Assembly: GCA_019637095.1 (NCBI GenBank)
Contig: JAHBWG010000002.1
Span: forward strand, 62,001 to 126,000
Direction of reading: 5' to 3'
Source: Sandaracinaceae bacterium
GTDB lineage: Bacteria; Myxococcota_A; Polyangia; Polyangiales; Sandaracinaceae
Length of the DNA: 64,000 nt
In this document: piece by piece, positions 1-64,000 of the stretch
Layout of the letters: each line of letters starts with the position of its first letter
Position numbering within the stretch: the first letter of the stretch is position 1
Program-made: the position numbers and the translations under genes
Notes under the pieces: generated by a model
The model's input: the letters and a program-made list of their open reading frames with translations, nothing else
The model's database searches: none
Told to the model about the DNA's origin: nothing

Positions 1-4
1 GGTG

Positions 5-3000
5 TCAGCAGCTCGCCGCGCAGCCGACGCCGGGGCAGCACACGTCCGAGCCGGTGCACGCCGGGCCGTCGTTGCACTCGCACGTGCCCCCGTCGCAGGT
101 CTCCCCCATCCGGCAGCTCATCCCGCACCCACGGCAGTGCGCCGGGTCGCTGCCGCCGACGTCCTGGCAGCCCATGGACCCGCAGCACGTGTTGCCGCCC
201 GTGCACGCCGGGCCGCCGTTGCACTGGCACGTGCCGGCGTTGCACGTCTCGTTCGTGCCGCAGGGCATGCCGCAGCCGCGGCAGTGGGCCGGGTCGCTGC
301 CGCGCACGTCCTGGCAGCCGAGCGCGCCGCAGCAGTCCGGGGTCGCGCCGGTGCACGCGGGGCCGCCGCCCATCCCCCCGCTCGCGGGGCCGCAGCGACA
401 CTGGCGCGTGCTGCACGTCTCGGGCATCCCGTCGCCGCCCGATCCGCACGCGATCCCGCAGCCGCCGCAGTGCGCGGGGTCGTTGTTCAGGTTGCGGCAC
501 CCGTCGCCGCCGCAGCAGGTCTGGCCGCCGCCGCAAGCGACGCCGCCGCAGCTGCACATGCTCATGGAGCACGTGGCGCCGTCGGCGCACATCATCCCGC
601 ACATGCCGCAGTGGTTGTTGTCGTTCGTGAGGTTCCGGCAGCCGACGCCGGGGCAGCACGTGGTCCCGGGGCAGGCCGTGCCGCCGCCGACGGTGCCCAT
701 CGTCGTGTTGCAGATGCAGCGCCCGCCGCTGCACGTCTGGCCGGGGCCGCAGCTGATCCCGCAGCCGCCGCAGTTGTTCGCGTCGGTCTGGGTGTTGACG
801 CAGTCTCCGCTCCCGGGGCAGCACGTCTGACCCACCGCGCACGCGCGGCCCGTCCCGACCACGCCGGTGACGCCGCCGCACCGGCACGCCCCGCTCGCGC
901 ACGTCTCGCTCGCCTGGCACATCACGCCACAGCCGCCGCAGTGGGAGGTGTCGGTCCCGAGCGTGTTGCGGCAGCCCGCGGCGCCGCAACACACGTTGCC
1001 CCCCATGCAGCGCGGCCCGCCGTTGCAGAGGCAGTTGCCCGTCGTACAGGTCTCGCCCGACCCGCACGCGTTGCCGCACATGCCGCAGTTCATGAGGTTG
1101 CCGTTCAGGTTCACGCAGCCGCCCGTGCCGGGGCAGCAGCTGTTGGCGCCCGTGCACCGCGCCGCGCCGCCGCAACGGCAATTCCACGGCCCCGTCCCGA
1201 AGCAGGTCTCGTTCGTCCGGCACGCGTCGCCGCAGTCCGAGCAGTCCGCCGTGGTCCCGAGCGTCCGGCAGGTGCCGGTGCAGCAGCGCTGGCCGGGGCA
1301 CGCCGTGCCCCCGCCGACCGATCCGGTGGCACCGGTGCCGCAGGCGCAGGCGCCGCTCGGGTTGCACGACTCGTTGACGCCGCACGACACGCTGCACGCG
1401 CCGCAGTTCGAGGTGGAGAAGGCCACCTCGCAGTAGGGCGAGCCCGGGGCGCAGTCGAGCCGGCCCGCGTTGCACGAGCACGCGCGCGCCGTGCACGTCG
1501 CGTTGCTCCCGCAGTTGTTCCCGCAGGCGCCGCAGTTCGCGTTGGTGTCGATGTTGGTCTCGCAGCCGTCGGCCGGGTTGCCGTTGCAGTCGGCCCACCC
1601 GTCGTTGCAGGTCTGGATGACGCAGCGGCCGCTCGCGTTGCAGCGCGGCGTCGCGTTCGGGAGGTTGCAGCGGTCGCCGCACGACGCGCAGTTCATCACG
1701 GTGCCGAGCGGCGTCTCGCAGCCGTCCGCCGGGTTGCCGTTGCAGTCGGCGAGGTTCGCGCCGCAGGTGGCGATCTCGCAGCGGCGGTTCATGCAGGTCG
1801 CCGTCGCGCCCGCGAGGCTGCACGTCATCCCGCAGCCGTTGCAGTGGGTCAGCGAGCGCAGGTTCCCCTCGCAGCCGTTGCCGGGGAGGCCGTCGCAGTC
1901 GTCCCAGTCGGTGGCGCACGTCTCGACGAGGCACGTGCCGCCGACGCACTGGCCCGTCGCGTTCGCGGGCGAGCAGCGCCGGCCGCAGCGGCCGCAGTGC
2001 GGGACGGAGGTCTGGATGTTCGTCTCGCAGCCGTCGCCGCTCAGGCCGAGGTCGCCGTTGCAGTCGTCGAACTGCGGCGTCGCCGGGTCGCAGCGGCAGA
2101 TGCGGTCGTTGCAGATCGCGTTCGGACCGCACTGCACGTTGCAGCCGCCGCAGTTGCCGACGTCCACCGTCACGTCGCGGCACGCGCCGTCGCAGCACAC
2201 GTTCGCCTGGAGCCCCCCGACGCCGGCCGGCTCCGGGCACGCCTCCGCGCCCAGCTCGCTCCCGACGGCCCCGCCGCAGGCGCAGCGCCCGGCGACGCAG
2301 CTCTCGCCCGCGCCGCAGCGGACGCCGCACCCGCCGCAATTCAACGGATCGCGGCCGATGTCGCGGCAGCCGTCCCCGCAGCACGTCGGGGTCTCACCGA
2401 ACGCGCACGGGCCCGGCTCGCCCGGCTCCTCGGCGCAGTCGCACACGCCGCCGACGCACACGTTGGCCGCGGCGCCGAACGTGTCCCCGCAGTTGAACCG
2501 GCACTCGCCGCAGTGCGCGAAGTCGGTGGCGAACGTGATCGCGACGCCGCGGCGCATCCCGTCGTCGAGCATCTCCATCCCGCAGCCGCGGGTCATCAGC
2601 GGGTCGAGCACCCAGTCCGTCACGCCGTCGCAGTTGTCGTCGACCCCGTTGCACGTCTCGGGGACGTCGGGGTGGACCATCGCGTTGCCCTCGCAGCCGG
2701 GCGGCTCGAGGTAGCCGTCGCCGTCGGTGTCGCCGCGCCCCGCGCACTCGGCGGCGGAGACCTCCGTGCCGGGCACGCAGCTCTGCGGGACGCCGTCGCC
2801 GCAGCGCTCCATCACCCACTCGCCGGGATCGTGGGTGTAGGCGAGGGGATCGCCGTCGTCGCAGTCGCGCGGCGGCACCTGGCGATCGCCGTCCATGTCG
2901 CCGACGGGGCACCCCTCGTCGGTCATGCCGTCGAGGTCGTCGTCGATCCCGTTGAGGCAGCGCTCGATCCCGATCGGGCTCAGGCCCGAGTCGCAGTCGT

Positions 3001-4228
3001 AGCGCGGCTCCTCGCACGGGCGACCTGGCTCCTCTTGGCCGCAGACCGCCACGCCGTCGCCGTCGAAGTCCGGGCCGAGGCACGCGCCGAGCTCGTTCTG
3101 CAGGCCGTTGCAGTTGTTGTCGATGCCGTCGAAGCAGACCTCCGGTGCCCCGGGGTTCACGGTGCGCGGATCGATCGCGAGCCGCCGCGTAGGATCGCGC
3201 GTGGGGCAGAGGCAGAGGAACGGCGCGTCCAGGGTCAGCTCGGTCCGCGCGCACTCGCCGTCCGTCCCGAAGCACGGCTCGCACGCCGGGCTCTGCCGCT
3301 CGCAGTCGACGGGCGCGTCGATGCAGTCCCCGGTGCGGCGGAAGGTCACCGGGTCGATGCACTGCTCGAACCGATCGCCGTCCTCGTCGCAGCACGCGTC
3401 GGCGCCGCTGCAGTCCTCGTCGATCCCGTTGTTGCAGACGTCCGTCGCGTTGGGGTGGATCGAGGGGTCGTTGTCGTTGCAGTCGCAGGGGGTCGTCTGG
3501 TTCGGCGCGCAGGCGGTCACGCCGTCCCCGTCGCTGTCCTGGCAGGCCTCGTCGACGTCCCCGTCGCAGTCGGAGTCGATCTGGTTCTGGCACTGGTAGG
3601 CGTCGTAGGGCGGGGTCACCTCGCCGGTCATCGGGTTCGGCCCGCGGTGCGCGGCGGGGTGGATGCCGACGCCGCCCCAGTCGGGCGGATCCGCGTCGAG
3701 GTCGGCGGGCGTGTCGTTGCAGTCCGCGGCGACGTCGTCCGGGCAGAGGTGCAGATCCGTCGAGGCGCACGGGCGTCCGTTCACGTCGCCGGGCTCGGGC
3801 TCGCGGCAGACCGCGGCCGGATCGCTCACCCACGTGTCGCCGTCGCGATCGAGGCCGGCGAGGTCCGTGAGGACGACCGAGTCGACCAGCTCGCCGGTCA
3901 CCCCGTAGCAGCGCGTCGCGACGAGGCGCCGCCCGTCGCCGGTGCGCGCGGTCATGTGGACCATCGCCGTCGCGGGCCCGGGGAGCCGCACGGCGATCCG
4001 GATCGGGTTGGAGAGCAGATCCGTCGGCTGGCGCGGGCGATCGAAGCGGATCGCGGGCGGCGAGAACGGCGGGCCGTAGCGGTCGAGCGAGACGACGACC
4101 ATCTCGAGCTGCGCGACCGGCGCCTGCGAGTACACCTCGATGAGGACGACGTGATCATCCGTCTCGCAGCCGCCCAGGGGCAGCGCCGTCAAGAGGACCA
4201 GGGCAAGAGCGCGTCGCAGGGGTCGCAC
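5..4228 (-). CDS. Giant Cys-rich MopE-type surface lipoprotein
   Basis: A 1407-residue protein whose stop lies just inside the window edge, so the gene is complete. It begins with a lipoprotein signal peptide ending LPLGGC (lipobox Cys about residue 21). Roughly residues 210-540 carry repeats of the MopE type (DCNDNDPSIHPNATDVCNNGIDEDC and variants), an Asp/Cys-rich motif thought to bind metal. From about residue 560 to the end, 40-50-residue Cys-rich units of the form NCGGCG..CG.GE.C..G.C.C repeat many times, often with GxxCC.G..CR. The extracellular domain is therefore likely disulfide-rich and repetitive. Many myxobacteria have large surface proteins of this style; substrate and partner are unknown. 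The next gene is divergent. The even longer open frame on the opposite strand is a GC shadow. Confident as a gene, function unknown. Confidence 0.9.
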   Translation of the reverse strand: MRPLRRALALVLLTALPLGGCETDDHVVLIEVYSQAPVAQLEMVVVSLDRYGPPFSPPAIRFDRPRQPTDLLSNPIRIAVRLPGPATAMVHMTARTGDGRRLVATRCYGVTGELVDSVVLTDLAGLDRDGDTWVSDPAAVCREPEPGDVNGRPCASTDLHLCPDDVAADCNDTPADLDADPPDWGGVGIHPAAHRGPNPMTGEVTPPYDAYQCQNQIDSDCDGDVDEACQDSDGDGVTACAPNQTTPCDCNDNDPSIHPNATDVCNNGIDEDCSGADACCDEDGDRFEQCIDPVTFRRTGDCIDAPVDCERQSPACEPCFGTDGECARTELTLDAPFLCLCPTRDPTRRLAIDPRTVNPGAPEVCFDGIDNNCNGLQNELGACLGPDFDGDGVAVCGQEEPGRPCEEPRYDCDSGLSPIGIERCLNGIDDDLDGMTDEGCPVGDMDGDRQVPPRDCDDGDPLAYTHDPGEWVMERCGDGVPQSCVPGTEVSAAECAGRGDTDGDGYLEPPGCEGNAMVHPDVPETCNGVDDNCDGVTDWVLDPLMTRGCGMEMLDDGMRRGVAITFATDFAHCGECRFNCGDTFGAAANVCVGGVCDCAEEPGEPGPCAFGETPTCCGDGCRDIGRDPLNCGGCGVRCGAGESCVAGRCACGGAVGSELGAEACPEPAGVGGLQANVCCDGACRDVTVDVGNCGGCNVQCGPNAICNDRICRCDPATPQFDDCNGDLGLSGDGCETNIQTSVPHCGRCGRRCSPANATGQCVGGTCLVETCATDWDDCDGLPGNGCEGNLRSLTHCNGCGMTCSLAGATATCMNRRCEIATCGANLADCNGNPADGCETPLGTVMNCASCGDRCNLPNATPRCNASGRCVIQTCNDGWADCNGNPADGCETNIDTNANCGACGNNCGSNATCTARACSCNAGRLDCAPGSPYCEVAFSTSNCGACSVSCGVNESCNPSGACACGTGATGSVGGGTACPGQRCCTGTCRTLGTTADCSDCGDACRTNETCFGTGPWNCRCGGAARCTGANSCCPGTGGCVNLNGNLMNCGMCGNACGSGETCTTGNCLCNGGPRCMGGNVCCGAAGCRNTLGTDTSHCGGCGVMCQASETCASGACRCGGVTGVVGTGRACAVGQTCCPGSGDCVNTQTDANNCGGCGISCGPGQTCSGGRCICNTTMGTVGGGTACPGTTCCPGVGCRNLTNDNNHCGMCGMMCADGATCSMSMCSCGGVACGGGQTCCGGDGCRNLNNDPAHCGGCGIACGSGGDGMPETCSTRQCRCGPASGGMGGGPACTGATPDCCGALGCQDVRGSDPAHCRGCGMPCGTNETCNAGTCQCNGGPACTGGNTCCGSMGCQDVGGSDPAHCRGCGMSCRMGETCDGGTCECNDGPACTGSDVCCPGVGCAASC

Positions 4229-4295
4229 GCCGCGTTCGAGCGTATCACCACGGGGGTGCGGAAATCGAGAGCGCGTGGCATGGTTGTCACGAGCG

Positions 4296-4466
4296 ATGGG
4301 CGGCGGATGGTTCGGCTACGTCCTGGCGATGTTCGGCTGCGGCGTCGTCGTCGCCGCCGTGGCCGCGGCGACGGTCTTCCTCTATTCGTGGAGGCGGATC
4401 CGCGGCGGCGGCCGCGAGCCCCGCGGGATCGTGCGCAGCCTCTCCGGGGGTGAGGGTGGCGGCTGA
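4296..4466 (+). CDS. Small single-pass membrane protein (56 aa)
   Basis: A short frame between the Cys-rich lipoprotein and mutS2. From ATG 4296 it starts MGGGWFGY, then runs through one hydrophobic segment (about residues 6-28), then a basic tail (SWRRIRGGGREPR), as expected for a tail-in membrane protein. A GTG start at 4275 would add seven residues. No clear ribosome site is visible for either start. It lies 33 bp before mutS2 on the same strand. I do not recognise a family. The hydrophobic run followed by positive charges favours a real gene, but chance cannot be excluded in DNA this GC-rich. Confidence 0.45.
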   Translation: MGGGWFGYVLAMFGCGVVVAAVAAATVFLYSWRRIRGGGREPRGIVRSLSGGEGGG

Positions 4467-4499
4467 GGTGGTGCGCGCCCCGGGGTCTCGAACGGCCCG

Positions 4500-6914
4500 A
4501 TGACCGACGAGCCCCCCGACCTCGGCCTCGAGAAGGCGCTGAGCGATCTGTCCTGGGATCGCGTCGTCGCGGCCGTCGCGGCGCGCTGCACGGGCCCGCT
4601 GCGCGAGCGCCTCGACGGGCTCCCGCTCGCGGCGACGCCCGCGGAGGCGGCGCTCGCGCTGCGCGAGACCGCGGAGGCGCGCCGGCTGATCGCGCTCGCC
4701 GACCCGCTCCCCCTCGACGGGATCCGCGAGGTCGGCCGCTCCCTCGATCGGCTCGAGCGGCAGGGCGTGCTCGAGGGCCCCGAGCTCCGCGCGATCGCCT
4801 CGACCCTGGGCGCGGCCCGCGTGCTGCGGCGCTTCCTCGCGCGCCGGCGCGCCGAGGCCCCGGCGATCCGCGACGCGTGCCTCACCGATCCCACGCTCGA
4901 CGATCTGCAAGAAGAGTTGACGCGCGCGATCGAGCCCGACGGGACGCTCGCCGACGGCGCGAGCCGCGAGCTCGGGAGACTCCGCGGCGAGGTGGCGAAC
5001 CTGCGCGGGCGGATCGTCGCGCGCCTCGAGCAGCTCTTGCTCCAGCACGCGGACATCGTGCAGGACCGCTTCCACACGCTGCGCGAGGGGCGCTACGTCA
5101 TCCCCATCCGCACCGACGCGCACGAGAAGCTCCAGGGCATCGTGCACGGCACGAGCGGGAGCGGCGCGACGGTCTTCGTCGAGCCGCGCGCCGTCGTCAG
5201 CCAGGGCAACCGGCTCAAGATGGCCGAGGGTGAGCTCGAGCGAGAGGTGACGCGCATCCTCGGCATCCTCGGCGCGCGCGTGCGCGAGCGTCTGCCCGAG
5301 GTGCGGGCGGCGGTCGCCGCGCTCGATCGCGCGGACCTGCGCAACGCGTCGGCGCGGCTCGCCGAGGATCTGCGCGGCGTCGTGCCCGAGCTGTCGCCCG
5401 AGCCGGTGCTCCGGCTGACCGCCGCGCGCCACCCGCTGCTCGTGCTCGACGGGGCCGACGTGGTCGCGAACGACGTCGAGCTGCGCTCCGGCCACGCGCT
5501 CGTCCTGTCGGGCCCGAACGCGGGGGGCAAGACGGTCACCCTCAAGGTGCTCGGCCTCGCCGCGCTCATGGCGCGCGCGGGCCTCCCCGTCGCGGCTGGC
5601 GAGGAGAGCGAGGTCGGCTTCTTCGACCCGGTGTTGAGCGACATCGGCGACGAGCAGTCGATCCAGAAGAACCTCTCGACGTTCTCCGCGCACGTCACGA
5701 ACCTCGTGCGGGTCCTCGAGGCCGCGGGCCCGCGCGCCCTCGTGCTCCTCGACGAGATCGCCACGGGGACCGACCCGAACGAGGGCGCCGCCCTCGCGTG
5801 CGCGCTGATCGACGCGCTCTGTCGCGCGGGCGCCGCGGTCGCGGTGACGACCCACTACGAGCGGCTCAAGGCGATGGCGCTCGAGGACCAGCGCATCGAG
5901 AACGCGTCGGTCGGGTTCGACGTCGCGAAGATGGCGCCGACGTTCCGCCTGCGAGACGGCGTGCCGGGCAGCTCGAGCGCGCTGCGCGTCGCGCGCCGCT
6001 TCGGGATGCCCGAGGACGTCCTCGCCCGCGCGCTCTCGCTGCTCTCGGACGAGAGCCGCAGCTTCGACGCGCTCGTGCGGCAGCTCGAGGAGCGCTTCGA
6101 GGCGCTCGACGCGCTGCGGGCGGAGGCCGACGCCGAGCGCCGCGCGGCGGCGCGGGCGCGGGAGGAGGCGGAGCGCGCGCTGCGCGAGGTCGCCGCGCGC
6201 GACCAGAAGCGCGCGAGCGCCGAGGCGACCGACCTCGCCCAGCAGCTCTCTCGCGCGCGCGGCGAGCTCAAGGAGGCGCGGCGCCTGCTTCGCCGCGACG
6301 GCGCGCGTGACGAGGAGAGCCTGCGCGCGATCCGGGCCCACCTCGAGCGCGCGGAGAGCGTCGCCGAGGAGGTGCGCGCGGTCGAGGCGCCGCCGGCGCC
6401 CGTGCACGCGGGCGCGCCGGTGGACGAGGCGTCGCTCGAGATCGGGCAGCGGGTGTACGTGCCGCGCCTGCGCACCGCGGTGACGGTGGTCGACACGCCC
6501 AGCAAGGGGCGCGTGCGCGTCGCGTCCGGCCCCGTGAAGCTCTGGGTCACCATCGCCGAGCTGCGCCGCGTCGAGGGCGCGGCGGAGGCCGCGCGACCCG
6601 CGGCCCTCGAGGCGGCGGCGCCCGCGGCGCCTGCCGCGCCGTCGGCGCCCGAGCGCGCGCGCGATCCCGACAACACCCTCGACGTGCGCGGGATGCGCGT
6701 GGACGACGCGCTGTCGATGACCGAGTCGTTCCTCGACCGGATGTTCGGACGCGCGGAGTCGGTCGGCTACATCGTCCACGGCGTCGGGTCGGGCGCGCTG
6801 CGCGACGCGATCCGCGAGCACCTCGACGCGCACGCCGCGCACTACGTGGCGCGCACGCGCAGCGGGACGCACGAGGAGGGCGGCGACCGCCTCACCGTCG
6901 TCTACCTGAAGTGA
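4500..6914 (+). CDS. mutS2: Endonuclease MutS2
   Basis: 804 residues, the usual MutS2 length. An N-terminal lever/clamp region is followed by the MutS ATPase: Walker A GPNAGGKT at about residue 340, the stretch DEQSIQKNLSTFSAH of the signature region, and Walker B ALVLLDEIATGTDP at about 415. A long Arg/Glu/Ala coiled coil follows (about 515-620). A C-terminal Smr nuclease domain (LDVRGMRVDDA ... IVHGVGSGALRDAIREHL) occupies about 720-804. In characterised bacteria MutS2 acts on branched DNA and suppresses recombination, or helps rescue collided ribosomes; it lacks the mismatch-recognition domain of MutS. The ATG at 4500 is chosen because MTDEPPDLGLEKALSDLSWDRV matches the family start. Its stop overlaps or abuts the next gene. 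Confidence 0.96.
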   Translation: MTDEPPDLGLEKALSDLSWDRVVAAVAARCTGPLRERLDGLPLAATPAEAALALRETAEARRLIALADPLPLDGIREVGRSLDRLERQGVLEGPELRAIASTLGAARVLRRFLARRRAEAPAIRDACLTDPTLDDLQEELTRAIEPDGTLADGASRELGRLRGEVANLRGRIVARLEQLLLQHADIVQDRFHTLREGRYVIPIRTDAHEKLQGIVHGTSGSGATVFVEPRAVVSQGNRLKMAEGELEREVTRILGILGARVRERLPEVRAAVAALDRADLRNASARLAEDLRGVVPELSPEPVLRLTAARHPLLVLDGADVVANDVELRSGHALVLSGPNAGGKTVTLKVLGLAALMARAGLPVAAGEESEVGFFDPVLSDIGDEQSIQKNLSTFSAHVTNLVRVLEAAGPRALVLLDEIATGTDPNEGAALACALIDALCRAGAAVAVTTHYERLKAMALEDQRIENASVGFDVAKMAPTFRLRDGVPGSSSALRVARRFGMPEDVLARALSLLSDESRSFDALVRQLEERFEALDALRAEADAERRAAARAREEAERALREVAARDQKRASAEATDLAQQLSRARGELKEARRLLRRDGARDEESLRAIRAHLERAESVAEEVRAVEAPPAPVHAGAPVDEASLEIGQRVYVPRLRTAVTVVDTPSKGRVRVASGPVKLWVTIAELRRVEGAAEAARPAALEAAAPAAPAAPSAPERARDPDNTLDVRGMRVDDALSMTESFLDRMFGRAESVGYIVHGVGSGALRDAIREHLDAHAAHYVARTRSGTHEEGGDRLTVVYLK

Positions 6915-6937
6915 GCGACCTCGCCGCGCGCCGCGCG

Positions 6938-7621
6938 ATGTCGCATCCTCGGCGCATGCGGCGGTGGTCGACGCGGTCGGGGGCGCTCGCCGCCGCGCTC
7001 TGTCTCGCGGCGGGCGCCCTCGCGCGGGCGCAGCCGGCGGCGCCCGCGCAGGTCCGGGCGCGGGTGCACCTCGTCGTCCTGCGCGACTTCCCCGCGGCCT
7101 GGGCGCGCGCGGTCGCGCGGGCGCTCGAGCGCGACCTCGAGGTCGAGGCGGTCGTGACGCCGGGCGCGCGGCCGCTTCCGGCCGAGGCGTACTACCCGCC
7201 GCGGCGTCGCTGGCGCGGTGAGCGCCTGCTCGCGGCGCTCACGCGCGAGCACGCCGCGCTGCCGCCCACGGACCGGGTGCTCGGGCTCACCTCCGCGGAC
7301 ATCTCGACCACGGCGCACGGCTTCGAGGACTGGGGGATCCTCGGCATCGCGGATCTCGGGGAGCGCGCCGCGGTCGTCTCGAGCTTCCGCATGCGCCGGC
7401 GCGCGCGCGGCGCCGCCCACGCCGAGTGGCGGATGACCACGACCGCGGTGCACGAGGTCGGGCACGCGCTCGGCCTGCCGCACTGCGACGAGCCCGCGTG
7501 CCTCATGCGCGACGCGGAGGGCTCGATGAGCACCGTCGACGCCGGCGACGGCTCCCTCGGCCCGCGCTGCCGCGCGCTGCTCGACCGGATCGCGCCGCGA
7601 CGCCCCGTCCGCGGCCCGTGA
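6938..7621 (+). CDS. Secreted archaemetzincin-like zinc metalloprotease
   Basis: About 227 residues from ATG 6938. A GTG at 6911 overlapping the mutS2 stop and an ATG at 6956 are alternatives. The start after MRRWSTRSG is a typical secretion signal, cleaved near ARAQP. The motif HEVGHALGLPHCDEPACLM matches the archaemetzincin (M54) signature HEXXHXXGXXHCX4CXM: three zinc His, the catalytic Glu and the Met. The later CXXC of the family is reduced to one Cys (GPRCRALL). Most archaemetzincins are cytosolic, so the signal peptide is notable. It probably acts in the periplasm or outside the cell; the substrate is unknown. Coupling to mutS2 looks positional rather than functional. Confidence 0.85.
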   Translation: MSHPRRMRRWSTRSGALAAALCLAAGALARAQPAAPAQVRARVHLVVLRDFPAAWARAVARALERDLEVEAVVTPGARPLPAEAYYPPRRRWRGERLLAALTREHAALPPTDRVLGLTSADISTTAHGFEDWGILGIADLGERAAVVSSFRMRRRARGAAHAEWRMTTTAVHEVGHALGLPHCDEPACLMRDAEGSMSTVDAGDGSLGPRCRALLDRIAPRRPVRGP

Positions 7622-7970
7622 CGACGCGAGACGTCCCTCTCTTCCAGGGTTCCGACGCGCCTCGCTCCTGCTCGCACCGCGGAGGGCCGCAGAGGGGCGG
7701 GACCACCGAGCGCGCACGCGGCCGACGGCGCCATCGAGGCCAGGCCATCGCGCAGCGATGGCCGTTGGCCGAGGGAGCCCCATCGCCCCGCGATCAATCG
7801 AGCGCCCACGCGGACGAGCGCCCGTCGAGGCGTCTGCGCGAGATCCTTCCCCGCGCCGTAGGCGCACTCTCCTCGCCTCCGGGTCTCTCGCCTCCCGTCT
7901 TTCCACGGGAGACGAAGAGAGAAGGAGAGACGAGGAGGGTTGGAACGTTGGAACGTGCTCTTCGGCCAAC
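7622..7970. other. Convergent intergenic region, no gene seen
   Basis: This 349-bp gap lies between two convergent genes. It holds a hairpin repeat (7724-7763, listed separately), a long polypurine tract at about 7908-7938, and a direct repeat of TTGGAACG at about 7939-7954 just before the kinase stop. A frame crosses the region but has no coding character or family resemblance. It probably serves for transcription termination from both sides. Confidence 0.6.
7724..7763. repeat. 40-nt hairpin repeat, copy 1
   Basis: Contains the perfect inverted repeat GGCCATCGC / GCGATGGCC (7743-7751 and 7755-7763) with a 3-nt loop. It matches 36 of 40 positions at 25099-25138, including an identical 19-nt core. 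Both copies lie between convergent genes, so a REP-like terminator or mRNA-stabilising element is the simplest reading. There is no T-tract. Confidence 0.7.
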
Positions 7971-9539
7971 TCAGTCGAAGCGTTCGTAGGGCGATCCCGG
8001 CGGACGGCTCGTCTGCTCCGGCCTGGTCTCGGCGCTCGGCTCGTCGGTGCCGCGGCGACCCCGGCGCCGACCGGTGGGGCGAGGCGTCGGGTCGCTCGCG
8101 TCGTCTTCGAGGTCGTCGTGGCCGGCGCGCTCGTCGAGCGTCAACGAGACGTGATGCTCCGGGGCGGCGTCGGCGTTGAGCTCGACGTCGGCGGGCGCAT
8201 GGCCCGCGAGGCGCACCGTGAGCAAGATGGCTTGCTCGGGCGCGATCGCGAAGGTGTGCGGGGTCACGCCGACGTGCTCGTCGTCACGATAGATGTCCGC
8301 GCCTCCCGGCGTGCTCGACAGCGTCACCAGCGTGCTCGCCGCGGCCTCCCGCACGGCCGGCGCGGCGATGTCCGCGAGGGCCGGTGTGGTCCCGGCGATC
8401 GGCGCGTCGCCTGGGCCCGACACCGCGACGACGACGACCGCGACGAGGACGGCGAGCAGCACGAGGCCACCACCGAGCGCGAGCGCGACCGGCACCGAGG
8501 TCACCGTGCGCTCGACGAAGCCGGAGGTCCGCTCGACCAGCGAGGGCCGATCTCCGTCGCCCACGAGGTCGGGGAGGCACGCCGCGAGCGCGGCCTCGAA
8601 CGCGTCCGCGTTGTCGAAGCGCTGATCGGGCTCCTTCGCGAGCGCGCGCATCACGACCCGCTCGAGGCTGCGCGGGATCGGTCGATCCGGGGCGACCTTG
8701 TGCGGCGCCGCGGGGGTCTCGCGGATGTGCTTGGCCATCACGACGACCGCGTCGTCGTCGAGGAACGGCGGGTGGCCGGTGAGGAGCTGGTAGAGCAGCA
8801 CGCCGACCGAGTAGAGGTCGCTCCGGTGATCGAGCGGCTTCCCCTGCGCTTGCTCGGGAGACATGTAGCGCGGCGTCCCGAAGACGGTGCCCGCCTGCGT
8901 CTCGAGCTGATCGATCTTGTTCTCGCCGCGGAAGACCTTCGCGATGCCGAAGTCGAGGACCTTCACCACCGGGCGCGCGCGCCCCTCGACGCGCGCGAGG
9001 TAGATGTTGTCCGGCTTGAGGTCGCGGTGGATCAGCCCCTTGCTGTGCGCCTCGTTGAGCGAGCGCAGGATCTCGCGGATCGTCTCCACGACGTCGGCGA
9101 TCGGCGGGGTCTCCTCGCGCTCGGCCCACGCGGTGAGCAGCTCGCCCTCGAGCAGCTCCATCGCGAGGAAGAGGTGCCCCTCGTCGTCCTCGCCGAAGTC
9201 GAAGACGCGCACCGTGTTCGGGTGCACGAGCACGCTCATCGCCTTGGCCTCGCGGTGGAAGCGCGCGACCGTCTCGCGGTCGCTGACGAGCTCCTTCTTC
9301 AGCACCTTCAGCGCGACCGGACGATCGAGGCCGATCTGCTCCGCGCGGTAGACGGTGCCCATCCCGCCCGTGCCGATGCGCTCGTGCACGAGGAAGCGCC
9401 CCATGATCTCTTTGCCGAGCAAGGGGTCGTGGCGCGCCGCCGCGTACTCCTCGGCGTCGACGAGGCGGGTGCCGTCCTTCTGGCACGTGGCTCGCCCCCG
9501 CGCCGGGTATGCCGTGCGGCATGTCGGGCAGATGCGCAT
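7971..9539 (-). CDS. Hanks-type Ser/Thr protein kinase with PEGA-like tail
   Basis: 522 residues. The protein starts MRICPTCRTAYPARGRATC, a short Cys-motif stretch like the zinc ribbons found before many myxobacterial kinases. The kinase domain (about 48-320) has every key element: IGTGGMGTV glycine loop, the VALK lysine, HRDLKPDN catalytic loop, DFG, and APE-equivalent SPE. One transmembrane helix lies at about 350-373. The outer part carries a PEGA-like unit (VTLSSTPGGADIYRDDEHVGVTPH, about 405-455), then an acidic/basic low-complexity tail. PEGA domains are predicted surface-binding modules. The protein would sense an envelope signal and phosphorylate cytoplasmic targets, which are unknown. 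It is transcribed alone towards a convergent neighbour. Confidence 0.93.
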   Translation of the reverse strand: MRICPTCRTAYPARGRATCQKDGTRLVDAEEYAAARHDPLLGKEIMGRFLVHERIGTGGMGTVYRAEQIGLDRPVALKVLKKELVSDRETVARFHREAKAMSVLVHPNTVRVFDFGEDDEGHLFLAMELLEGELLTAWAEREETPPIADVVETIREILRSLNEAHSKGLIHRDLKPDNIYLARVEGRARPVVKVLDFGIAKVFRGENKIDQLETQAGTVFGTPRYMSPEQAQGKPLDHRSDLYSVGVLLYQLLTGHPPFLDDDAVVVMAKHIRETPAAPHKVAPDRPIPRSLERVVMRALAKEPDQRFDNADAFEAALAACLPDLVGDGDRPSLVERTSGFVERTVTSVPVALALGGGLVLLAVLVAVVVVAVSGPGDAPIAGTTPALADIAAPAVREAAASTLVTLSSTPGGADIYRDDEHVGVTPHTFAIAPEQAILLTVRLAGHAPADVELNADAAPEHHVSLTLDERAGHDDLEDDASDPTPRPTGRRRGRRGTDEPSAETRPEQTSRPPGSPYERFD

Positions 9540-9574
9540 GCTCGATGCGCCCAGAGGATATCACGAGGGCCCGC

Positions 9575-11131
9575 TCAGCGGCTCATCGCGACGCGCCCGA
9601 AGAACGGCCGCGGCAGGCAGTGGTGCTCCCAGCGACCGTGCACGAAGATCGGGCGGCACTGCTCGTTCTCCTGGCAGCTCGCGTCCGCGCAGCACGTGTC
9701 CGTGCAGCGCATGGGGGTGCCCTCCGGCGGCGCCGGGTTGCCGGTGGCGTCGACGCACGTGCGGTCGCGGCAGTCCGCGTCGGACGCGCACTCGGCGCCG
9801 CGGATCCCCGTCCCGGTCGAGTTGTAGGTGCAGGCCGGGAGGAAGTCGTCGCGGGCCGCCCCGGACGAGCGGACGAACACCCACCCGCACGCGCCGCCGC
9901 GCCCGCAGTCGCCGGAGGTCCCGCACGACTCGCGGCACTCGCTGCCCGCGCAGATGCCCGTCGGGCAGTCCGACGCGCCGAAGCACGTCGCGCGCTGGCA
10001 GCTCCGGTCGATGCAGACCGAGTTGATGGCCGACGAGAAGAAGCACTCGAGATCCGTCGAGCAGGAGATGCGCGCGCGGTACGCGGCGCCGCAGGCGACG
10101 CTGTACCGATCGGCGACCTCGTAGGCGCTGTCGAGCGTGATGCGGCACTCCTGGCCGCTCGTGCAGCTCGAGCGCGCCGCGCACGTCTCCGGCGCCGGGA
10201 CGCCGTGGCGGCCCATCGCGAGCAGCGCCGTCGGCACGCACGCCCGCGCGCCCGAGCCCGAGGCCCAGCAGCGGTGGCCCGCGTCGCACTCGCGGTCGCT
10301 GCAGCAGGAGCGACCGCACACCCCGCCGCGGTCGCCGACGTGGCCGGCGACCAGGCGCAGCGCGGGCACCGGGAGGCAGAGCGCGGACTCGCACTCCGCG
10401 TGGAAGTCGCACGGCGTGCCGTTGCCGCGCGGCGTCACGCACGTCGCGTTCGCCGGGTTGCACACCTGACCCTCGGGGCACTGGTAGTCGGGGTTGAAGC
10501 AGGTCATGTCGCGCGCGCGGCAGATCGGCGGGGTCGCGTTCTCGTCGCAGAACTCCTCGGCGCTGCACAACAGCGGGCGCGTGAGGCAGTTGATGTCGAC
10601 GCATCGCTGCGCGAGCCCGTCGCAGTCCTGCACCGCGAGGTCACACTCGCCCGATCCGTCCGGCGTCGACGGGTTGCAGTCGTTGTCGAGCCCGTCGCAG
10701 ATCTCGCGCAGCGGCGTCTCGCCGGCGCGCGTCGGGTGCACGAACGGGTTCGAGTCGTCGCAGTCGATCGGCGCGGGCCCGGTCGGGCACCACGTGTACG
10801 TGTCGCCGTCTTCGTCGAGGCCGTTGTCGATGACGCCGTCGCAGTCGTCGTCGGCGCCGTTGCAGACCTCGGCCGAGCCGTTGTCGACGACGCCGTCGCA
10901 GTCGTCGTCGATCCCGTTGCCGCACACGTCGACCGGGTCGCACGGGCCGCAGACGCCTTCGCTCGCGCCCTCGGCCGCGACGCACCGGAACCGCTGCCCG
11001 ATCGGCGCGACCTCGCGGCAGTAGTCCGGCTCACCGACGACGCAGGGCCAGCTCGACGGCTCCCCGCCGCCCGCGACCACGCTGCACCCGGCCGCGCACA
11101 GCGCGACGAAGACGAGGGCGCGGCGGCGCAT
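9575..11131 (-). CDS. Cys-rich lipoprotein with MopE-type motifs
   Basis: 518 residues. The signal peptide MRRRALVFVALCAAGC is a compact lipobox. Residues about 55-170 hold MopE-like motifs (NGIDDDCDGVVDN, NGADDDCDG, DGLDNDCNP), each with Asp and Cys. The rest is Cys-rich, with repeated segments such as CNPANATCV, CSTDLECFFSS and CASDADCRDRTCV that resemble extracellular disulfide modules. The start is fixed by translational coupling: its ATG shares one base with the TGA of the upstream TPR gene. It is the last gene of the sppA-TPR-lipoprotein row. Likely an exported surface protein of unknown role. Confidence 0.88.
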   Translation of the reverse strand: MRRRALVFVALCAAGCSVVAGGGEPSSWPCVVGEPDYCREVAPIGQRFRCVAAEGASEGVCGPCDPVDVCGNGIDDDCDGVVDNGSAEVCNGADDDCDGVIDNGLDEDGDTYTWCPTGPAPIDCDDSNPFVHPTRAGETPLREICDGLDNDCNPSTPDGSGECDLAVQDCDGLAQRCVDINCLTRPLLCSAEEFCDENATPPICRARDMTCFNPDYQCPEGQVCNPANATCVTPRGNGTPCDFHAECESALCLPVPALRLVAGHVGDRGGVCGRSCCSDRECDAGHRCWASGSGARACVPTALLAMGRHGVPAPETCAARSSCTSGQECRITLDSAYEVADRYSVACGAAYRARISCSTDLECFFSSAINSVCIDRSCQRATCFGASDCPTGICAGSECRESCGTSGDCGRGGACGWVFVRSSGAARDDFLPACTYNSTGTGIRGAECASDADCRDRTCVDATGNPAPPEGTPMRCTDTCCADASCQENEQCRPIFVHGRWEHHCLPRPFFGRVAMSR

Positions 11132-11955
11132 CAGAACGTACCTCGCAGCCCGGCGACCGCCACGTCCGGCCCGAGCGCGAGGTCGGGCTCGAGGCGCAGC
11201 GCCGTCTCCCGCTCCACCGCGCGGACGGGCGCGCGCTCGACGGTGTGCTCGCGCAAGAAGTAGAGCAGGCCGGCGGCGACCACCGCGACGGCGCCGACGC
11301 CGAGCGCGGCGTCGCCGACGGCCGCGAAGAGCGTCGCGTCCGCGTAGAGGCCGCGCCGCGCCGCCGGGTCGCCGTCCTGGCCCAGCACGAAGTCGTCCGC
11401 GCTGGCGCGGGTGACGAGCGCGAACACGCCGATGCCGCCGCCCGCCGCGAGCACCGCGAGCCCGCCGAGGAAGAGGGTCCAGAACGCGTCGTCCGCGACG
11501 CCGCTCTCGCGCACGAGCACGAGGCCCGGGAGCTGGCGCAGCGCCTCCACCTCTTGCGGCGCCGGGGGCGGCGTCGCTCGCGCGCCCTGCGTGGACTCGC
11601 GCGCGCCCTGGAGCCGCCGGATGGTCGCCTCGGCGTGTTCCTGCTCTTGCGCCTGCTGTTGCGGCAAGATTCGCTGGTAGCGCTCGTACATCACGAGGGC
11701 ACGGTCGAGCTCGCCGAGCAGCTCGTAGACGCGCGCGAGGTTGAACATGAGCGTCGGCGAGTCCGGGTCGAGCACGAGGGCGCGCTCGAGCGCGTCGGCC
11801 GCGTCGCGGTAGCGGCCGGCCGAGTAGTGTTCGCGCGCCTGCCGGTAGAACTCCACCGCCTCGGGGGGCGTGTCGTCCTGCGCGCGCGCCGCGCCGGTCG
11901 CCGCCCAGAGCGCGAGCGCGCAGGCGAAGGCGACAAGGGCACGGCACGCCGACAT
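11131..11955 (-). CDS. TPR protein with signal peptide and two membrane helices
   Basis: 274 residues. It starts MSACRALVAFACALALWAATGAARAQD, a cleavable signal peptide. Two TPR-like units follow (HYSAGRYRDAADALERALVLDP and NLARVYELLGELDRALVMYERY, about 38-95), then a Gln/Glu-rich stretch. Near the C-terminus come two hydrophobic segments (FLGGLAVLAAGGGIGVFALV and a second ending VAAGLLYFL). The architecture is very common in myxobacterial periplasmic TPR proteins of unknown function. The gene is 56 bp downstream of sppA and its stop overlaps the next start by one base, so the three genes are probably one operon. Confidence 0.85.
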   Translation of the reverse strand: MSACRALVAFACALALWAATGAARAQDDTPPEAVEFYRQAREHYSAGRYRDAADALERALVLDPDSPTLMFNLARVYELLGELDRALVMYERYQRILPQQQAQEQEHAEATIRRLQGARESTQGARATPPPAPQEVEALRQLPGLVLVRESGVADDAFWTLFLGGLAVLAAGGGIGVFALVTRASADDFVLGQDGDPAARRGLYADATLFAAVGDAALGVGAVAVVAAGLLYFLREHTVERAPVRAVERETALRLEPDLALGPDVAVAGLRGTF

Positions 11956-12011
11956 CCCCGGGACGTTACCGATTCGCTCGCGCGGGAGCCAGCCCTGCGG
12001 TGCGCGCTTGC

Positions 12012-14498
12012 TCACCGAGGCGCGACGACCTCGGGCATCAGGGCCATCGGCGCGCCGGCGCCGACGTGGCGCATCGTGACGACGGTCGAGAGCGCGGCGC
12101 GGAGCTCCGGCGCGACGCGCGCGAGGGCGGTCGCCTGCGCCTCCACCTCGAGCGGCTCGAGCGGGCTCGCGCCCAGCCCGAGGAACGAGAGCAGGTAGTC
12201 GAGCAACGTGGTCGGCCGCTCCGGCACGACGACGTAGTCGACCTCCGGGCCGACGCCGGCGGCGCGCCGCGCGGCGGCGAGCGCGGAGCCGAACCCGCCG
12301 AGCCGATCCACGAGCCCGTTCTCGACCGCCTCGTCCCCGAGGAACAGGCGGCCGCGCCCGAGGGCGTCCACCTCCCGCACCGACATCCCTCGTCCGCGCG
12401 CGACGCGCCGCAGGAACATCCGGTACCAGCTCCGCACCGCGCGCGAGAGCAGGGCGCGCTCCTCGGCGGTGAACGGGCGGTAGAGGCTCGTCGCGCCGGC
12501 GTGCCGGCCGCGCTCGACCGTCTCGAGCTCCACGCCGATCAGCCGGCCGAGCGGCGCGAAGTCCACCTTGCCGAACCAGATGCCGATGGAGCCGGTGACC
12601 GTCGAGGGGCTCGCCCAGATCTCGTGCGCCGGCGCCGCGACGTAGTAGCCGCCGCTGGCCGCGGTGGCGCCGAGCGACGCGATCACCGGCTTGCGGCGCC
12701 GCGCGCGGGCGAGCGCGCGGTAGATCTGATCCGAGGCGAGCACCGAGCCGCCGGGGCTGTCGACGCGCAGCACGATCGCGACGACCGCCGGGTCCGCCGC
12801 GAGCCGATCGATCGCGCGAGACACGGTCACGCCGCCGCTGCCGCGGATGCCGAGGATCGGGATGTCGAAGCTGTCCCCGTCGACGATGGTGTCGTCGACC
12901 ACGACCACGCCGATGCGCGGCCGGTTGCCCCAGCGCCGCGGCTGCTCCCACGGCTCGCCGGTCTCGCGCGCGTAGCTGCCGCCGAAGGCGCGGCGGAGCT
13001 CGTCGTCCATGTCGCGATCGTCGGCGAGCGCCTCCGCGAGCCCTCGCGCGACGGCCTCCTCGGGCAGGTGCGGGCCCTCGTCGACGAGCGCCTCGATGGC
13101 GGCGCGCGTGGTCCGCCGATCGCGCGCCGCGTCGAACACGAGCCGGCGGAACGCCCCGTCGAGGATCGCCTGCCGCTGCGCGCGCGCCGTGTCGCTCATC
13201 GCGCGGTCGTGGTACTGCTCGATCGCGCTCTTGAACGCGCCGATGCGCACGAAGTCCGCGCGCACGCCGACGTTGCGCAGCAGGTCGCCGAGGTGGAAGA
13301 GCTCGGTCGCGAGCCCCGCGAGGCGCACGCCGCCCGCGGGGTCGACCAAGACGCGATCGGCGCCCGCGCACAGGTACCACTCGCTGCCCGAGGCGTCCTC
13401 GAGGTGGCAGGCGACGGGCTTGCCCGCCTCGCGGAGCTGCTCGACGACCTGTCGGAGCTCCTGCGCGTACGCGAGCCCGATGCCGCTCCCGCGCGGGCGC
13501 AGGATCACGCCGCGGACGCGGTCGTCGTGGACCGCGCGCTCGAGGCGGCGCACCGCGGCGAGGATCCCGCGCGCGCCGGTGCCGCCGAGGCGCAGATCGA
13601 CCACGTACTCGCCACGCGGGATCCCCTCGCGCTCCGCGCCCTCGACGCGGCCCGAGACGTACCAGCCGGGCTCCGCCTCGTAGCCGTCGCCGACGACGAC
13701 GCCGCCGCCGACGCCGACCATCCCCCAGTCGATCGCGAGGCCCGCGGTCACCGACAGCGCGGGGGTCTCCGAGTCGAGCCGCTCCGCCTGCGCCGCCGCG
13801 AGCAGCCGGCCGACGAACGGGACGGTGAGCTCGGTCGCCGCGCGCGCGCCGATCCGGCCGGTCTCGTCGAGGATCCCCGCGAGGTCGAGACCGAGCGTGC
13901 GATCTCCGAACGGGCGCAGCGCGGTGCCGAGCACGAAGCTGCGGGGCACGTGCTCCGTCGTGCCGCCGAGGCGGGGGCCGACGACGTCGCGCGCCGAGAA
14001 GCTCAGGCCCAACCAATCGACCGGGCGCCAGCTCGCCGCGAGGTCGAGCGTGGTCAGCCCCGCGAGCCGCACGTCCCCCGACGCGAGGAAGCGCACCGCC
14101 GCGCCGAGAGACAACGAGTCTTGCATCGACCAGGCGAGCGCGAGCGACACCATCGTGCGCTCCGGATCCGGGGCGAGCGGGCTCGGCCGGACGCTGTCGA
14201 CGGAGATGCCGGCGGCGATCCCGAACAAGAGAGGGCTCGCCGCGTAGAAGCCGTCACCGCGGTCCGCCATGCGCGTCGCGTCCGCGCCGTCGGCGTGCAC
14301 GTAGGAGACCCCCCACGAGCGGAGCAGCCCGATCGCGCTCGGGTTGAGGGCCATCGCCTCCGGCCCGTCGGCGGTGGTGATGCCGTAGCCCGGCTGCGCG
14401 ACCGGGGCGGTGGGCCGCTGGAGCTGCGCGTGCGCGCGGGAGGTCCACGGCGCGAGGAGCCATGACGCGAGGGGGAGGAGCAGCGCGAGGTGTCGCAT
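12012..14498 (-). CDS. sppA: SppA-type S49 protease with N-terminal barrel-like domain
   Basis: 828 residues. A signal peptide (MRHLALLLPLASWLLA ... RAHAQ) is followed by about 300 residues of alternating hydrophobic pattern (GYGITTADGPEAMALNPSAIG, then SLALAWSMQDSLSLGAAVRF), resembling PorV/FadL-type outer-membrane barrels. The rest is two tandem SppA halves. The proposed general-base Lys sits in GAFKSAIE (residue 423) and the nucleophile Ser in RVDSPGGSV (residue 585), matching the Lys/Ser dyad of E. coli SppA. The protein is far larger than standard SppA because of the N-terminal domain, which suggests an outer-membrane location rather than the inner-membrane one. The ATG at 14498 is the only start giving a signal peptide. 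It heads a three-gene operon. Confidence 0.9.
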   Translation of the reverse strand: MRHLALLLPLASWLLAPWTSRAHAQLQRPTAPVAQPGYGITTADGPEAMALNPSAIGLLRSWGVSYVHADGADATRMADRGDGFYAASPLLFGIAAGISVDSVRPSPLAPDPERTMVSLALAWSMQDSLSLGAAVRFLASGDVRLAGLTTLDLAASWRPVDWLGLSFSARDVVGPRLGGTTEHVPRSFVLGTALRPFGDRTLGLDLAGILDETGRIGARAATELTVPFVGRLLAAAQAERLDSETPALSVTAGLAIDWGMVGVGGGVVVGDGYEAEPGWYVSGRVEGAEREGIPRGEYVVDLRLGGTGARGILAAVRRLERAVHDDRVRGVILRPRGSGIGLAYAQELRQVVEQLREAGKPVACHLEDASGSEWYLCAGADRVLVDPAGGVRLAGLATELFHLGDLLRNVGVRADFVRIGAFKSAIEQYHDRAMSDTARAQRQAILDGAFRRLVFDAARDRRTTRAAIEALVDEGPHLPEEAVARGLAEALADDRDMDDELRRAFGGSYARETGEPWEQPRRWGNRPRIGVVVVDDTIVDGDSFDIPILGIRGSGGVTVSRAIDRLAADPAVVAIVLRVDSPGGSVLASDQIYRALARARRRKPVIASLGATAASGGYYVAAPAHEIWASPSTVTGSIGIWFGKVDFAPLGRLIGVELETVERGRHAGATSLYRPFTAEERALLSRAVRSWYRMFLRRVARGRGMSVREVDALGRGRLFLGDEAVENGLVDRLGGFGSALAAARRAAGVGPEVDYVVVPERPTTLLDYLLSFLGLGASPLEPLEVEAQATALARVAPELRAALSTVVTMRHVGAGAPMALMPEVVAPR

Positions 14499-14555
14499 GG
14501 CGGTCGCCGGAGGATCCCATGTGTCACGACGGAACGGGGTACCATCCTCGCGCCG

Positions 14556-17141
14556 ATGAATGCCCCGACGAGAGGCCCGCGAGACGCCGAGGAGCGCGCT
14601 GGCGCGCTCGGGACCGTGGTGTGGGTCGGCGAGGGCGCGCCGAGCGCCGCGCTCGCCGCGCGCGACGTGCGCGTGCTCGAGGCGGGTCCGGGCGCGCCGC
14701 TCGCGCCGTTGCTCGCCCTCGCGCCCGACCTGCTCGTGCTCGCGGCCGGCTGCGCCGAGCGGTGGGAGGAGCTCGTCGCGCTCCTGCGTGAAGCCCCGAC
14801 GCTCGGCGCGGTCCCCGTCGCGGCGATCGACGCGGGCGCCTCGGCGAGCCGCGCCGCGGGTCGCTTCGGCCTGGTCGCGCGGTTCGGGGGGCGCCTCGAA
14901 GGCGAGGCGCTCGCGGCCGAGGTCGCGACGCTGCTCGAGCGGCGCGCGCTCGGCGTCGAGCGCGAGGTCACGACGGGCGGGGTCGCGCTCGCCGAAGCGT
15001 ACGTCGGCGGCCTCGTCGCGCGTGGGGTGGGCGGGTTCGTGGTCGCGGGCTCGGGCGCGGCGGCGCTCGTGACGGGTGACGGTCGCGTCGTCCCGGCCGT
15101 CGAGGCGCTCTTCGCAGGCCGCGACGAGGCGGAGCTCGCGTTCGTCGAGCTCCCGGCCGCGCGTGTGCCGAGCGCGCGCGACGGGGAGGGTGGGTCGCTC
15201 GCGAGCGCGCGCGTCGAGCTCGTCGGGGTCGCGGGCGGCGCGCTCGCGAGCCGGCTCGCGGCGCTCGGCGCGGAGGTCCACGAGGTCGAGGGGACGCCCG
15301 ACGCGTGGGCGACGGCGCGCAAGCGGGTGCCGAGCGTCGTCGTCCTCGGGGCGCACGCGCTGTCGCGCGGGGAGGTCGGCGCCCCGTGGGACGACGAGCG
15401 GGCGCTCGGCGCGTCGTTCGTCGTCGTCGCCGACGAGCCGGAGGAGCGCGTGCTGGCGGCGGTCCGCGCCGCGTACGCGGCGGAGCGCGCGGTGCTCGAG
15501 GTCGTCCGGACGGGCGAGGCGCTCCGCGGTCGGCTCGAGACGTTCGGCGCCGCGCGCTGGCTCAAGCTCGTCGGCGCGGTCGCGCATCCGCTGGCGCTCG
15601 AGGTCGTCGCGCCGGGTGGCCGCGCGCGAGTCGAGCTCGACGCGGGCAAGGTCAAGCGCGCGCGCTTCTTCCCGCGCGGAGGCGCGCCCGTCGAGGGCAA
15701 GGCCGCCCTGACCGCGCTGCTCGGGTTGAAGGCGGGTCGGCTGTCGCTCGGGACGGACGCGCAGATCGCGGCGCTGCCCGACGAGGTCCCCGCGACCGAG
15801 CCTGTGCGGCGCAAGAAGCTCCGGCGTCGCCGCAAGAGCGTGCGCCCGCCGGGGGTGGCGACGAGCCCGGGGTGGCCGGCCCCGCGCCTCGACGAGCCGG
15901 AGGACGAGCCCGACGAGCCGCGGGTGAGCGCCGCGCTCATCGAAGCACTTACGGAAGCGCCTCGCGAGCGGCCCGACGAGGAAGGCCGCGAAGAGGGAGG
16001 CCGCGAAGAGGGAGGCCGCGAAGAGGGAGGCCGCGAAGAGGGAGGCCGCGAAGAGGGAGGCCGCGACGAGGAAGGCCGCGACGAGGAAGGCCGCGACGAG
16101 GAAGGCCGCGACGAGGAAGGCCGCGACGAGGAAGGCCGCGACGAGGAAGGCCGCGAAGAGGAAGGCCGCGAAGAGGAAGGCCGCGAAGAGGAAGGCCGCG
16201 AAGAGGAAGGCCGCGAAGAGGAAGGTCGCGAAGAGGCGACGGCCGGAGACGCGCAGACGGAAGCGGACGGCCCGGTGGCCCCCGGGTCGCGCCCGAGCGA
16301 GCGTCCGAGCGGGCGCCCTTCGAGACCGGAGCGATCGAAGCGCTCACGCAAGGAGCGCCGCCGCGAGGAGGCCGAGCGCCGCCGGCTCGCGAAGCACGAG
16401 GCGAGCGCGCCGCCGGCCGCCAGCGCGCCGGTCGAGCCGCGCTCCGCGCGCGACGGAGCGTCGCAGCCCGCGGACGAGCCGGTCCCCGGCCTCGCGGCCG
16501 GCCCGAGCCGTTCGCAGATCGGGATCGCCGCCGGGCTCGCGATCGCGGTCGGGCTCGGGCTGATCGCGTGGCTCGCGTGGGGGCGCCCCGGCCCGGCGGT
16601 CGATGATGCGCGCGCGCCGGACGCCGGTGCCGCGCGGGCCGACGCGGCGCGGGTCGAGCTCGAGCCCGCCGCCGTCGAGGACGAGGGCGAGGCGCCCGAC
16701 CCGGGCGAGCCCGACCTCGCGCCGCTGGAAGAGCCCGCCGATGACGCGGAGGACGCGCTCGACGACGCGGTCGAGCCCGACGACGACGCGAGGCTCGAGG
16801 CCCCCGAGGCGGTCGCGTCCGACGACGTGGAGGAGCTCGTCGATCCGGAGGAGGAGGCCGCGCTCGCGCGCCTCGCCCTGCAGCGCGCGCCCGAGGACGC
16901 GCGTGCGCACCTGCGCCTCGCGGCGGCGCTCCACCGGCTCGGGCAACACGCCGAGGCGATCGAGCGCGCGAGCCGGTCCGTCGCGCTCGATCCTCGCCAC
17001 GGGCCGAGCCACCTGCTGCTCGGCGATCTCCAGCGCGCGCGGCGGCGCCCCGCGCTCGCGCGGCGCGCCTACCAGACCTGCGTGGAGCAGGTCCCCGACT
17101 TCGCGCCGTGCCGGGAGCGGCTCGACGCGCCGCCTCCCTGA
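14556..17141 (+). CDS. Membrane TPR protein with PATAN-like domain and repetitive linker
   Basis: 861 residues from ATG 14556. Residues about 15-330 look like two degenerate receiver-like segments (GTVVWVGEGAPSAALAARDVRVLEAG and RVELVGVAGGALASRLAALGAEVHEVEG) lacking clear phospho-acceptor Asp. A DUF4388/PATAN-like stretch follows (LELVVAPGGRARVELDAGKVKRARFF region, about 345-405). The highly charged repeat linker covers 477-561, then a basic region, one transmembrane helix (IGIAAGLAIAVGLGLIAWLAW, about 654-675), an acidic linker and a C-terminal TPR pair. The topology implies a long cytoplasmic N-terminus with outer TPRs. Probably a signalling or scaffold protein; the specific role is unknown. 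The start lies 57 bp from the divergent sppA start, so a shared promoter region is likely. Confidence 0.85.
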   Translation: MNAPTRGPRDAEERAGALGTVVWVGEGAPSAALAARDVRVLEAGPGAPLAPLLALAPDLLVLAAGCAERWEELVALLREAPTLGAVPVAAIDAGASASRAAGRFGLVARFGGRLEGEALAAEVATLLERRALGVEREVTTGGVALAEAYVGGLVARGVGGFVVAGSGAAALVTGDGRVVPAVEALFAGRDEAELAFVELPAARVPSARDGEGGSLASARVELVGVAGGALASRLAALGAEVHEVEGTPDAWATARKRVPSVVVLGAHALSRGEVGAPWDDERALGASFVVVADEPEERVLAAVRAAYAAERAVLEVVRTGEALRGRLETFGAARWLKLVGAVAHPLALEVVAPGGRARVELDAGKVKRARFFPRGGAPVEGKAALTALLGLKAGRLSLGTDAQIAALPDEVPATEPVRRKKLRRRRKSVRPPGVATSPGWPAPRLDEPEDEPDEPRVSAALIEALTEAPRERPDEEGREEGGREEGGREEGGREEGGREEGGRDEEGRDEEGRDEEGRDEEGRDEEGRDEEGREEEGREEEGREEEGREEEGREEEGREEATAGDAQTEADGPVAPGSRPSERPSGRPSRPERSKRSRKERRREEAERRRLAKHEASAPPAASAPVEPRSARDGASQPADEPVPGLAAGPSRSQIGIAAGLAIAVGLGLIAWLAWGRPGPAVDDARAPDAGAARADAARVELEPAAVEDEGEAPDPGEPDLAPLEEPADDAEDALDDAVEPDDDARLEAPEAVASDDVEELVDPEEEAALARLALQRAPEDARAHLRLAAALHRLGQHAEAIERASRSVALDPRHGPSHLLLGDLQRARRRPALARRAYQTCVEQVPDFAPCRERLDAPPP
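15984..16238 (+). repeat. 17-copy 15-bp in-frame minisatellite
   Basis: Seventeen consecutive 15-bp units encode a five-residue period in three homogeneous blocks: five GREEG, six GRDEE, then five GREEE and a terminal GREEA. Units within a block are almost identical at DNA level, so the blocks look like recent duplications. It gives a charged, probably helical or extended linker. Confidence 0.95.
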
Positions 17142-17175
17142 GCGCCGCCGCGCGCGAACGAAAGGAACGCCGACC

Positions 17176-18105
17176 ATGAGCGACGACGAGCCCCGCCCCG
17201 CCTTCGAGTCCGCGCTCGCGCCCGGCCGCGCGCGCTTCCTCGCCCGCGTGCTCGACCACGCGTTCGCGCTCGGTCGCATCGGCCCTGCCGACCTCCTCCG
17301 ACACTTCCCGCCGCGCGCGATCATGGCGGGGCTCGAGGGCGAGCCGCAGCGACGCGCGCAGATCCTCGTCGCCTGCACCGGCGTGCGCATGAAGATCGCG
17401 ATCAAGAAGTCCGCCGAGTCGTGCGCGGAGGATCTGCAGATCGCCCTCGACGAAGAGGAGACCGACGCCGAGGCGATCGCAGCGCTCCTCTCGCCGGACG
17501 ATCTCGTGCGCTACCTCGACGCGCGCGAGCTCTGGGCGCTCGCGTCGGAGGGCGCGCGCTCGCCCGACGACCCTTCGGCCGCCGCGTCGCACCTCGGGCG
17601 CGTGCTCGAGGCCGCGCTCGCCGACGATCTCGTCTCGCCCGCGGAGCTCGTGGGCGCGCTCGGGCTCGACACGCTCGTCGCGCACCTCGACGCGCCGACG
17701 CTCGCGCGCGCGCTCGGCGGCGCGCTCGAGGCCGGTCGCGCGGGGACGCCGTTCGACGAGCGCCGGCTCCTCGACCTCGTCCCTCCGCCACACCTCGCCG
17801 CGTCGCTCCCGTTCGCGCTCGTGTGGGAGCGCGTGGTGGTGCCGAGCATCGCCGCGCGCCACGGGCTCTCGGGAGACGCGAGCCCTCCCGGTGGCGGGCG
17901 TCGCCGGGGGAAGGGGCGCGACGTCGCCGCGCCAACGCAGCCCACGCAACCGGCCTCGCCGCAGCCCGCGCAGCCCGCATCGTCGCAGGCCGCATCGTCG
18001 CAGCCCGCAGCGTCGCAGCCCGCAGCGTCGCAGCCCGCAGCGTCGCCTCCGCCCTCGGGCGAGCTCGACCTCGCGATCGACGACGTCCTCGATCTCGACG
18101 GCTGA
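17176..18105 (+). CDS. Unknown soluble protein with Pro/Gln/Ala/Ser repeat tail
   Basis: 309 residues. The start at 17176 is preceded by AAAGGA 11 bases upstream. No signal peptide or membrane segment. The body (about 1-235) is helical with repeated RFLARVLDHAFALGRIGPADLL-like and DDLVRYLDARELW segments that read as internally related helical pairs (LLSPDDLVRYLDARELW and LVSPAELVGALGLDTLVAHLD). Residues about 255-290 are a low-complexity run of QPAAS units from 15-bp DNA repeats. The protein ends with an acidic LDLAIDDVLDLDG, a tail often seen as an interaction peptide. I do not recognise a family. It lies 34 bp after the PATAN/TPR gene on the same strand, so co-transcription is likely. Confidence 0.8.
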   Translation: MSDDEPRPAFESALAPGRARFLARVLDHAFALGRIGPADLLRHFPPRAIMAGLEGEPQRRAQILVACTGVRMKIAIKKSAESCAEDLQIALDEEETDAEAIAALLSPDDLVRYLDARELWALASEGARSPDDPSAAASHLGRVLEAALADDLVSPAELVGALGLDTLVAHLDAPTLARALGGALEAGRAGTPFDERRLLDLVPPPHLAASLPFALVWERVVVPSIAARHGLSGDASPPGGGRRRGKGRDVAAPTQPTQPASPQPAQPASSQAASSQPAASQPAASQPAASPPPSGELDLAIDDVLDLDG

Positions 18106-18143
18106 GCCCACGGCTCTGCTCGCCGATGCGGTAAGGTGCCGCC

Positions 18144-19403
18144 GTGTACATCTCGGCGATGAGCGGCAACGAGATCTACTGCCTGGCCCAGAAGGGGCTG
18201 ATGCCGGGCGAGATCGTCGTGGGCAACAGCGTGGTCTCCCTCGGCGTCGCCGGCGGCCTCGGCGCGGCAGGCCGGACCTTCGCGGGTGGCGAGATCACCC
18301 AGATCACCTCGCTGATCAGCGACGGGCGCCACGCGGCGATCCAGCGCATGGAGGCCGAAGCGCAGCGCGACGGCGCGATCGGCGTCACCGGCGTGCGCAG
18401 CCGCCTCGGCCGCCTCGCGGGCTTCACCGAGTTCCTCGCGCAGGGCACCGGCGTCGTCGCGCAGCAGCCGAGCGGCTCCTTCTTCAGCACCGCCGCGAGC
18501 GGGATCGGCCTCTACTGCCAGCTCGACGCCGGCTACCGGCCCGTGCGCTTCGCGATGGGCAACATCGCGTACGCCCTCGGCGTCTCGCGCGGCCTGATGG
18601 GCAGCTTCCGGACGCTCGCCCGCGGCGAGGTGAAGGAGTACTCGTCGATGTACAACGAGATCCGGCACACCGCGCTCGCGCGCCTGCGCCACGAGGCGGC
18701 GAGCTACGGCGCGAACTCGGTCGTCGACGTGCGCATCGAGATGCTCCCCTACGGCCCGGGCACCGTCGAGCTCCTGATGACGGGGACGGCGAGCCACCAC
18801 GGCGCGCTCGGGCAGGGCGCGGCGCGGCCCGAGCAGGTCGTCACGAGCGAGCTCACCGGCGAGGAGCTCTGGAACCTCGCGCGGATCGGCTACGTGCCGC
18901 TGCAGATCGTGATGGCGACGAGCGTCTACTCGCTCGGCGTGGCGGCGGGCATCGGCGCGATGTTCCAGGGGCTGCGGCGCACGGAGCTGCCCGAGGTCAC
19001 GCAGATGATCTACGAGGCGCGCGAGAACTGCCTCGAGCTCGTCCGCCGCGAGGCGCAGCAGCTCGGCGCCGAGCGCGTGATGTCGACGCGCCTCCAGATC
19101 CGGGAGATCGGGCAGGGGCTCGTCGAGCTCGTCGCGATCGGGACGGCGGTGCGCCGCGCGCTCCCCGGGATGGAGCCGCAGTCGGCGCAGCTCATCCCGC
19201 AGGCGCTGATCCTCGATCGCGACCACACGGACGTGGAGGACTCGGTGCAGGGGCTCTCCCCCGGCATGGCGCCGATGCAGCTCGCGCGGCAGGGCGTCGC
19301 CGGCGGCTCGCAGCAGCTCCTCGGGTGTCTGATCCCGATCGTGATCTTCGGCTTCATGCTGTGCATGGGCCTGTTCAGCGCGCTGCTGCAGGCGCTCGAC
19401 TAG
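18144..19403 (+). CDS. Triple YbjQ-domain (UPF0145) protein with C-terminal membrane anchor
   Basis: 419 residues from GTG 18144; ATG 18159 is an alternative. Three consecutive units of about 100 residues share the YbjQ pattern: a leading strand, G-x-LGV, a charged helix, then ALARLRHEAASYGANSVVDV and LLMTGTA. They cover about 6-108, 118-222 and 234-340. Unit 2 is the clearest match. YbjQ proteins are single-domain and form oligomeric rings; the proposed heavy-metal binding is not well established. A hydrophobic C-terminal segment (LGCLIPIVIFGFMLCMGLFSALL) anchors the protein. Its stop codon shares the CTAG palindrome with the convergent neighbour. Function unknown. Confidence 0.85.
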   Translation: MYISAMSGNEIYCLAQKGLMPGEIVVGNSVVSLGVAGGLGAAGRTFAGGEITQITSLISDGRHAAIQRMEAEAQRDGAIGVTGVRSRLGRLAGFTEFLAQGTGVVAQQPSGSFFSTAASGIGLYCQLDAGYRPVRFAMGNIAYALGVSRGLMGSFRTLARGEVKEYSSMYNEIRHTALARLRHEAASYGANSVVDVRIEMLPYGPGTVELLMTGTASHHGALGQGAARPEQVVTSELTGEELWNLARIGYVPLQIVMATSVYSLGVAAGIGAMFQGLRRTELPEVTQMIYEARENCLELVRREAQQLGAERVMSTRLQIREIGQGLVELVAIGTAVRRALPGMEPQSAQLIPQALILDRDHTDVEDSVQGLSPGMAPMQLARQGVAGGSQQLLGCLIPIVIFGFMLCMGLFSALLQALD

Positions 19404-20230
19404 ATCGAGCGCGCGGGGCGGCGCATCGCCGTCGCGCCGGCACACGCGCCGTGGGCGAACGTCTCGGTCGCGGCGAGGGCGGCGGGGACGGTGTCGCGCG
19501 CCACCTCCTCGAACCCGAGCCGCGCGAAGAACCCGGCGCGATCGCGTGTGACGAGCCAGAGCTCGCGCTCGGTGTGCCGCGTGACGAGCGCGTCGACGAG
19601 CAGCGTCGCGACGCCGCGGCCCCGGTGGTCCGCGCGCGTGACGACGGTCCGCAGGATGCCCCGCTCGCCGTGTCGCTCGAGCCCCGCGGCGGCGACGACG
19701 GTTCCGTATGGATCGAGCGCGACGAGGAGCTCGACCTCGGGGCCCGGCGCGAGCAGGTCTTCGGTCGCGGCGAGCGCCGCGACCACCGCGCGGTCGCCGT
19801 CCCGCGCCGCGACCACGTGCGTGAGCGGCGCGTCGAGCGGCGGCCCGGCGCCGAGGAACGCGTCGGCCTCGATCTCGACGCGCATCCACGGCGCGATCAG
19901 CCCGACCTCGACCATCGTGGTCGCCGGACGAGCCGCTCCGAACGCCTCGGCGTGCGCGCGGCCGACCGCCTCCGCGTCGGCGGCGATGTCCGTGACGAAG
20001 ATGCGCGTGCGCACCACGTCGTCGAGGCGCGCGCCGACGCGCTCGAGCGCGCGCGCGAGGTTGAGGACGATCTGGCGCGTCTGCGCCGCCGCGTCCCCGT
20101 CGACGTGACCGCCGTCCGGGAGCGTCGCGGTCGTCCCGGTGACGACGACGTGCGGCCCGACCCGCACGACGCGCGAGTACCCGAACCGCGCCTCCCACGG
20201 CGCCCCGCTGCCCGCTCGGTATCTACGCAT
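19400..20230 (-). CDS. RidA-GNAT fusion protein
   Basis: 276 residues. The start at 20230 (MRRYRAGSGAPWEARFGYSRVVRVG) matches the RidA/YjgF family; an upstream ATG at 20242 is less likely. Residues 1-130 are a complete Rid domain, including PWMRVEIEADAF with the Arg that deaminating RidA proteins use on imines. Residues about 145-276 are a GNAT acetyltransferase (ILRTVVTRADHRGRGVATLLVDALV, the acetyl-CoA loop R-x-x-G-x-G/A, then FFARLGFEEV). The two activities could act on one reactive-amine substrate, but this is inference. The first eight bases overlap the end of the AlkD-like gene, indicating coupling. Confidence 0.88.
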   Translation of the reverse strand: MRRYRAGSGAPWEARFGYSRVVRVGPHVVVTGTTATLPDGGHVDGDAAAQTRQIVLNLARALERVGARLDDVVRTRIFVTDIAADAEAVGRAHAEAFGAARPATTMVEVGLIAPWMRVEIEADAFLGAGPPLDAPLTHVVAARDGDRAVVAALAATEDLLAPGPEVELLVALDPYGTVVAAAGLERHGERGILRTVVTRADHRGRGVATLLVDALVTRHTERELWLVTRDRAGFFARLGFEEVARDTVPAALAATETFAHGACAGATAMRRPARSI

Positions 20231-20945
20231 GGCGCGGAGCATACGCCCCGCGGCTCGCTCGAGGCGCGACGTCGATCAGGCGCAGCGCCTCGCGGCGCGA
20301 GAGCGGGCTGAGCCCGGGGTGGGCGCCGACGTAGGCGCGCACCCACGCGGCGTCTGCGCGCGAGAGCGCGCGCAGCGCCCAGCCGATCGCCTTGCGCAGC
20401 CAGAATTCGCCGCGCTCGATCGAGGGCGCGATGCAGTCGTCGAGGAGCGCGCGGTCCGTCGAGGCGCCGAAGCGGAGCTGCGCGAGGATGGCGGCGCGCC
20501 GCAGCCAGAGCTCGTCGCCGCGCGCCCACGCGCGCAGGCGCGCCGCCGTCGGCGCCGGGTCGCGAGCGAGCGCCCCGCCGACGAGGTGCGCGGCGATCTC
20601 GTCGACGTGATCCCACCACGCGCCCTCGACGATCATCGCGGCGAGGGCGTCGAGCGCGTCGGCGCCGAGGAGTCGCCGGTGCCGGCGCAGGTAGTCGGTG
20701 GCCGCGTAGCGCACCTCGCGGTGACGCGCCGCGCGGAAGAGCGCGAGCGCGCGGGCGCTCGCGAGCGCGGGGTCCGACGTCTGGAAAGCGGCGAGGACGG
20801 GGCGCAGCGCCGCCGCGCGCGCTGGCTTCTTCACGCCGAGGAACGGCATCGCGCTCTTCATGTAGCGGCGCATCGGCTCGGCGTCGGCGGGCACGGCCAC
20901 CCGCGCGAGCGCGTCCTCGACCGCGTGGATGAAGTCCTCGTGCAT
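20223..20945 (-). CDS. AlkD-like DNA alkylation repair protein
   Basis: 240 residues, the normal size. The N-terminus (YMKSAMPFLGVKKPARAAAL) is a hallmark of the AlkD/COG4912 family: HEAT-like helical repeats that wrap DNA and excise alkylated bases without base flipping. The rest consists of ALK-type repeats (ALFRAARHREVRYAATDYLRRH, WWDHVDEIAAHLVG, ERGEFWLRKAIGWALRALS), with the Trp and Asp residues expected in the DNA-facing groove. It overlaps the RidA-GNAT gene by eight bases, so the two are co-translated. Confidence 0.9.
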   Translation of the reverse strand: MHEDFIHAVEDALARVAVPADAEPMRRYMKSAMPFLGVKKPARAAALRPVLAAFQTSDPALASARALALFRAARHREVRYAATDYLRRHRRLLGADALDALAAMIVEGAWWDHVDEIAAHLVGGALARDPAPTAARLRAWARGDELWLRRAAILAQLRFGASTDRALLDDCIAPSIERGEFWLRKAIGWALRALSRADAAWVRAYVGAHPGLSPLSRREALRLIDVAPRASRGAYAPRHA

Positions 20946-20957
20946 CCGACGCTCGAA

Positions 20958-21437
20958 TCAGATCGAGCGGTAGACCTGGACCACGAACGGCCCGCCACCC
21001 TCCACGAGCCGGACCTGGATGCGGTAGGTGCCGGAGACGCCCGGGCAGATCGGCCGCATCTGCCCGATCTGCGGCTCGGCGTCGCGCGTCGTGTCGCGCT
21101 GCAAGAGGACGTCGTTCGGGTCGTAGACGCGCAGATCGAGGTCCACGACGCCCTCGCCGCCGAGGCCGAGCACCTTGTAGCACCAGCCGGGGTGCATGAC
21201 GTGGCTGTAGTCTCGCAAGTCGCCTTGCGCCCCCTCGCCGCGCAGCGCGGCCTCGTCGAGCACCATGAAGGCGGCGCGCTCGCGGCCGAGCTCGCGCAGG
21301 CGCGCCTCGAGCGGGTCGGCCGGCGGCGGCGGCGCGGGCGCCTCCACCGTCGGCGTCCCCGGGCCGGGGAGGGCGTCGCAGCCGAGCAGCGCGAGCGCCG
21401 CGGCGAGCGCGAACGCCGTCGGCTGCGGGCGCTTCAA
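20958..21437 (-). CDS. Small lipoprotein with probable TTG start
   Basis: 159 residues. The frame has no ATG or GTG at the right place; TTG at 21437 gives KRPQPTAFALAAALALLGC, an excellent lipobox, so this start is chosen. The TTG overlaps the TGA of the upstream RCC1 gene (TTGA), implying translational coupling. The mature protein is Pro/Ala-rich, then has a globular part ending in a beta-rich segment (VVDLDLRVYDPNDVLLQRD ... YRIQVRLVEGGGPFVVQVY) resembling pre-peptidase-C-type sandwich domains. Function unknown; probably works with the RCC1 lipoprotein. Confidence 0.75.
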   Translation of the reverse strand: MKRPQPTAFALAAALALLGCDALPGPGTPTVEAPAPPPPADPLEARLRELGRERAAFMVLDEAALRGEGAQGDLRDYSHVMHPGWCYKVLGLGGEGVVDLDLRVYDPNDVLLQRDTTRDAEPQIGQMRPICPGVSGTYRIQVRLVEGGGPFVVQVYRSI

Positions 21438-22906
21438 GGCGCGGTGTCCAGGACCATCACCGGCGTGAACCGGGTCTCGCGCGTGCCGTCGCCGAGCTGG
21501 CGGCTCGTGTTCAGGCCCCAGCACCAGACGCTCCCGTTCGCGCGGATCGCGCACGCGTGCGAGGCGTTCGCCGAGATGTGCACCGCGTCGTCGATGCCGG
21601 CCACGGCGACCGGCTCGATCGAGCAGTCGCCCGCGTCCTCGCCCGCCGTGCAGCGCGTGCCGTGGTTCATCACGCCGTCGCCGAGCTGGCCGCGGTCGTT
21701 GTAGCCCCACGCGCTGATCGTCCCGTCCGCGTGCAGCGCGTACGTGGTGCGGCTGCCGGTGGCGAGCTGGATCGCGTCGCGCACGGCGGTCACCGGCGTG
21801 GGCCGATCGATCGACTGCATACCCGACGGATCGGGCTGCCCCGTCTGCGCCATCCGGTTGTCCCCCCAGCACACCACCGGCCCGGCGGTCGGGGGCGTGG
21901 ACGGCGCCGAGACGATGGCGCACGCGTGCGCGGCGCCGACGGAGATGTCGGAGACCACGCCGAGCGGCTCGCTGCCGCCGACGGTGCGCACGTCGGGCGC
22001 GCAGGCGAGGTTCTCCGTCGCGCTCAGCCGACAGGTGCGGGTCACCTCGTTGCGGTCGCCCATCTGGTCGGACGTGTCGACGCCCCAGCAGTGGACGTCG
22101 GTCGCCGTGCGGGCGCAGGCGAAGCTCCCGACCGCCACCTCGAGCTGGAGCACGCCGGTCAACGCCACCGGCGGCGTCGCCGTCGCGTCGAGGAGCACGG
22201 GCGCGTACTGGAGCTCCTGCTGGCTGATGTCGCCGCGGCCGAGCTGCCCGACGATGTTGTCGCCGACGCAGAGCACCTCGCGGCTCTCGCCGCGGACCAC
22301 GCAGCCGACCGAGCCGGTCACCGACGCCGCGCGGACGTCGGTGAGATCGTTGTCGAGCTGCGCCGCGCGCCGGAGCCGCGCGATGCCGCCGGCCACCTGC
22401 GGGACGGTCTCGTAGCTCCAGCACCACATCTGCCCGCCGCGCAGGGCGCAGCTCGAGCTGAAGCCGTCGACCCCCAGGGCGGTCGCGTCGTCGATGATCG
22501 GGAAGGCGCCGCCCGTCTCGAGGCGCACGTTCACCGGCCGGCCGCTGCAGTCGCGCGGCGGCGTGCCCGGGTCGGCACACTCCTCGTGGCGCTGGCGGTT
22601 GTCGCCGAGCTGGAAGTCCTGGTTGTAGCCCCAGCAGAGCACCTCGCCGTTGCCGCGGCGCCCGCAGGAGTGCAGCGCCCCGAGGTCGAGCTCGACGAAC
22701 TCGCACCCGGAGCCCGTGCAGCCGCCCCCGCCCGCGTCGGGCATCGTCGGGCCGGCGTCGAAGCCCGCGTCCGTCTCCGTCGTGCCGGCGTCCGTGCCGG
22801 CGTCCTCGCCGCCACCGCCGGCGTCCTCGGTCGTGCCCCCGTCGCAGCCGAAGAGGAGGAGCAGGGCCGCGGTCAGGGAGGCGGTGAAGAAAGCGTGTCG
22901 ATTCAT
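21434..22906 (-). CDS. RCC1-repeat lipoprotein
   Basis: 490 residues. The signal peptide ends LLLLFGC, then a Gly/Asp/Ala-rich linker of the kind common after myxobacterial lipoprotein Cys residues (about 22-60). From about 70 to the end come RCC1-type units with the pattern CALRGGQMWCW, VCWGDNRMAQTG, ISAWGYNDRGQLGDG and VWCWGLNTSRQLGDG, giving a probable seven-bladed propeller. Extracellular RCC1 propellers act as binding scaffolds (BLIP-II is one example); this target is unknown. It is the first gene of the pair with the small TTG-start lipoprotein and is divergent from nth across 107 bp. Confidence 0.9.
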   Translation of the reverse strand: MNRHAFFTASLTAALLLLFGCDGGTTEDAGGGGEDAGTDAGTTETDAGFDAGPTMPDAGGGGCTGSGCEFVELDLGALHSCGRRGNGEVLCWGYNQDFQLGDNRQRHEECADPGTPPRDCSGRPVNVRLETGGAFPIIDDATALGVDGFSSSCALRGGQMWCWSYETVPQVAGGIARLRRAAQLDNDLTDVRAASVTGSVGCVVRGESREVLCVGDNIVGQLGRGDISQQELQYAPVLLDATATPPVALTGVLQLEVAVGSFACARTATDVHCWGVDTSDQMGDRNEVTRTCRLSATENLACAPDVRTVGGSEPLGVVSDISVGAAHACAIVSAPSTPPTAGPVVCWGDNRMAQTGQPDPSGMQSIDRPTPVTAVRDAIQLATGSRTTYALHADGTISAWGYNDRGQLGDGVMNHGTRCTAGEDAGDCSIEPVAVAGIDDAVHISANASHACAIRANGSVWCWGLNTSRQLGDGTRETRFTPVMVLDTAP

Positions 22907-23013
22907 GGGTTCCTCGGGTTTCGGGGCGGAACCCTAGTCGAGCGCGCGAGCGCGTTCAACACGACTGGACACGGCGCTGGCGGGGACGCGCTGGAGCGGC
23001 CATACCCGGCCCG

Positions 23014-23676
23014 ATGCGCCGCGCGGACAAGGCGGGACGGATCGCCGCGATCCTGGAGGACCTCTACCCCGAGCCCCCGATCCCGCTCGAGCACGCGGAC
23101 GCGTTCACGCTGCTGGTCGCGGTGGTCCTGAGCGCGCAGACGACCGACAAGAAGGTGAACCAGGTCACGCCCGCCCTGTTCGCGGCGGCTCCGGGGCCCG
23201 CCGCGATGGCCGCGCTCGGCGCCGCGCGGATCCACCCGCTCATCCGCGAGCTCGGGCTCGCGCCGCAGAAGGCCAAGGCGCTCGAGGGCCTGTCGCGCCT
23301 CCTGATCGAGCGCCACGGTGGCGAGGTGCCACGCTCGTTCGAGGCCCTCGAGGCGCTCCCCGGCGTCGGGCACAAGACCGCGTCGGTCGTGATGGCGCAG
23401 GCGTTCGGCGAGCCCGCGTTCCCCGTCGACACGCACATCCATCGCTGCGCCGCGCGCTGGGGGCTCTCGAACGGGACCACCGTCGAGCGCACCGAGCGCG
23501 ACCTCAAGGCGCTCTTCCCGCGGGCGCGCTGGAACGCGCTCCACCTCCAGATCATCTACTTCGGGCGCGAGCACTGCCCCGCGCGCGGGCACGATCTGTC
23601 GGCGTGTCCGATCTGCGGCTGGGCAGCGTCGAAGAAGCGAATCCGCGAGGAGTCGACGCCGCGCGCCGCGCGCTGA
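23014..23676 (+). CDS. nth: Endonuclease III, DNA glycosylase/AP lyase
   Basis: 220 residues. The helix-hairpin-helix LPGVGHKTASVVM carries the catalytic Lys, and FPVDTHIHR carries the catalytic Asp, so both chemistry residues are present. It removes oxidised pyrimidines and nicks abasic sites. The iron-sulfur region reads HCPARGHDLSACPICGWAASKK: three Cys spaced C-X9-C-X2-C rather than the classic four (C-X6-C-X2-C-X5-C), with no fourth Cys before the end. The cluster may be absent or have an alternative ligand. The start at ATG 23014 gives a normal N-terminus. Confidence 0.95.
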   Translation: MRRADKAGRIAAILEDLYPEPPIPLEHADAFTLLVAVVLSAQTTDKKVNQVTPALFAAAPGPAAMAALGAARIHPLIRELGLAPQKAKALEGLSRLLIERHGGEVPRSFEALEALPGVGHKTASVVMAQAFGEPAFPVDTHIHRCAARWGLSNGTTVERTERDLKALFPRARWNALHLQIIYFGREHCPARGHDLSACPICGWAASKKRIREESTPRAAR

Positions 23677-23716
23677 ACATTTGCGCCCGCGATCGGGCGC
23701 TGATAGACGCGACGCG

Positions 23717-25051
23717 ATGGGTCTGTCGATTGCTCGGGGCGCCGCGGCCGGCGCGTGTTGGTTGGTCCTCGCGGCGGCGTGTGGCGGCGAGGGGGGCGGT
23801 GCATCGACGGGCGCGACGAACGACCCCGCGCCGACGGAGCGTCCGAGCGCGCCCACGGTGAGCGCCGACGTGCCCGACGATCTGCCGAACGGGCTCCTGC
23901 TCGCCTACTCGCAGTTCCCGGTGCGCGAGGGGCGCGTCGTCCCGGAGCCGGGCGCCGCGCGGCTCGAGATCCTCACGCGCCGCGGCGGCGAGTGGCACGT
24001 CGAGGTCCTCGAGGACGACACGAGCAACGTCTTCCACAAGGCGATGGTGTACACGCCGCCGGGCGGCGAGCCGGGCATCCTCACGATCGGCGCCACGGCG
24101 GCGGCGGTGCGGCTCTGGCGGCGGTCGGGCTCCGCGTGGCGCCCGACCACGATCTGGCAGCAGTCGTTCGGCGGCCGGTTCGACCGCATGCGCGACGCCG
24201 AGATCGCCGATCTCTACGGCGACGGCCGCGCCGCGATCGCGGTCGCGACCCACGACCAAGGGGTGATCGCGACGATCCGCGCGAACCCGAACGGCGCGTT
24301 CGACACGACCGTGCTGTGGCGCCGGCCGAACACGTTCGTGCACGAGATCGAGGTCGGCGACCTCGACGGAGACGGCACGCTCGAGTTCTACGCGACGCCG
24401 AGCGATCCCAACGACCTCGACGGCGGCGAGCAGTCCGGCAGCGTCGTGCGGTTCGTCCCGCGCAGCGGCGACGCGGCGACGGTGGTCGCGGACCTCGGCA
24501 ACCGCCACGCGAAGGAGATCTGGGTGGGGGACGTCGACGGCGACGGACGCGACGAGCTCTACGTCGCGGTCGAGGCGCACACCTCGGGCAGCGGCGGCAA
24601 CGTGCGGATCGAGCAGCCGGTCGAGATCCGCCGCTACGAGGCGGGCACGGCGCCGGACCGCGGCGTCGTGATCGCGCGCATCCAGGATCGCCTCTGCCGC
24701 TTCCTCACCGTCGGCGACCTCGACGGCGACGGACGCCGCGAGATGATCGCCGCCGCGTTCTCGAGCGGGCTCTGGCTCCTGCGGCCGGGCCGCAACCCGA
24801 ACGCGGAGTGGTCGGTCGAGAACGTCGATCGCAACTCGGCCGGCTTCGAGCATGCCGCGTACATCACCGACCTCGACGAGGACGGCCGCGACGAGCTCTA
24901 CGTCGCGGCCGACGAGCAGGGGGAGCTGCGCCGCTACGTGTGGGTCGACGGTCGCCCGCGCCGCACGGTGATCCACCGCCGCGAGCACCCGCGCGCGCAG
25001 ATGACGTGGAACATCACGGACGCGCCCGTCTCCCTCGTCGGGCCGCCTTGA
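23717..25051 (+). CDS. FG-GAP/VCBS repeat lipoprotein
   Basis: 444 residues from ATG 23717. A signal peptide ends in VLAAACGG, a lipobox, followed by a Gly/Thr/Pro linker. The body repeats the calcium-binding-like motif GDLDGDG in several forms (GDLDGDGTLE, GDVDGDGRDE, GDLDGDGRRE, TDLDEDGRDE, ADLYGDGRAA), spaced as in FG-GAP propellers. Such surface propellers are ligand- or cell-binding modules. Encoded 40 bp after nth on the same strand, but no functional link is obvious. Ends against a hairpin shared with another convergent site. Confidence 0.9.
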   Translation: MGLSIARGAAAGACWLVLAAACGGEGGGASTGATNDPAPTERPSAPTVSADVPDDLPNGLLLAYSQFPVREGRVVPEPGAARLEILTRRGGEWHVEVLEDDTSNVFHKAMVYTPPGGEPGILTIGATAAAVRLWRRSGSAWRPTTIWQQSFGGRFDRMRDAEIADLYGDGRAAIAVATHDQGVIATIRANPNGAFDTTVLWRRPNTFVHEIEVGDLDGDGTLEFYATPSDPNDLDGGEQSGSVVRFVPRSGDAATVVADLGNRHAKEIWVGDVDGDGRDELYVAVEAHTSGSGGNVRIEQPVEIRRYEAGTAPDRGVVIARIQDRLCRFLTVGDLDGDGRREMIAAAFSSGLWLLRPGRNPNAEWSVENVDRNSAGFEHAAYITDLDEDGRDELYVAADEQGELRRYVWVDGRPRRTVIHRREHPRAQMTWNITDAPVSLVGPP

Positions 25052-25098
25052 CGGCGCTCCGCGCGAAGGATCGGAAGGCTCGAGACCGTCGCTGCGCC

Positions 25099-25138
25099 GA
25101 CCGCGCCGTCGAGGCCAGGCCATCGCGTCGCGATGGCC
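25099..25138. repeat. 40-nt hairpin repeat, copy 2
   Basis: Second copy of the element at 7724-7763, 36 of 40 positions identical. The inverted repeat is longer here: AGGCCATCGCG (25117-25127) and its complement (25129-25139) separated by one T. It again sits between convergent genes, 47 bp past the FG-GAP gene stop, so it likely terminates or protects both transcripts. Confidence 0.7.
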
Positions 25139-25147
25139 TCAGCAACC

Positions 25148-26476
25148 TCAGAACAAGAGGCCGAGCCGCACCACGTGGTAGGTGAGCACCGGATCGGTGT
25201 CGAGCCCGATCTCGAGCGTGTAGCCGATCTCGATCGTCCCGCCGAAGAGGAACGAGAGCCCGATCGAGGGCCGCACGAGCCACTCTTCGTTCACGGTCTC
25301 CTCGAACGAGATGCAGCTCATGTCCGCGCCGGGCGTGCAGCCGGGCGTGACCATCGCGCGCCGCTCGCTGAGCCGGTCGTGCAGCACCGTGATCCCGGCG
25401 GCCGGCACGACGTACAGCGTCGTGAAGCCGAGCACGTCGACGAAGAAGCGATAGCCGAGCAGCGACTCGATCCGCAGCAGCTGTCGGTTGCGGCTCAGGA
25501 CGTCGCCGACGGGCGAGTCGACCCCGCCGAAGAAGAGGCCGACGCGGGTCATGAGCGAGACGCGATCGAAGAGCACCGCGCCGAGCGTCCCGTAGAGCCC
25601 GAGCGCGACGGAGCCGCTCTGGTCGACGAACATCGCGCCGCCGAGGCCGAGCTGCGGGCGCAGGTCGCCGAGGTACTCGCCCGGCTCGCCGATGGCGCCG
25701 TCGATCGTCGCGTCGATGCGCGTCGTGCGCGCGACGAGGCCGATGTCCGCGCCGAGGATCCCGACGCCCGTGATCATGCCGAGCACGCGCCCCTCGCAGT
25801 CGAGGAACGGGCCGCCCGCGTGGCCCTCGGTCAGCGGGACGTCGGCCTGGATCGCCGCCTCGTTGACGGCGGCCACGTGCCCCGACGCGACCGACCAGCG
25901 CAAGAGGCCCTCGCCGCGATCGCCGAGCAGGCGCGCGGCGCCGTCGAACGGGTGGCCCATCGCCACGGCCTCGCGGCCCACCGTCGCGCTCGCCTCGGGC
26001 GCCGGCTCGAGCGGACGGGCGTCGAGCGGACGATCGAGCTCGAGCACGACGAGATCGAGCGACTCCTCGCGCAGGACCACGCGCGCCTCGCGCCGCTCCC
26101 CGTCGGCCGCGATGACGCTCGTGCCCTGGCCGAGGCGGATGATGCTGAACGCGGTCACGACGTGCCGCCGCGAGTGGTAGAGGAACCCGGCGCCCCACGT
26201 GCGACCGCTGCGCACCCGCACGACGGACGGGCGCGCGACCTCGTGCGCGCGAGCGGCGCACGAGAGCTCGGGCGGATCGGGCACGACGAGCGGCGCGCGC
26301 TGCGGCTCGGGCGCGCGGACCGGCTCGGCCTCGGCTTCGACGAGCTCCGGCTCCGGCTCGGCTGGCGCGGCGTCCTCGGGGGGCTCCGCCTCGAGGGGCT
26401 CGGGCGCCTGCGCGCGGGCGGAAGAGGTCGCGGCCCACGCGAGCGCGAGGGCGAGGCAAGTCAAGTTGGTTTGCAT
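25148..26476 (-). CDS. Trypsin-like pseudoprotease fused to a barrel-like domain
   Basis: 442 residues. A signal peptide (to about 22) and a Pro/Glu linker lead to a DegP/trypsin-like domain (about 72-255). The catalytic His position reads TAFS111 where active enzymes have TNNH, and the nucleophile position reads GHA220GGP instead of GNSGGP. Only the Asp (D141 in LDLVVL) remains, so the domain cannot be a standard Ser protease. The C-terminal 185 residues (QLGLGGAMFVDQSGSVALGLYG ... PSIGLSFLFGGTIEIGYTLEIGLD) show amphipathic strands and end in a Phe, as outer-membrane barrels do. The start lies 2 bases after the stop of the metalloprotease gene, so they are coupled. Confidence 0.85.
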   Translation of the reverse strand: MQTNLTCLALALAWAATSSARAQAPEPLEAEPPEDAAPAEPEPELVEAEAEPVRAPEPQRAPLVVPDPPELSCAARAHEVARPSVVRVRSGRTWGAGFLYHSRRHVVTAFSIIRLGQGTSVIAADGERREARVVLREESLDLVVLELDRPLDARPLEPAPEASATVGREAVAMGHPFDGAARLLGDRGEGLLRWSVASGHVAAVNEAAIQADVPLTEGHAGGPFLDCEGRVLGMITGVGILGADIGLVARTTRIDATIDGAIGEPGEYLGDLRPQLGLGGAMFVDQSGSVALGLYGTLGAVLFDRVSLMTRVGLFFGGVDSPVGDVLSRNRQLLRIESLLGYRFFVDVLGFTTLYVVPAAGITVLHDRLSERRAMVTPGCTPGADMSCISFEETVNEEWLVRPSIGLSFLFGGTIEIGYTLEIGLDTDPVLTYHVVRLGLLF

Positions 26477-26478
26477 AG

Positions 26479-28332
26479 CTATCGAGGGAGGATCTCGTCC
26501 ATGTAGTCGGGGTGGTCGTAGCAGAGGGTCGTCGGGCTCGCGGTCGGCAGGCCCATCCGCTCGGCGAGCGGCCGGTTCCCGCCGGAGTCCATCAGGCAGC
26601 CCTCGCCGTCGAAGTCGTTGTGGTAGGCGGTCGGCGAGCCGTACGGTTGCGCCATCCCGAAGCTGTGCCCGAGCTCGTGCGCGGCGGTCTCGCCGATGAT
26701 CGAGCCGAGCGCGTCGATCGCGCGGGCGACGGCCTCGGCGCGCGCGCCGGTGGCTTCGCCGCGCGCCTCGGCGAGCGTCGCCGGCGTGCGCCGCACCGGG
26801 TCGAAGATCTCGTCGAAGAGCGGGTCCGCGTCGGGCGCGCCGCGCGGTCGCTCGCCCGAGAGCCCCGGGCGCTCGCTCCAGTAGAGGAACGACTCGATGA
26901 AGACGCCGCCGTAGCCGGGGTACCCATCGGACTGGGTCTGCGCGTTCGTGCCGCCGATCGAGTCGAAGAGCCGGAGGTTCCCGATGTCCTTTCCCGGCGT
27001 GTTGTCGTAGCCGAACAGGCCGATCCCGTTCGGGTCGGGCCCGCCGATCTCGAGCAGCGAGTACGCGCTGCGCACGTAGTCGTCGGGCTCGTCGAGGCGG
27101 ATGTCCACGTTCCAGCGCGCGTAGACGTCCTGGATGCGCGCCTGGACGCGCAGCGCGATCTGGGCGGCCGCCTGCGCGAGGCCGAAGCTCGTGAGGCTCG
27201 AGAAGAACCCCGGCAGGAAGCGCACGAAGACGACCTGCCGCACCGGCCCGAGCACGAACCCGAAGGGGACGCTCGCGCCCACGAGCTCGTCGGTGCCCTT
27301 GATGGCGATGGGCGTCGCCGTGCCGACGAAGCGGCCGCGCACGTGCCCGAAGAGCTCCGAGGCGAGCTGGTCGCGGCGGATGGCGGGCTCGACGACGATG
27401 GTCACCTCCGCGCCCGAGACGTAGCGCGGCACGAGCTCGCGCGGGCCGAAGCTCTCCGGCGACGCGTCGGCCGGCGTGAAGACCCCCTCGAGGCGGATCA
27501 GGGTCGCTTCGTCGGGGCGGTCGGGGCCGCCGAGGAAGCCCGCGCCGCGCACGCGCAGCACCTGGCCGACCGTCGCCTCCGCGGGGTCGAGCGCGTAGAG
27601 ATCGGGCGGGTTGAAGTGGAGGCTCGTCGCGATCGCCCTCGACTCGCTGCTCGCGCCCGAGCGCAGCCGAGAGCGGAGCTGCACGGTGCCCTCGAAGGTG
27701 CCGGGCCACAGCCCCCCGAGGTCCGTCGTGAGCACCACGACGCCGCGGCTGCGGTCCACGCGCTCGAGCGGGGCGACGCGCAGCGCCACGTCGACGGCGC
27801 CCGCGCCGCCGCCGTCGTCGCGCGTGAACGTGCCGACGAAGCGCGCGGTCAGTTCGCCCTCGGACGCGGTCAGGATGCCGTCGCCGACCAGCACGGCGAC
27901 GTCGTTGCGGTGCACCTCGCCGCGCGGTGCCTCCTCGAGTGACACCGGCAGCTCGGTCGCGATCTCGAGGGTGACGGGGAAGGGGCGCGACGCGACGCCG
28001 TTCCCGAAGGCGAGGACGTCTACCGCGTGGGTGCCCGGGCCGAGCGCGGCGACCGCGAGGTCGTCGAGCAAGAAGACGTGCTCCTCCTCGCCGGAGCCGG
28101 GGACGCGGTCGAGGACGGCGAGCGAGCCGCCCCCGCGCTCGATCGAGAGCCGCGCGTCGAGCCCGAGCCGATCGAGACCCAGGCCCCGCACCGCGATCGG
28201 GGTTCCGTCGAGCGCCGGGCGCGCGACGCGGACTTCGAGCAGGACCGGTGAGTCGTCGCCGCCGTCGGGCGGAGGGGCCGCGCCGTCGCAGGCGCAGAGG
28301 GCGAGCGCGAGGCTGGCGAGCGCGAATCGCAC
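26479..28332 (-). CDS. Lipoprotein zinc metalloprotease with IPT/TIG-like domains
   Basis: 617 residues. The lipobox signal ALALCACDG is followed by beta-rich segments; DLYALDPAEATVGQVLRVRGAGF (about 245-270) is typical of IPT/TIG immunoglobulin-like domains. The C-terminal part has HELGHSFGMAQP from residue 552, a zincin HEXXHXXG motif, and a later CLMDSGG that could form a Met-turn. Such lipoproteins display a protease on the cell surface. The third zinc ligand is not certain; His in TAYHND is a candidate. It heads a two-gene operon with the pseudo-protease barrel. Confidence 0.87.
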   Translation of the reverse strand: MRFALASLALALCACDGAAPPPDGGDDSPVLLEVRVARPALDGTPIAVRGLGLDRLGLDARLSIERGGGSLAVLDRVPGSGEEEHVFLLDDLAVAALGPGTHAVDVLAFGNGVASRPFPVTLEIATELPVSLEEAPRGEVHRNDVAVLVGDGILTASEGELTARFVGTFTRDDGGGAGAVDVALRVAPLERVDRSRGVVVLTTDLGGLWPGTFEGTVQLRSRLRSGASSESRAIATSLHFNPPDLYALDPAEATVGQVLRVRGAGFLGGPDRPDEATLIRLEGVFTPADASPESFGPRELVPRYVSGAEVTIVVEPAIRRDQLASELFGHVRGRFVGTATPIAIKGTDELVGASVPFGFVLGPVRQVVFVRFLPGFFSSLTSFGLAQAAAQIALRVQARIQDVYARWNVDIRLDEPDDYVRSAYSLLEIGGPDPNGIGLFGYDNTPGKDIGNLRLFDSIGGTNAQTQSDGYPGYGGVFIESFLYWSERPGLSGERPRGAPDADPLFDEIFDPVRRTPATLAEARGEATGARAEAVARAIDALGSIIGETAAHELGHSFGMAQPYGSPTAYHNDFDGEGCLMDSGGNRPLAERMGLPTASPTTLCYDHPDYMDEILPR

Positions 28333-28377
28333 GAGCGCAGTCTAGCGTGCCTCGCGGGCGGCGCGATTCTCGAACCC

Positions 28378-28397
28378 GCGCCGGTTCGGACCGGCGC
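28378..28397. promoter_or_regulatory. Perfect 8-bp inverted repeat in divergent promoter region
   Basis: GCGCCGGT and ACCGGCGC separated by four bases, in the 90-bp gap between the divergent metalloprotease and PPC-lipoprotein genes, 26 bp before the latter start. The position fits a repressor operator or a stem-loop in the 5' leader. No sigma-factor box is clear. Confidence 0.45.
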
Positions 28398-28422
28398 CGC
28401 GCTCTGGGCTAGACTCCCCCGC

Positions 28423-30915
28423 ATGGCTTTCCAACGATGGGCGTCGATCGGCGCGCTGCTCCTCGCGAGCGCGTGCGCCGAGGGGAGCGGCGCCAGCCTC
28501 CAGCCGATCGGCTCGCATAGCGTGCGCGTCAACGAGATCCTCGTCGTGACGATCGGCATCGACAACCCGGACGGGCGCGCCGTCGAGCTGCGCGTCGAGG
28601 GGCCGGCCCTGCCGATGTTCGACCGCGTGTACTCGTTGAGCACCACGCCCGCGGGCGCCGTCTTCCGATGGGCGCCGCTCTCGAGCCACGTCGGGACGCA
28701 CGAGCTCACGTTCGTGCTGACGACGCCGGGCGGCGGGACCGAGCTCGACCGCGCGGCCGCGGTCGTCGAGGTCCTGCCCTCGAGCGACGCGGCGCCGGTG
28801 TTCGTGCGCCCCGGCGCCGGCGGCACCTACGACCTCGAGCGCGATCCGTGCGTCGGCTTCGACGTCGAGGTGCGCGACGACGACTCCACGAACGTCACCA
28901 TCGGCACCCGCGCGGAGCCACCCGCGGGCGCGACCCTCGCCAACGCCGGTCCCCGTCGCGCGCGCTTCGACTGGTGTCCGAGCCCCGATCAGGTCGCGGC
29001 GGCGGAGCGCTGGACGATCGCCCTCTACGCCGACGACGGCGACCACCCGCGCGTGGAGCACGACTACGTGATCGTGCTGCGGACCGGGCCCAAGGATGGC
29101 TGCCCCGGCACACCACCGTCGATCGTCGTGCACCGCCCGGCGATGGGCGAGGCGATCACGAGCGGCACGAGCTACGCGGTCGAGGTCAGCGTCACCGACG
29201 ACATGGGCCTGCGCGAGCCGCCGATCCTCTACTACGGGACGAGCCCTCCCTCGGATCCCGAGCGGCCCGACGTGACCGAGCTCGAGCAGGCGATCTTCGA
29301 GGCCTCCGAGGGCTCGCGCTACGTGGCGCGCATCCCGCCGCTGGGCCTCGAGGTCGGCGCGATGCGCGAGGTGTGGTTCCTCGTGAGCGCCACCGACAAC
29401 GACGACCCGACCGGCTCGCTCTGCGACCACCGGACGGACTCGCCGCTCATCTCGTTCTTCGCGGTCGGGGGGATGCCGCCGGACGGAAGCCTCCGGCAAT
29501 GCGACTTCTGCACCGCCTCCACGGAGTGCGCCTCGGGGATCTGCGCCGCGGCGGCGGGCGGCGCGCGCTGCGTCGACGCGTGCTCGGAGACCGCGTGCGC
29601 GATGGGCTCGTGCGGCGCGACGGTCACGACCGAGGGCGCCGCGCGCGCGGGCTGCGGGCCGGTCGGCGAGGTCTGCGGCGGCGGGCCGGCGACGTGCGTC
29701 GACGATCGGTACGAGCCCAACGACTCGCTCGCCGCGGCGACGCGCTACTCCGCGCCGATCACCGATGGCCGCATCTGCCCCGGCAACGAGGACTTCTTCC
29801 GCGTCGACGTTCCGTCCGGCAACGAGGTCTCGGTGAGCCTCGAGTTCATGCACGCGATGGGTGACCTCGACCTCGAGCTGCGCGGCGCCGACGGGACGAT
29901 CCTCGGGACGAGCGCGGGCGTGCGCGACGTCGAGCGCGTCACCCACTGCAACGCGGGGGCGGCGACGTCCGTCAACGCGCGGGTGTTCGGCTTCGGCGGC
30001 GCGCAGAACGGCTACGTCCTGCGGGCCGACGTCGCGCCCGACCCGGCGGGCTGCTGCATCGACGACGGGTTCTCCGACGACACGCAGGCGAGCGCGCGCG
30101 CGCTGAGCTTCGCGGGTGACGTTGCGAGCGCGGACGGTACCGTCTGTCCGGGCGACGACGACTGGCTCGCCATCCCGATGAGCGGGCCGGGCACGATCGA
30201 CGTGCTCGTCGTGTTCGAGCACGCGCGCGGCGACATCGACATCGCGCTGCACGATCCGTCGGGCACGCGCCTGCGCGCCGCGACGAGCTCGACGGACGAC
30301 GAGTCGCTGACCGTCGAGGTCGCGGGCGGCGGGACCTACGCGCTGCGGATCTACGGCTTCAACCTCCGCGGCGGCAACGACTGGGTCGCGGAGATCCGGC
30401 GCAGCGCCACGTCGAGCTGCGCGTCGAGCCTCGCGTGTCCGGCGGACACGGTCTGCGACGCGGGAGCCTGCCGCGACGATCGCTGCATGGGCTCGCCCGG
30501 CTGCCCGGCGATGCACCAGTGCGTGCAGGGCGGCCCGATCCCTGCGGCGCCGCGCTGCGGGGCCGTGTGCACGATCAACGCCGACTGCCGCTCCGAGCAG
30601 GCGTGCAAGTGGTTCCCCGAGGGGCGCTTCTGCGGGCGCCGCGGCAGCGCGCAGAACGGGGACGCCTGCACGAGCTTCGCGGTGTGCGGAGGACAGCGCG
30701 CGTGCCTCGGCTGGCCCGGTGGGTACTGCGCGCGCGCCGGCTGCACCGACAACGCGGACTGCGAGGCCGGCACGTGGTGCGTCGCGCGCGGCGGCACGAA
30801 CGTGTGCGCGCTGAGCTGCGTGAGCGCCTCGTGCCGCGACGCCGAGGGCTACTCGTGCGAGTTCCTGCCGACCCTCGGCGGGACCCAGCGCTTCGTCTGC
30901 GTGCCTCGCCCCTGA
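28423..30915 (+). CDS. Lipoprotein with two PPC domains and Cys-rich modules
   Basis: 830 residues. The signal peptide ends LLLASACAEG. Residues 30-240 contain beta-sandwich (Big/PKD-like) segments. A Cys-rich part (CDFCTASTECASGICAAAAGG, about 360-425) precedes two pre-peptidase C-terminal (PPC) domains, each starting with DRYEPNDSLAAAT or DGFSDDTQASA and containing D-x-D-x-[FWL]-x-[FV] (EDFFRVDVP, DDWLAIPM). A final Cys-rich tail (CSSLACPADTVCDAGAC and repeats) ends the protein. PPC domains normally follow secreted proteases, but no protease domain is present, so this is probably a surface adhesin or scaffold. It is divergent from the metalloprotease lipoprotein. Confidence 0.9.
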   Translation: MAFQRWASIGALLLASACAEGSGASLQPIGSHSVRVNEILVVTIGIDNPDGRAVELRVEGPALPMFDRVYSLSTTPAGAVFRWAPLSSHVGTHELTFVLTTPGGGTELDRAAAVVEVLPSSDAAPVFVRPGAGGTYDLERDPCVGFDVEVRDDDSTNVTIGTRAEPPAGATLANAGPRRARFDWCPSPDQVAAAERWTIALYADDGDHPRVEHDYVIVLRTGPKDGCPGTPPSIVVHRPAMGEAITSGTSYAVEVSVTDDMGLREPPILYYGTSPPSDPERPDVTELEQAIFEASEGSRYVARIPPLGLEVGAMREVWFLVSATDNDDPTGSLCDHRTDSPLISFFAVGGMPPDGSLRQCDFCTASTECASGICAAAAGGARCVDACSETACAMGSCGATVTTEGAARAGCGPVGEVCGGGPATCVDDRYEPNDSLAAATRYSAPITDGRICPGNEDFFRVDVPSGNEVSVSLEFMHAMGDLDLELRGADGTILGTSAGVRDVERVTHCNAGAATSVNARVFGFGGAQNGYVLRADVAPDPAGCCIDDGFSDDTQASARALSFAGDVASADGTVCPGDDDWLAIPMSGPGTIDVLVVFEHARGDIDIALHDPSGTRLRAATSSTDDESLTVEVAGGGTYALRIYGFNLRGGNDWVAEIRRSATSSCASSLACPADTVCDAGACRDDRCMGSPGCPAMHQCVQGGPIPAAPRCGAVCTINADCRSEQACKWFPEGRFCGRRGSAQNGDACTSFAVCGGQRACLGWPGGYCARAGCTDNADCEAGTWCVARGGTNVCALSCVSASCRDAEGYSCEFLPTLGGTQRFVCVPRP

Positions 30916-30941
30916 CCCGGGTTCTGGGGCACGCTGGCGCC

Positions 30942-32189
30942 ATGGGCTCGCCTCGTCCCGCTGGACGCGACGGCGCCGAGGGGGGGCCCTCGCCGCGGCG
31001 CTGGCCGCTCGAGGCCGCGCGGGTGTCGCTGCTCGTCGGGGCGGTGTTCCTGCACGCGGTGGTCGGGCTCTCGCTCGCCGCGAGCTGGGGAACGGACGAG
31101 TTCGCGCGGCGGGACTGGGCGGCGTTCCGCGACGCCGGGCGGCGCGCGCTCGAGGGCGACGTGGTCGAGCTCTACGCGCCGCGGCCCGGCGGCTTCCCGT
31201 TCCTGCACCCGCCGTGGGTCGCCGCGCTCCTCGCGCCGGTCGGGCAGCTCGGCGACGCCGCGTTCTACGCGCTGATGGTGCTGCTGCAGCTCGCCGGGCT
31301 CGCGCTCGCCGTCGCCGCGCTGCGGCGGCTCTCGCCCGAGCACGAGGCGCAGGACGTCGTCGTCCTGGGCGTGCTCGCGTCGGCGCCGTGGGCCATCGGG
31401 CTCGTGCTCGGGCAGCCGAGCGCGCTCGTCCTGGGCGCGTGGCTCGCCGCCTTCTGGCTCCTCTCGCGCGAGCGCCCGGTACACGCCGGGGTCCTCTTCG
31501 GTCTCTGCGCGATCAAGCCGCCGTACGTGGTCGCGCCGATCCTTCTCGCGCTCCTCGCGCGCCGCCCGCGGATCCTGCTCGGGATGGCCGCGTCCGTCGC
31601 CGCGCTGTTCGCGATCTCGCTCGGCGTGGGGCACTGGCCCGAGTGGCTCGCCGCGGTCGGCCGCACGCTCGACGACATCGGCGGCGCGCGCGCCGCCCTG
31701 TGGAAGCAACACACGTTGCTCGCGTTCCTGCGCTCGGCCGCGCCGCGGGAGGTCGCGCTCGGGCTCTACGCGCTCGCGGCGCTCGGGCTCGGTGCGCTGT
31801 TCTGGCGCGCGCGCGACAGGGAGGTGCCCGCGCTGCGCGCGGCGGGCTGGCTCGCGCTCGGCACCCTCGCGCTCAGCCCGTTCGCGTACTTCTACGACGC
31901 GCTCCTGTGTGCGATCCCCGCGGCGTCGCTGTGGCTCGGCCGCGACGGGTACGCGCCGCGCGCGCGCCCGCTGCTCGCCGGGTTGGCGCTCGCCACGTTC
32001 GGAGCGCAGCACGTCGGCTTCTTCGCGTTGCAGTCCGGGCCGCCGTGGGCGGGTCTGCTCGTCACCGCGTGGCTCCTCGCGGAGCTGGTCGCGGTCGCGC
32101 CCTCACCGCACCATCGGATTGGAGAACTCGACGGGCAACCGGATGGGGACGACGGCGAGGCTCGGGGCGAGGTCGTCGGGGACGGGTGA
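30942..32189 (+). CDS. GT87/DUF2029-like polytopic membrane protein
   Basis: 415 residues with about nine hydrophobic segments and few soluble loops. The first loop after helix 1 contains DWAAFRDAGRRALEGDVVELY, and FPFLHPPWVAALLAPVG follows; these are typical of GT87 alpha-mannosyltransferase-like (DUF2029) proteins, which use polyprenyl-phosphate sugars. The conserved FLHPP(W/Y) is clear. Donor and acceptor are unknown. ATG 30942 gives a short charged N-terminus before helix 1. The last 87 bases overlap the end of the convergent TonB-like gene. Confidence 0.85.
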   Translation: MGSPRPAGRDGAEGGPSPRRWPLEAARVSLLVGAVFLHAVVGLSLAASWGTDEFARRDWAAFRDAGRRALEGDVVELYAPRPGGFPFLHPPWVAALLAPVGQLGDAAFYALMVLLQLAGLALAVAALRRLSPEHEAQDVVVLGVLASAPWAIGLVLGQPSALVLGAWLAAFWLLSRERPVHAGVLFGLCAIKPPYVVAPILLALLARRPRILLGMAASVAALFAISLGVGHWPEWLAAVGRTLDDIGGARAALWKQHTLLAFLRSAAPREVALGLYALAALGLGALFWRARDREVPALRAAGWLALGTLALSPFAYFYDALLCAIPAASLWLGRDGYAPRARPLLAGLALATFGAQHVGFFALQSGPPWAGLLVTAWLLAELVAVAPSPHHRIGELDGQPDGDDGEARGEVVGDG

Positions 32190-33413
32190 GAACGGCGTCG
32201 CGCGCCGGATCGCCGCGAGCGCCGCGCGGTCGAGGTCCGCGAAGCCGCTCGAGCGGACGAGCCGCGGCGCGCCACGCAGGCGTCCGTCGCGTCCGACGGA
32301 GAGCATGTAGATCGTCGTTCCCTGATCCATCGCGAGCGCGCGCTCGCGAGGGAACTGCAAGGCGTCTTGCACACGACGGCGGGTCTCGAGCACCCAGCGC
32401 ACGTAGCGCCCGTCGTTCGTGTCGAGCGCCGCGTACGGGCCGCCGCCCGGCCCCCACGCGGAGGCGCGCCCGCCCTCGCGCGTGCCTCCTCCCGAGCCCG
32501 GCGCGCCCGCGCCGTCCACCCCGCCGCGGCCGGGCCCCTCGCGCCGGCTCGTGCGCGAGGACGCGTCGACCCACGACTGACTGAGCGACGCCGCGAGCAG
32601 CTCCGCGTCGGCGTCGTCGCGCACGCGCGCGTCGGAGCGCTCCGCGATCGTCGCGGCGGGGCCTTGGTCGATCGCGGGGCGCGCGAACGCGGAGCGCGCG
32701 CGCGCGCTCGCGCGGGCCCCCTCGGCGGACAGGGCCGGTCCTGGCTCGCCGGGTGCTGTCCGCGCGGCCCCGCGGAGCTCGCGGGACGAGCCGAAGGCGC
32801 TCTTCGGCCGAGCCGCTCCCGCGAGCGCTCGCCGTGCCTGCACGTGCTCGGCCGGGAGCGCGCCCGCGAGGCTCGCCTCGGGCGCGACGCGCGCGCCGGC
32901 GCGCGGGTCGAGCGCGGCGAGCGGGCGGCGCTCGCGCAGCACGCCGTCACCGGACGCGAGGAACACCTCGTCGCGCGGGCTCGGCGTCGCGCGCCGGCGC
33001 TCGAGGGTCGCGCGATCGTTGGCGGTGCGGATGCGCTGGAGCTGCGCCGCCGCGACGTTGGTCAGCGGCGAGTCGAACAACAGGATGCGGTCGTCCTGGA
33101 TCATCAGGCGCATGCCCGCGCGCGCGCCGCTCGCGTCGCCCCCCTGGCCCGGGTCGAGCGCGTCGAGGTTCTGCCGCGAGGTCGAGCCGCCCGCGACCGC
33201 CTCGGCCGCGGCGTGCGCGAGCTGTCCGCGCGTGCTCGCGCCGAGCGCGCCGGCGCTCTCGATCGCGTCGAGCGCCACGAACGGGTCGAGCGGCGCGCTC
33301 GGCGATGCGCGCTCGGCGCGAGGGGAGGGGAGCGTGAAGAGCGCGAGGGTCAGCGCGAGGTGGACGACCGACGAGATCGCGGCGGCGGCGAGCAGCGGTC
33401 TCGTCCTCGACAT
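32103..33413 (-). CDS. TonB C-terminal domain protein
   Basis: 436 residues. One N-terminal membrane segment (LLAAAAISSVVHLALTLALF), then a long Ala/Arg/Ser-rich periplasmic linker (about 40-340). The C-terminus is a TonB-like domain (TTIYMLSVGRDGRLRGAPRLVRSSGFADLDRAALAAIRRATPFSPVP), including the family's G-x-[LV]-x-x-x-x-[LIV]-x-x-SSG-x-x-x-LD motif. It would transmit energy or bridge to an outer-membrane partner. No ExbB/ExbD is in the window. Its C-terminal end overlaps antisense with the GT87 gene by 87 bp. Encoded 48 bp after the Lgt-like gene on the same strand. Confidence 0.87.
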   Translation of the reverse strand: MSRTRPLLAAAAISSVVHLALTLALFTLPSPRAERASPSAPLDPFVALDAIESAGALGASTRGQLAHAAAEAVAGGSTSRQNLDALDPGQGGDASGARAGMRLMIQDDRILLFDSPLTNVAAAQLQRIRTANDRATLERRRATPSPRDEVFLASGDGVLRERRPLAALDPRAGARVAPEASLAGALPAEHVQARRALAGAARPKSAFGSSRELRGAARTAPGEPGPALSAEGARASARARSAFARPAIDQGPAATIAERSDARVRDDADAELLAASLSQSWVDASSRTSRREGPGRGGVDGAGAPGSGGGTREGGRASAWGPGGGPYAALDTNDGRYVRWVLETRRRVQDALQFPRERALAMDQGTTIYMLSVGRDGRLRGAPRLVRSSGFADLDRAALAAIRRATPFSPVPDDLAPSLAVVPIRLPVEFSNPMVR

Positions 33414-33461
33414 CCCGAGGACAGGATACGTCCTGGCGCCGCCACCTTCACCTCGCCGCCT

Positions 33462-34751
33462 TCACCTCGCGGCCGGCTCGCCGAGCATCCCGAACACGAG
33501 GCCGCCGTCGTCGCGCTCGACCGCGGCCCACGCGGGCGCGTCGTTCGCCTCGACGTAGACGGGCAGGCGCAGCGCCTCGGCGATCGCGTCCACTGCGTCC
33601 GCGTCGCGGCTCACCGCGACGTCGCGCTCGGTGCCCGAGTTCGCGGCGACCAGCGCCGCGAGCGCCTCACTCGGGTGGGACACACGCCACACGTGCAGCC
33701 GCGCGGGCCCGAGCGCCGCGATCTCTTCGGCGATCGCCTCGAGCGGCGGCGCGTCGCCGCGGGCGTCGATCACGAGCGCGCCGCCCGGCCACCGCGCGAC
33801 GTGCGCGGCCGCGATCTCGGGGACCTCGATCCGCACCGGGCCCCGCACCGCGCCGACGAGCGGGAGGAGCTCCTCGACCGTCCTCGGATCGGGCGTGCCC
33901 TCGTCCTCCGCGGTCCAGCGGATGTCTCGGGGCAGCGCGTAGCGCGGCGCGCGCCGGATGTGCAGCCACACCGCGAGGCCCACGAGGAACAGCAGGATCG
34001 CCCCGTAGTGGCCCGGCGTGAGCCCGAACAGCACGCGCGGATCGCCGTTCGGGATGTCCGTCGCGCGCAGGAAGTCGAGCGCGAAGCGCACGGGCGCGTA
34101 GAGCATCGGCACGATCGCCGCGTAGAACCCGCGGGGTCGCTTCGTGCGCCCGAGCCACAGGAAGACCGGGATCATCGCGGCGCACCAGAAGACCTCGTAC
34201 AGCCCGAGGTCGTGGCGCGTCTGCCACGGCGGGCTCATCCCGCTCACCTGGTAGTCCGCGACCGCGAGCGGGAAGTCGGTGACGCGCCCGGGGTGATCGT
34301 GCGTGACGAAGCAGCCGAGGCGCCCGAGGAGCCATGCGAACGGGAACGCGTACGACGTGAGGTCGGCGAACGGGAGCAGCGGGTAGCGCCGCCGCGCGAG
34401 CCACACGAGGCCGCCGATGATCGCGCCTGCGAACCCGCCGAAGCTCGAGAGCCCGTTCCACAGCTGGAGCACGAACGCCGGGTTCTCGCGCACCACCTCC
34501 CAGTGATAGAAGACCGCGTCGAGCACGTGGCCCAGGACGAAGCCGCCCACGAGCACGTAGGCGGCCATCTCGCCGAGGACCCTCGGGTGGATCCCTTCGA
34601 TCCGCGCGCGGCGCGAGGCCACGCTGACCCCGAGCAGCACGCCCGCCGCCACGAGCGCTCCGAACGGGTGCAGCGTGATTCGATCGGGGAGCACGCTCAC
34701 GTCGGGGAGCGGGATCGCGAGCGGCTCGGGCTTGAACCAGGGGATCTGCAC
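33462..34751 (-). CDS. Divergent prolipoprotein diacylglyceryl transferase homologue
   Basis: 429 residues from GTG 34751 (MQIPWFKPEPLAIPLP ... ITLHPFGALVA), the usual Lgt start. The membrane domain has about seven helices. Lgt's signature GRxGNFxNxExxG reads GRLGCFVTHDHPG (143-155), and the segment aligned with E. coli GMSFHGG reads GLSSFGG, so the His equivalent to H103 is Phe104. The RFxxDFLR motif is kept. A 150-residue C-terminal extension (about 285-429) is not part of normal Lgt and I do not recognise it. Either a second Lgt with altered chemistry, or a different acyl/prenyl transferase. Given so many lipoproteins nearby, the question matters. Confidence 0.75.
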   Translation of the reverse strand: MQIPWFKPEPLAIPLPDVSVLPDRITLHPFGALVAAGVLLGVSVASRRARIEGIHPRVLGEMAAYVLVGGFVLGHVLDAVFYHWEVVRENPAFVLQLWNGLSSFGGFAGAIIGGLVWLARRRYPLLPFADLTSYAFPFAWLLGRLGCFVTHDHPGRVTDFPLAVADYQVSGMSPPWQTRHDLGLYEVFWCAAMIPVFLWLGRTKRPRGFYAAIVPMLYAPVRFALDFLRATDIPNGDPRVLFGLTPGHYGAILLFLVGLAVWLHIRRAPRYALPRDIRWTAEDEGTPDPRTVEELLPLVGAVRGPVRIEVPEIAAAHVARWPGGALVIDARGDAPPLEAIAEEIAALGPARLHVWRVSHPSEALAALVAANSGTERDVAVSRDADAVDAIAEALRLPVYVEANDAPAWAAVERDDGGLVFGMLGEPAAR

Positions 34752-34810
34752 CGCGCACTGCTCTAGCAGGCGAGGCGAGCGGCGCGAGGCGCGTTCGCGT
34801 CCAGACGCGC

Positions 34811-34847
34811 GCGAGCCCGCGCCCACGCGAAGCGGGCACGGGCTCGC
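34811..34847 (-). terminator. Hairpin terminator after the PGRP amidase gene
   Basis: A perfect 9-bp stem, GCGAGCCCG (34811-34819) with CGGGCTCGC (34839-34847), and an inner GCCC/GGGC pair. It lies 20 bases past the amidase stop, before the Lgt-like start. There is no T-run, so termination strength is uncertain. Confidence 0.5.
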
Positions 34848-34867
34848 AGCTGCGGCGGTGGGAGGCG

Positions 34868-36286
34868 CTACAGCCCGCAGCCGCGGGACCCCGTCTCCTC
34901 CGTGCAGTAGCAGGCACCGCACCCGGAGCTCCCGCGGGTTCGCCAGCTCCCGTTGCAGCACTGGTAGCTCGCGGAGCACGCGGTGTTGGCGTAGCGGCCG
35001 CCGTAGCTGTGCGTGCACGACGCGCCCGCGGGCGGGCCGGAGGACGCGCTGCAGCCGCGGGTCCCCGACTCCTCGACGCACGCGCAGGCGCCGCACCCGG
35101 AGCCGCGGGTGCGCCAGCTGCCGTTGCAGCACTGGTAGCCCGAGGAGCACGCGAGGTGTCCGTAGTTCCCGCCGTAGCTGTGTCGGCACGACGCGCCCGT
35201 CGACGGCGCCGGCGCGGGAGCCGGGGCGGGCGCGGGGGCCGGCGCCGTCGTGCCGCTGCGCGCGATGGAGAGCATGTCGCCGATCCGCGGGCGCAGGCGG
35301 TCGCCCGGGCACGACGTCGACTGCCCGGAGTGCTGGCCGTGGCCGCGGACGCGGTCGGTGTTGAGCGCGATGCCGTAGACGCGCGAGAGCCGGCCGATGA
35401 GGCGCCCGCCCGCGTTGATCATCGCGGTCGGCGGCGTCGTCGTCCCGAGGCCGCTGCAGCCGCTGCTGTTGAAGCAGCCGATGAACGAGATCCCGATGTT
35501 GCCGGTGTTGTTGTTGCCGACGTGCGCGCCGAGCAGGTGCAGCGGGCGGCCCTCGTAGATCGTGCCGTCGATGCCGATGAGGAAGTGGTAGCCGACGTCG
35601 CACCAGCCGCGCGAGTCCATGTGGTAGTTCTGGATCCCGCGCATCTGGCGCGCCGGGTTCGCGGAGCCGCTCACCGTGTGGTGGATCGCCATGCGCGACT
35701 TGCTCGCGTTCTGCGACGTGCACCGCGTCGCGCGCGCGCCCCACCCCGACCGCGTCACGATCCCCATCCCGCTCAGCTCGCTGCGCAGGGCCTCCTGCGC
35801 CGCGCCGATCTCGTCGTCGAGCGCCTCCTCGGGCAGGTCCACCGAGATCTCGGGGACCACCGCGTTCCAGCGGAAGTGCTGGATGATCGCGGCGTCCTCG
35901 CGCGCGATGCGGAGCTGGGCGCCGTCGGCGATGGTGCCGAGCTCGGCGACGCCGACGTAGTGGTCCTCTTCGCCCCAGGTCTCGGTGACGTCCACCCACT
36001 CGCCCGACGGCACCCCGCCGACGAGCGGCCGCGCCTGCACGCGCGGCATCAGGCCGGGCTGCGACTGCGCGATGAGCATCCCGACGCGCGAGGCGCCGTC
36101 CGGCGCGTCGAGGGTCGGCGAGACGAGCCAGTCGCCGTCGTACTCCCAGCTCCCGCTCATGATCTCTTCGAGCGTGGACTCCATCTCCTGGCGGCCGTGG
36201 CCGTTGTACTCGCCGTCGCCGAGCTGGGCGGCGCAGCCCGCGAGGGTGAGCAGGACGGTGCCGATCGTGATGTTGCGCGTCTTCAT
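34868..36286 (-). CDS. PGRP/N-acetylmuramoyl-L-alanine amidase lipoprotein
   Basis: 472 residues from ATG 36286 (signal peptide MKTRNITIGTVLLTLAGC). A domain of unknown type (about 25-165) precedes an amidase_2/PGRP domain (about 165-345): zinc ligands H (AIHHTV), H (RGHGQHS) and C (STSCPGD), and the Tyr in GYHFLIG. It cleaves the amide between MurNAc and peptide. A (Ala-Pro) linker leads to two tandem 50-residue Cys-rich repeats (CRHSYGGNYGHLACSSGYQCC and CTHSYGGRYANTACSASYQCC), each with about eight Cys. These could bind cell wall or protect against proteases. A surface lysin is plausible for a predator, but that is inference. Confidence 0.92.
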   Translation of the reverse strand: MKTRNITIGTVLLTLAGCAAQLGDGEYNGHGRQEMESTLEEIMSGSWEYDGDWLVSPTLDAPDGASRVGMLIAQSQPGLMPRVQARPLVGGVPSGEWVDVTETWGEEDHYVGVAELGTIADGAQLRIAREDAAIIQHFRWNAVVPEISVDLPEEALDDEIGAAQEALRSELSGMGIVTRSGWGARATRCTSQNASKSRMAIHHTVSGSANPARQMRGIQNYHMDSRGWCDVGYHFLIGIDGTIYEGRPLHLLGAHVGNNNTGNIGISFIGCFNSSGCSGLGTTTPPTAMINAGGRLIGRLSRVYGIALNTDRVRGHGQHSGQSTSCPGDRLRPRIGDMLSIARSGTTAPAPAPAPAPAPAPSTGASCRHSYGGNYGHLACSSGYQCCNGSWRTRGSGCGACACVEESGTRGCSASSGPPAGASCTHSYGGRYANTACSASYQCCNGSWRTRGSSGCGACYCTEETGSRGCGL

Positions 36287-36465
36287 GGGGGGACGCATCC
36301 GCACGAGCCGTGCCGCCCTGTGAGCGAGTGCACGTGCAGAGTTGGTGCAGCACGGAGTCTGCACAGCGTCGCGGGACCGTGCGGATGCGCGCGTGCGCGC
36401 TGTCCAAGTTCCGGTCAGTCCGCGCCGCGAGGTGCGGCGCCGAGGCTGCAGGTGCTGAAATTATT

Positions 36466-36477
36466 GCGATTTATCGC
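36466..36477. promoter_or_regulatory. AT-rich site with 5-bp inverted repeat
   Basis: GCGAT-TT-ATCGC lies in an AT-rich island (about 36457-36480), rare in this GC-rich window, between the small lipoprotein stop and the amidase start (180 bp away). It may be the amidase promoter or a regulatory site, or a weak terminator of the upstream gene. Confidence 0.35.
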
Positions 36478-36516
36478 CAAGCGGACGGAACCTTGCCGGC
36501 GCACCGGAGGCTCCGG

Positions 36517-36993
36517 TCAGGTACGGCAGCCGCCGGCCGCCCAGTCGATCCGCACCGGGCGCTCGTCCGTGAGCTCGACGCCGGCCCGGTCGGTGATGGT
36601 CGCCCGCAGCGTCAGGTCGCGCCCGATGGCCTCCTCGGGCTCCGGCACGATGACCGTCAGGCCGTACAGCTCGTGGACCCCGGGCATCCCGTCGACCGGC
36701 TGCATGCTGATGCGCACGCGGAAGACCTGGCTGACGAGCTCGCCGTCCTCGACCCGCCGCAGGGAGAGGTCCACCAGCGTGCCCCGCGGGTCGAGGCCCT
36801 GCGCCCGCACCGCGGTCCACACGTGCTGCAGGCCTTGGCAGCCGCTGACGAGGCCGAGCGTGTCGCCGTCCGCGAACTCGGCGAAGGTCGCCTCGCCGAC
36901 GCCGAGCGCCATCTGCGGCTCGAGGGTCGGGGGCGGCTCGGGCTCGCAGCTCAAGAGGACGAGGAGGGCGAGGAGGGGGCGGGTCGAAGGCAT
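36517..36993 (-). CDS. Small lipoprotein of unknown function
   Basis: 158 residues from ATG 36993. The signal peptide MPSTRPLLALLVLLSC is a clear lipobox. The mature part has two Cys (GCQGLQHVW and the penultimate GGCRT) that could form one disulfide, and beta-rich segments (FRVRISMQPVDGMPGVHELYGLTVIVPE). I recognise no family. Its start is divergent from the NAGPA-like gene across 186 bp. The next gene downstream is the amidase, 230 bp away, so the two may not be co-transcribed. Confidence 0.8.
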   Translation of the reverse strand: MPSTRPLLALLVLLSCEPEPPPTLEPQMALGVGEATFAEFADGDTLGLVSGCQGLQHVWTAVRAQGLDPRGTLVDLSLRRVEDGELVSQVFRVRISMQPVDGMPGVHELYGLTVIVPEPEEAIGRDLTLRATITDRAGVELTDERPVRIDWAAGGCRT

Positions 36994-37179
36994 CGGTGGG
37001 GCTCGTGTCGGAGTGTGCCGCTTCACGGCGCACGAGGGGAGGCCCGATGACGGTGCAGGGTCCGAGCCACGGCGGGTGCGCGCGGGCGCCGCGCCGCCGC
37101 GCCGGCGTCGGCGTGCGGGCTCGCCCGTTCCGCGCGTCCGGTCTACGCGCGCGGCGTCCGAGCGCGTACCCTCGAGGCC

Positions 37180-38657
37180 ATGGTGCGTCGCTCGCTCGCG
37201 CTCGCGCTCCTCGCGTTCTTCGTGGCGCCCTCCGGCGCGCGCGCGTGGCCGCACGAGGGCCGCGAGGTCGGCCCCGGCCTGATCTATCGCCACTTCTCCG
37301 GCCCGATCGACATCCCGGGGAGCGGGACGAGCGAACAGGAGATCTTCGTCGTGTACGCGGACCTGCTCGAGCCGCGGCTCCGCGTCGTGGCGAGCGCGCC
37401 GGCGGATCGTGGCGTCACCGTGTCGCAGTTCGCGGAGCGCAACGGCCTCGCCGTCGCCGTCAACACGAATTTCTTCGACGGATCGCAGCGCGCGTGCGGC
37501 CTCATGGCCTCGATGGGCGAGGTCTGGTCGCAGAGCTACGACGCGGGCGCGTCGTGCGCCGACAGCCTCGGCGTCAGCCCCGGCAACGAGGCCGTCGCGT
37601 TCCGCAGCGAGGGCCTCCGCCTCGGGCCGCTGCCGGATCGCGTCACCGACGTCGCGACGGGGATGCCCTTCGTCGTCTGGGACGGCGCCATCGTCGAGCA
37701 GGCGGTGATCGAGGGCGCGCCGAACCCGAGCCACATGGCGAGCGCGCACCCCCGCAGCGCGGTTTGCTTGCACCAGGACGGCCGCACGCTCGCGTTCGTC
37801 GTCGTCGACGGCCGCGCCACCGGGCGCGTCGGCATGCGCGGGATCACGCTCGGGCGCTTTCTCTTCCACCACGTCGGCTGCCGCGTCGGGCTCAACCTCG
37901 ATGGCGGCGGCTCCTCCACGCTCTTCGTGCGCGGCGAGCCCGGCTTCGGCGGTCGGCCCGCGGGCGTCGTGAACCGCACGAGCGACGGCAGCGAGCGGCG
38001 CGTGTGCTGCCACCTCGGCGTGCGGATCGGCGAGCCCGAGCCGCTCTTCGCCGCGGCGCTGGTCGAGGGTGGGGGTGAGGTGACCTTCGCGCCGGGCGAG
38101 GCGCGCGCTCTCTCGGCGCGGTGGCGCAACACCGGCCGGCGCGCGTGGACGGCGGAGGGGCCTTGGCCGGTCCGCCTCGGCACCGCGGACCCGCGCGATC
38201 GCGTGAGCGCGTTCGCAGCGCCCGAGTGGACGAGCGCGAGCCGCCTCACCGACGTGCCCACGCTCGTCGCCCCGGGGATGGACATCGAGCTCGCGGTCCC
38301 GCTGGTCGCGCCGCTCGGGCCCGGCGAGCACGACGAGGCGTTCGATCTCGTCGCCGAGGGCGCGACGTGGATGGACGCGCCAGTGCGATACCGCGCGCGC
38401 GTCGTGGGCCCGGCGGGCGACGCCGGCCCGGTCGAGCCGCGCGACGCAGGCGCCGCGATCGACGCGGCGGCGGGCGCCGCCGACGCGGCGGCGGTCGGGC
38501 TCGACGCAGGGGGTGGGGCGCTGTCGAGCGACTGCGCGTGCCGGCTCGGCGCCGGCGCCGGCGACCGACGCGGCGGAGCGCTGATCGGGCTCGTGGTCGC
38601 GGTGTCGTTCGTGCGGCGGCGGTTGCGCTCTGGCGTGTCCCGCCCGAGGATCGAGCG

Positions 38658-38661
<4 letters not shown>
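37180..38661 (+). CDS. NAGPA-like phosphodiester glycosidase with MYXO-CTERM-like tail
   Basis: 493 residues. A signal peptide (to about 22) leads to a NAGPA/DUF2233 domain (about 60-285). The core motif GLNLDGGGSSTLFV is at about 236, and NTNFFDGSQRACG gives the other conserved loop. Family members cleave phosphodiester-linked sugars, for example on wall polymers. A beta-sandwich domain follows (about 290-405), then a Pro/Asp/Ala linker. The C-terminus CACRLGAGAGDRRGGALIGLVVAVSFVRRRLRSG is a MYXO-CTERM-type sorting tail: Cys motif, hydrophobic helix, basic end. Such proteins are cleaved and anchored at the surface. The stop overlaps the kinase start by four bases. Confidence 0.87.
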
Positions 38662-39926
<1,265 letters not shown>

Positions 39927-39941
39927 GCGGGACGAGGCGCC

Positions 39942-41069
39942 TCAGGGCCAGGGGCAGCCGTGGGGGCAGCCGTTCGCCGTCTCGTCGAGGGTCGCGATCC
40001 AGGCCTCGATCACGCGCAGCCCCTCCGGGTCGACCCTCTCGCTCGCGAGGGGCGGCATCGCGTCGGTCGGCGCGCGCGACCCCATGCGCAGCGGGATCAC
40101 GCTGCGCTCGGGGTGGCCAGGCGCGATGCGCAGATCGATCACCTCGCCGGCTGGGCCGGTGCCCGTCCACACCGAGCAGCCGCACACGGCGGTGGTCCAC
40201 GCGCTCGAGGTCTCCACGGTCCGGGTGCCCACGCGCAACCAGAGGTCGAGCCCGTGCTCCGGCGCCGGTCCGCCGTGGCAGCTCCCGCAGTTGGCGTGCA
40301 GGTATCCGAGCGCGGCGCGCGCGGTCGAGTCGCCCGGGACGGTCGCGTCCGCGAGCGGGATCGGGTGGGTGAGCCAGCCCTCTGCGCTCAGCGAGGCGAG
40401 CGTGACGCCGCCCTCGTCGTGGGCGAGCTGGATCGCCGAGAAGCCGTTGATCGCGTCGTCCTGCGCGATCGTGTGGCAGCGCACGCACGCCGCCCGCGTC
40501 GGGATGTCGTGCTCGGTCCCGAGGACGTTCTGCTCGCCGAACGGGCCGACCTCGGTGACGGATCGCTGATCGGCGCTCCATGCGTAGGCCACCATCGTCC
40601 AGGCGTCCCGACCGCGGCCGGTCCCCGTCTTCTCGAGCAGGCGTGTCTCGAGGCGCACGCCGCCGATCGAGAAGGTCTTGTAGAGCCGCGTGCCGCGCGG
40701 GAAGCCCCAGCGGTCGGGGTCGGAGGTGTCGATGCGGGTGCCCGGGGGCAGGTAGACGAAGCGCTCCTTGTCGTCGCCGTCGGACCAGAGCTCGAAGCGC
40801 GGGTGGAAGGGCTGGACCCCTTCGGCGAGCTCGGTGCAGGAGCCCGCGACGTAGAGCCCGGGCGGACCGACGCAGCCCGCGGGCCCGGCGTCGGTCCCCG
40901 CGTCGGCCCCGGCGTCGGCGCCCGCGTCCGTGTCGGCGTCCGTGCCCGCGTCCGTCCCCGCGTCGCGGGGCGCGATCGTCCCCGCGTCCGCGCGCCCGCT
41001 GTCGACGGGGGACGGTGCGCCGTCGCAGGCGAGGGCGAGCAGGGCCAGGGCGAGGGGCGCACGGCGCAT
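39942..41069 (-). CDS. Dihaem cytochrome-like lipoprotein (SO2930-like)
   Basis: 375 residues. The signal peptide MRRAPLALALLALAC is a lipobox, followed by a (DAG) low-complexity linker (about 30-65). The body has LWSDGDDKERFVYLPPGTRID and FPRGTRLYKTFSIGG, patterns known from the SO2930-like dihaem family, and two haem c motifs, CVRCH (about 190) and CGSCH (about 250). It would carry electrons at the outer membrane or periplasm. It ends the three-gene haem-lipoprotein operon, with an 8-bp gap from the preceding gene. Confidence 0.87.
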   Translation of the reverse strand: MRRAPLALALLALACDGAPSPVDSGRADAGTIAPRDAGTDAGTDADTDAGADAGADAGTDAGPAGCVGPPGLYVAGSCTELAEGVQPFHPRFELWSDGDDKERFVYLPPGTRIDTSDPDRWGFPRGTRLYKTFSIGGVRLETRLLEKTGTGRGRDAWTMVAYAWSADQRSVTEVGPFGEQNVLGTEHDIPTRAACVRCHTIAQDDAINGFSAIQLAHDEGGVTLASLSAEGWLTHPIPLADATVPGDSTARAALGYLHANCGSCHGGPAPEHGLDLWLRVGTRTVETSSAWTTAVCGCSVWTGTGPAGEVIDLRIAPGHPERSVIPLRMGSRAPTDAMPPLASERVDPEGLRVIEAWIATLDETANGCPHGCPWP

Positions 41070-41077
41070 CCCGGGGC

Positions 41078-42940
41078 CTAACGCGCGAGGACGAGGGCCG
41101 CGTCGGTGGCCACGATGTGCTCGGGGGGAGCGCCGTCGCGCACGAGGAAGTAGAGCCATCCGTCGGAGCGGAAGTGCGGGAACAGCGCGAGCTGGCCCGG
41201 CTGCATGTTCGTCACGCGGGTGCGCGCCCCGGTGGCGATGTCGATCAGATAGACGTTCGACACGCCGAGATACGGTGCGAACCCCGGATCGCTCGGCCCG
41301 GTGAAGCCGAGGTCGACCGCGTCGGCGTCGGTCACGCGGTGATGGGTGACGAGCCAGCGATCGTCGAGGGAGAAGGCGGCCTTGCCGCCCGGCGTGCAGT
41401 ACCGACCGACCTCGACCAGCTCGACATCGGTGACGTCGCCCGAGCCGGCGCGCGCGACGTCGATGCGGTGGAGCACGAAGCCGAGGGGGTCGCCGTCGGC
41501 GTCGGCGAGCTGGGTCGCGACGAGGCGCATGGTGGGGGAGACCACCGCGTTCGCTTGCCAGGGCACGGAGAGCGAGAACACGCCCGCCGCGTCGAAGCCC
41601 GTGCCGGTGTTGACGAGGCGGTGCAGCCGGAGCGACGCGCCCGGTTCGGACATCACGGGCGGGTCCGTGAGCTCGTGCCCCGTGTCGCCGCTCCACAGGC
41701 TGTCCACGACCCAGTAGTCGCCGCCGTCGAGCGAGGCCCCGACGTGCTGGTAGAGGCCCAGCTCCGCGGCGCGCGAGCAGCCGGCCTCGCGGAAGGTGAT
41801 CCGCGTCGGCGAGGCGGCCGTGAGCACGCTCTGCTCGCAGACCGCGGGCCCGCGCGACGTGCCCTGGAACATGAAACCGGAGTTGTCGGGGAACCAACCC
41901 GGATCGTACCGCGCTTCGGCGGCCATCACGACGCCGCGCGCGAGATCTATGATCGAGGCGCCTGCGCGCGTGTCGTTGCCGCCGTGCGCGACGAAGCGCC
42001 CGTCCGCGGAGCTCTTCGTCCAGTAGCTCGTGCGGTAGGGCACCTGGAACAGCAGGCGCATGGTCGTGCCGGGCGTCTCCCAGCGCGCCCCGAACGCGAA
42101 GTCGGTCACGCGCGGGGAGTCGGCGAGGCAGCCCGACGGGTCCGCCGCGCCGGCGCACCCGTGCATGAGGAGCGCCGCCTCGCGGTTCCTCGCCGACCAC
42201 CCGCTGCGCGCGCCCTCGGCGACGAGCGCGATGACGGACGCGTCGACGTAGGGCGTGCACTCGCCGGGCCCGTCGAGCGACGGCAAGATCGTCTCGACCA
42301 ACGGGGTCCCGCGCAGGAACCACTCGGTCAAGAGGTCGAACTCCTCCTGCGTGAGCGCGGGGTGATCGTCGGGCGGCTGCTGCACGAGCGCGCGGAACGT
42401 CTCGTACTCGGTCTCCCAGCTCGCGCCGTGGGCGCGCCGGAAGGCGAACGGGAACCACGGCAGGCCCGCGCCCGTCGCGAACACGCCCGCGTTGCGCGGG
42501 GTGTAGCGATCGGCGGCGCGCAGGCACGCGAGCGCGGCCTGGGCCGCCTCGGTCGTCACGAGGTCGAGGTCTGCGAAGCAGGTGCGCCAGGCCCGCTCGG
42601 TGAGGTCCCAGAAGTGGCGGATGTTCGGCCGCGTGATCGCGTGACAGTCGCTGCAGCTCCCCGAGCCGCCGGCCTCCGGCGCGCCCATCAGCCTCAGCGC
42701 CGCGCTCGCCAGCTCGTCGTCCGGCAGATCGACGGGGTTGCGGAAGACCGGCGCGAGCTCGTAACCGGCGTCGAAGCCGGCGTCGAAGCCCGCGTCGATC
42801 CCGGCGTCGGTCCCGCCGTCGGTGCTCGCGTCGAGGCCTCCGTCACCGCCCGCTCCGGCGTCGGTGGCGGGATCGGAGTCACACCCCGCGAGCGCGAGGA
42901 GCGAGACGAGGACGAACGACGGACAGCAGCGGGCGTTCAT
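41078..42940 (-). CDS. Haem-motif lipoprotein with propeller-like domain
   Basis: 620 residues. A lipobox signal (VSLLALAGC), then an Asp/Ala/Gly linker with repeated DAGFDAG units. One haem motif, CSDCH, lies near residue 100. The C-terminal 350 residues have propeller features (SADGRFVAHGGNDTRAGASIID, SLDDRWLVTHH, SNVYLIDIATGARTRVTNMQPGQLALFPHFRSDG), TolB-like. Probably an electron carrier or substrate-binding surface protein. It overlaps the upstream gene by four bases (ATGA), so is co-translated. Confidence 0.85.
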   Translation of the reverse strand: MNARCCPSFVLVSLLALAGCDSDPATDAGAGGDGGLDASTDGGTDAGIDAGFDAGFDAGYELAPVFRNPVDLPDDELASAALRLMGAPEAGGSGSCSDCHAITRPNIRHFWDLTERAWRTCFADLDLVTTEAAQAALACLRAADRYTPRNAGVFATGAGLPWFPFAFRRAHGASWETEYETFRALVQQPPDDHPALTQEEFDLLTEWFLRGTPLVETILPSLDGPGECTPYVDASVIALVAEGARSGWSARNREAALLMHGCAGAADPSGCLADSPRVTDFAFGARWETPGTTMRLLFQVPYRTSYWTKSSADGRFVAHGGNDTRAGASIIDLARGVVMAAEARYDPGWFPDNSGFMFQGTSRGPAVCEQSVLTAASPTRITFREAGCSRAAELGLYQHVGASLDGGDYWVVDSLWSGDTGHELTDPPVMSEPGASLRLHRLVNTGTGFDAAGVFSLSVPWQANAVVSPTMRLVATQLADADGDPLGFVLHRIDVARAGSGDVTDVELVEVGRYCTPGGKAAFSLDDRWLVTHHRVTDADAVDLGFTGPSDPGFAPYLGVSNVYLIDIATGARTRVTNMQPGQLALFPHFRSDGWLYFLVRDGAPPEHIVATDAALVLAR

Positions 42941-44583
42941 GGCGAGCTCCAGTAGTCGACGACGTCTTGCATCGTCGCCGCGAGGTCGTCTCCGGCGTCG
43001 AGCCCCCAGCATCCATCGGCCGGGTAGTTGTTGCGAGCGGCGAGCCGGCCGTTCGAGGGGAAGCGCACGGGGTCGGTGGCGATCTCACCGGGCCGCGCGC
43101 CCCCCATCGCGTGCTGGTGGCAGCCGACGCAGTTCCCGCGGGCCAGGCCGGGGGCGGCGTCGATGTACGGGTTCGAGCACCACGTCGGGCCGCCGCGCCC
43201 CTCGTACGCCGCCGCGAGGGCGGCCCCGAGGCTGGGCGCGTCGTCTGCGAAGCCGCCCTGCGGATCGGGATCGAGCTCCTCGTGATCGACCGCCACGCAC
43301 ATCTTGTAGCTCGACCAGGGCCCGCCGAGCGCGCGGATCGACTCGGGGCGGTCCGCGCCGAAGTCCTCGTCGGGCCGATCCGACCACCACAGCGTGATCG
43401 CGAGGCCGAGCGGGAGCTCGCGCGTGCGGATGTGCAGGCCTGCGAGCACGAACGTCGCTCCGTCCCGCAGCGTGAGCGTGTGGATGGCCTCGGGACCGGG
43501 TTGGGCCGCGCCGTCACCCTCGCCCCAGGTCGGCGCCTCGTCCTCGAGCGCCCGCGCGAGCCCGTCCGCCGAGGTGTCGTACGTCGGCAGCGGACGCGCC
43601 GGATCGAGGCGCCGCCACTCGGCCGCGATCGAGACGGCGTCGAGCGGCAGCGCGCCGGCGAGGCACGCGACCGGCGGGACGGTCTCGGTGCGGCTGACCT
43701 CGAGGACCACCGAGGCCGGACCTTCGTCGGCGCGCACCGACAAGGAGATTTGCGAGGGACCTGACGCGACGCAGCGCGTCGCGTCGTCGCAGATCGAGCT
43801 CCCCGCCGGCCCCTCGGTCATCACGACGCGCGCGCCGGCGCCGGCCAGGGCGGCCTCGAGCGAGGCGCCGCGCGGGACGAAGAACGGCCCGAAGCGCGCT
43901 TCCCCACAGGCCTCGAGGGCGATCGGGGCGCGCAGCAGGCGATCGGTGCGCGACACGCCCGCGAGCTCGGCGGGCGGCGCTCCGTCCTCGAGGCAGCGCA
44001 GCACCTCGGGGTAGCTCTCTGCGAGGTGTCGGGTCATCGACGGGCTCATGGCGATGCGATGGATCCCGCCGAGCGCGCTCACGGCCTCCGGCGTGTCGAG
44101 CGACGCCAGGTAGTCGTCCCACCTCGCCTGCGGCCAGGTGCCGAGCGCGTCGAGGAAGCCGACGTTCGCGGCGAAGGCGTCGTCGACGCGCCCCGCGGGG
44201 AAGCGCGCGCGCGCGGCGCGCTCAGCCGGTGTCAGCCCGGCGTAGAGGTGCTGGAAGATGCGCCCGAAGTCCTCTCGATCGTAGAAGGTGCGCCAGCGCG
44301 GGACGCTCGCCTCCCCGAGCGGGGTCGGCTCGGTCAGCGGCGCGGGCGCGAGCACGCGCGCGACCGCGGCCCACGCGACCGCGCGCCGCGCCCGCTGCGA
44401 CGCGGTGAGCTCCTCGAGGCGCCCCTCGAGGCTCGGGTCCGCGGGGTAGGCGGCGGCCAGCCCGAGCAGCCGGCGATCGGGCGCGGAGGCCTCCTCGGTC
44501 GCGCCGCCGATGGCGCGCTCGCACGCGGGCTCGCTCGGGCCGCATGCGGCCAGCAGGAGCGCGAGCGCAGGGGTCCGCCACAT
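42937..44583 (-). CDS. Monohaem cytochrome-like lipoprotein
   Basis: 548 residues. It starts MWRTPALALLLAACGP, a lipobox signal. The first half is helical (TDR, FYDREDFGRIFQHLYAGLTPAE) and unrecognised; the haem c motif CVGCH (in LARGNCVGCHQHAMGG) is near residue 485. The WSSYKMCVAVDHEEL and ARFGPFFVPRGASL segments are not familiar. It is the first gene of the operon, with its start 130 bp from the divergent VanW gene. Confidence 0.83.
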   Translation of the reverse strand: MWRTPALALLLAACGPSEPACERAIGGATEEASAPDRRLLGLAAAYPADPSLEGRLEELTASQRARRAVAWAAVARVLAPAPLTEPTPLGEASVPRWRTFYDREDFGRIFQHLYAGLTPAERAARARFPAGRVDDAFAANVGFLDALGTWPQARWDDYLASLDTPEAVSALGGIHRIAMSPSMTRHLAESYPEVLRCLEDGAPPAELAGVSRTDRLLRAPIALEACGEARFGPFFVPRGASLEAALAGAGARVVMTEGPAGSSICDDATRCVASGPSQISLSVRADEGPASVVLEVSRTETVPPVACLAGALPLDAVSIAAEWRRLDPARPLPTYDTSADGLARALEDEAPTWGEGDGAAQPGPEAIHTLTLRDGATFVLAGLHIRTRELPLGLAITLWWSDRPDEDFGADRPESIRALGGPWSSYKMCVAVDHEELDPDPQGGFADDAPSLGAALAAAYEGRGGPTWCSNPYIDAAPGLARGNCVGCHQHAMGGARPGEIATDPVRFPSNGRLAARNNYPADGCWGLDAGDDLAATMQDVVDYWSSP

Positions 44584-44713
44584 CGCGACGCCCAATGTAC
44601 TGGAGGCGCGGGCGCCGCGCGACGCGGCGGTCGCGCTCGCGCACGTGTCGGCCGAGGATCGGCCGGGCCCGACGGGGAATGACGCAGGGGGTGGGCCGCG
44701 TACGAAGCGGGGG

Positions 44714-46444
44714 ATGGGCCGAGCTCGCAAGCTGCCGTTCGCGTTGCGCGCCGCCGTCCACTCGGCGCTGCGCAGGGTGGCGGATCTCCAGGCGCCTTGC
44801 CCCGCGGGGCGGCGACGGGACGTGCTCGACGCGTCGTGGCGGGTGATCGGCGCGAGCCGGACGGCGCTCTGGCCGGCCGCGCTCGGGCCGGAGGCGCGCC
44901 TGGTCGCCGGCAAGGTGGAGAACCTGCGGGTCGCGACGGCGCGGCTCGGGCGGCGCGAGCTCGCGGCAGGTCAGGTGTTCTCGTTCTGGCGGCACGTCGG
45001 CCGCCCTTCGCGGCGCGCGGGGTTCGTGATCGGGCGCGAGCTGCGCGAGGGCTGCCTCGTCCCGAGCGTGGGCGGTGGGCTGTGCCAGCTCTCGAACGCG
45101 CTCTACGACGCGGCGCTGAGCGCGGGGCTCACGATCGTCGAGCGGCATGCGCACTCGGCGGTGGTCGCTGGATCGCTCGCCGAGCGCGGGCGGGACGCGA
45201 CGGTGTTCTTCCCGTACGTCGATCTGCGCTTCACCGCGCCGTTCCCGTACGCCGTCGAGGCGCGGATGAGCGCGGACGAGCTCGTCGTCGAGATCTTCGC
45301 GCGCTCGGGCCGGGCTCGCCGCGCCGCGCCGCGCGCGTCGCGCTGCGTCGAGCGCGCGAGCGAGGGGATCGGGAGCTGCCACTCGTGCGGGGTCGCGCGG
45401 TGTTCGTCCTACGCACCAGCGCTCGCGGGTGGGCCGCGCGGGGAGACCGCGTTCCTGCTCGACCGCTGGACGCCGGAGCACGACGCCTGGGTGTCCGCGC
45501 GGCGGCGCGAGGGCGACCTGCTCTTCATCCCCGCCGACGGCGGCCGCCGGGGCCGCGCCAGCTACCGCTGGGCGACGGAAGGCTTCGCCGAGGTCCGCGA
45601 GCACCTCGCGGTCACGCTCGCGCGCGCGCTCGCGTCGCGGCGGCTCGCCGAGCAGGGCGCGCAGCGTCAACGAGCATTGCTATCCTACGACGCGCGGCTC
45701 GCCGCGGCGATGGCGCGCGGGCTCGACCCCGGCGTCCGCCACCTCGTGGTCCAGCAGACGCTGTTGCCGCACCTCGAGCGGCTCGGCGCGCTCGGCGGAC
45801 GAACCGTCGACGTCCTCGCGACGCGGCTGCCGCTCGCGGCGCTGCACGCCCGGCTCGACGCGGCCGCGCGCCGCCACCCGCGCAGTCCGACGATCGCCGA
45901 CTTCCGGGCGCCTGCCGCGCTCGTCGAGGCAGAGCGCCGGGCGTTGACCCGCGCCGCCCGCGTCGTCACGCCGCACGCGGAGATCGCGCGCTGCGTCGGG
46001 CCGCGCGTCGAGCGCGTGGCCTGGGCGCGCTCGGTCCTGCCGCCCGCCGATCGCGGCGCGTACGTCGTCACCCTCGGGCCGATCGCCGCGCGCCGCGGCG
46101 CGCTCGAGCTGCGCGAGGCCCTGCGAGGGCTCGGCGCGACGCTCCGGGTGACCGGCCGCGACCTCGAAGGCGGCTTCGACTTCGGTGTCCCGCTCGCACC
46201 GCCGTCGCACGACCCGCTCGCGGGGGCGCGCGTCGTCGTCGCCCCGGCGTGGGTCGAGCACGAGCCCCGCGCCCTCTTGAGCGCGCTCGATCGCGGCGTG
46301 CCCGTCATCGCCTCCCGCGCCTGCGGGCTCGGCGCGCTCGAGGGGGTCACCGAGATCGCGCCCGGCGACGTCGCCGGGCTGCGCGCCGCGCTCTGCGCTC
46401 ACCTCGAGGGCCGGCCGGGCGCGCAGCGCGAGGCGCGTCGATGA
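44714..46444 (+). CDS. VanW-glycosyltransferase fusion protein
   Basis: 576 residues from ATG 44714 with GGGGG just upstream. The first part (about 1-220) is VanW: GQVFSFWRHVGRPS and VGGGLCQLSNALYDAALSAGLTIVERHAHS are the family hallmarks. A Cys cluster (SCHSCGVARC) follows. The last 250 residues look like a GT-B glycosyltransferase (GT4): RVVTPHAEIARCVGP, VVTLGPIAARRGALELREAL and VEHEPRALLSALDRGVPVIASRACGLGAL, the acceptor-side Glu loop. VanW function is unknown (vancomycin-resistance operons); fusion to a transferase suggests wall- or polymer-related glycosylation. No transmembrane segment or signal peptide is obvious. Confidence 0.83.
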   Translation: MGRARKLPFALRAAVHSALRRVADLQAPCPAGRRRDVLDASWRVIGASRTALWPAALGPEARLVAGKVENLRVATARLGRRELAAGQVFSFWRHVGRPSRRAGFVIGRELREGCLVPSVGGGLCQLSNALYDAALSAGLTIVERHAHSAVVAGSLAERGRDATVFFPYVDLRFTAPFPYAVEARMSADELVVEIFARSGRARRAAPRASRCVERASEGIGSCHSCGVARCSSYAPALAGGPRGETAFLLDRWTPEHDAWVSARRREGDLLFIPADGGRRGRASYRWATEGFAEVREHLAVTLARALASRRLAEQGAQRQRALLSYDARLAAAMARGLDPGVRHLVVQQTLLPHLERLGALGGRTVDVLATRLPLAALHARLDAAARRHPRSPTIADFRAPAALVEAERRALTRAARVVTPHAEIARCVGPRVERVAWARSVLPPADRGAYVVTLGPIAARRGALELREALRGLGATLRVTGRDLEGGFDFGVPLAPPSHDPLAGARVVVAPAWVEHEPRALLSALDRGVPVIASRACGLGALEGVTEIAPGDVAGLRAALCAHLEGRPGAQREARR

Positions 46445-46447
46445 AGC

Positions 46448-47785
46448 TCAGTCCACGCGGCGGAGCTTGTCGAGCATCGCGTCGGCGTCGATGAAGCCCG
46501 TCACGCGGTCGACCTCCTCGCCGTTCGAGCCGTGCAGGACGACGAGCGGCAGGCCGTGCTGGTTGTACTGCGCCAGGAGCTGCTGGCCGCGGCGGACGTC
46601 CTGCCCCGGGCTCAGGTCCACGCGCACGGGCACGAAGCGTCGGCCCTCCGCGACCACGCGCGGATCGGAGAACGTGTTGCGCTCGAGCTCTTGGCAGGCC
46701 TGGCACCACGACGCGCCGAAGTCGACGAGGAGCGGCCGCCCCTCGCGCTGCGCGAGCTCGCGCGCCTCCTCGTAGCTCGTCATCCACTCGATCTCGGCGT
46801 GCGTGGCGCCGTTGGCGGAGGCGGTCTCGGGCGCCGCGTTGAGCCACATCGCGATGCCCGCCGCGCCGACGACCGACAGCACGATGCCGGTGGTCTTGCG
46901 CGCGATCGTGCCCTTGCCCGCGCCGTGGTAGCTGAGGTGCACCGCGCCGAGCGCGAGCCCGATCAGGAGCATCCCGCTGAGCGCGCCGAGGAAGAGCCAG
47001 TTCTTGTCGACCAGCTCCGACAGTCCGATGAAGTCCTTCAGGAACCAGAGCGCCGCGGCGACCATCACGATGCCGAAGAAGCTCTTGACCCACTCCATCC
47101 AGCGGCCGCTCTTGGGCAGGCTGATCGCGAAGGTGCCCACGAGCCACGTGGGCAGGCCGACACCGAGCGCGTAGACGAAGAGGGCGAGGCCGCCGAACAC
47201 GACGCTCTGGGTCGTCGCGATCCAGGCGAGCAGACCGCTGAGCACCGGGCCCGTGCACGGGGCCGCGATCAGCCCGCCGACGAGCCCGAGCACGAACGCG
47301 CCCTTCGGGCCGAGGCCACCCATCGTCGCCAGCTTGTTCTGGATCGACGGCGGCAGCGCGAGCTCGAACGCGCCGAACATCGCGGCGGCCATGACGATGA
47401 AGAACACCGCCATGGGCACGACCACGTACCACTCGGCGAGGGCCGCGCCGAAGATCCCGCCGCCGAGCGCGGCGACCATCCCGAGCGGCGTGAAGAGCGC
47501 GCAGATCCCGAGCACGTACATGCTCGAGAGGAAGGCGCCGTGCGCTTTGCTCTTGGCCTCGCGCGCGCCGAAGATGCTCACGGTGATCGCGATCATCGGG
47601 TAGACGCAGGGCGTCAGCGCGGTGAGGAGCCCACCCAGGAACATGATCCCGAGCGCGACACCCCAGCTGCCGGAGCTGAGGGCCTCCTCGACGCCGAGCT
47701 CGGCGGCGAAGTCCGCTCGCGCCGCCGCGGCGACGAGAAGGACGGGCGTGGCGGCCAGGGCGGCGTTCAGCAGTCGTCGTTTCAT
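46448..47785 (-). CDS. dsbD: DsbD-like thiol:disulfide interchange protein
   Basis: 445 residues. A signal peptide is followed by eight-helix DsbD beta domain (TPCVYPMIAITVSIFGA at about 60, and APCTGPVLSG at about 180), whose two Cys move electrons across the membrane. The C-terminal thioredoxin-like gamma domain has SWCQACQELE near residue 350. The N-terminal alpha domain of E. coli DsbD is absent, as in short DsbD types. It delivers reductant to the periplasm, for Cys-rich protein folding or cytochrome c maturation, which fits the haem lipoproteins encoded on both sides. Convergent with the VanW fusion gene, three bases from its end. Confidence 0.92.
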   Translation of the reverse strand: MKRRLLNAALAATPVLLVAAAARADFAAELGVEEALSSGSWGVALGIMFLGGLLTALTPCVYPMIAITVSIFGAREAKSKAHGAFLSSMYVLGICALFTPLGMVAALGGGIFGAALAEWYVVVPMAVFFIVMAAAMFGAFELALPPSIQNKLATMGGLGPKGAFVLGLVGGLIAAPCTGPVLSGLLAWIATTQSVVFGGLALFVYALGVGLPTWLVGTFAISLPKSGRWMEWVKSFFGIVMVAAALWFLKDFIGLSELVDKNWLFLGALSGMLLIGLALGAVHLSYHGAGKGTIARKTTGIVLSVVGAAGIAMWLNAAPETASANGATHAEIEWMTSYEEARELAQREGRPLLVDFGASWCQACQELERNTFSDPRVVAEGRRFVPVRVDLSPGQDVRRGQQLLAQYNQHGLPLVVLHGSNGEEVDRVTGFIDADAMLDKLRRVD

Positions 47786-48124
47786 CGCAGTCCCACTCCG
47801 AGCACCGGACAGCATAGCGCGGTTCCGGGGCGTCCGGGACCCCGCGTGGCGGTTCCGGTGACGCGATTCGCAAGCTGCGGGCCGACCCGCGGACCGGGCA
47901 CGATGGCTCGAATCGCGCCGCGACGAGCACGGCGCGCTCCGGCTCCGAGGCTCCATCGGGGCTCCTCGTGCCCAGGGGGGCACGCGCCCCCAGACCGCTC
48001 GAGGACCCGGGGGGCTGTCCCCCCGAGAAGCGGCGCTCTCTGGGGAGAAACGAGCGTCGCCCCGCATGGAACGAAGCCTGCACAGTACGGGGACAACGTG
48101 GACCGTGCTGTGTTGGAGGCGCGA
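47786..48124. other. Divergent intergenic region with two GC hairpins
   Basis: This 339-bp gap holds the promoters of dsbD (minus) and the haem-lipoprotein cluster (plus). It contains GGGGG/CCCCC around 47975-47991 and a perfect CGGGGGG / CCCCCCG stem at 48008-48025, plus an RBS GGAGG at 48115-48119. No gene or clear sigma box is visible. Confidence 0.6.
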
Positions 48125-50380
48125 ATGACTCGACTGATGAACAAGGGTGCGATTGCGGTGCTGGCCGCGCTCGTGGCCCTGCCGCTCGCCGCGTGCAGCG
48201 ACGACGGCGTCGGAACCAGCGTGGTGCCCAACGTCGAGGCGATCGTCTTCGTCTCGCGCGCCTTCGAGCGCGCCGACGGGTCGCACAACGTGACGGGCGG
48301 GAACAACCAGACCATCGACTACCTGCGCTACGAGCCGGGTGGCGGCCTGATGCTCCTGTCTCCGCCCACCCCGAGCGGGACGCTCACCGATCTCACCGCG
48401 GAGGCGGGGTTCGAGGGCGTCGACATCAACGGCATCGACCTGAGCTTCGACGCCCGCCAGGTCGTCTTCTCGATGCAGCACGCGGGTGACAACCGCTACC
48501 ACGTCTACCTCGCGAACCTCGACGGCTCGGGGATCCGGCAGCTCACGTTCGGCGACTACCACGACGTGATGCCCATCTTCGTGCCCGGCAACCGCATCGC
48601 GTTCGTGACGAACCAGCCGTACACCGCGATGGGCACCCGCGCCGACGAGTACAACCACTCGCGCGTCGTGACGCAGATCGCGACGATGGATCTCGCGGCC
48701 GGCGACGCGAGCCGTCACCTCTGCTCGCAGAACCTCTCGCACACCGCGCTGCCGACCTTGCTGAGCGATGGCCGCATCGGCTTCTCCCGTTGGGAGCACC
48801 TCGGCCCGGTCAACGACGTGAAGTTCTTCGCGATGAACCCCGACTGCACCGACATGGTCGCGATCGCGGGCCAGTTCGGGAAGGGCTTCAACTCGATCGT
48901 GCAGGCGCAGGAGGTCGAGCCGGGCGTGTTCGTCAGCATCGCGACGAGCCGCCGCGGCACCATCCAGGGCGGCGCGGTGATGCGCATCGACGCGCGCTCG
49001 CGGACCTCGACGGACCCGCGCCTCTACGTCGACGTCCAGCAGGCGTCGTTCCGCAACCTCACGCCCGACGTGCCGACCGGCATGGAGTCGCCGGCGAGCG
49101 GCGTCGGCCGCTACCGCAACCCGCGGCCGCTCAACAGCGTCACCGGCAGCGAGGAGCTCTTGCTCGTGAGCTGGGCCAACGGCGACGTGAACGACCGCAA
49201 CGAGCTCGCGTCGACCGCGCCGAACTTCGGCGTCTACGTGCTCAACACCGACTCGGGCAACCGCACGCTCGTGTACGACAACCCGAACATGTGGGACCTC
49301 TACGCGATCCCGGTCGTCCCGCGCAACGAGCCGCCGGTCATCACCCCGACCGTCAGCAACCCGGACCCGACCGTCCCCGCGATCATCGGCTCGATCGACG
49401 TCACCTCGACCTCGCTCAACGAGACGGTCCGCGGCGCGCAGTTCGACGGCACCCCGCTGTCCGAGGCGCTCGGCCACGCGGTCCAGATGCGCATCATCGA
49501 GGGCTTCTCCTCGGAGATCGGCGCGGTCGGTCAGTTCGGCCTGACGATGCACGAGGGCGCCGCGATCCTCGGCGAGACCCCGATCCACGAGGACGGCTCG
49601 TGGCGCGCGGCCGTGCCGGCGTACCTGCCCTACCACCTCCAGCCCCTCGACCGGTACGGCCTCTCGATCCGCAACCAGATGCTCTGGATCCAGGCGATGC
49701 CCGGGGAGACCCGCAACTGCGGCGGCTGCCACGAGTCGCGCTCCGCGCAGACCCTGCCGCGCGTCGGCTCGACGACCCTCGCGCAGCAGGTCGGCGCCGA
49801 CATGACGACCTTCCGCGCGATCGCCGACCGCATCGAGCTGCCCTGGTACGGCGCCGCGAGCCGCGAGAACGTGCAGGACGTCCTCGACCGCAACTGCGTC
49901 GAGTGCCACGACGGTGGCGCGCGCGACCCGTACGCGGGCCGCTTCTACACCGTCGAGGTCACGACGATGGAGGGCGAGATGCTGGAGTACCAGATCCCGT
50001 ACCTCGACCTCAGCGACCGCCCCCTCGAGGTCTTCTACGAGAACGAGGTCGTCAACTACCCGGCCAGCTACGTCTCGCTGCTCTACATCTCCGCGATGAT
50101 GGGCGACTCGACGGCGACCGGTGACGTCCCGCCGGAGTGGATCGTGCCCGGCGCCGCGCGCAACTCGCGCCTCATCGAGGTCATGAACATGATCGGGACC
50201 GACGCGTCCGACCTCGCCTGGGGCTCGCGCCCGATGCACCCCGAGGATCAGGGCAGGACGGTGACCCGCGAGGATCGCCTCGCCCTCATCCGGAGCGCGG
50301 ACCTCGGCGGCCAGTACTACTCGCGCTGGAACGTCGCGGGCGGCATGTGGGCCGGCGTCGAGAGCTACCCGGCCCCCTGA
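48125..50380 (+). CDS. Hydrazine-synthase-alpha-like haem lipoprotein
   Basis: 751 residues from ATG 48125 (RBS GGAGG, 5-base spacing). The signal peptide ends LVALPLAACSD. A TolB/propeller-like region (DARQVVFSMQHAGDNRYHVYLANLDGSGIRQLTFGD, FFAMNPDCTDMVAIAG) covers about 40-400. A later domain (DGSWRAAVPAYLPYHLQPLD ... QAMPGETRNCGGCHESR, about 500-540) matches the hydrazine synthase alpha family (HZS_alpha), followed by a second haem motif NCVECHDGG near residue 590. The enzyme identity is not implied: this organism is not an anammox planctomycete and no beta or gamma subunit is present. It is probably a surface redox protein. First gene of the 48-58 kb cluster. Confidence 0.86.
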   Translation: MTRLMNKGAIAVLAALVALPLAACSDDGVGTSVVPNVEAIVFVSRAFERADGSHNVTGGNNQTIDYLRYEPGGGLMLLSPPTPSGTLTDLTAEAGFEGVDINGIDLSFDARQVVFSMQHAGDNRYHVYLANLDGSGIRQLTFGDYHDVMPIFVPGNRIAFVTNQPYTAMGTRADEYNHSRVVTQIATMDLAAGDASRHLCSQNLSHTALPTLLSDGRIGFSRWEHLGPVNDVKFFAMNPDCTDMVAIAGQFGKGFNSIVQAQEVEPGVFVSIATSRRGTIQGGAVMRIDARSRTSTDPRLYVDVQQASFRNLTPDVPTGMESPASGVGRYRNPRPLNSVTGSEELLLVSWANGDVNDRNELASTAPNFGVYVLNTDSGNRTLVYDNPNMWDLYAIPVVPRNEPPVITPTVSNPDPTVPAIIGSIDVTSTSLNETVRGAQFDGTPLSEALGHAVQMRIIEGFSSEIGAVGQFGLTMHEGAAILGETPIHEDGSWRAAVPAYLPYHLQPLDRYGLSIRNQMLWIQAMPGETRNCGGCHESRSAQTLPRVGSTTLAQQVGADMTTFRAIADRIELPWYGAASRENVQDVLDRNCVECHDGGARDPYAGRFYTVEVTTMEGEMLEYQIPYLDLSDRPLEVFYENEVVNYPASYVSLLYISAMMGDSTATGDVPPEWIVPGAARNSRLIEVMNMIGTDASDLAWGSRPMHPEDQGRTVTREDRLALIRSADLGGQYYSRWNVAGGMWAGVESYPAP

Positions 50381-50412
50381 ACGGAACTGCGGAAGAACAA
50401 GTGGAGAACGTC

Positions 50413-51303
50413 ATGAAGCACTTCGATAAGGCCCTCCTCGCCGCGGTCATCCTCCTGGCCTCCCCGGCCGCGGCTCAGGACAACAACGACTCGTCTGCCG
50501 ACAACCAGTACGACCGCGCCCGCGGCGAGCTGAGCCCCGGCACCGGCGCGCCGACCCAGGCGCAGCTCATGCAGGTCATCGAGAGCGGCTCCTCGGAGCG
50601 CCTCGCCAGCCTGCTCGAGTACGGCGAGCTCGTGCAGTGCCACGCCTGCGTGCCGCTGCTCGAGCGCCGCCTCCTCGAGAGCGACGACGCCCTCACCCGC
50701 GAGATGGCGGCGTGGTGGCTCCGCCGCCGCCCCTTCGGGTTCGCCGCGGTGTTCCGCGACATCCGCACCGCGCTCGCGAACGACGCCAACCCCGTCCGCC
50801 GCGCGCGCGCCGCCGAGGCCCTCGGCGAGTTCATGGACCCGAACGGCGTCCGCTACCTCCGCGAAGCCATCGCTCGTGACGCGGACCCGCGGGTCCGTGC
50901 GGCGGCGGTCGCCGGCCTCGGCCGGATCAACTCGCCCGCCGGCATCCAGGGGATCGTCGAGGCGTTCTCCGACTCGGACGCCAGCGTGCGTGAGGCGGCG
51001 GTCGGTCAGGTCCTCTACGTGAACCTGTTCCGCGAGCACGACGCGCTCATGGGCCTCTTGGCCGACGAGAACGTCGACGTCCGGCGCCGCGCGGCGCTCG
51101 CCCTCGGGACCTTCCGCGTCGCGGAGGCGGCTCCGGCCCTCGTCGCGATGCTCGCCGACTCGGCGCCGATGGCGCGCCAGGCGGCCGCCTGGTCGCTCGG
51201 CCGCATCGGCGGCAGCGCCGCCCGCAACGCGCTCACCGAGCGCCAGACCCTCGAGACGATCTCCTACGTGCGCGACGCGATCGAAGTCGCGCTCCGCATG
51301 TAG
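50413..51303 (+). CDS. Exported HEAT-repeat protein
   Basis: 296 residues from ATG 50413 with GGAGA six bases upstream; a GTG at 50401 is an alternative. Signal peptide MKHFDKALLAAVILLASPAAAQ. Residues 55-280 carry HEAT/PBS-type helical repeats (NPVRRARAAEALGEF, DPRVRAAAVAGLGRINS, DVRRRAALALGTF, APMARQAAAWSLGRIGG). One CHAC segment near residue 75 has two Cys but no haem motif. Periplasmic HEAT proteins act as scaffolds. It sits 32 bp after the haem lipoprotein and before a strong terminator, so it ends that transcript. Confidence 0.87.
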   Translation: MKHFDKALLAAVILLASPAAAQDNNDSSADNQYDRARGELSPGTGAPTQAQLMQVIESGSSERLASLLEYGELVQCHACVPLLERRLLESDDALTREMAAWWLRRRPFGFAAVFRDIRTALANDANPVRRARAAEALGEFMDPNGVRYLREAIARDADPRVRAAAVAGLGRINSPAGIQGIVEAFSDSDASVREAAVGQVLYVNLFREHDALMGLLADENVDVRRRAALALGTFRVAEAAPALVAMLADSAPMARQAAAWSLGRIGGSAARNALTERQTLETISYVRDAIEVALRM

Positions 51304-51348
51304 TCGAGCTGCCCCGCGGGGTGGGACCGTCGGGTCCCGAAGGGGGAA

Positions 51349-51391
51349 ACGGGGCGCCTGGAGGAACTCCTCCGGGCGCCCCGTCTTTTTC
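51349..51391 (+). terminator. Strong rho-independent terminator
   Basis: A 16-bp stem (ACGGGGCGCCTGGAGG at 51349-51364 with CCTCCGGGCGCCCCGT at 51369-51384, one G.U pair), 4-base loop and CTTTTTC. It ends the haem-lipoprotein/HEAT transcript. A smaller hairpin (GGGACC/GGTCCC) precedes it at about 51322-51337. Confidence 0.9.
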
Positions 51392-51416
51392 ATTAGACTC
51401 ACCGTCGAGGAACACG

Positions 51417-54400
51417 ATGCGTAGGTTCTCCGCCCTGGCCCTCTCGATCTCCGGTCTCGCGCTGTCGGCGTGCCAGCAGTCCGACGACCCGGACTTCTCG
51501 TACTACGAGGAGCGGATCGGCCCGACCCTGACGAACGGCTGCGCGCGCGCGCCCGCGGGGAGCGGCTGCCACCTCGCGCGCCCGGACGGGACCGCGCTCG
51601 GGAACCTCGACGTCTCGAGCTACGACTCGCTCGCGCGGCGCTACGACGTGCTCGAGGCCTACGGGCCGTACTCCGTCAGCTTGCTGCTGCTCAAGGCGAG
51701 CGAGCCGATCGACATCAGCGTCGAGACCTGGGATCCGGTCAACCGCTTCGTCGACGTCACCACGGACATCCGGCACAACAACGGCCGCACGATCGACCGC
51801 GGCTCGCGCGGCTACGCGCAGCTCCAGCAGTGGATGACGGCGGGCTACGCGCGCAGCGGCGTGCACGACGAGACGCTCGCCGAGAACATCGGCGAGTGCG
51901 TCCGCGGCGCCGGCTCGCACGCGCTCTACACGCCGGGCTTCGGCGCGCGCTTCCCCGCGTCGTTCCAGCGCTTCCGCGACGAGGTGCAGCCCGTCTTGCG
52001 CCGCACGTGCGCGGGCAGCACGTGCCACGGCTCGCACATCGCCGACCTCTACTTCGCGTGCGGCGACGACGACGCGGAGCTCGACTGGAACTTCTGGATC
52101 GCGGTCTCGCACCTCACGACGCCGACCTCGACCTCGGAGCTGCTGCGCCGCCCGCTCTCCACCTTCCGCGGCGGCGTGTTCCACGAGGGCGGGAACGTGT
52201 TCGGGTCCGCGGAGGACGCCGACTACCGCACGATCTTCGCGTGGGCCGACGAGCTCGTCACCTCGCAGCCGGACGCCATCGCGCCGCCGACCGAGATCAC
52301 CGAGGGCCTGCGCTACTTCGCCAACCGCGTGCAGCCCGTGCTCGTCAGGAAGGGTTGCATGTTCCTGAACTGCCACAGCCCTTCGATGTTCCACGACCTG
52401 CGCCTGCAGGGCGGCGCGCAGGGCCACTTCGCGCGCGTCGCGACGTACCGCAACTACGACAGCGCGCGGCACCTCCTCGCGCTCGACGCTTCGAGCCCGA
52501 ACGAGAGCCGGGTGATCGCGAAGAACCTCTTCGCCCCCGAGCAGGTGCCCGGCAGCCCCGGGATCTTCCACCGCGGCGGCGCGCTGTTCGAGGACTTCGG
52601 CGAAGCCGGCGTGATCAACCCCGCGACGCCGGACGACTGCGCGGGCTTCGACGCCGACGCGGGCGACCTCAACGAGGTGCCGGCGTACTGCATCATGGTC
52701 CGCTGGCACGAGATCGAGCGCCAGGAGGCGATCGCGCGCGGTGAGCTCTTCCCCGCGGGCGAGGTCGTCCGCGGCGTCGCGTGGATCGCGCGCCCGCCTG
52801 GCGTCGGTGAGCCGCGCGACTTCGACACGTACCGGCCGGGCGCCGATCTCATGCTCGCGTCCGCGAGCGTCGACGGCGCGGGCGCGCTCAGCATCGGCGC
52901 GCCGGCGAGTGTGCTCTCCGGCTGCGGGCTCGACGCGGCGAGCGCGGACCTGCGCGGCCTCGCGGTCAGCTGGAGCGGGACCTCGCTCGCGTTCGGCGCG
53001 CGCTCGAGCGCGACGCAGCCGCTGCGGCTCTACCGGATGAACGCCGACGGAACCGGCTGCGCGCGCATCCCGGGGATCGCCGCCGACGCGGACACGCAGA
53101 ACGGCATCCTCACGCACGACTTCGATCCCGCCTTCGGCCCTGACGACACGCTCGTGTTCGCGTCGACGCGCGGCAACTCGGATCCGGCGATCCTCGGCTT
53201 CGCGGGCCCGACGCGGACGCCGGCCGCGATGCAGCCGAACGCGAACCTCTACGTCGTCGATCCGGGCGGCGAGGTCCGCCAGCTCACCTACCTGTTGAAC
53301 CAGGAGATCCAGCCCTCGTTCATGACGGACGGCCGCCTCATCTTCACCGCCGAGAAGCGGGAGCCGGACTTCCACCAGCTCGCGGGGCGGCGTCAGAACG
53401 TCGACGGCGGCGACTACCACCCGCTCTTCGCGCAGCGCGACAGCGTCGGCTACCGCATGGCGACCGAGATCGTGGAGCTGCTCGATCGCAACCTCGCGCT
53501 CGTCGCCGCGCCGCTCGACGCCGCCGACGGCGCCGGCCGGATCGTCATCGTCAACCGCTCGATCGGCCCCGACCAGAGCGAGCCGCGGCCCGATGGCGAC
53601 CAGTACTACATCGCCTCGCAGCGCATCCCCGTCGCGAGCGGCGCGTGGCGCTCGCCGTACCCGCTGCCCAGCGGGAGGATCCTCGTGAGCTGCGATCGCG
53701 GGGCGGGGAGCCTCACGGCCGGCGGCTACGCGTACCAGCTCTGCGAGCTCGACGCCGACAGCGGCGCCGTGCGCGAGGTCGGCGGCGTCGCGGGCCGCGC
53801 GAACATCCGCCCCGTCGCGATCTACGCGCGCGCCCACCGCGAGATCTTCGTGTCGCGCATCGACGAGGCGAACGGACACACCTACGTCGAGCGCGGGCAG
53901 ATCGACGCGGACGTCGAGGTCGTCGACTTCCCCGTGCTCGCGTCGCTGCTGTTCGAGAACACGCGCAACGGCCGGTCGATCTCGCAGGACATCGGCGGCG
54001 TGCGCGTCTTCGGCGAGTACCCGCCGCCGATGGGCGCGAGCTCGTTCGCCGACGTCGGGGGCATGGTCGTCGACGACGCCTTCGGGCGCGTGTTCCTCGA
54101 TCGCCGCGAGCTCGGCCACGTGCCGCTCAACCCGGACGGATCGACGCGCTTCCGGTACCGCGGCGGCCTCCCGATCGTGCTCGGCGTCACGGGCCGCGAC
54201 GGCAACCCCCTGGCCTTCGCGGACGGTGCGCCGTTCAGCGGCGAGGTGGTCCAGCGCGAGCAGATGCAGTTCTACCCGGGGGAGCGGGCGCACCAGTCCT
54301 TCCGCCGCCCGCTCTTCAACGGGATGTGCGGCGGCTGCCACGGCTCGATCTCGAACCGAGAGCTCGACGTCGTGGTGAACATCGACGTCCTGACGAGCGC

Positions 54401-54449
54401 CTCGCTCGCCGACTCCAACGGTCAGACTTCCCAGTCGCTTGGGCTTTGA
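51417..54449 (+). CDS. Large HZS-alpha-like lipoprotein with CX4CH motifs
   Basis: 1010 residues from ATG 51417, with GAGGAA eight bases before. The lipobox is GLALSAC. Two haem-like motifs read CAGSTCH (about 200) and CMFLNCH (about 318), so C-X4-CH rather than CXXCH; a third near the C-terminus is standard CGGCH. A TolB-like propeller region (YRMNADGTGCARIPG, LTHDFDPAFGPDDTLVFASTRG, EIQPSFMTDGRLIFTAEKREPDF) lies in the middle, and the C-terminal domain (VPLNPDGSTRFRYRGGLPIVLGV ... FYPGERAHQSFRRPLFNG) is related to the HZS-alpha-like part of the 48 kb protein. A paralogue with extra haem sites. It has its own start after a terminator, so is a new transcript. Confidence 0.86.
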   Translation: MRRFSALALSISGLALSACQQSDDPDFSYYEERIGPTLTNGCARAPAGSGCHLARPDGTALGNLDVSSYDSLARRYDVLEAYGPYSVSLLLLKASEPIDISVETWDPVNRFVDVTTDIRHNNGRTIDRGSRGYAQLQQWMTAGYARSGVHDETLAENIGECVRGAGSHALYTPGFGARFPASFQRFRDEVQPVLRRTCAGSTCHGSHIADLYFACGDDDAELDWNFWIAVSHLTTPTSTSELLRRPLSTFRGGVFHEGGNVFGSAEDADYRTIFAWADELVTSQPDAIAPPTEITEGLRYFANRVQPVLVRKGCMFLNCHSPSMFHDLRLQGGAQGHFARVATYRNYDSARHLLALDASSPNESRVIAKNLFAPEQVPGSPGIFHRGGALFEDFGEAGVINPATPDDCAGFDADAGDLNEVPAYCIMVRWHEIERQEAIARGELFPAGEVVRGVAWIARPPGVGEPRDFDTYRPGADLMLASASVDGAGALSIGAPASVLSGCGLDAASADLRGLAVSWSGTSLAFGARSSATQPLRLYRMNADGTGCARIPGIAADADTQNGILTHDFDPAFGPDDTLVFASTRGNSDPAILGFAGPTRTPAAMQPNANLYVVDPGGEVRQLTYLLNQEIQPSFMTDGRLIFTAEKREPDFHQLAGRRQNVDGGDYHPLFAQRDSVGYRMATEIVELLDRNLALVAAPLDAADGAGRIVIVNRSIGPDQSEPRPDGDQYYIASQRIPVASGAWRSPYPLPSGRILVSCDRGAGSLTAGGYAYQLCELDADSGAVREVGGVAGRANIRPVAIYARAHREIFVSRIDEANGHTYVERGQIDADVEVVDFPVLASLLFENTRNGRSISQDIGGVRVFGEYPPPMGASSFADVGGMVVDDAFGRVFLDRRELGHVPLNPDGSTRFRYRGGLPIVLGVTGRDGNPLAFADGAPFSGEVVQREQMQFYPGERAHQSFRRPLFNGMCGGCHGSISNRELDVVVNIDVLTSASLADSNGQTSQSLGL

Positions 54450-54479
54450 GCCCCGGCGCGGGTATCTTGCGGCCCGCTC

Positions 54480-55031
54480 GTGCCTCTCCCGCCGCTGCTC
54501 GCGTTCGCGGTCCTGACCGGTCTCTTGGCCTCGCTCGCCGCTCGCCACGAGCTGCGGATGAGCCCGCGGCCCATCGTGCTCACGCGCGGGTTCGTCTCCT
54601 ACGTCTCCTACGCGTGCCTCGTCGTGGTGCCCATCTCGGTCTACTTCTACGTGTTCCACGGCGACTGGTTCCTGCTCTACACGATCGACGTGAGCCGGAT
54701 CCCGTCGGCGGTCGCCCTGGTCGGCTTCGTCGTCGAGGCGGCGCTCGGCGCGCTCGGGTTCCTCGCCGGCGCGCTCCTCGTGCGAAACCAGCGCGAGGTG
54801 GTGACCGGCGGGCTCGCCGGCGCGGTGCTCGTCGCCGGCGGCCTCGCCGTGCTGCCCTTCGCCGATCGCCTCGGCCGCGTCGGCACGCACGCGCAGTTCC
54901 ACGGGCAGTTCGGCGTCGTCGGCTACACGGACGGGGCGCTGTTGACCGGCGCCCTCGCGATGGGGGGCGTCGCCCTCGTCGGGCTCGGCGTGCTGCTCGC
55001 GCGGCTCTGGGTCACCGGCCGCGCGCGGTGA
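54480..55031 (+). CDS. Polytopic membrane protein of unknown function
   Basis: 183 residues from GTG 54480. Four to five hydrophobic segments (PLLAFAVLTGLLASLAA, ACLVVVPISVYFYVFH, ALVGFVVEAALGALGFLAGALLV, LAGAVLVAGGLAVLPFA, LLTGALAMGGVALVGLGVLLARLW). Polar loops are short; HGDWFLLYTIDVSRIPS and THAQFHGQFGVVGY contain His and Tyr that could be functional. I recognise no family. It follows the large haem lipoprotein by 30 bp on the same strand and may be its membrane partner. Confidence 0.8.
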   Translation: MPLPPLLAFAVLTGLLASLAARHELRMSPRPIVLTRGFVSYVSYACLVVVPISVYFYVFHGDWFLLYTIDVSRIPSAVALVGFVVEAALGALGFLAGALLVRNQREVVTGGLAGAVLVAGGLAVLPFADRLGRVGTHAQFHGQFGVVGYTDGALLTGALAMGGVALVGLGVLLARLWVTGRAR

Positions 55032-55117
55032 CCGCCTCGGGGCAGTTGACCGCGACGCGGCGGGCTTGGTAGCGTGCGACCGATTCCCGCCGGTCTTTCG
55101 CGGGGATGGAGACGAAC

Positions 55118-55431
55118 ATGAGCGGGCGGATCCATCGCTTGTTCGCACTCGTGGCGCTCGCCGCCGCGGTCACCGCGTTCGCGGCGTGCGGCCCGTCGCT
55201 CTACACGTTCAACGTCATCCCCGCCTCGCAGGCGGTCGAGCAGGCGCGGCAAGCGAACGCGCCGGACCACGCGCCCTACGAGTTCTTCATCGCCGAGGCG
55301 TACCTCGACAAGGCGCGCGAGGAGGCCGCGGAGGCGAACTACCAAGACGCCGTGCGCTTCGCCGAGCGCGCGAACGAGTTCGGGACCAAGGCGCGCGACC
55401 TCGCGCGGCGCCGCATGCGGGAGCAGGGGCG

Positions 55432-55435
<4 letters not shown>
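55118..55435 (+). CDS. Small DUF4398-like lipoprotein
   Basis: 105 residues. ATG 55118 has GGAG eight bases upstream and gives a signal peptide ending VTAFAACG; ATG 55106 is an alternative. The mature part is helical (PYEFFIAEAYLDKAREEAAEANYQDAVRFAERANEF), like the DUF4398 family often found just before OmpA-type proteins. Its stop overlaps the proposed start of the OmpA gene. It probably accompanies OmpA in the outer membrane. Confidence 0.85.
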
Positions 55436-56562
<1,127 letters not shown>

Positions 56563-56613
56563 AGGGAGCAGCGGTTCGCGGGTACAACGCCCGCGGTGCC
56601 CGGGAGCCAACTC

Positions 56614-58269
56614 ATGACACCTGATCGTTTTCGGATCGTCGCCCTCGCCGCGACCGTCGTCGTCGCGGGGTGGTCCGGCGGGGCCGCCGCGCAGAGCGCC
56701 ATGCGCCAGGTCCTGGACCTGAACCGCCAGGGCATGGACCAGTACATGCAGCTCGAGATCGAGGCCGCGCAGGCCACGCTCGAGCGCGCGCTCTCGATCG
56801 CGCAGCGCGGCAACGTCACCGGGACGCCGCTCGCGCGCACGTACCTGAACCTCGGCGTCATCGCCGTCGGCGGCTTCGGCGACAACGGGACCGGGCTCAA
56901 CTTCTTCATCCAGGCGATCCAGGCCGACGCGAACGTGCAGCTCGATCCGCTCACGTCGACGCCGGAGATCCAGACCGTCTTCTCGCTCGCCCGCCAGCGC
57001 GCGGGCGGGCCCGGACCGGGGCCTGGCCCCGGCCCCGGCCCTGGACCCGGACCCGGCCCTGGGCCCGGACCCGGACCCGGACCGAGCGCCGGCAACCTCG
57101 CGCACCAGTCGATCCCGGAGCAGCTCGCGCAGACCGCGGTGCCCGTCTACATCGAGGTGCCCGGGCGCCCGGCGCACGTGTACGTGTTCTACCGCGCGCA
57201 GGGCATGCCGGAGTTCCGGCGCGTCGAGATGCGCCGCGTCGGCGGCGGCTACGGCTACGAGATCCCCTGCGCCGACGTCTTCCAGCCGCGCGTCGAGTAC
57301 TACATCGTCGCGTTCGGTGACGACGGAACGCCGATGGGCTTCGCGGGCTCGCAGCAGGACCCGTACATGGTGCCGATCGTGAGCAGCCGGACGCACCCCG
57401 AGCCCGCGCTGCCGGGCATGGCGGCGCCCCAGACGTGCCGCGACGAGGAGTGTCCTCCGGGGATGGAGGGCTGTTCGAGCGGTGGCGGCGGTGGCGGCGG
57501 CATGGGCGCGACCTGCCGCGGCCACGGCGAGTGCGCGTCGGGCCTGCTGTGCGAGGACAACTTCTGCGTCGTCGGCGAGCGTCCGGGCGGCGGTGGCGGC
57601 GGCGGCGGCGACGACTCGGACCGGCCGCCGATGTTCTACTTCCAGGTCGGCGGCACGCTCGGGCTCGGCCTCGCGACCGCGGGGATGCAGGCGGATCGCT
57701 TCGACGACGGGCTCGCCGGGCCTGGTATCGTGTCACCCGGCCTCGTACCCGGGGGCGAGGGTCCCTGCGACATCGCGCCAGGCTTCTACTGTGTGCGCGT
57801 GGCGCAGGAGGGCCTGGTCCTCCACGGCGGCGTCCGCATCCAGGCGCACCTCTACTTCCTGGACTTCCTCGGCGTCGGGGTCTGGGCGCGCTTCGCGCCG
57901 GCGGGCGAGGGCGATCACGCCTTCTATCACTTCGGCGCGCGGCTCAACCTCGCGTTCCTCGACATGGCGCTCACGCCGAGCGGGTACTCCGGTGCCGCGC
58001 TCCAGCTCGTCGCGTTCGCCGGCGGCGGCTTCGGCCAGATCCAGCTCCAGCCGCCCGGCAACCCGCCGGTGCGGTCCGACCCCGCCAACCCCGACACGGC
58101 GGCGGCGCCGTACATCATCAGCGGGCTGGGCAACGTGAGCTTCGGCCTCGCGGCGAACCTGCGCATCGTCCGCAACTTCGGGTTCTTCTTCCAGGCGGAC
58201 TTCATGCTCCAGGTGCCGACCTTCCTGTTCAACCTGGATCTCACGCTGGGCGCCTCCGTCAGCTTCTGA
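56614..58269 (+). CDS. Exported TPR-barrel protein with (Gly-Pro)13 linker
   Basis: 551 residues. ATG 56614 has GGGAG seven bases upstream; GTG 56596 is an alternative. After the signal peptide, a helical TPR-like domain (about 30-125) is followed by 13 Gly-Pro dipeptides (132-157). A beta-rich domain (VPVYIEVPGRPAHVYVFY, about 170-260), a Gly/Cys-rich stretch (CRGHGECASGLLCEDNFC) and a C-terminal barrel-like domain (FYFQVGGTLGLGLATAGM to SVSF, Phe-ended, about 345-551) complete it. The architecture occurs in many myxobacterial outer-membrane proteins. It ends the 48-58 kb row and is likely co-transcribed with OmpA. Confidence 0.86.
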   Translation: MTPDRFRIVALAATVVVAGWSGGAAAQSAMRQVLDLNRQGMDQYMQLEIEAAQATLERALSIAQRGNVTGTPLARTYLNLGVIAVGGFGDNGTGLNFFIQAIQADANVQLDPLTSTPEIQTVFSLARQRAGGPGPGPGPGPGPGPGPGPGPGPGPGPSAGNLAHQSIPEQLAQTAVPVYIEVPGRPAHVYVFYRAQGMPEFRRVEMRRVGGGYGYEIPCADVFQPRVEYYIVAFGDDGTPMGFAGSQQDPYMVPIVSSRTHPEPALPGMAAPQTCRDEECPPGMEGCSSGGGGGGGMGATCRGHGECASGLLCEDNFCVVGERPGGGGGGGGDDSDRPPMFYFQVGGTLGLGLATAGMQADRFDDGLAGPGIVSPGLVPGGEGPCDIAPGFYCVRVAQEGLVLHGGVRIQAHLYFLDFLGVGVWARFAPAGEGDHAFYHFGARLNLAFLDMALTPSGYSGAALQLVAFAGGGFGQIQLQPPGNPPVRSDPANPDTAAAPYIISGLGNVSFGLAANLRIVRNFGFFFQADFMLQVPTFLFNLDLTLGASVSF

Positions 58270-58284
58270 GCGCCTCGCCGTCGC

Positions 58285-60168
58285 GTGAACGCCGCCGTCC
58301 CCGCACGCGAGCCCGAAGGCACGACGCTCCTGTCGCTGTTCGCCCGCCAGGTGCGCGCGAGCGGGCGGCGCGCGGCGCTGCGCTACCGCTCGGGCGGCAT
58401 CTGGCGCGCGCGCTCCTGGGACGACTGGCGCGCGCGCTCGAGCCGCGTCGCCGCGTGGCTGGTCGCGAACGGGCTCGAGCCGGGGGACCGCGTCGCGATC
58501 CTCGCCGACACCTGCATCGAGTGGGTCGAGCTCGATCTCGGCGTCCTCGCGGCGGCGGGCGTCACGGTCGCGATCTACCCCTCGCTCCTGCCCGACACGG
58601 TCGGCGAGATCCTGCGCGACAGCGGCGCCAAGGTCGTCGTCACGAGCGACCCGGTGCAGGCCGCCAAGCTCTTCGACGCGCGGACCGGGGAGCTCGCGGC
58701 GCTCGAGCGCGTCGTGTCGATCGCGAAGGTCTCGCGGCTCGATCGCCCCGACGACGCCGGCCGGCTCGACGTGTCGCTCGACGACATCGTGCGAGGCCGC
58801 CTGCCCGCGCACACCTACGAGGAGATCCTCGCCGCGCGCCTCGAAGACGTGGACCTCGCGGCGCTCGAGCACGCCGTCACGCCGCAGGCGCCCGCCGCGA
58901 TCCTCTACACCTCGGGGACCGACGGCCACCCCAAGGGCGTCATCCTCACGCACGACAACTTCGTCTACGAGACGGACCGCCTCACGCGGGCCATCGCCGT
59001 CGGGCCGAGCGACGAGCAGGTCCTGTTCCTTCCCCTGGCGCACATCGTCGCCAAGCTCACGGTGATGCTGCAGCTGCGCGCGGGCTTCGTCACGAGCTTC
59101 GCGCGCATCGATCACGCCGCCGAGGACTGCGCCGAGGTGCGCCCGACGTTCCTCGTCGGGGTGCCCCGCATCTACGAGAAGCTCGGTGACGCGATCCAGC
59201 GCGCGCCGCGCGAGCGCGGCGAGGTGTCCGAGCGCGTGTTCGCCTGGGCGCTCGACGTCGGCCGGCGCGTGAGCGCACTGCGGCAAGCGGGTCGCGCGCC
59301 CGGGCGCTTGCTCGAGGCCGAGCACCGGGTCGCGGACCGGCTCGTCTACTCCAAGGTGAAGGCGCGCCTCGGCGGCCGGCTGCGCTTCCTCTTGAGCGGC
59401 GCCGCGCCGCTCGCGCGCGAGACGGCGGAGCTCTTCCACGCGCTCGATCTGCTCGTGCTCGAGGGCTACGGCCTCACGGAGTCGACGGGCGCGAGCACGC
59501 TGAACGTCCCTCTGGCGTACCGGTTCGGGACGGTCGGCCGGCCGCTCGAGGGGGTCGAGGTCACGCTCGGCGCGGACGGGGAGATCCTCCTCGCCGGTCG
59601 CAGCGTCACGCCCGGCTACTGGAACGACGAGGCGGCGACCGCGGCGGCGTTCGACGCAGAGGGCCGCTTCCACACGGGCGACGTGGGCGAGCTCGACGAG
59701 GCGGGCTTCCTGCGCATCACCGATCGCAAGAAGGACCTCATCATCACCGCGGGCGGCAAGAACATCGCGCCGCAGCGCGTCGAGCTGCGGCTCGCGCGCA
59801 GCCCGCTGATCGCGCGGGCGGTCGTGCTCGGCGACCGGCGCAAGTTCCCTGTCGCGCTCCTCGTCGTCGAGGCCGCCGAGGTCGAGCGCCGCGCGAAGCA
59901 GCTCGAGCTGCGCGGCGATCTCTCGACGCTCCTGCGCCACCCGAAGCTCACCGCGGCGCTCGCGAGCGAGGTGGAGCGCGTGAACGAGGGCCTCGCGAGC
60001 TTCGAGCGCGTGAAGCGCTTCACGACGATCCAGGGCGACCTGTCGGTCGCCGACGGCACGCTCACGCCCACCGGCAAGGTCCGGCGCGCCGCCGTCCTGA
60101 CCCGCTACGCCGACGTCGTCGACGCCCTCTACGAGGGCGTCACCGCGGATCTCGGCGACATCGGGTGA
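58285..60168 (+). CDS. Long-chain fatty-acid-CoA ligase (AMP-forming)
   Basis: 627 residues from GTG 58285. ATP/AMP motif ILYTSGTDGHPKG (about 208-220), YGLTES (about 390), and the hinge region TGDVGELDEAGFLRITDRKKDLIITAGGKNI (about 470-500), where the Lys of GGKNI contacts AMP. These identify the FadD/ACSL-like subgroup (FadD15 type). It activates long-chain fatty acids with CoA. It lies 15 bp after the barrel protein gene; whether it serves the surface cluster is unclear. Confidence 0.93.
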   Translation: MNAAVPAREPEGTTLLSLFARQVRASGRRAALRYRSGGIWRARSWDDWRARSSRVAAWLVANGLEPGDRVAILADTCIEWVELDLGVLAAAGVTVAIYPSLLPDTVGEILRDSGAKVVVTSDPVQAAKLFDARTGELAALERVVSIAKVSRLDRPDDAGRLDVSLDDIVRGRLPAHTYEEILAARLEDVDLAALEHAVTPQAPAAILYTSGTDGHPKGVILTHDNFVYETDRLTRAIAVGPSDEQVLFLPLAHIVAKLTVMLQLRAGFVTSFARIDHAAEDCAEVRPTFLVGVPRIYEKLGDAIQRAPRERGEVSERVFAWALDVGRRVSALRQAGRAPGRLLEAEHRVADRLVYSKVKARLGGRLRFLLSGAAPLARETAELFHALDLLVLEGYGLTESTGASTLNVPLAYRFGTVGRPLEGVEVTLGADGEILLAGRSVTPGYWNDEAATAAAFDAEGRFHTGDVGELDEAGFLRITDRKKDLIITAGGKNIAPQRVELRLARSPLIARAVVLGDRRKFPVALLVVEAAEVERRAKQLELRGDLSTLLRHPKLTAALASEVERVNEGLASFERVKRFTTIQGDLSVADGTLTPTGKVRRAAVLTRYADVVDALYEGVTADLGDIG

Positions 60169-60205
60169 GGGCGTGCGCTTCGAGCGCGCCGGAGAGAGGA
60201 GGCGC

Positions 60206-61036
60206 TCAGGCGTCGGGGTCGACGCCGCGCGCTCTGAGTCGGGCCGCGAGCTGCTCTGCGCGCTCCGCCTCGCGCTCTGCGCGCTCCGCCTCGCGCTCTG
60301 CGCGCTCCGCCTCGCGCTCTGCGCGCTCCGCCTCGCGCTCGGCGCGCTCCTCCGCGGTGGGCACGAGGTCGGCCCCCGCGGCGTCGGTGGCGAGCCGCAG
60401 CCAGCCGACGCCCCCATCCGGTCGGGCGACCGCCCACGCGCCGATGGACTCGAGCCGCGCAGGGCCCGCGCCAGAGTACGTCCTCACGAACGAACCGTCG
60501 GCGTCGCGCCGGTAGACGGTGACCGGCACGCGCGGCGAGGCAGCGACCCCTCGGGCGGCGAGCGGATCGAAGATCACGAGCTCCTCGGCGCCGAGCAGCG
60601 CGTACTTGGCCGGGCCCTCCTCGTAGTCCTTCTTCCAGTGGTCGGAGACGATCTCGAGCGCGAAGCGGGGAGGGCGATGCTCGCGTCGCCACGTCTCCCA
60701 CATCTTCGGCCACGGGGGCGCGGGCGGCTCGTCGAGCACGTAGACGTCCGGAGAGACCCGGACGTTCGGTTCGTCGCGGACCCACGCGAAGAAGGCGTCC
60801 ATGCCGACGCGCGCGCGGGCCGGCTCGGAGGGGTCGAGGTGCTGGCGCAATGCCGAGGCGAAGGCCGAGGCGACGTCGTCGTGCTCGGGGCGCTGTCCCA
60901 CGTCGTCCTCCTCGAGCAGGACCCAGGCGGACCAGTCGATCCGCGCGCCGACGTCCTCGGGCGCGGGATCGCGTACGAGGTTCAACACCCGCGGCGGGCG
61001 CATCGGGCGCGGCTCCTTCGGCGCGGCTTCTCCCAC
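60206..61036 (-). CDS. Uma2-family (DUF820) nuclease-like protein
   Basis: 276 residues. The body (about 60-165) matches the Uma2 PD-(D/E)XK-like fold: EHDDVASAFASALRQHL, then RVSPDVYVLDEPP and PRFALEIVSDHWKKDY, with Asp, Glu and Lys in the expected order for a nuclease core. The family is abundant in cyanobacteria and myxobacteria, with unclear substrate. The C-terminal 40 residues are four AEREAER units forming a charged helix. It ends convergent to the ligase gene with a 37-bp gap. Confidence 0.87.
   Translation of the reverse strand: MGEAAPKEPRPMRPPRVLNLVRDPAPEDVGARIDWSAWVLLEEDDVGQRPEHDDVASAFASALRQHLDPSEPARARVGMDAFFAWVRDEPNVRVSPDVYVLDEPPAPPWPKMWETWRREHRPPRFALEIVSDHWKKDYEEGPAKYALLGAEELVIFDPLAARGVAASPRVPVTVYRRDADGSFVRTYSGAGPARLESIGAWAVARPDGGVGWLRLATDAAGADLVPTAEERAEREAERAEREAERAEREAERAEREAERAEQLAARLRARGVDPDA
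60258..60341 (-). repeat. Four 21-bp in-frame repeats in the Uma2 gene
   Basis: Four near-identical 21-bp units (only the last ends G rather than T). On the minus strand they encode AEREAER repeated, a charged helix of heptad period. Near-identity at DNA level indicates recent expansion. Confidence 0.92.
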
Positions 61037-61078
61037 GCCCTCATCCTATCGGCTTGGCTGGGCTCGATCCAGCCGAGG

Positions 61079-62443
61079 TCAGGGGCGCGAGACGCGGATC
61101 AAGCGTGACGTCGCCATCTGGAAGAGGATCTTGCACGCGTCGAACGACGAGAGGCGCGAGCCGTCGATGATCGCGCGCACCGTGCGCTCGGCGTCGACGA
61201 GCTCGAGCACGCGGCGCTCGTCGGCGTCGAGGCGGTCGAGATCGATCGAGCGCAGGCTCTCCTCGTCGCGGCGCGGCACGGCGTCGAACGAGCCGACCTG
61301 CTCCTCGATCAGGCGCCACTCGTCGACGCGCCGCAGGCCCTCCATGAGGATGCTCGCGACCGGCAGGGCGAGGTTCGCGTCGTGCGCCTCCGGCCGGGAC
61401 GCGAAGCGCACGAACCGGAAGTCGCCGCGCGGCCAGCGCAGCGCCTCGTACACGAGCTCCGAGGTCTGCTGCACGAGCGCGCGGTGGAGGTCGTCGGCGG
61501 AGATGTAGCCGAGCTTCACGAGCCGCATGCCGAGCAAGCCGCGTTGCGCGGTGCGGTTCGCGAGGATGCGGTCGAGGTCCTCGCGCTCGACGAGCCCCTC
61601 GCGCAAGAGGTAGCGGCCGAGCCGGAACTCCTGCTCGTGCACGCGCCCGATCGCGAGCTGCACCTTGCCCTCCTCGAGGCACACGCTGATCGCGCGGCCG
61701 GAGCGCGAGCCGCGCTTCTCGACGTCGAGCACGCCGGTCTGGCGCGCCTGCGTCAGGAGCTGCAGCACTTCGCCGAGCGGGACGTGCTCGGTGCGCCCGC
61801 GCAGCGAGACCTCGCCGTCGCGCCCGGGCACGAGCGTCGCGAGCGCCTCGATCTCGTCGAACAGCGCGGGAGGCTCGAAGCGCGCCTCGAGCGCGCTCGC
61901 GAGCTGCGCCGCGTCGAGGTCCGGCGTCACGCTCGCCACGAGCTGCGCGAGACGCGCGGCGATCCGCGCGGACGCCTCGGCCCGCACCGTCGCGGTCGTC
62001 TCCACCGGCAGCTCGCCGCTCAGCGGCGCGATGCTCTCGCGCTCGACGCTCTCGAGCGACACGACCGTGGAGTCGTTCGCCCGGCTGAGCGCGTGCTCGG
62101 TCACCGTGAGCAGCGCCTCCGGCGAGAACGGCTTGCCGATCGCGTCGAGCGCGCCCGTCTGCGCGAGGAAGCCGTCGCCGATCTTGTCCGCCTTGGCGCT
62201 CATGAGCACGACCGGCACGTGCTCGAGGTTCGCGATGCGGCGCATGGCCTGGACGAACTTCAGCCCGTTCATCTGCGGCATCACGAAGTCCACGAGCACG
62301 ATGTCGGGCGGCTCTCGCTGCGCGAGCTCGAGCCCCTCGCGCCCGTCCGCGGCCGCCGAGACGTCGAAGCCGGCCTGTGTCAACGTCCGTCGCACCACGC
62401 GACGCACGGTGGCGCTGTCGTCGACCACGAGGACGCGGGCCAT
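61079..62443 (-). CDS. Response regulator with PATAN (DUF4388) domain
   Basis: 454 residues. The receiver domain (about 1-120) has the acidic pocket VDDS, phospho-Asp in VLVDFVMP and the conserved Lys in IGKPF. A linker leads to a PATAN domain (about 210-330: GEVSLRGRTEHVPLGEVLQLLTQARQTGVLDV, then GKVQLAIG), a module in myxobacterial and cyanobacterial regulators that probably mediates interactions. A helical segment follows, with VKLGYISADDLHRALVQQ. There is no DNA-binding domain, so output is by protein interaction. Encoded 23 bp after the TPR gene on the same strand; the second PATAN protein of the window is at 14.5 kb. Confidence 0.9.
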   Translation of the reverse strand: MARVLVVDDSATVRRVVRRTLTQAGFDVSAAADGREGLELAQREPPDIVLVDFVMPQMNGLKFVQAMRRIANLEHVPVVLMSAKADKIGDGFLAQTGALDAIGKPFSPEALLTVTEHALSRANDSTVVSLESVERESIAPLSGELPVETTATVRAEASARIAARLAQLVASVTPDLDAAQLASALEARFEPPALFDEIEALATLVPGRDGEVSLRGRTEHVPLGEVLQLLTQARQTGVLDVEKRGSRSGRAISVCLEEGKVQLAIGRVHEQEFRLGRYLLREGLVEREDLDRILANRTAQRGLLGMRLVKLGYISADDLHRALVQQTSELVYEALRWPRGDFRFVRFASRPEAHDANLALPVASILMEGLRRVDEWRLIEEQVGSFDAVPRRDEESLRSIDLDRLDADERRVLELVDAERTVRAIIDGSRLSSFDACKILFQMATSRLIRVSRP

Positions 62444-62466
62444 CGGGCGAGGATAGCAGGCGCCGG

Positions 62467-64000
62467 TCAGGGCGCGGGAGGCCGGCCGCAGCGCGTGCGC
62501 AGGATCTCCGCCTCGGGGCTCACCCAGAACCGCGCGAGCCGCGACGCCGTGGGGTGGCGCAAGAGCTTCGCGCCAGAGAGCTCGCCGAGGTCGCGCTCGG
62601 TCCGCTTCAGCACGTCGAGCGCTGCGGAGAGGTCGTCGCAGAGGACGAGCGCGATGCGGCTCGCGCTGGTCTGGACCGCCTCGACGAAGTGCGCGAAGTC
62701 GATCGGCTTGGCGGCGACGTAGGCGCGCGACGCGTCGTCGAGCGGGCGCCCGCGGTTCTTGCGCGGGAGCGCGCGGTAGAGGCGCTTGCCGATGTCGTCG
62801 AGCACGTCCTCGCTCGTCAGGCCGGCGCCGAACCCCGGGCTCAACCGCCGGCACGTCGCCGCGAGCACGATCTCGAGCTCGCGCGGCGTCAGCCGGTCGA
62901 CCGCGTAGAGGCCGACGCTGATGTTCGCCATCGCCTTCGCGAGCGCGAACACGCGGTGCGCCTCCGGCATCTCGGCGATCCCCTGCGGGACGAGGATCGA
63001 AGGCGGCTCGGAGAGCTCGACGGCCACGCCCTTGGCGCGCGCGCGGTGCACGTAGAGCGCGAGCTCGCCGAGGCCGAAGATCGCGGCGACGCGGTCGGCG
63101 CTCGCCCGGATCGGCTCCCCCGAGCGGGTCCCGAGGCGCGCCCGCGCCGACACGCCGTAGGCGTCGTAGTCCGGTGGGTATAGCTTGCCGATCGCGGGGA
63201 CCATGACCCGCATCAGCTGCGTGAGCTCGAGCGTGCGACGCACCGGATAGAACGCCTCGGTCGTCGCGGGGTCGAGGCTGCCCGGCTGCGCGATGCCTGG
63301 GCGCGCGACGTAGCGCCCGGCCTCTTCCTGCTCGCGCGCGCTCGCCTCCCCGAGCAGGACGAGCGGCATGAGGGCGCGCTGCGCCGCCGGGCGCTGGCCC
63401 GCGGCGGCGTACGTCTCGGCGAGGTCGCGCCAGATCTCGGGGCGCGTGGGGTGCTCGTCGAGCACGGCGCGCAGCGTGCGCCCCGCCTCCTCGATCGCCC
63501 CGCTCGAGCGCTGGGTGACCGCGAGGATGCGGCGCAGCTCGACGTCGGTCGGCTGCTCGCGCACCGCGAGCTCGAGCTCCTCGACCGCGCGCGCCGGCCG
63601 CGCGAGCTCCTCGCGCACGATCCGCGCGATCTCGACGCGCCCCGCGCGCCGCGCGAGCGGATCGGACTGGTGCTCGAGCCACGCCCGCAGCGCGTCCGCC
63701 TGGGCGCTCCAATCCGCCGCGCCCTCGATCAGCGCGAGGTGACGCTCGACGCCGAGGCTGCCCGGGCCCGCGATCGCCACCGCCTGCAGCGCCGCGTTGC
63801 GCGCCGCCGCGAGATCACCGCGGTCGGACTGGATGTCGGAGTACATCACCCACGCCTGCGTGCGCAGCTCCGGTGTCGGCGCGACCTCGACCAGCCGCCG
63901 CAGCGTCTGCGAGGCCTTGTCGAGGTCGCCGGTGCGCGCAGAGAGCGTCGCGAGGCGGCGCAGGGCGAGCGGGTGATCCGGCTCGAGCGACAACACGGCT
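62467..64000 (-). CDS. Large TPR protein, 5' end outside window
   Basis: The visible 510 residues are the C-terminal part; the frame runs off the window edge without a convincing start. TPR units occupy the first 200 residues (LSLEPDHPLALRRLATLSARTGDLDKASQTL, LRTQAWVMYSDIQSDRGDLAAARNAAL, HPTRPEIWRDLAETYAAAGQRPAAQRAL). The last 300 residues (YPVRRTLELTQLMRVMVPAIGKLYP to the end) are a globular domain I do not recognise, found in long myxobacterial TPR proteins. It probably forms one operon with the PATAN regulator. Confidence 0.85.
   Translation of the reverse strand, partial: AVLSLEPDHPLALRRLATLSARTGDLDKASQTLRRLVEVAPTPELRTQAWVMYSDIQSDRGDLAAARNAALQAVAIAGPGSLGVERHLALIEGAADWSAQADALRAWLEHQSDPLARRAGRVEIARIVREELARPARAVEELELAVREQPTDVELRRILAVTQRSSGAIEEAGRTLRAVLDEHPTRPEIWRDLAETYAAAGQRPAAQRALMPLVLLGEASAREQEEAGRYVARPGIAQPGSLDPATTEAFYPVRRTLELTQLMRVMVPAIGKLYPPDYDAYGVSARARLGTRSGEPIRASADRVAAIFGLGELALYVHRARAKGVAVELSEPPSILVPQGIAEMPEAHRVFALAKAMANISVGLYAVDRLTPRELEIVLAATCRRLSPGFGAGLTSEDVLDDIGKRLYRALPRKNRGRPLDDASRAYVAAKPIDFAHFVEAVQTSASRIALVLCDDLSAALDVLKRTERDLGELSGAKLLRHPTASRLARFWVSPEAEILRTRCGRPPAP

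Follow-up and report, generated by a model that had tools for sequence, protein, structure and literature searches.

We identify in the Sandaracinaceae bacterium GCA_019637095.1 a gene, here called lgtX, whose 429-residue product represents a genuine Lgt subtype, conserved and so far little described; as judged from its sequence, it is most likely an Lgt in which the active site has been rebuilt. Our favored reading, to which we give a probability of about 60%, is that lgtX belongs to an ancient and distinct branch of the LGT family, the HDH type, and acts as a PG-dependent prolipoprotein diacylglyceryl transferase. Four lines of evidence support it, namely the modelled fold, the retention of the PG-site residues, a monophyletic clade that spans the phylum, and genomes where an HDH protein is the sole copy and occurs with LspA and lipobox proteins. 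The gene lies in a 64,000-nucleotide stretch of contig JAHBWG010000002.1 (positions 62,001 to 126,000), referred to as the window, and the features in Table 1 are numbered from the first letter of that stretch.

Table 1. Features of lgtX and its downstream neighbor, in window coordinates
Feature	Positions	Strand	Basis
lgtX, HDH-type LGT-family protein, 429 aa; GTG start at 34751, stop codon 33464-33462	33462..34751	minus	PF01790 118.8 bits and coding signal
7-TM Lgt core (predicted), residues 1-280	33912..34751	minus	AF2 pLDDT mostly >90; VIA-align vs 5azb
SSFGGF, residues 102-107, counterpart of E. coli SFHGGL (H103 = F104)	34431..34448	minus	alignment to E. coli Lgt
Signature motif GRLGCFVTHDHPGR, residues 143-156 (E. 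coli GRLGNFINGELWGR)	34284..34325	minus	alignments
RHDLGLYE, residues 179-186, counterpart of E. coli RHPSQLYE (E186 = E202)	34194..34217	minus	alignments
RFALDFLR, residues 222-229 (R222 = R239, D226 = E243, R229 = R246)	34065..34088	minus	alignments
C-terminal tail (residues 281-429), for which the searches gave no relatives	33465..33911	minus	low-confidence AF2 model, coding statistics, searches
Protein with a TonB C-terminal domain; its gene begins 48 bases beyond the stop of lgtX	32103..33413	minus	PF03544 5.1e-9

The product begins VQIPWFKPEP, and G+C content by codon position (0.71/0.47/0.96 in the core, 0.85/0.53/0.97 in the tail) supports the minus-strand frame for both parts; no Pfam family matched the plus strand of the same interval. 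The LGT family, PF01790, covers residues 24-263 with a score far above its cut-off of 24.9 bits, and a phmmer search of PDB sequences returned E. coli Lgt (5azb) as the only match, at 4.7e-9. The TIGR00544 equivalog cut-off of 118.9 is missed by lgtX (69.8) and also by the canonical Lgt of the same genome (108.6), which makes that cut-off a strict one for the phylum Myxococcota. An AlphaFold2 (AF2) model built from a 69-sequence alignment matched 5azb and nothing else in the PDB at E<=0.001, and VIA-align superposed residues 1-270 on 5azb with Z 21.9, rmsd 2.8, 253 aligned positions and 22% identity, so that the predicted core has the Lgt fold. The earlier note had described an Lgt homologue with a tail of about 150 residues, and both parts of that description hold; the family score and the E. 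coli Lgt-like predicted fold identify the homologue, and the tail follows the last helix, from about residue 275.

Model confidence in the tail is low within the full model and 46.8 when the tail is folded alone. Searched as 144 residues against 53 related genomes, it gave a confident match in its own genome only, seven others reaching at most 23 bits, and by this sequence comparison the tail is unique to the window's genome among those 53. No Pfam family exceeded its cut-off, DUF6928 falling below it at 0.018. The tail contains no cysteine. HDH relatives have shorter tails, often rich in K/R or D/E. We do not claim a thioredoxin-like domain for approximately residues 323-410, as the VIA-align match to calsequestrin and others (Z about 5) lies in the range of common arrangements and the model there is of low confidence.

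Lgt of E. coli K-12 (NC_000913) served as the reference for residue equivalences. PG-site residues R143, E202, Y235, R239 and R246 are retained as R144, E186, Y218, R222 and R229, and lgtX is also like the E. coli enzyme (PDB 5azb/5azc; PMC4728403, in the portions considered here) in its predicted fold and in G142, G145 and G154. Unlike E. coli Lgt, lgtX has F104 for H103, C147 for N146, T150 for N149 and D152 for E151, the last within an H151-D152-H153 motif that takes the place of G150-E151-L152. RHDLGLYE likewise stands for RHPSQLYE, with the acceptor-side residues S198 and Q199 changed to L182 and G183; E243 corresponds to D226, and lgtX carries the 150-residue tail. The residues by which we recognize a canonical Lgt, H103 of the HGGL motif and N146 and E151 of the signature motif, are all replaced. 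That a phenylalanine occupies position 104 where the proposed catalytic histidine was expected, and that the signature Asn and Glu give way to Cys and His/Asp, had been read correctly beforehand, residue for residue.

In the part of PMC4728403 (Mao et al.) drawn on here, E. coli Lgt is inactive as H103A/N/Q/R/Y, R143A/E/K or E151A/Q, and N146A is inactive as well (PMC8689077; PMC13251419, both in part). As E. coli mutants at either position are inactive and the HDH protein lacks both H103 and N146, it may do different chemistry. The sections of the 2026 survey PMC13251419 considered here report that E151A is functional in a strain lacking lpp, that other bacteria have Y, W or F in place of H103, which its authors argue is too poorly conserved to be the acceptor-cysteine base once proposed, and that N146 and E151 become C and C/D in distant Lgts. 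Among the distant enzymes described there, those of L. interrogans and M. smegmatis (MSMEG_5408) have N146 changed to Cys as lgtX does; the L. interrogans Lgt also keeps R143 and R239, and it restores cell morphology but viability only poorly. A subgroup in the same sections that includes Myxococcales lacks R143 and R239, whereas lgtX keeps both. Loss of H103, N146 and E151 in Lgts is, on those portions of PMC13251419, an already known phenomenon. No mention of the HDH motif was found in the portions consulted or in the wider literature searched; the motif, the clade that carries it and its sole-copy status appear to be new.

The replacements in lgtX are not a matter of chance, because the motif residues of the HDH clade are invariant among 23 aligned members (R144, C147, H151, D152, H153, R179, D181, Y218, R222, D226 and R229). 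Across the 69-sequence alignment R144, C147, D152, H153, G155, E186, Y218, R222 and R229 are invariant, with H151, P154, R179, D181 and D226 conserved at 90% or more. A maximum-likelihood tree of 72 LGT proteins, two of 74 rows having been dropped as duplicates, recovered the HDH clade as monophyletic at 100/100; all 22 rows labelled HDH fall there, together with the variant G114_L164 (AFDHPG). Outside it, on the other side of the tree, lie the canonical Lgts (99/97) as well as the GCC and GCD types. With its HDH and RHDLGLYE motifs, lgtX belongs to this clade. The long branch of one HDH row, G059_L256, leaves its placement unsure.

Relatives are widespread. Matches at E<=1e-5 occurred in 54 of 56 genomes, and 50 of the 56 reached 1e-20 or better (a hand count that includes the window's own genome); at least 30 loci, 29 besides lgtX itself, align with GRxGC...HDH and HDLGxYE-like motifs, L037 being incomplete. 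In the phylum as a whole, matches to the profile at 1e-10 occur in 269 of 282 genomes, although other LGT paralogues also reach that level; by hand count, about 156 of the 282 have a match at 1e-35 or better. A weak match does not mean absence, as G059, weak in this 282-genome survey, has a divergent HDH member. A contig scan confirmed 280 of 305 candidate stretches, and almost all of the best 80 carry the labels Myxococcota, Myxococcales, Deltaproteobacteria or Polyangia, one (L106) being labelled Planctomycetota.

The window's genome (9.25 Mb, 197 contigs) gives eight PF01790 matches, two of them within one 348-residue ORF on contig C90, and hence seven LGT-family genes; by motif these are one canonical, three GCC-type, two GCD-type and one HDH-type, the last being lgtX. 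The canonical gene, L002 on contig C111, has SHGGG and RVGNLFNSEIVGR. Its product shares the PF01790 core, R143 and R239 with lgtX; unlike lgtX it has H103, N146 and E151 and falls in the canonical clade. The GCC-type Lgt of contig C90 (L004/L008) is closer to lgtX in that it keeps R143 and R239, has Cys for N146 and lacks H103, but it has GCC in place of HDH, adjoins two lspA genes and belongs to a separate clade. The earlier note had suggested looking for a canonical lgt elsewhere in the genome and building a phylogeny, with lgtX as a second transferase. The canonical gene exists, so lgtX is not the only lgt; its standing as an additional LGT-family protein is supported, and the tree sets it apart from canonical Lgts. 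A genome of the same family assembled as a single contig (G001) also has seven LGT-family genes, and the seven in each of these two genomes exceed the "up to four" Lgts per genome given in the portions of PMC13251419 considered here.

We surveyed LGT types in 24 genomes, the window's own plus sets of 11 and 12. Members of the HDH clade occurred in 21, a figure that includes the G114 variant and the G059 row with its long branch, and a canonical Lgt in seven. Both occurred in six genomes, canonical without HDH in one (G102), and neither in two (G087, G190). HDH without canonical was found in 15 of the 24, a biased rate, since seven of the 11 had been chosen for a single TIGR00544 match and four of the 12 for lacking a strong HDH match. 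Many genomes of the phylum thus lack a canonical Lgt, and in these the lipidation of lipoproteins is probably the work of GCC or HDH types. We also saw an additional LGT type, marked by a DGCYG or DGDYG motif, in G087 (L228, L236), where H103 is kept, and in G063 (L223).

In 12 genomes lspA adjoins a GCC-type lgt or its SCCYG relative, exemplified in the window's genome by two tandem lspA genes followed by a GCC-type lgt (contig C90:97017-99192, L257). No lspA adjacency was found at HDH, GCD or canonical loci among 253 loci of all kinds scanned, with flanks of about 1.5 kb for most and up to 6 kb for named HDH loci. In most of these genomes, then, the usual partner of LspA seems to be a paralogue other than the HDH protein, and where several paralogues coexist the GCC type appears to fill that housekeeping role. 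There the acceptor of the HDH protein could be narrower or different, in keeping with its changes at S198 and Q199.

HDH genes themselves had no constant neighbor in the 80 loci examined (flanks up to 6 kb) and the window. Their surroundings vary by lineage and include enolase/MutS2-like, TonB-domain or mreBCD/PBP2-like genes, assigned by eye except for TonB. A relative of the TonB-domain gene downstream of lgtX lies near an HDH lgt in 10 of 80 loci examined. Adjacency alone gives no substrate, and we rejected a substrate assignment from gene neighborhood; neither the TonB neighbor nor the tail explains the function of lgtX. Just upstream of lgtX, at 34868-36364 on the minus strand, is an Amidase_2 (peptidoglycan amidase-like) protein with a signal sequence that ends, by eye, in LAGC and a Cys-rich, repeated C-terminus. 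At six other loci (L082, L091, L092, L110, L120 and L124) a lipid-kinase-like gene of the diacylglycerol kinase type, by eye, is convergent to the HDH lgt and is followed by mreB-, mreC-, mreD- and PBP2-like genes.

Of 77 genomes, seven with an HDH protein had a single TIGR00544 match (G010, G061, G066, G074, G082, G106 and G114). Four of the seven have a second divergent member, which is GCD-like in G061, G106 and G114 and a short, odd protein in G010; G061, assembled as one contig and 99% complete, pairs its HDH protein with a divergent GCD relative that lacks E202. In the other three, PF01790 at E<=10 gave a single match in G066 and likewise in G082; G074 had a second match, but at 7.6 bits it lies under the cut-off. 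The only credible LGT-family gene in each of these three is of the HDH type. All are drafts of 40-150 contigs. As they belong to a single genus (g71) and are 96-99% complete, common loss of other Lgts is likelier than three assembly gaps.

Each of the three genomes encodes two LspA proteins, one of which per genome has the NPGAAFG and GNFIDR motifs that we take to be those of LspA. Their best Pal-type proteins (L195-L197) bear LSAC lipoboxes detected by script; further lipoboxes were seen by eye where the script listed none, SVAC in L201-L203 and GSGC in L194 of G061. LspA acts on diacylglyceryl-cysteine substrates, and with LspA and lipobox proteins both present some enzyme in these genomes should make diacylglyceryl-cysteine. 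The HDH protein is the only candidate for that step that their predicted LGT-family proteins offer.

The earlier note had proposed that the missing residues signal a different substrate, and a rather unlikely alternative is indeed that lgtX transfers a diacylglyceryl or other PG-derived group to a different acceptor, either a non-lipobox cysteine or a non-protein molecule. The half of the site that handles PG is retained while H103, N146, N149, E151, S198 and Q199 change together, the HDH clade is deep and separate, and in many surveyed genomes its members coexist with a GCC-type Lgt beside lspA and are never beside lspA themselves. These points are offset by the three genomes whose only credible LGT-family gene is of the HDH type and which keep LspA and lipobox proteins, and by the GCC and GCD types, which share the H103 and N146 losses; as GCC pairs with lspA, such losses mark no new acceptor. 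The published replacements of H103, N146 and E151 (PMC13251419, in the portions considered here) point the same way. The view that the missing residues signal a different substrate is not supported, although a specialized acceptor in the window's own genome may hold. Another alternative is that lgtX lipidates the invariant cysteine of MYXO-CTERM proteins before the myxosortase (MrtX) cut. The part of PMC11980579 drawn on here proposes an as-yet-unassigned Lgt-like enzyme for this step but saw processing in E. coli and favors Lgt itself. Many genomes, the window's own among them, have both HDH members and MrtX-family matches, yet G087, G102 and G190 have MrtX-family matches (9.9e-29, 6.0e-30 and 7.4e-34) with no HDH member, and G062, G092 and G097 have strong HDH matches with no MrtX match. 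The MrtX profile (NF040593) is a rough one that rests on E-values, matching 220 of 282 genomes at 1e-3 with none above the curated cut-off. We reject MYXO-CTERM lipidation as a general role because the phyletic profiles mismatch both ways, and consider it highly improbable for lgtX.

It is also conceivable, but improbable, that lgtX is a paralogue without catalytic activity, or one in decay, that persists for some other role such as lipid binding or regulation. It differs from E. coli Lgt at three positions whose importance there has been tested, and further losses occur within the clade, G114_L164 being without the first histidine of HDH and G012_L252 without E202. Deep conservation of R144, E186, Y218, R222, R229 and the HDH motif argues against decay, as does the existence of sole-copy genomes.

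Returning to lgtX as a prolipoprotein diacylglyceryl transferase, we envisage that PG would be bound between R144 and R222 and that a lipobox cysteine would be the acceptor, attacking C3 of the diacylglyceryl moiety with release of glycerol phosphate, as has been put forward for the E. coli enzyme. With none of H103, N146 and E151 in place, the cysteine must be positioned and activated by a network of another build, perhaps one that uses H151-D152-H153 of the signature loop. It is tempting to speculate, and we do so tentatively, that the HDH clade has moved the acid-base group, such that the histidine with which TM3 begins in E. coli (H103) has been lost and the signature loop holds a His-Asp-His triad in its stead. 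Alternatively, the triad serves a different acceptor. In the window's genome lgtX is probably a second Lgt, either redundant or devoted to a subset of lipoproteins.

If the acid-base group has moved, Lgt catalysis would need none of H103, N146 and E151, and one fold would house two active-site designs for the same reaction. Missing "essential" residues alone do not reveal a new substrate. A clade that lacks all three residues, and is apparently the sole Lgt in a few genomes, provides a test of which residues Lgt needs.

Follow-up and report, generated by a model that had tools for sequence, protein, structure and literature searches.

Does a pair of haem lipoproteins resembling the alpha subunit of hydrazine synthase (HZS), encoded by a member of the Sandaracinaceae, represent a hydrazine synthase in a non-anammox bacterium, or the same fold put to another use? 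The pair, which we call P1 and P2, lies in a window of 64,000 nucleotides (the whole stretch of DNA that was analysed) and bears on two open questions, the origin of hydrazine synthase and the role of its haem alphaII. The enzyme has been proposed to descend from existing haem proteins (PMC12758564), and no function has yet been hypothesised for haem alphaII (PMC12607021).

Two lipoproteins related to the alpha subunit

The two proteins and their haem motifs are encoded as follows.

48125..50380, + strand: P1, HZS-alpha-like lipoprotein of 751 aa (PF18582, 5C2V_A profile, AlphaFold model)
49718..49732, + strand: CGGCH of P1 (residues 532-536), equivalent by alignment to the haem alphaI site, followed by E-x-R and without an equivalent of Ser590-Tyr591
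49895..49909, + strand: CVECH of P1 (residues 591-595), equivalent by profile alignment to the haem alphaII site
50237..50239, + strand: His705 of P1, which corresponds to the haem alphaII distal ligand His772 of HZS alpha, in 53/53 P1 sequences
51417..54449, + strand: P2, enlarged HZS-alpha-like lipoprotein of 1010 aa (model, profile against 5C2V_A)
51540..51572, + strand: atypical family-invariant motif CARAPAGSGCH of P2 domain 1, with candidate distal His120 at 51774-51776
52008..52028, + strand: motif CAGSTCH (CX4CH) of P2 domain 2, with candidate distal His256 at 52182-52184
52356..52376, + strand: motif CMFLNCH (CX4CH) of P2 domain 3, with candidate distal His385 at 52569-52571
54327..54341, + strand: CGGCH of P2 (residues 971-975), alphaI-type haem motif

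Both genes have the lengths and coordinates given in the original prediction and lie on the + strand, and the window sequence provides each product with a signal peptide and a lipobox (LAAC with Cys24 in P1, LSAC with Cys19 in P2) and each start with a purine-rich stretch on its 5' side.

P1 comprises a TolB-like six-bladed propeller, an HZS_alpha middle domain and an alphaII-type cytochrome domain, and scores 55.7 bits against the Pfam HZS_alpha family (PF18582), for which the gathering cut-off is 26.6. Against the NCBIfam equivalog NF052339, P1 reached 50.2 bits and P2 14.3 bits, both below the cut-off of 800. When the P1-family profile was compared with the PDB, the top match was 5C2V_A (E 5.4e-22), the runners-up being designed repeat propellers (E 5.6e-5). 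The AlphaFold model of P1 (pLDDT 89.3) aligned over residues 34-739 with residues 53-801 of 5C2V_A (Z 35.6, 574 residues, 2.9 A; TolB ~26) and covered all three domains of HZS alpha, and the alphaII domains of the two proteins aligned by hhalign at E 5.5e-26. The two CxxCH motifs of P1 are invariant across its family. Judging from this model, the structural homology between P1 and hydrazine synthase alpha extends over the full length of the protein.

P2 was not matched in the Pfam search with PF18582, and its kinship is established by profile and structure only; the HMM check suggested for the pair therefore upheld P1 and failed for P2. Nevertheless, the top PDB match of the P2-family profile was 5C2V_A (E 1.7e-9), and the AlphaFold model of P2 (pLDDT 86.9) had its best match there as well, residues 350-1010 on 41-622 (Z 32.1, the TolB propeller reaching ~26). 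Nothing ranked above 5C2V_A for either model in the structural comparison, which barely covered the N-terminal domains of P2. The predicted relationship of both lipoproteins to HZS alpha is thus borne out, by both structure predictions among other evidence.

From its N-terminus, P2 is laid out as three cytochrome-like domains, a propeller and a middle domain with a CxxCH at its end, and judging from the alignment of its model to 5C2V_A it lacks the C-terminal alphaII domain. It aligned with P1 at E 1.7e-41 in the propeller and at E 4.7e-14 in the middle domain, and a search of its own genome with the P1-family profile found P2 and an unlinked P2 paralogue (E 1.5e-16 and 2.4e-21). Domains 1-3 are mutually homologous (E 1.2e-13 to 2.9e-7) and domain 1 is homologous to the alphaII domain of P1 (E 5.7e-7); the candidate distal residues His120, His256 and His385 align with one another, and that of domain 1 with His705 of P1. 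The haem motifs of P2 (one CxxCH, two CX4CH and one atypical CX6-8CH) are all invariant across the family. The atypical motif, in domain 1, is unusually spaced, reading CX8CH here and CX6CH in other family members, with both cysteines and the histidine invariant; it is a putative haem site, and residues 43-54 were modelled with pLDDT < 50. P2 is therefore a deep paralogue of P1 with three extra cytochrome-like domains, and the haem motifs expected in both proteins amount to six predicted sites, two in P1 and four in P2.

A gene unit kept across Myxococcota

The region between and around the two genes contains the following features.

50413..51303, + strand: exported HEAT-repeat protein of 296 aa, between P1 and P2 (Pfam HEAT_2, 115.8 bits)
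50638..50649, + strand: CxxC of the HEAT protein (Cys76, Cys79), invariant in 50/50 sequences
51349..51391, + strand: terminator-like hairpin in the HEAT-P2 gap, with 16 pairs and a T run
54480..55031, + strand: membrane protein of 183 aa, downstream of P2, seen in close relatives only
46448..47782, - strand: DsbD-like thiol:disulfide/cytochrome c biogenesis protein, in divergent orientation to P1 (DsbD_TM, 169.6 bits)

PF18582 matches were present in 76 of the 377 Myxococcota genomes that we surveyed, and many of these 76 contained two such matches, ~4.5 kb apart on the same strand. Among 40 named Myxococcota loci (GTDB genomes) with at least 5 kb downstream of P1, the HEAT gene came directly after P1 in every case (39 by start position, plus L103, the start of which was mis-called), with a median gap of 21 nt; in the window it begins 32 bases after P1. 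P2 followed P1-HEAT in 38 of the 40, order and strand being kept, and the arrangement occurs in records titled Polyangiaceae, Sandaracinaceae, Labilithrix, Kofleriaceae and Nannocystineae. Chance can be excluded, as the unit is kept phylum-wide at identities down to ~33%, and the genes are indeed conserved together across Myxococcota.

The HEAT gene belongs to this conserved unit. It had been described, with a membrane protein, as flanking the lipoproteins; the HEAT gene lies between them, whereas the membrane protein is a lineage-specific neighbour, probably outside of the P1-HEAT-P2 unit. Conservation of the entire 48-58 kb gene order across myxobacteria, which had also been proposed, was not found, as only P1-HEAT-P2 is phylum-wide. 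The DsbD, membrane protein, OmpA, TPR-like and AMP-ligase genes, considered as a wider conserved context, are common to close relatives only, and in other lineages the trio has different neighbours. The DsbD-like gene likewise adjoins P1 in close relatives only, and it is possible that its product would fit cytochrome maturation, although it stands outside the unit. Further upstream in the window, three consecutive putative cytochrome lipoproteins with no Pfam match are encoded on the - strand (39942-44580; motifs CVRCH and CGSCH, CSDCH, and CVGCH) and are absent beside P1 in the relatives examined. Between them and the DsbD-like gene lies a gene (44510-46444) whose product has a VanW domain and, towards its C-terminus, a weak match to a glycosyltransferase.

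The trio is not always intact. In the two loci without an adjacent P2 (L088 and L090), P2s are found elsewhere in the respective genomes, as is also the case in the genome of L060 and L076, and the genome of the window itself contains an orphan P2 paralogue (L151:9823-12723; G000:C186:22810-25722) with no P1 or HEAT gene nearby. As P2 can occur alone and P1-HEAT can occur with a distant P2, any complex need not have a strict 1:1:1 composition. The hairpin 3' of the HEAT gene is strong, and its presence suggests either that P1-HEAT and P2 are transcribed separately or that there is attenuation between them. In the HEAT family a WW pair is invariant besides the CxxC, and comparison with an anti-phage library returned generic HEAT matches only.

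Active-site residues, partner genes and possible roles

We compared the residues known from hydrazine synthase in 20 anammox HzsA, 53 P1 and 20 other homologues. Tyr591, the proximal ligand of the active haem alphaI (PMC12607021), is present in 20/20 anammox sequences, 0/53 P1 and 0/20 other homologues. For the Zn ligand Cys303 (PMC12607021), the counts are 13/20, 0/53 and 0/20, in a loop of uncertain alignment. By contrast, His772 is found in 20/20, 53/53 and 16/20 respectively, and every P1 keeps both the haem alphaII CxxCH and this distal histidine. In P2, only 1 of 42 sequences has a tyrosine at positions +1 to +6 of the alphaI-type motif.

As had been predicted, there is no beta or gamma gene beside P1, and the best beta-gamma score anywhere in the genome of the window (96% complete) was 45.6 bits, where the cut-off of the model is 1250; weak matches in this search also arise in E. 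coli and B. subtilis. Three of four other Myxococcota genomes gave no beta-gamma match at E 1e-10, and the fourth gave a weak partial one. A beta-gamma homologue adjoins the alpha homologue in the planctomycete genomes of L129 and L131. Several MauG/CCP-like proteins with weak gamma resemblance were considered as gamma subunits and rejected, all being unlinked to P1 and far below the cut-off; among them are the MauG-like multidomain proteins at G000:C182 ~22642 (5C2V_C, E 3.7e-8), C143:112718 and C119:64768. A search with PF13447 (HAO/HDH) had no match in the genome of the window, nor in the control genomes. Since Tyr591 is absent from the P1s and no beta or gamma gene passes the cut-off, P1-HEAT-P2 is, as judged from sequence, not a hydrazine synthase.

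We lean towards the view that P1, HEAT and P2 function together as a single unit, an electron-transfer pair of lipoproteins with a membrane anchor and six predicted c-type haems. Arguing for a single unit are the conserved gene order and six haem motifs, the aligned distal histidines and the CxxC found in every HEAT sequence, while the lone P2 paralogues and the HEAT-P2 hairpin count against it. Haem occupancy, and everything downstream of it, we infer from the anatomy of the proteins. Judging from the lipoboxes and the +2 residue, for which P1 favours Gly/Ser and P2 shows a mixture, both proteins would be lipid-anchored, probably in the outer membrane; as regards the surface complex of the original prediction, the lipoprotein signal predicts the membrane anchor alone. 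The three N-terminal domains of P2 and the C-terminal domain of P1 could hold bis-His haems passing electrons, the two alphaI-type haems may serve as the terminal sites at which electrons come in or go out, and the propellers could bind each other or a partner. The HEAT protein, through its invariant CxxC, might act as an assembly aid or as a link holding P1 and P2 together. More tentatively, we propose that the trio is a previously undescribed myxobacterial six-haem redox complex, in which a duplicated HZS-alpha fold is joined by a CxxC HEAT protein and the alphaII-type module has been multiplied for electron transfer; if so, P1, a deep relative of HzsA, would show a role of the alpha fold outside hydrazine synthesis.

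An alternative, which we regard as unlikely but the strongest competitor, is that P1 is an enzyme acting on a small molecule, such as an organic substrate, hydroxylamine or a nitrogen oxide, at its alphaI-type haem, with P2 as its electron wire, in which case hydrazine synthase would be one specialised member of an enzyme family. Such a role would agree with the near full-length match of P1 to an enzyme subunit, with a DE-Y/F motif common to P1, HzsA and two planctomycete proteins, and with the broader family acting on other substrates suggested by the authors of PMC10732223, who also reported hzs-like genes. However, Tyr591 and Cys303 are missing from all P1s, so the alphaI pocket probably holds an ordinary c-type haem, and no metabolic genes are conserved in linkage with the unit.

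It is less probable still that P1 and P2 are envelope binding or scaffold proteins built on TolB-like propellers, their haems being structural or sensing. The propellers do match TolB at Z ~26, HEAT repeats are typical scaffolds and very large secreted proteomes are found in the phylum (PMC11495043), but 5C2V_A ranks clearly above TolB for both models, and the invariant haem motifs, of which P2 has four and P1 two, together with the conserved distal histidines exceed structural need. That the locus encodes a true hydrazine synthase we consider to have next to no chance: P1 does have the same three domains as the alpha subunit and both of its haem sites, but Tyr591 is absent throughout, NF052339 reaches ~50 bits against 800, no beta-gamma subunit exceeds the cut-off and there is no HAO/HDH-type match (the search being equally silent in controls).

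Comparison with known HZS-alpha proteins

HZS-alpha homologues in non-anammox bacteria have already been published, as clades I-IV spanning non-anammox Planctomycetota, Desulfobacterota and others (Hagglund et al. 2025, PMC12758564), which places these homologues in anaerobes and does not mention Myxococcota in its main text. The kind is therefore known, and the novelty implied by the original prediction narrows to the pairing of an alpha protein with a second, enlarged one in the place of beta-gamma; we found no description of this Myxococcota alpha-HEAT-alpha' unit in the titles and abstracts of the open-access literature.

By tree analysis, P1, P2 and anammox HZS each fall on one side of a 100/100 branch. 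One tree placed P1 as sister to anammox HzsA and two planctomycete proteins (96/89); we do not claim this relationship, and with divergent rows added to the same tree the deep branching collapsed, with long branches meeting. The DE-Y/F propeller loop is present in 53/53 P1, its DE in 20/20 HZS and the loop in two other homologues, apparently planctomycete L129 and L131, and it is gapped in 18 of the 20 other homologues; being one loop, it hints at a closer kinship of P1 and HZS. The loop does not correspond to Asp168, as it lies at ~204 and Asp168 is beside haem gammaI.

Related sequences were also encountered elsewhere. L131, L134, L137, L141 and L143 (Planctomycetota, Armatimonadota, Lentisphaerota and Hydrogenedentota) contain a tandem pair of P1-like genes. 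The highest PF18582 match (E 5e-21) was in L002 (G311:C13), a member of another class of Myxococcota; one of the trees placed it next to anammox HZS, which may be an effect of long-branch attraction. On the Bacteroidota plasmids NZ_AP025307.1 and NZ_OY725748.1, P1-like sequence lies under genes annotated as SUMF1/EgtB/PvdO family nonheme iron enzyme.

TolB has the propeller fold in common with P1 and P2 but is without haem domains and is a clearly weaker match than 5C2V_A. The C-terminus of P2 (54327-54420) locally resembles cytochrome c550 (PsbV) through LFNxxCxxCHG (E 0.01), a likeness that spans only ~38 residues and is not significant alone.

With the published clades, P1 shares the two-residue gap at Ser590-Tyr591 (clades I-III), the absence of Cys303 and, with clade I, the presence of two haem motifs. 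However, clade I is reported to lack His772, which all P1s have, and clades I-IV were chosen by an adjacent beta-gamma homologue, often with CRTAC1, in place of which the myxobacterial unit has a HEAT gene and an enlarged second alpha gene. HzsA itself (5C2V chain A) has in common with P1 a six-bladed propeller, a middle domain with CxxCH and a C-terminal CxxCH cytochrome domain with His772. In contrast to HzsA, the myxobacterial side is without Ser590/Tyr591, an equivalent of Cys303 and beta or gamma genes, and has a lipoprotein anchor and P2 and HEAT as partners. A conserved unit in which all P1s retain the alphaII site, P2 has several domains related to it and there is no hydrazine-forming ligand, P1-HEAT-P2 would offer an independent and testable case of the alpha fold without hydrazine chemistry.
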